The notes under the pieces are model-generated. The model was given only the letters and a program-made list of their open reading frames with translations, had not been told where the DNA came from and did not search any database. A DNA stretch of 13,477 nucleotides, taken from assembly GCA_023512255.1 (NCBI GenBank), contig JAILZY010000089.1, positions 1 through 13,477 on the forward strand, given 5' to 3'. Made by a program: the position numbers and the translations under genes. Below are positions 1 to 13,477 of the stretch, piece by piece (the first letter of the stretch is position 1; every line of letters starts with the position of its first letter). The DNA comes from a bacterium (GTDB taxonomy: Bacteria; SZUA-182; DTGQ01).

Positions 1-24
1 GAGTTTCTGTTCACTTATATATAT

Positions 25-97
25 GTGTCTGTTACCTATATATTTGATTTTGCTCATTATAGGTGTAATCCCAAAAGGCATTTTTTCGGACAGACAC
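25..97. repeat. Nested inverted repeats, possible small element remnant
   Basis: GTGTCTGT at 25-32 is matched by its reverse complement ACAGACAC at 90-97. Inside, ACCTATA at 34-40 pairs with TATAGGT at 58-64, and the pairing extends by three more bases (32-34 with 66-68) if one base (65) bulges. The unit is 73 bp, has no coding capacity and no clear flanking target duplication. It could be a miniature inverted-repeat element remnant, the ends of a lost insertion sequence, or chance in AT-rich DNA. Confidence 0.35.
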
Positions 98-180
98 TAA
101 TTACAGTTTATCATGATACACAAGCTTATCATATACCCCTTCGTCTGCAAAAAACGTTAGGGTGATCAGCGCTCAGGCCC

Positions 181-217
181 CAAATCAGTATGATTTCCCC
201 CTAAATCAGTAATTCCC
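181..217. repeat. Imperfect short direct repeat
   Basis: AAATCAGTA occurs at 182-190 and again at 203-211. Each copy is followed by an ATT-CCC block, with two to three extra bases in the first copy. The first copy also forms a small inverted repeat, AAATCA-GTA-TGATTT, at 182-196. The repeats lie just past the 3' end of the TolA/TonB-like gene. Confidence 0.5.
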
Positions 218-225
218 TTAGGGAA
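213..225 (-). other. Small palindrome over the tolA/tonB-like stop codon
   Basis: TTCCCT-T-AGGGAA gives a perfect 6-bp stem with a single central base, and the TAA stop codon (218-220) lies within it. No T-run follows on the minus strand, so it is not a convincing intrinsic terminator, and a one-base loop could not fold in RNA without opening the innermost pairs. Confidence 0.3.
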
Positions 226-1042
226 CAAATGAAACCTCAAACTCCTCTGATTCCACAGCCATATGTGAAGGGAATGGAGGAAATTGCCCGACTCGCTTAA
301 TAGCCTGCCAGGCGGAGTTGTCAAATACAGGATCCCCCGATCGTTTGACAAATTCCATCCCCTGAATAGATCCATCCTTGGACAGGCGCACAACGATCCT
401 GGTCTCAAGGTCCCGCCCCAAGTCAAAAGCTGCTGAAGGGATTGACCAGTGCGACTTGATCAGGAGCCAAAGCTGCCGACTATAGAACTCACCGACTTGG
501 CTTGCCTCAAATCCATGAGACCTAAAGCTGATTCGCTCATCAGCCTCCTGTTCCTCTTCCAATAGCTCCTGCTCAGACTCACCCCCCTCCTCCTGAAGCT
601 TTTCTTTGATCTTGGCCACTGCTTCCTTTAGTGATTCTAGCGCCTCTTTTTCTCTTTTAGCCTCTTCTTGTTGACTCAATTGGGCTATAGCCTTCTTTAC
701 CTCCTTATAGTCCAGAGAAGAATCCTTAACCTTCCCCTTCTCTTTTACTTTTTCAGGCTCCAAATGAGCTGCCTTCCGAGGCGATTCTTTCTGCTCATTC
801 TTTTGAACAGAAGGCTGATCTTTCTTCGGTGGCTTTTTTTTCTTTGGTGCTGGCTGCACCTTGATATTTTCAGGTTGAACTCTCTCGCTCTCTGCCGATC
901 TTACTCTCTGCTGCACGAGAGTTACCGCGTAGAAGACTGCTCGCCGCTTAGCTTTAGTTTTAAACAATGAACTTATCCCTACCAAAGCCACATGGAGGCA
1001 GACAGAAATAATAAGAGCAACCCGCATCGGTTTCACAGTCAA
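218..1042 (-). CDS. TolA/TonB-like cell envelope protein
   Basis: The 274-aa product looks like a TolA/TonB-type periplasm-spanning protein, which couples inner-membrane proton motive force to the outer membrane. An N-terminal membrane anchor spans about residues 7-27 and contains a histidine (H17), as is common in this superfamily. A Lys/Pro-rich stretch follows (55-105), then a Lys/Glu-rich probable coiled coil (112-170), then a C-terminal domain (about 180-274). That domain has the expected pattern, including ETRIVVRLSKDG (213-224), a GDP.FD..A motif near 236-244 and FPPFP near 254-258. I chose the TTG at 1042 because GGTGGG lies 9 nt upstream; GTG (1036) and ATG (1027) are in-frame alternatives. 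No exbB/tolQ or exbD/tolR partner is present. It has its own promoter. TolA versus TonB cannot be decided from this sequence. Confidence 0.8.
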   Translation of the reverse strand: MTVKPMRVALIISVCLHVALVGISSLFKTKAKRRAVFYAVTLVQQRVRSAESERVQPENIKVQPAPKKKKPPKKDQPSVQKNEQKESPRKAAHLEPEKVKEKGKVKDSSLDYKEVKKAIAQLSQQEEAKREKEALESLKEAVAKIKEKLQEEGGESEQELLEEEQEADERISFRSHGFEASQVGEFYSRQLWLLIKSHWSIPSAAFDLGRDLETRIVVRLSKDGSIQGMEFVKRSGDPVFDNSAWQAIKRVGQFPPFPSHMAVESEEFEVSFVP

Positions 1043-1112
1043 AACTCAAATCCCACCATCATGGCTGCTGGCTTTCAGGCCATATTACAGAGGTATCCAC
1101 TCTTAACAGTTT

Positions 1113-1133
1113 GAATATTGTATTGAAATATTC
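1113..1133. promoter_or_regulatory. Candidate operator overlapping the tolA/tonB-like promoter
   Basis: GAATATT (1113-1119) and AATATTC (1127-1133) form a perfect 7-bp inverted repeat with a 7-bp centre. It overlaps the -10 hexamer and much of the spacer of the promoter at 1117-1145, where a dimeric repressor could block polymerase. It does not resemble a Fur box to me. The regulator is unknown. Confidence 0.4.
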
Positions 1134-1145
1134 CGTTTTTGTCAA
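1117..1145 (-). promoter_or_regulatory. Sigma-70-type promoter of the TolA/TonB-like gene
   Basis: On the minus strand, TTGACA (1145-1140) is a perfect -35 hexamer, followed by a 17-bp spacer and TACAAT (1122-1117), a 5-of-6 match to TATAAT. Transcription should start near 1110, giving a leader of about 70 nt before the TTG start. The promoter begins only 8 bp beyond the ecfA2 stop codon, so the TolA/TonB-like gene can be expressed independently of the ATPases. Confidence 0.75.
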
Positions 1146-1152
1146 TGAGCTT

Positions 1153-2025
1153 TCATCTCCTCTCTTCAAACCACTTGCTGATCAAAATTGCAGCTTCCTG
1201 AGGTTCAAAGATTGGCCGATGGTCATGCTTTATTCCAAACTGCTCCAATTTATAACCCAAGAGCGTGATCTGTGGCCATTCCAAGCCAAGAGGTTTCAAC
1301 TCAGCCGGTTTGGAAAATATCTCCAACGGAGTGCCTTGACGAACAATTTTCCCCTGATGCATAATAACCAGCCAATCCACTAGGCAAACTAACCGCTCCA
1401 TCTCATGTGAGATGATAATAATGGTCAATCTCAACTGCTGACGAAGCTCACAAATAAGCTCCCAAATCCTCTGGCTAGCCTTTGAGTCCAATCTGGCTGT
1501 CGGCTCATCCAGAATAAGTATTTTCGGCTCTGCTACCAGAGCGGCGGCGATACTTATCAATCGCCTCTCTCCCCCTCCCAATTCGAAGGGAGATCGCCCC
1601 ATAAGGCTTCGGACATCGAATTCTAATCCCAAAAGCTTGAGAGTAGCGGCTATCCTCATCTGGATCTCGTCCCTAGAGCTGCCGCGTCTTTCTAAGCCAA
1701 ATGATAATTCTTGGTAGAGAGAGCTGCTAAAGAATTGATCCTCTGGAAACTGCGGAACTAAAGCCACAGATTTCCGAAAAGCTGCCAAACTCTCCCTGGT
1801 GGTGTAAATATTTTTCCCGTCAGCCAAAATGAGACCTTTTGAGGGCTTCAGTAATCCAGCCAAAAGATAAGCCAAGGTTGATTTTCCAGCCCCATTTGCT
1901 CCAACAATACCAAAGATTTTAGATGGCAAAATAGTCAGCCGAATATCATAAACTGCATATTCTTCTTGTTCTCCTTTCGGAAAATGCCGATAACGGTAGG
2001 AGCAATCTAAAGCTTCAACTTTCAT
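1153..2025 (-). CDS. ecfA2: ECF transporter ATPase, second of pair (EcfA2/CbiO type)
   Basis: The 290-aa protein is an ABC ATPase of the energy-coupling-factor type, which powers uptake of vitamins or of metals such as cobalt and nickel through a shared T component and a substrate-binding S component. Walker A is GANGAGKST (42-50), the Q-loop is PQFPEDQ (91-97), Walker B is ILILDEP (169-175) and the switch histidine is H207 in SHEME. The signature reads LGGGE (149-153) rather than LSGGE/Q, so the usual serine is a glycine. PEDQ after the Q-loop glutamine fits ECF ATPases. Its ATG overlaps the ecfA1 stop by 4 nt (ATGA), which suggests translational coupling. Assignment to A2 rests on order and length. 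No ecfT follows, and the substrate cannot be inferred. Confidence 0.88.
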   Translation of the reverse strand: MKVEALDCSYRYRHFPKGEQEEYAVYDIRLTILPSKIFGIVGANGAGKSTLAYLLAGLLKPSKGLILADGKNIYTTRESLAAFRKSVALVPQFPEDQFFSSSLYQELSFGLERRGSSRDEIQMRIAATLKLLGLEFDVRSLMGRSPFELGGGERRLISIAAALVAEPKILILDEPTARLDSKASQRIWELICELRQQLRLTIIIISHEMERLVCLVDWLVIMHQGKIVRQGTPLEIFSKPAELKPLGLEWPQITLLGYKLEQFGIKHDHRPIFEPQEAAILISKWFEERR

Positions 2026-2849
2026 GGTTTTAGTTTTTCCAAGGCCGCGACCAGATGATCAACCGTGTAGATTGGATGAGCGACCGCAAGCCCCTTGTCC
2101 TGCAATATCTTGACAAGCCTAACAATCGGTGGGACCTCAATACCCCATTGAGCCATATCCTCCGGCCTTTCTAATAATTCCCAAAAAGATCCCTGCCACA
2201 CCACTCTCCCCGAAACCAAGGCCACAACCAGATCCGACATAACCAATTCCTCAAATCTCTGGGCCAGGTAAATAATGGTCCCCCCCGCCTGATGAAGACT
2301 CTTGATCAGAGTCAAAACTTCCTCCCGCCCCTTAGCATCAAGATGCGAGATCGGCTCATCCAAAACCAGATATCGTAATCCCCGAATGACCATAGCCGCT
2401 ATGGCTAGCTTTTGCTTCTGACCACCAGATAGCTGATGAATCGAACAATGCCGATATTCCTCCATATCCAGAAATTTGAGAATATCGGCTACCTTCTTTT
2501 CAATCTGAAGAGTATCCATCGCTAAACTCTCCAGGCTAAATGCTAGATCATCTTCCACGATCGGGAAAACAATCTGATCCTCGGGATTAGAAAAAATCAA
2601 CCCAATGGTCCTGGTCAACAGATTATGATCCCAATGAGCCAGATCAAGCCCTTCGATCAAAACCTGTCCTGAGGATGGACTCAAAAGCCCAACCATAATC
2701 TGCCCCAGCGTGCTCTTTCCTGAATTGTTCGGGCCAACGATGGCAGTAAGACTCCCTCGGGGAATGTTTAGATTAACATCTTCGAGGGCCAAAATCTTTT
2801 GGCCACAAGGTCCAGAATAAAAGTGGCTTACCCGCTGAAGGGAAATCAT
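2022..2849 (-). CDS. ecfA1: ECF transporter ATPase, first of pair (EcfA1/CbiO type), partly degenerate motifs
   Basis: The 275-aa ABC ATPase is the expected heterodimer partner of the next gene. Walker A is GPNNSGKST (39-47), the signature is a canonical LSGGQ (140-144) and Walker B is YLVLDEP (160-166) with E165 kept. Two catalytic-site residues are replaced: the Q-loop reads FSNPEDQ, with S87 where glutamine is usual, and the H-loop reads LAQRFEE, with Q197 where the switch histidine is usual. The C-terminal part containing WGIEVPP resembles ECF ATPases of anaerobes. The ATG at 2849 is the first good start, but its upstream region lacks a strong Shine-Dalgarno site, and the gene begins 28 nt past a strong terminator. 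No promoter was recognised in that gap, so expression may depend on read-through or an atypical promoter. Confidence 0.88.
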   Translation of the reverse strand: MISLQRVSHFYSGPCGQKILALEDVNLNIPRGSLTAIVGPNNSGKSTLGQIMVGLLSPSSGQVLIEGLDLAHWDHNLLTRTIGLIFSNPEDQIVFPIVEDDLAFSLESLAMDTLQIEKKVADILKFLDMEEYRHCSIHQLSGGQKQKLAIAAMVIRGLRYLVLDEPISHLDAKGREEVLTLIKSLHQAGGTIIYLAQRFEELVMSDLVVALVSGRVVWQGSFWELLERPEDMAQWGIEVPPIVRLVKILQDKGLAVAHPIYTVDHLVAALEKLKP

Positions 2850-2877
2850 AGCTTGAGTGGCTCATGAATAGAATCTC

Positions 2878-2919
2878 GGATAATAAAAAAGCAGGGTTTC
2901 CCCTGCTTTTTTATTATCC
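2878..2919 (-). terminator. Intrinsic terminator after rplQ, symmetrical stem
   Basis: A perfect 19-bp inverted repeat (2878-2896 and 2901-2919) encloses a 4-nt loop. The loop-proximal core is GCAGGG/CCCTGC, flanked by A6 on one side and T6 on the other, so the transcript ends with a GC stem and a U-run in either direction. It begins 33 nt past the rplQ stop and should end the ribosomal transcript. There is no convergent gene to explain the bidirectional form. Confidence 0.93.
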
Positions 2920-2952
2920 AATCTTGGTGTGAATATAATGAGGAGATGCTTT

Positions 2953-3354
2953 TTATGCCGCGCTTTCTTTATTCTCTGCCTGCTCTTGCCCTTTTCCGCC
3001 AAGACCGAGCAGATCGACCATGGTCATAAAGGCACCATCCCCTTTTCGTGGCCCAATCTTAAGCAAACGGACATAACCACCAGCTTTTTCTTTATAATAA
3101 GGAGCAATCTCCTTAAAAAGTTTCTTAACGATCTCCTTTTTGGTAATAAAGCGCAAAACCATCCGCCGGGCATGCAAGGTGTCAGCTTTAGCTGTGGTAA
3201 TGATCTTTTCTGCAATCCTTCTAGTCTCTTTGGCGCGGGCTTCAGTAGTTACAATCCGATTGTGCTCAAAGAGCGAGGTAACCAGATTTCTGAGCATGGC
3301 CTTGCGGGCGCCTGTATCCCGATTCAATTTTCTCTTATCTAATCTATGCCGCAT
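2953..3354 (-). CDS. rplQ: 50S ribosomal protein L17
   Basis: L17 (133 aa) is a large-subunit protein near the exit side of the ribosome. The N-terminus [17 protein letters not shown], the block around [16 protein letters not shown] (28-43) and the [17 protein letters not shown] segment (about 91-107) are typical of the family. A Gly/Glu/Ala-rich tail (about 116-133) is a modest extension beyond the conserved core. It starts with ATG with AAAGG upstream, 30 nt after rpoA, and is the last gene before the strong terminator. Confidence 0.97.
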
Positions 3355-3384
3355 ATCTTAGGACCTTTCTGTCTTTTCCTCTTA

Positions 3385-4425
3385 TCATGATGATTTGACT
3401 TCAGTCTCTTCAGTTTTATCAGCTTTTCCTTCTTTATTCTCGACAGGCGGGAAATTATCTAGTTTCATGCCCAGGTGCAACCCCATATCAGCTAAAATTC
3501 CCTTAATGGAATTGAGCGATTTTCTTCCGAAATTCTTAGTTTTCAACATTTCACTTTCTGTCCGCTGCACCAATTCGCCAATTGTCCGAATATTCGCATT
3601 CTTGAGACAATTGTAAGCTCTCACCGAAAGCTCCAACTCGTCCACACTCTTTAAGAGGTTTTCATTAAACTTAGGCTCTTCCTTCGTTTTTACTTCTTCT
3701 TCCGGTTTGACAGCCTCTTCCTCTTTATCCTCGAAGTTGATGAATATACTGTAGTGATCTTTCAATATCTTGGCCGCTTGAGCGATCGCATCTGCCGGAG
3801 CAATGCTGCCATCTGTCCAAACTTGCATCTTCAGCTTTTCGTATTCGGTAGACTTTCCCACGCGAGTATTTAGAATCTGAAAGTTAACCTTCCTTACTGG
3901 TGAAAAGATAGCATCTATAGGGATGACTCCGACCGGCTGATTTTCCTCTTTGTTTTTCTCTGCCGGAGCGTATCCGATTCCCTGCTTGACATACATTTCC
4001 ATCTTCAGAGTGCCGTCCTTATCGAGATCAGCAATATGGAGCTGGGGATTTAGAATCTCAATATCCGCATCGTGATTGATATCTGCCCCGGTTACTTCAC
4101 CTGGTCCTGTTTTTTGAATGGTAATTATTTTGGGCCGATCAACATGACACTTTATACGAAGTTCTTTAACATTTAAAATAATTTCCGTGACATCTTCGAT
4201 AACCCCCGATAACGAAGAAAATTCATGCAGGGCTCCTTCAATTTTGACCGCAGTAACCGCAGAGCCCTGAATGCTGGACAAGAGCACTCTTCGCAGAGAG
4301 TTCCCAATCGTTACGCCAAATCCTCGCTCGAAGGGTTCTGCAGAAAATTCACCATAAGTGTTTGTTAGTGTGGTTAAATCACACTCTAGCCTTTTTGGTT
4401 TCTGTAAACCTTTAAACTGCAGCAT
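3385..4425 (-). CDS. rpoA: DNA-directed RNA polymerase alpha subunit
   Basis: The alpha subunit (346 aa) dimerises to seed RNA polymerase assembly and contacts promoter UP elements and activators. The N-terminal domain (1-232) has the conserved FERGFGVTIGNSLRRVLLSS block at 32-51. A flexible linker rich in Glu and Lys (about 232-254) leads to the C-terminal domain (about 255-325). That domain keeps the DNA-contact helix around R269, N272 and C273 and the GRKSL motif at 300-304. A charged tail (330-346) follows and makes the protein longer than the usual 315-330 aa. The ATG has GGAGG 11 nt upstream, 24 nt after rpsD. Confidence 0.98.
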   Translation of the reverse strand: MLQFKGLQKPKRLECDLTTLTNTYGEFSAEPFERGFGVTIGNSLRRVLLSSIQGSAVTAVKIEGALHEFSSLSGVIEDVTEIILNVKELRIKCHVDRPKIITIQKTGPGEVTGADINHDADIEILNPQLHIADLDKDGTLKMEMYVKQGIGYAPAEKNKEENQPVGVIPIDAIFSPVRKVNFQILNTRVGKSTEYEKLKMQVWTDGSIAPADAIAQAAKILKDHYSIFINFEDKEEEAVKPEEEVKTKEEPKFNENLLKSVDELELSVRAYNCLKNANIRTIGELVQRTESEMLKTKNFGRKSLNSIKGILADMGLHLGMKLDNFPPVENKEGKADKTEETEVKSS

Positions 4426-4449
4426 TTAAGTATTGCCCTCCGTAGCTTT

Positions 4450-5076
4450 TTATTTTGAATATAACTCTACGATTAACTGCTCCTGAATCGACAGCGTAAT
4501 GTCGTCCCTGGTTGGAAGACTTTTCACTACTCCGGCAAACTTTTCAGGATTAATCTCTAACCACTGAGGGATACCACGATGCATCGCCGACTCTATAGAG
4601 TCCTTGATCCAGGCTATCTTCTTGCTTTTTTCAATCAGCTCAATGGTATCTCCCTGCTTCACTTGATAAGAAGCAATATTTACCTTTCGACCATTCACCA
4701 TAAAATGACCATGAGTAATCAACTGCCGGGCTCCATTTCTCGAGGGAGCAAATCCTAACCGATAGACGACATTATCTAATCGTGTCTCTAATAAGGTTAA
4801 TAAATACTTACCCGTAACACCAGGTTTTCTTTCTGCCTTATGAAAATAATTCCTGAATTGTCTTTCAAGGATACCATATATTCTTTTGGCTTTTTGTTTT
4901 TCTCTCAATTGCAGCCCATAGCCCGAACTTTTTGGCCTTGACTGTCCATGCTGCCCTGGTGGATAGTTTCTTCTCTCAATCGCACATTTATCAGTATAAC
5001 ATCGGTCTCCCTTTAAAAACAGCTTCATGCCTTCACGACGGCATAGCCGACAAACGGGTCCTCGATATCTAGCCAA
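4450..5076 (-). CDS. rpsD: 30S ribosomal protein S4, zinc-binding form
   Basis: S4 (208 aa) is a primary 16S rRNA binder that starts 30S assembly and, in several bacteria, represses its own operon. I place the start at TTG 5076, giving [16 protein letters not shown], which matches the family start; AAGGAG lies 10 nt upstream. A longer frame reaching 5151 overlaps the end of rpsK and does not look like S4. Four cysteines (C9, C12, C26, C31) form the CxxC...C....C zinc site of the C+ form. The S4 RNA-binding domain includes [18 protein letters not shown] and [11 protein letters not shown]. It lies 19 nt after rpsK. Confidence 0.96.
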
Positions 5077-5095
5077 TTTCCAATTTCTCCTTTCT

Positions 5096-5485
5096 CTACA
5101 CTCTCCGCCTCTTGGGAGGTCTGCATCCATTGTGCGGAATAGGGGTAACATCTTTTATCGAGCTTATTTCAAGACCCACCGCCTGTAAGGCTCTAATAGC
5201 TGCCTCTCTGCCCGCACCGGGGCCTTTAACATTGACTTCCAACTGCCTCATACCCTGCTCCATCGCTTTCTTGGCACATGCCTCAGCAGCCATTTGAGCG
5301 GCAAATGGTGTACTCTTCCGAGAGCCCTTAAACCCCAGGCTTCCTGCACTGGACCAAGATATTACATCTCCATCAACCGTAGTGATGGTAATAATTGTAT
5401 TGTTAAAGGTTGACTGAATGTGAGCTACGCCAACCGGTATATTCTTTTTCTCTTTTTTTTGGCCTCTTTTCTTAGCCTGGGCCAT
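5096..5485 (-). CDS. rpsK: 30S ribosomal protein S11
   Basis: S11 (129 aa) forms part of the 30S platform next to the mRNA exit. Family blocks are visible in order: [18 protein letters not shown] (19-36), the [20 protein letters not shown] region (45-64), [13 protein letters not shown] (88-100) and the C-terminal [15 protein letters not shown]. Length is normal. The ATG at 5485 is preceded by a near-perfect Shine-Dalgarno site, AAGGAGGT, 8 nt away, the strongest in this part of the cluster. A gap of 82 nt separates it from rpsM, longer than most in the cluster. Confidence 0.98.
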
Positions 5486-5567
5486 ATAAGCTACCTCCTT
5501 GTTTCCTTAGTAAACAACACTAGACACTCCTCCATAAACAACCCCCATCCGCTTTCCAGACTAACAC

Positions 5568-5948
5568 TTATTTCTTGGTTGCTTTTTTCTTCATACCAAC
5601 CGTGGCTCGCTTCGGTCCCTTTCTCGTCCTCGCATTGGTATGGGTACGCTGCCCCCTTACCGGCATCGAACGTCGATGACGCAGGCCTCGATAAGAGCCA
5701 ATATCCATAAGCCGTTTAATGTTCATGGAAATCTCTCTCCTCAAGTCACCTTCCACCTTGAAAGCAGCGATCTGATCACGAATTCGACTGATTTCATCTT
5801 CTGTAAGATTTCCAATTTTTTTATCCTTTGAAACCTGTGCCTTTTCAAGTATCTGTTTAGATCGTGACCTGCCGATCCCATAAATATAGGTAAGTCCGAT
5901 CTCGGCTCTTTTATTTTTTGGTAAGTCTACGCCTGCAATACGTGCCAA
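5568..5948 (-). CDS. rpsM: 30S ribosomal protein S13
   Basis: S13 (126 aa) sits in the 30S head and contacts the P-site tRNA and the 50S subunit. The N-terminus [19 protein letters not shown], the [11 protein letters not shown] block (20-30), and the C-terminal [20 protein letters not shown] basic segment are diagnostic. The start is TTG at 5948, with GGGAGGAGA ending 6 nt upstream; no ATG lies near the conserved N-terminus. It is preceded by a 214-nt non-coding leader, the longest in the ribosomal cluster, which may carry regulation. Confidence 0.97.
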
Positions 5949-6045
5949 GAGTCTCCTCCCTCAAAAATGAGATTTTATCCTTATACTTCTGGTGCTAAAA
6001 ATATCATTTTCAATCAATCCAATAACCTGATAGTCCATTTTAAAA

Positions 6046-6074
6046 AATAAATCAACTATCCAGTCACTCGTCAA
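6046..6074 (-). promoter_or_regulatory. Weak promoter candidate ahead of rpsM
   Basis: On the minus strand, TTGACG (6074-6069) is a 5-of-6 match to the -35 consensus, with a 17-bp spacer and TTTATT (6051-6046), a 4-of-6 match to TATAAT. If used, it would give the alpha-operon genes (rpsM to rplQ) a separate start with a leader of roughly 90 nt. The region is AT-rich, so chance matches are likely. Confidence 0.3.
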
Positions 6075-6123
6075 TCTATCTAGTATTATCAAGACGATAT
6101 TTAGGATTATATCCACCCGATCA

Positions 6124-6161
6124 GATAATCACCCTCGGTTGATCTCGCCGGTGTGATTATC
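6124..6161 (-). other. Inverted repeat immediately after rpmJ
   Basis: GATAATCAC (6124-6132) pairs perfectly with GTGATTATC (6153-6161) around a 20-nt centre. It begins one base beyond the rpmJ stop codon. No T-run follows, so it is not a standard terminator. It may be an RNA-stabilising or protein-binding hairpin between the spc and alpha parts of the cluster. Confidence 0.5.
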
Positions 6162-6162
6162 C

Positions 6163-6276
6163 TTACCCCTGCCTCTGCTTGTGCCGAGGATTCTCACAAA
6201 TCACCCGAATTATGCCTTTTCGTCGAATAATTTTACACTTTTTACAAATTGCTTTTACAGAACTTCTCACCTTCAT
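6163..6276 (-). CDS. rpmJ: 50S ribosomal protein L36, zinc-binding form
   Basis: This short gene (37 aa) encodes L36, the smallest large-subunit protein. Reading the minus strand from ATG 6276 gives [20 protein letters not shown] and ends with PRHKQRQG before TAA. The zinc ligands C11, C14, C27 and H32 are all present, so this is the C+ form. AAAGG lies about 13 nt upstream, and the gene begins 14 nt after infA, the usual position. Confidence 0.96.
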
Positions 6277-6290
6277 AGATTTTTTAACCT

Positions 6291-6509
6291 TTATTTGAAT
6301 CGATAAATGATTCTACCCTTGGTTAAATCGTAAGAAGACAGCTCTACCAAGACCCTGTCTCCACGGAGAATTCGAATAAAATTTTTTCTCATTTTTCCAG
6401 AAATATGGGCGAGAACTCTATGGCCATTTTCCAGTTCAACCCGGAACATAGCATTGGGGAGAGGCTCCACAACCACCCCCTCTACCTCTATCGCCCCTTC
6501 CTTTGACAT
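6291..6509 (-). CDS. infA: Translation initiation factor IF-1
   Basis: IF-1 (72 aa, the normal length) binds the 30S A site during initiation together with IF-2 and IF-3. The single S1-like OB fold is recognisable from [21 protein letters not shown] (starting at residue 10), then [15 protein letters not shown] and [18 protein letters not shown]. The ATG follows GAGGAG at 10 nt spacing. It lies 32 nt after map, with a short tandem duplication in between. Confidence 0.97.
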
Positions 6510-6525
6510 AGCTATTTATCTCCTC

Positions 6526-6555
6526 ATCAAATCTTGCTGAATCAAATCTTACTGA
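6526..6555 (-). repeat. 15-bp tandem duplication at the 3' end of map
   Basis: Two adjacent 15-bp copies, at 6526-6540 and 6541-6555, differ at one base (ATCAAATCTT followed by GCTGA or ACTGA). The copies overlap the map stop codon, so the coding strand shows Ser-Lys-Ile-stop twice, in the same frame. It looks like a slippage duplication that did not change the protein end. Confidence 0.85.
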
Positions 6556-7306
6556 GTATCTCTGGCCCACTACCCGTGATAGCTACCGTATGCTCAAAAT
6601 GAGCTGATAAACTATTATCAACAGCTACGGCTGTCCAGCCATTAGCCAATACCTCCACCTCATAACTGCCCATAATAACCATCGGTTCTATGGCCAAAAC
6701 CATTCCTTCCTCTAAGCGTATCCCTCGTCCAGGCTTGCCGAAATTAGGCACCTGAGGATCTTCATGAGGGGATCGCCCGATTCCATGTCCTACAAAATCA
6801 CGAACCACGGAAAATCCCCGCTCTTCAACATACCGCTGAATCGCATAGGAAATATCCTGGAGTCTATTTCCCACACAAGCCTTCTCAATCCCCTGATATA
6901 GAGATTCCTCCGTGGCCTCAAGCAGGTCTTTCGCCTCCTGACTGATGCTCTCTACCGGCAAAGTAATCGCCGCATCTGAACAAAACCCTTCAAATCTGAC
7001 CCCGATATCAATACTGATAATATCTCCCTTCTGGAGTTTTCTCCCGGAAGGTATTCCGTGAATAACCTCCTCATTAATAGAAGTACAAATACAGCCTGGG
7101 AAGGGATCGTCATTAATAAATCGTTTATATCCTTTAAAAGTTGGCTTACCTCCCCGACGAAGGATCTGCCTTTCTGCTTCCCGATCAAGTTCCAGGGTAG
7201 TAATACCTGGCTGTACCAACTTTTTCAGATAATCAAGTACCTCGGCCACAATACGGCCCGCCTGCCTCATCCTCTCGATTTCATCAGCAGATTTTAAAAT
7301 AACCAC
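6542..7306 (-). CDS. map: Methionine aminopeptidase, type I
   Basis: The enzyme (254 aa) removes the initiator methionine from nascent cytosolic proteins after deformylation, using two metal ions. All five metal ligands of the pita-bread fold are visible: D100, D111, H174, E207 and E239, plus the substrate-contact H83 in EEVIHGIPS. The motifs FVGHGIGRSPHEDPQVPN and AIEPM are standard, and no N-terminal zinc-finger extension is present. The start is GTG at 7306, with AAGGA upstream, 9 nt after adk. Its C-terminal codons are part of a 15-bp tandem duplication. Confidence 0.97.
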   Translation of the reverse strand: MVILKSADEIERMRQAGRIVAEVLDYLKKLVQPGITTLELDREAERQILRRGGKPTFKGYKRFINDDPFPGCICTSINEEVIHGIPSGRKLQKGDIISIDIGVRFEGFCSDAAITLPVESISQEAKDLLEATEESLYQGIEKACVGNRLQDISYAIQRYVEERGFSVVRDFVGHGIGRSPHEDPQVPNFGKPGRGIRLEEGMVLAIEPMVIMGSYEVEVLANGWTAVAVDNSLSAHFEHTVAITGSGPEILSKI

Positions 7307-7315
7307 GAACTATCC

Positions 7316-7966
7316 TTAGCTTTCCAATACCTTACAGAGTCGATCAAATATTTGATCTGGCCCTTCGCTCTCCCCTAAATTTATCGTAACTAACTTGCCT
7401 TGCGCCTGATAATATCCAATGAGCGGCATGGTCTGGGCCTGATAAACAGATAACCTCTCTTTTATAGTCTCAAGGTTGTCATCTTTACGCTGAAAAAGCT
7501 TTTTCCCACACAAATCACATACCCCCTGCTGTCGCGGGGGATTAAAATACACATTATACATATTCCCGCAGCCTTCACACGTCTGCCTTCCCGCAAGCCT
7601 CTTGATAAGGGTCTGTTCATCGAGCTCAAAATTGATAACCTGATCGAGCCCCATATTCAACCTATCCATGACTTCGGCCAAACTCTCTGCCTGCGGTATG
7701 GTTCTGGGAAATCCATCGAGGATAAAACCACGATCGCAATCCTTAGCCTTCAATCTGTCCTCAATGATACCAACGACTATTTCATCAGGTACCAAAAGCC
7801 CCTTATTCATATATTCCTGAGCCTTTATCCCCAAGGATGTTTGCTCACGCACTGCCTCCCGTAATATGTCTCCCGTCGAAATCTGGGGAATATGGTACCT
7901 TTTCATGAGTAACTTAGCCTGGGTTCCCTTTCCTACTCCTGGGGCTCCGAGAAGTATAAGGTTCAT
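7316..7966 (-). CDS. adk: Adenylate kinase, zinc-lid type
   Basis: Adenylate kinase (216 aa) interconverts ATP + AMP and 2 ADP. The P-loop GAPGVGKGT is at 7-15, the AMP-binding segment STGDILR starts at 30, and LDGFPRT is at 83-89. The long lid (about 126-163) carries C130-x2-C133 and C150-x2-C153, a Cys4 zinc site typical of Gram-positive and many other bacteria but absent from the E. coli enzyme. ATG overlaps the secY stop by 4 nt (ATGA), which implies coupled translation. Confidence 0.98.
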   Translation of the reverse strand: MNLILLGAPGVGKGTQAKLLMKRYHIPQISTGDILREAVREQTSLGIKAQEYMNKGLLVPDEIVVGIIEDRLKAKDCDRGFILDGFPRTIPQAESLAEVMDRLNMGLDQVINFELDEQTLIKRLAGRQTCEGCGNMYNVYFNPPRQQGVCDLCGKKLFQRKDDNLETIKERLSVYQAQTMPLIGYYQAQGKLVTINLGESEGPDQIFDRLCKVLES

Positions 7967-9279
7967 CGCTCCATTCCTATCCTTTGCTTGCTCGATTTCT
8001 TAATAAACCCCTCATAATTTCTCATAATCAGATGAGACTCTATCTGCCGTACCGTATCCAACCCAACCTCAATGATAATGATCAGCGCTATCCCACCAAA
8101 GTAAAAAGGAACGTTAAAATATTTAATCATATAGGTAGGCAAAATAGAAATAAGAGACAGATAAATTGCTCCAACCAGAGTAATTCTACTAAGAATCTTA
8201 TCAATATATTCGGCGGTCATTTTCCCAGGCCGAATGCCAGGGATAAACCCCCCGTACTTTTTCATATTATCCGCCACGTCAACTGGATTAAAAATAATAG
8301 CCGTATAAAAATAGCAGAAAAAGACAATCAAAATAATATATAAAATAGTATTCAAAATTGCACCTGGAGCCAGGGCATCAGCTACCGCTACCATCCAAGG
8401 ATGATTGATGAACCGAGCTATCGTTGCCGGAAACATGATAATTGAGGCAGCAAAGATAATCGGAATAACTCCAGCAGTGTTTACCCGCAAGGGAATATAG
8501 GTGCTCTGCCCGCCATACATCCTTCTTCCAACTACCCGCTTGGCATATTGCACCGGAATCTTTCGCTCTCCAGTCTCTATAAAGACGATAAATGCACACA
8601 CCGCTACCATAAATACAGCCAAGATGACCATTAGGGGAAATGATATTTCTCCCGTACGCAAAAGACGCACAGTATTGATCACCGCCGCTGGTCCCCGGAC
8701 AACAATACCGGCAAAAATAAGGAGAGAAATCCCATTTCCTATTCCTCGCTCGGTTATCTGCTCACCTAACCACATCAAAAAAACTGTTCCCGCAGTCAGG
8801 GTAATCACCGTCAGGAGACGAAACGGCCAGCCAGGAAAAGGAACAATCGGCGCACCAGCTGGGCTGTGCATCGACTCAAGACCAAAACCTATACCGAGAG
8901 ATTGAATAATGGCGATCAGAATTGTTCCATAGCGGGTATATTGGGTAATCTTCTTTCTCCCCTGCTCGCCCTCTTTTGAGAGCCGCTCAAGATGAGGAAT
9001 GACTACTGTCAAAAGCTCCAGAATAATGGCCGCATCAATGTAGGGCATAATCCCCAGGGCAAAAACCGTCAGCTTCGATAGGGCTCCCCCTGAAAACATA
9101 TCAAAAAATCCCAGCAGCGTCCCTTTGGCATGAGCAAAAAAAGCACTCAAAGCCGCACCATCAATCCCTGGAGTCGGAATATGAGCCCCAATCCTAAAAA
9201 CAGCCAAAAGACCTAAGGTAAACAGGATTCTCTTTTTTAATTCAGGTATTTTAAAGATATTTTGGAAACTCTCAATCAA
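7963..9279 (-). CDS. secY: Preprotein translocase subunit SecY
   Basis: SecY (438 aa) is the ten-helix channel of the Sec translocon. Landmarks include [15 protein letters not shown] (26-40, first helix), the plug and second helix around [19 protein letters not shown] (62-80), [17 protein letters not shown] (169-185), the C5 loop [11 protein letters not shown] (343-353) with the SecA-contact arginine R350, and [19 protein letters not shown] near the end. Two acids stand out in helix 2b: the run after MPYI reads DAAIILELL, with D82 and E88 where Ser and Gln are common. E404 in helix 10 is also unusual. The start is TTG at 9279, whose TTGA overlaps the rplO stop; the N-terminus [17 protein letters not shown] fits the family. 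Confidence 0.97.
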
Positions 9280-9722
9280 GGGCTGATCACCTCGACCTCT
9301 CCACCTGCGGTGCGAATCTTTTCAATAGCGGTTTTGGAAAATTTATGGGCTTTAATTTTCAATGGCTTGGTTAACTCACCATCCCCAAGGATCTTGATCC
9401 CATCAATAATCTTTTTGACCAGGCCTCTTTGCACTAACTCCGTCGGACCGACCATGCTCCCTTCATCAAAAGCCTCAAGAGCCGAAACATTCACCAAAGC
9501 GTATTCCTTTCCAAAAATGTTCCGAAAACCTCGCTTTGGCAACCTCCGCTGCAGCGGCATCTGGCCACCCTCAAACCCCCGGCGTACACCACCGCCAGCT
9601 CTGGCATTCTGGCCCTTGTGCCCCCGACAACTTGTCTTGCCGTGCCCTGACCCGGACCCTCTACCCACTCGTTTGCGACGTTTCCTTGAACCTTCCGCGG
9701 GTTTTAATTGACTTAAATTCAT
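9276..9722 (-). CDS. rplO: 50S ribosomal protein L15
   Basis: L15 (148 aa) is a late-assembly large-subunit protein. The N-terminal basic, glycine-rich tail is classic: [20 protein letters not shown], then [19 protein letters not shown] and [18 protein letters not shown]. The C-terminal fold contains [14 protein letters not shown] and [12 protein letters not shown] at 9722 lies 4 nt after the rpmD stop, and the stop codon overlaps the secY start. Confidence 0.97.
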
Positions 9723-9726
9723 CCAT

Positions 9727-9915
9727 CTATCCTTCTATAATTTGATAATCTACCAAATACTCTACCTTCTTTATCATTCCCATAATAGCTGGATTGTTAG
9801 GCCGGTATACCGTCTTATTTAATTTGGTCAAACCCAGCCCCTTTAATACCTCACGATGCCTCCACGATCTGCTGATTCCACTTTTAACTAATGTTATTTT
9901 CACCTGACTTCCCAT
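9727..9915 (-). CDS. rpmD: 50S ribosomal protein L30
   Basis: L30 (62 aa) has the bacterial short-form length. [17 protein letters not shown] (5-21), [22 protein letters not shown] and the terminal [12 protein letters not shown] match the family. The ATG follows AGGGTGAT and overlaps nothing; rpsE stops one base upstream, so the two are probably coupled. Confidence 0.95.
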
Positions 9916-9916
9916 A

Positions 9917-10417
9917 TCACCCTGCCGCCTCTTCTCTGATTAAGCCCCGTTCTCGAATAATTTCCTCCGGATCTCTCAGACTCATCAATCCATCCATCGT
10001 TGCCTTAATAACATTGTGCGGATTCGTGGACCCAATCGATTTAGTAAGAATATTTCTTACACCAACCGCCTCCATAACCGCTCTCACTGTCCCCCCAGCA
10101 ATAACTCCGGTCCCTTCAGAGGCTGGTTTCAAAATAACCTTGCTGGCACCATAATGCCCGATAACCATATAGGGAATGGTTCCATTGATAACCGGAATCT
10201 TTATCAGGTTCTTTTTCGCCCGCTCAACTCCCTTGCGAATAGCCTCTGGGACCTCATTAGCTTTGCCCAATCCGATTCCAACATAACCATCAGCGTTTCC
10301 AACCACTACCAGAGCACTGAACCCGAACCTTCTCCCCCCTTTAACAACTTTGGCAACCCGATTAATATGGACTACCTTATCCACTAATTCAAATTGATCT
10401 GGATTTACCCTGGCCAA
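9917..10417 (-). CDS. rpsE: 30S ribosomal protein S5
   Basis: S5 (166 aa) acts at the mRNA entry channel and in decoding accuracy. I place the start at TTG 10417, giving [20 protein letters not shown], which matches known S5 N-termini; GGAGG ends 7 nt upstream. The longer frame from GTG 10465 would overlap rplR by 29 nt and adds a segment without S5 similarity. The double-stranded RNA-binding domain contains [21 protein letters not shown], and the C-terminal domain contains [19 protein letters not shown]. It lies 19 nt after rplR and one base before rpmD. Confidence 0.96.
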
Positions 10418-10436
10418 ACGATTTCCTCCATCATTG

Positions 10437-10802
10437 CTAGAATTCCAAGCCCCCTTCTCTGGCACTCTCTGCCAAGGCTTTCACTCTGCCGTGAAAAAGA
10501 TACCCTCCACGGTCGAAAACTACCTTCTTAATCCCCTTACTGAGAGATTCCTTGGCAATTAATTCACCAATAATCTTGGCAGCCGCAATATTACCACCAT
10601 ACTTCTGCCGCTCTCGAAATTTGGAAGACAAAGTAGATATCGACGCCAATGTTCTCCCCTGCTCATCATCAATTACTTGGGCATAAGTATGCTTGGATGA
10701 CTTAAAAACAACCAGACGCGGACGCTCTGCTCTTCCTTTAATTTTTTTCCGAACTCTGGCGTGGCGGATCGCTCTCGCCCTCTGACGTTCATTCACTTTC
10801 AC
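10437..10802 (-). CDS. rplR: 50S ribosomal protein L18
   Basis: L18 (121 aa) binds 5S rRNA together with L5 and L25 in the central protuberance. The basic N-terminus ([16 protein letters not shown], 8-23), [20 protein letters not shown] (27-46) and the C-terminal [26 protein letters not shown] region are typical. The start is GTG at 10802, with GAAGGAG upstream, 23 nt after rplF. Confidence 0.97.
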
Positions 10803-10825
10803 CGATTCTTCTCCTTCACCTACTA

Positions 10826-11362
10826 CTATGCCCCGCTTTTTCCAACCTTTCTTCTCACCGCCTCACCCTCATAGCGAATACCCTTGCCCTTATATGGTTC
10901 TGGCGGCTTAAAATTCCGTATTTCCGCACAAACCTGACCAACTTTCTGCTTGTCAATCCCCCTGACCGTAATGTTTGTCTGCTTGTCAACCAAAATCTCA
11001 ATTCCATCCGGGATAGGATATTCAATTGGGTGCGAATAACCAAGGTTCAGGACCAATTTCTTCCCTGAAACATTCGCCTTATATCCAATGCCTACGATCT
11101 CAAGCTTCTTTTCAAAACCATTTTGAACCCCAAAAACCATATTGGCTATCAAAGCCCTAGTCAGACCATAAACTGCTCGGCCCGCTTTGGTTTCCACTTT
11201 CGGCTTGACTATAATTTCCTCACCCTGCCTCTCCACCATGACAGCCGGATGAATGTTAAGCATGTTTAATCCCTTAGGGCCCTTTACTGACAAAACATTT
11301 TTATCAATTTGAACCTCTATCCCCTTGGGTATAACTACTGGCTGCTTTCCTATTCTTGACAT
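10826..11362 (-). CDS. rplF: 50S ribosomal protein L6
   Basis: L6 (178 aa) lies near the sarcin-ricin loop and the factor-binding site. [17 protein letters not shown] starts the first of the two related domains, and the second carries [25 protein letters not shown], followed by [19 protein letters not shown]. Length is normal. The ATG at 11362 has AAGGGATGACCT before it, 13 nt after rpsH. Confidence 0.98.
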
Positions 11363-11375
11363 AGGTCATCCCTTT

Positions 11376-11774
11376 TTACCAAACGTAGCACAAAACCTCG
11401 CCACCTAATCCCGCCCTCCGGGTATTCTTATCGGTCATGATTCCCCGAGGAGTAGATAGGACCGCTATCCCCAGCCCCCCCAAAACCCTTGGAATCTCAT
11501 CCTTCTTTACATATACCCTTCTGCTGGGTTTGCTAATCCTCCTAAGGTTAGTGATGATCGGCCGATTATTTTCAGTATATTTTAAATAAATACGAATTAT
11601 CCCCTGCTTCTGATCATCAATAACCTTGTAGGCTCTAATATATCCCTCCTCTTTGAGAATCCGAACAATTTCCTGCTTCACCCGTGAGGATGGGATATCT
11701 ACTGCCTGAAATTTCGCCATGCTAGCATTTCTTATCCTGGTTAGCATATCAGCAATCGGATCCGTTAAGGCCAT
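11376..11774 (-). CDS. rpsH: 30S ribosomal protein S8
   Basis: S8 (132 aa) is a primary 16S rRNA binder and, in E. coli, the repressor of the spc operon. The start is ATG 11774, giving [17 protein letters not shown], with AAGGGAG upstream; a TTG eight codons earlier would overlap rpsN and has no support. [34 protein letters not shown] and the terminal GGEVLCYVW are diagnostic. It lies 17 nt after rpsN. No E. coli-like S8 target hairpin was recognised near rplE. Confidence 0.97.
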
Positions 11775-11791
11775 AATTCTCCCTTCCAGTC

Positions 11792-11977
11792 TTACCAACT
11801 AGACTTGATAACGCCCGGGATTTCTCCCCGCAAGGCAAGCTGACGAAAACAAATTCGGCAGATGCCAAACCGTCTCATATAGCCTCGCGGCCGTCCGCAT
11901 AATCCACACCTGTTATACTTTCGTACGGCAAACTTTGGTTTTCGATTCGCTTTGATAATCATCGCTTTTCTTGCCAA
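11792..11977 (-). CDS. rpsN: 30S ribosomal protein S14, type Z
   Basis: This 61-aa protein is the short zinc-binding form of S14, not the 90-100 aa zinc-free form. Two CxxC pairs, CGLC (24-27) and CRIC (40-43), flank [12 protein letters not shown]; the end is [15 protein letters not shown]. The start is TTG at 11977, giving [16 protein letters not shown], with GAGGT upstream. An ATG at codon 6 is possible, but the family start fits the TTG. It lies 31 nt after rplE. Confidence 0.97.
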
Positions 11978-12008
11978 GGCTCTACCTCATCTCTTCATTC
12001 AATCTTTT

Positions 12009-12566
12009 CTATTCTGCTCTCTCTCTCTCTCCCCTAAACGGGAACCCAAAACCCTTAAGTAATGACCGCGCCTCTTTATCCGTCTTGGCTGTAGTCACAA
12101 TGGTGATATTCATACCCCTCACTTTGTCTATCTTATCATAATCAATCTCAGGAAATATCACCTGCTCGGCCAGCCCAAAGTTAAAGTTCCCCCGACCATC
12201 AAAAGACTTGTCAGAAATTCCCTTAAAGTCCCTAATTCGAGGAAGAGCTACCGATACTAACCGATCCAAAAATTCATACATCCTTGTCCCCCGCAAGGTT
12301 ACCCGACAACCAATAGCCATTCCCTCTCTCAACTTGAAACCAGCTATCGATTTCTTAGCCCGAGTAATCATCGGCCTTTGCCCACTAATTTGAGCCAGAT
12401 CTTCACAAGCAAAATCGAGAGCCTTGGCATTCTGAATCGCCTCTCCAACCCCCATATTAATGACAATCTTAACCAATTTGGGAGCTTGCAGCGCGTTTTT
12501 ATATTTAAACTCCTCACATAAAGCAGGTAAAATCTCCTGTTGATATTTTTGCTTTAAACGAACCAT
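12009..12566 (-). CDS. rplE: 50S ribosomal protein L5
   Basis: L5 (185 aa) binds 5S rRNA and contacts the P-site tRNA and S13. Family segments include [15 protein letters not shown] (29-43), [23 protein letters not shown] (60-82), [20 protein letters not shown] and INFPEIDYD-type [17 protein letters not shown]. It ends [19 protein letters not shown] 12566 follows AAAAGGG, 37 nt after rplX. Confidence 0.98.
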
Positions 12567-12603
12567 ATAGCCCTTTTCCTATTCTATCGCCAAGGGTATG
12601 AAT

Positions 12604-12954
12604 CTAAACAATCAACTCCTTGCACTTTTTACATACCCTAGCCTTTTCTCCATTCTCAAGTCGAATAAAGCCAACACGGGTCGGATTATTACACTTGCCA
12701 CATTTCACCATGACATTGCTGATATGAATCGTACCCTCTTTTTCAATAATCCCGCCCTGTTGCTGCTGCTGACTGGGTTTCAGATGCCTCTTGACCATCA
12801 TCAATTTTTCAACTACTACCCGATTCTTTTCCGGCAGAACACTGATCACCCGACCTGTCTTACCCTTTGCCTTGCCAGCAATCACGTAAACCAGATCATC
12901 CTTACGAATCTTGTTCGTCCGTACCTTAGCTTTGCTTGTTTTTTTCGGATTCAT
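12604..12954 (-). CDS. rplX: 50S ribosomal protein L24 with zinc ribbon
   Basis: L24 (116 aa) starts 50S assembly and lies beside the peptide exit tunnel. A KOW motif is visible at about 16-45 (RKDDLVYVIAGKAKGKTG). The C-terminal half carries a zinc ribbon, C85-x2-C88 and C108-x2-C111, as in L24 of Thermotogae and many Clostridia. A glutamine run (Q62-Q66), encoded by CAG/CAA codons, precedes it and is a slightly unusual insertion. ATG 12954 is 30 nt after rplN, with AGGA about 10 nt upstream. Confidence 0.97.
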   Translation of the reverse strand: MNPKKTSKAKVRTNKIRKDDLVYVIAGKAKGKTGRVISVLPEKNRVVVEKLMMVKRHLKPSQQQQQGGIIEKEGTIHISNVMVKCGKCNNPTRVGFIRLENGEKARVCKKCKELIV

Positions 12955-12984
12955 CAGTCTCGTTTCCTCAAATAAGAGAACCTC

Positions 12985-13353
12985 TTAAAGAACCTCTGGA
13001 GCCAAAGAAACAATCTTTGAAAAGTTCTTACCCCGAAGCTCCCTACCAACCGGTCCGAAAATTCGGGTCCCTATCGGCTCTCCCTGATTATTAATCAAAA
13101 CCGCAGCATTTCGATCAAATTTAATGTAGGAGCCATCAGGACGACGAACCTCCTTGGCTGTCCTGACTAAAACCGCCTTGTTGACCGTTCCTTTCTTTAT
13201 CGCTGAGGTAGGGGTAGCCTCTTTTACCGTAACCACAATAACATCGCCAATCGTAGCGTATCTTTTCCGAGACCCACCCAAGACCTTAATGCACATCACC
13301 TTCTTGGCTCCCGTATTATCCGCTACATCAAGCATTGTTTGAACCTGAACCAT
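12985..13353 (-). CDS. rplN: 50S ribosomal protein L14
   Basis: L14 (122 aa) sits at the subunit interface near bridge B8 and is among the most conserved ribosomal proteins. Diagnostic parts are [21 protein letters not shown] (7-27), [12 protein letters not shown] (35-46), [13 protein letters not shown] and the terminal [26 protein letters not shown] region. ATG 13353 has TTGAGGG as ribosome binding site. Unlike in the usual order, rpsQ does not precede it within the 124 nt available, so it is the first recognisable gene of the cluster here. Confidence 0.98.
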
Positions 13354-13356
13354 ACT

Positions 13357-13385
13357 ATTATACCCTCAATTCCATCTTTATTCAA
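13357..13385 (-). promoter_or_regulatory. Promoter-like hexamers upstream of rplN
   Basis: On the minus strand, TTGAAT (13385-13380), a 17-bp spacer and a perfect TATAAT (13362-13357) resemble a sigma-70 promoter. The -10 ends only 3 nt before the rplN ATG, so transcription would begin at or after the start codon, and the GAGGG ribosome binding site would be lost. It can therefore serve rplN only if the start lies further upstream than usual. Confidence 0.25.
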
Positions 13386-13414
13386 TTCGAGTTATTCATT
13401 AGCAGATGTTCCCC

Positions 13415-13477
13415 ATGTTTAAATTAGGAGGAGGAGATAAGCCGCAGGGGAAGGGTATTGAGGTAAAAGATAATAGT
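13415..13477 (+). CDS. Possible start of a divergent gene, truncated by the window edge
   Basis: ATG 13415 opens a plus-strand frame of 21 codons without stop to the window edge, beginning MFKLGGGDKPQGKG. No clear Shine-Dalgarno site precedes it; an AGGAGGAGG run lies inside the frame at 13426-13434. I do not recognise the protein. It could be a real divergent gene, or open by chance over so short a distance. Confidence 0.25.
   Translation, partial: MFKLGGGDKPQGKGIEVKDNS

Follow-up and report, generated by a model that had tools for sequence, protein, structure and literature searches.

In ABC ATPases, one subunit contributes the Walker A and B motifs and its A-, Q- and H-loops to a composite ATP site, and the other subunit contributes the signature (PMC7756269). 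The closest described systems to the locus analyzed here are the Lactobacillus group II EcfA1A2T modules (L. delbrueckii 5d3m, 5jsz, 8bmp and 8bms; L. brevis 4huq and 9kym), which have the same rplQ-linked gene pair, the same fold and the same composite sites. According to the cryo-EM report on L. delbrueckii ECF-FolT2 (PMC10368641), under ATP the EcfA subunit carries ATP, which stacks against the S-component, and EcfA′ carries ADP, and either single Walker B Glu-to-Gln mutant abolishes both ATPase activity and transport; EcfA is equated with EcfA1 here via the PDB chain names. Degenerate-site exporters hold ATP at the degenerate site while the other site hydrolyses (PMC7756269, PMC12422388), and a missing catalytic Walker B Glu has been named as the hallmark of such a site (PMC7544095). 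We analyzed an ecfA1-ecfA2 pair in a bacterial DNA stretch of 13,477 nucleotides, the whole of which is called the window below. With slightly better than even confidence, its motifs suggest that the two ATPases belong to a divergent group II ECF importer and form two unequal composite sites, in which the EcfA1 site would hold ATP and the EcfA2 site would hydrolyse it.

The ecfA1-ecfA2 locus and its motif residues

The minus strand of the window encodes, in this order, rplQ (2953-3354), ecfA1 (2022-2849, ECF ATPase 1, 275 aa), ecfA2 (1153-2025, ECF ATPase 2, 290 aa) and a TolA/TonB-like gene (218-1042), and the ecfA1 and ecfA2 ORFs overlap by 4 bases. rplQ is the usual upstream neighbour of ecfA1-ecfA2, and it was found upstream of ecfA1 also in G001 (same genus as the window genome, G000), G002 and G003 (same family, other genera) and G004 (same order). 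In the window and in G001, ecfA2 is immediately followed by the TolA/TonB-like gene, which is not the case in G002 and G003. The best family of EcfA1 is TIGR04520 (ECF_ATPase_1; 239 bits, against 201 for TIGR04521) and that of EcfA2 is TIGR04521 (ECF_ATPase_2; 237 bits, against 203 for TIGR04520). Both scores lie below the curated cut-offs (315 for TIGR04520 and 330 for TIGR04521), so the two proteins are divergent members of their families. A swapped A1/A2 assignment was ruled out, family scores and gene order being concordant. The top PDB matches of the AF2 models of EcfA1 and EcfA2 are ECF ATPases, and the best PDB match of EcfA2 is the EcfA2 of 4mki. Because the EcfA1 model is moderate (pLDDT 79.7, low near Walker A), no geometry was taken from it. 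Paralogous ECF ATPases of type 1 and type 2 thus lie side by side, as in group II ECF modules.

A shared profile built from 19 EcfA1/EcfA2 sequences was used to assign the motif columns (all coordinates in this paragraph are on the minus strand). EcfA1, which supplies the core of the site that we regard as weakened and the signature of the canonical one, has the Walker A sequence GPNNSGKST (residues 39-47; 2709-2735), in which Lys45 is retained and Asn replaces a usually constant Gly. Its Q-loop Gln is replaced by Ser87 (codon TCT, 2589-2591) and Gln197 (codon CAG, 2259-2261) occupies the switch-His position, and the signature LSGGQ (residues 140-144; 2418-2432) is canonical and the catalytic Glu165 (2355-2357) is kept. 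EcfA2, which supplies the core of the canonical site and the signature of the putatively weakened one, carries LGGGE (residues 149-153; 1567-1581) as its signature, with Ser replaced by Gly at position 150 (codon GGA, 1576-1578); its Walker A Lys48 is intact, Q-loop Gln92 (1750-1752) and switch His207 (1405-1407) are canonical, and the catalytic Glu174 (1504-1506) is kept. A phmmer alignment to PDB 4mki_B (EcfA2), which is independent of the profile, also sets LGGGE on LSGGQ and the EcfA2 segment IISHEM on VSHNM.

Every residue named in the original prediction therefore falls on the expected column, including the three altered EcfA1 motifs, the Gly in the EcfA2 signature and the canonical LSGGQ, Gln92 and His207. 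The further claim that all substitutions belong to the EcfA1-core/EcfA2-signature site is borne out as well: the altered motifs are confined to this composite site, and the EcfA2-core/EcfA1-signature site retains all catalytic elements. For binding of Mg-ATP, the EcfA1 core still has the Lys-Ser-Thr of Walker A, the Asp-Glu of Walker B and an aromatic A-loop. For the window alone this is weak evidence, as three changes would share one of two sites in about 1 of 4 cases by chance.

Motif changes in relatives and among surveyed pairs

The window belongs to a small group, its class being represented by eight further genomes. The rplQ-ecfA1-ecfA2 block and the same altered sites are present in G001, G002 and G003, so the pattern is maintained in four genomes of three genera and cannot be a sequencing error; a pseudogene was ruled out likewise, the ORFs being intact. 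The EcfA1 identity to the window copy is 73% in G001, 61% in G002, 49% in G003 and 34% in G004. G001-G003 all show FSNP or FSKP in the EcfA1 Q-loop and AQ at the switch, and their EcfA2 signatures are LGGGE, LGGGD and LTGSD. In G004, the EcfA1 Q-loop also carries Ser, the His is replaced by Ala and the EcfA2 signature is LSQGQ. In G006, which belongs to the same class, EcfA1 has the Q-loop Ser with the His kept, and EcfA2 has the signature LSAGE with the switch His lost. This EcfA2 (L010; ILTTSTL) is the only one without a switch His in the survey described below.

The survey set contained 90 EcfA1/EcfA2 pairs, tandem or fused, from whole-genome searches and selected regions; because some phyla were searched on purpose, the sample is biased and its counts should not be read as natural frequencies. 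The EcfA1 core is canonical in 28 pairs (15 groups) and lacks the Q-loop Gln or the switch His in the other 62, and the Q-loop Gln is missing from EcfA2 in none. Replacement of the EcfA1 His by Gln with a normal Q-loop was found in 52 pairs from 16 family-level groups, and separate phylum searches detected the replacement in at least four phylum-level groups beyond that of the window. The EcfA1 His-to-Gln change is therefore not special to the window family, and the original expectation that such asymmetry is unusual in ECF modules holds only partly, as one of its marker residues is common in otherwise ordinary pairs; these pairs are, for their part, lopsided in the same direction. The co-occurrence of Ser and Gln in EcfA1 with a changed EcfA2 signature is kept in the close relatives, and among the 90 aligned pairs the full combination (Q-loop Gln to Ser, His to Gln and loss of the signature Ser) is limited to the window family (4 pairs), as is any loss of the EcfA2 signature Ser. 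Among the tabulated pairs, the same Walker A Gly is lost only in this family (GPNN) and in L137 and L142 (GPNA). The latter two (family f113) are fused pairs which combine the GPNA Walker A with Ser for Gln in the EcfA1 Q-loop and keep the His, and they represent a possible independent parallel to the window family. Outside the window family, the commonest EcfA2 signature change is at the third position. Its interpretation as a loss of function was rejected, because CbiO ATPases with normal cores carry LSYGQ or LSFGQ.

One-sidedness was counted in 71 non-redundant pairs, with a signature change defined as a change at positions 2-4. Core changes, at the Q-loop or the His, affect EcfA1 in 48 pairs (Q-loop altered in 8, His lost in 45) and EcfA2 in 1 (Q-loop in 0, His in 1). 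Signature changes show the reverse distribution, with 23 of 71 in EcfA2 and a single one in EcfA1 (third position, in G003), and Lys and Glu are retained in both subunits of all 71 pairs. Almost without exception, then, the substitutions fall on the side that was predicted from the window. EcfA2 signature changes accompany an altered EcfA1 core in 23 of 48 pairs and a canonical one in 0 of 23 (Fisher test, 2e-5, without correction for kinship); a kinship-aware paired test gave three independent contrasts on well-supported branches, too few for power. The EcfA1-core/EcfA2-signature site is the one repeatedly worn, and this general point is of more interest than the single window.

On the best tree, loss of the EcfA1 core is seen in the class of the window, in L137/L142 and in a clade of 42 rows, and the His is apparently regained twice within the His-to-Gln clade. 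The proteins concerned (L190 and L198, from the phylum of G290) are fused EcfA1-EcfA2 proteins nested in that clade. Two origins of the His-to-Gln change, one in the window family and one in the large clade, are favoured but not proved, as a single origin for both was not rejected by the AU test on 39 rows (p-AU 0.07).

Rates of change were expressed relative to non-motif columns, the window family being represented by four sequences and nine columns. The relative rate of the EcfA2 signature is 0.69 in this family, while quartets of canonical pairs have a mean of 0.37 and a maximum of 0.66 (0 of 2000 reach 0.69) and quartets of the His-to-Gln clade have a mean of 0.46 (13 of 2000 reach 0.69). 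Walker A (0.15) and the Ser-bearing Q-loop (0.12) are among the best-conserved parts of EcfA1 in the family. With these parts slow and the EcfA2 signature fast, selection appears to maintain the ATP binding of EcfA1, while the contact made by the EcfA2 signature appears to be relaxed.

Proposed mechanism and alternative readings

Judged from the sequences, one site of the pump probably accounts for the bulk of ATP hydrolysis and the other holds ATP. Most of the hydrolysis would be done by the EcfA2-core/EcfA1-signature site. The opposite site lacks the Q-loop Gln, switch His and signature Ser, the residues that sense and clamp the gamma-phosphate; it would retain ATP for long, with slow hydrolysis or none, and the ATP held there would aid closure of the ATPase dimer and reset of the membrane part. 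The term "weakened" rather than "dead" is warranted for the EcfA1-core/EcfA2-signature site, because none of the 90 pairs has lost the catalytic Glu from either subunit. In ABCC1, a His-to-Gln change in the catalytic site NBS2 leaves transport wild-type-like (PMC7756269), and given this tolerance and the kept EcfA1 Glu, the weakness of the site is something we infer. The predicted asymmetric ATPase with one weak site thus agrees with the one-sided changes and the fast EcfA2 signature, and the retained Glu tells against it. Since the L. delbrueckii Glu-to-Gln mutants are each inactive, no experimental precedent for one-site function of an ECF module was found. A wider proposal, tentative and held with somewhat less than even confidence, is that one natural lineage among the ECF (type III) importers evolved a motor with one fast hydrolysis site, in which the EcfA1-core/EcfA2-signature site wears across bacteria because only the holding of ATP is needed there, the EcfA2 site doing the work.

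The three missing gamma-phosphate contacts could also have been tolerated or compensated (Gln for His, Ser for Gln, Gly for Ser), so that both sites hydrolyse ATP as in an ordinary two-site ECF ATPase. The universal catalytic Glu, the wide occurrence of the EcfA1 His-to-Gln change with its apparent return to His in L190 and L198, the tolerance of ABCC1 and the requirement of a canonical ECF for both Glu residues (PMC10368641) are all consistent with this. We nevertheless consider it rather unlikely, because the three contacts are missing together from one site, among the 90 pairs only the window family has lost the EcfA2 signature Ser, in a signature that evolves unusually fast there, and neutral drift should not leave the other site so consistently untouched.

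No ecfT adjoins ecfA1-ecfA2 in G000-G004, so EcfT is not encoded with the ATPases as in group II modules. Such adjacency is usual in group II ECF but not strictly defining. The window genome holds three CbiQ-family genes, of which two have cbiM and cbiO neighbours and one stands alone behind ftsZ. This lone ecfT (G000:C161, locus L219, 7606-8430, minus strand) ends a murC-murB-ddl-ftsQ-ftsA-ftsZ cluster, and the ftsZ-ecfT neighbourhood is shared by the window genome, G001, G002 and G003, with one intervening gene in G004. In G006, ecfT is upstream of truA instead. The EcfT identities to the copy of the window genome (75% in G001, 57% in G002, 47% in G003 and 30% in G004) parallel those of EcfA1, and thus the ftsZ-linked EcfT is the likely partner of EcfA1-EcfA2. 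Among S-component profiles, PF12822 had no match in the window genome, and PF02632, PF07155 and PF20221 had none in G000-G003, the PF20221 search being without a positive control.

These missing matches, the distant ecfT and the EcfA1 and EcfA2 scores far under the family cut-offs would suit a pair that is no longer the motor of a vitamin importer, its S-components lost and its worn site part of that loss, under relaxed selection or in another use. This is improbable in our judgement: the ORFs are intact and the core motifs well conserved in four genomes, each of them also retains, behind ftsZ, an EcfT whose divergence runs parallel, and the S-component searches covered four families where many others exist. 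A fully dead EcfA1 site without ATP binding, to which several altered motifs including one Walker A Gly might point, is highly improbable, as the Lys-Ser-Thr of Walker A, the Asp-Glu of Walker B and an aromatic A-loop are all present and Walker A and the Q-loop are among the most conserved EcfA1 parts in the family.

Comparison with known transporters

The pair with one ATP-holding and one hydrolysing site that we propose resembles L. delbrueckii ECF-FolT2 in nucleotide polarity (PMC10368641). In the EcfA1 of L. brevis, aligned from a solved structure, the Q-loop, LSGGQ and His are all canonical, whereas the Q-loop and His of the window EcfA1 are altered. Each Walker B Glu is individually essential in L. 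delbrueckii (PMC10368641), in contrast to the unequal roles proposed for the window pair; the window also differs from the Lactobacillus modules in that its ecfT is not adjacent. The 52 His-to-Gln pairs share with the window the same switch replacement in the same subunit and the canonical EcfA2 core and EcfA1 signature. Unlike the window, they retain Gln in the EcfA1 Q-loop and Ser in the EcfA2 signature; many of them are fused, and they form a separate clade on the best tree.

Among ABC exporters, those such as TAP1/TAP2, ABCC1 and Pdr5, in which one site is degenerate, are like the window pair in that the changes are confined to one composite site, with the H-loop and the signature included (PMC7756269, PMC12422388). 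In the exporters, however, the degenerate site as a rule has another residue in place of its catalytic Glu, whereas Glu165 of the window EcfA1 is kept, so the hallmark of degeneracy is absent. No report of degenerate sites or of the EcfA1 His-to-Gln change in ECF modules was found in the titles, abstracts and passages of the open-access main texts searched. A one-sited design is known mostly from export pumps, and here a possibly new form of it would occur in importer ATPases. That losses fall repeatedly on the EcfA1 site provides an independent hint on the polarity of ECF modules. The natural partial losses form a panel of ready-made variants bearing on whether the two ECF sites share one job, given that the L. 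delbrueckii module depends on both catalytic Glu residues and nevertheless, under turnover, carries ATP on EcfA1 and ADP on EcfA2 (PMC10368641).
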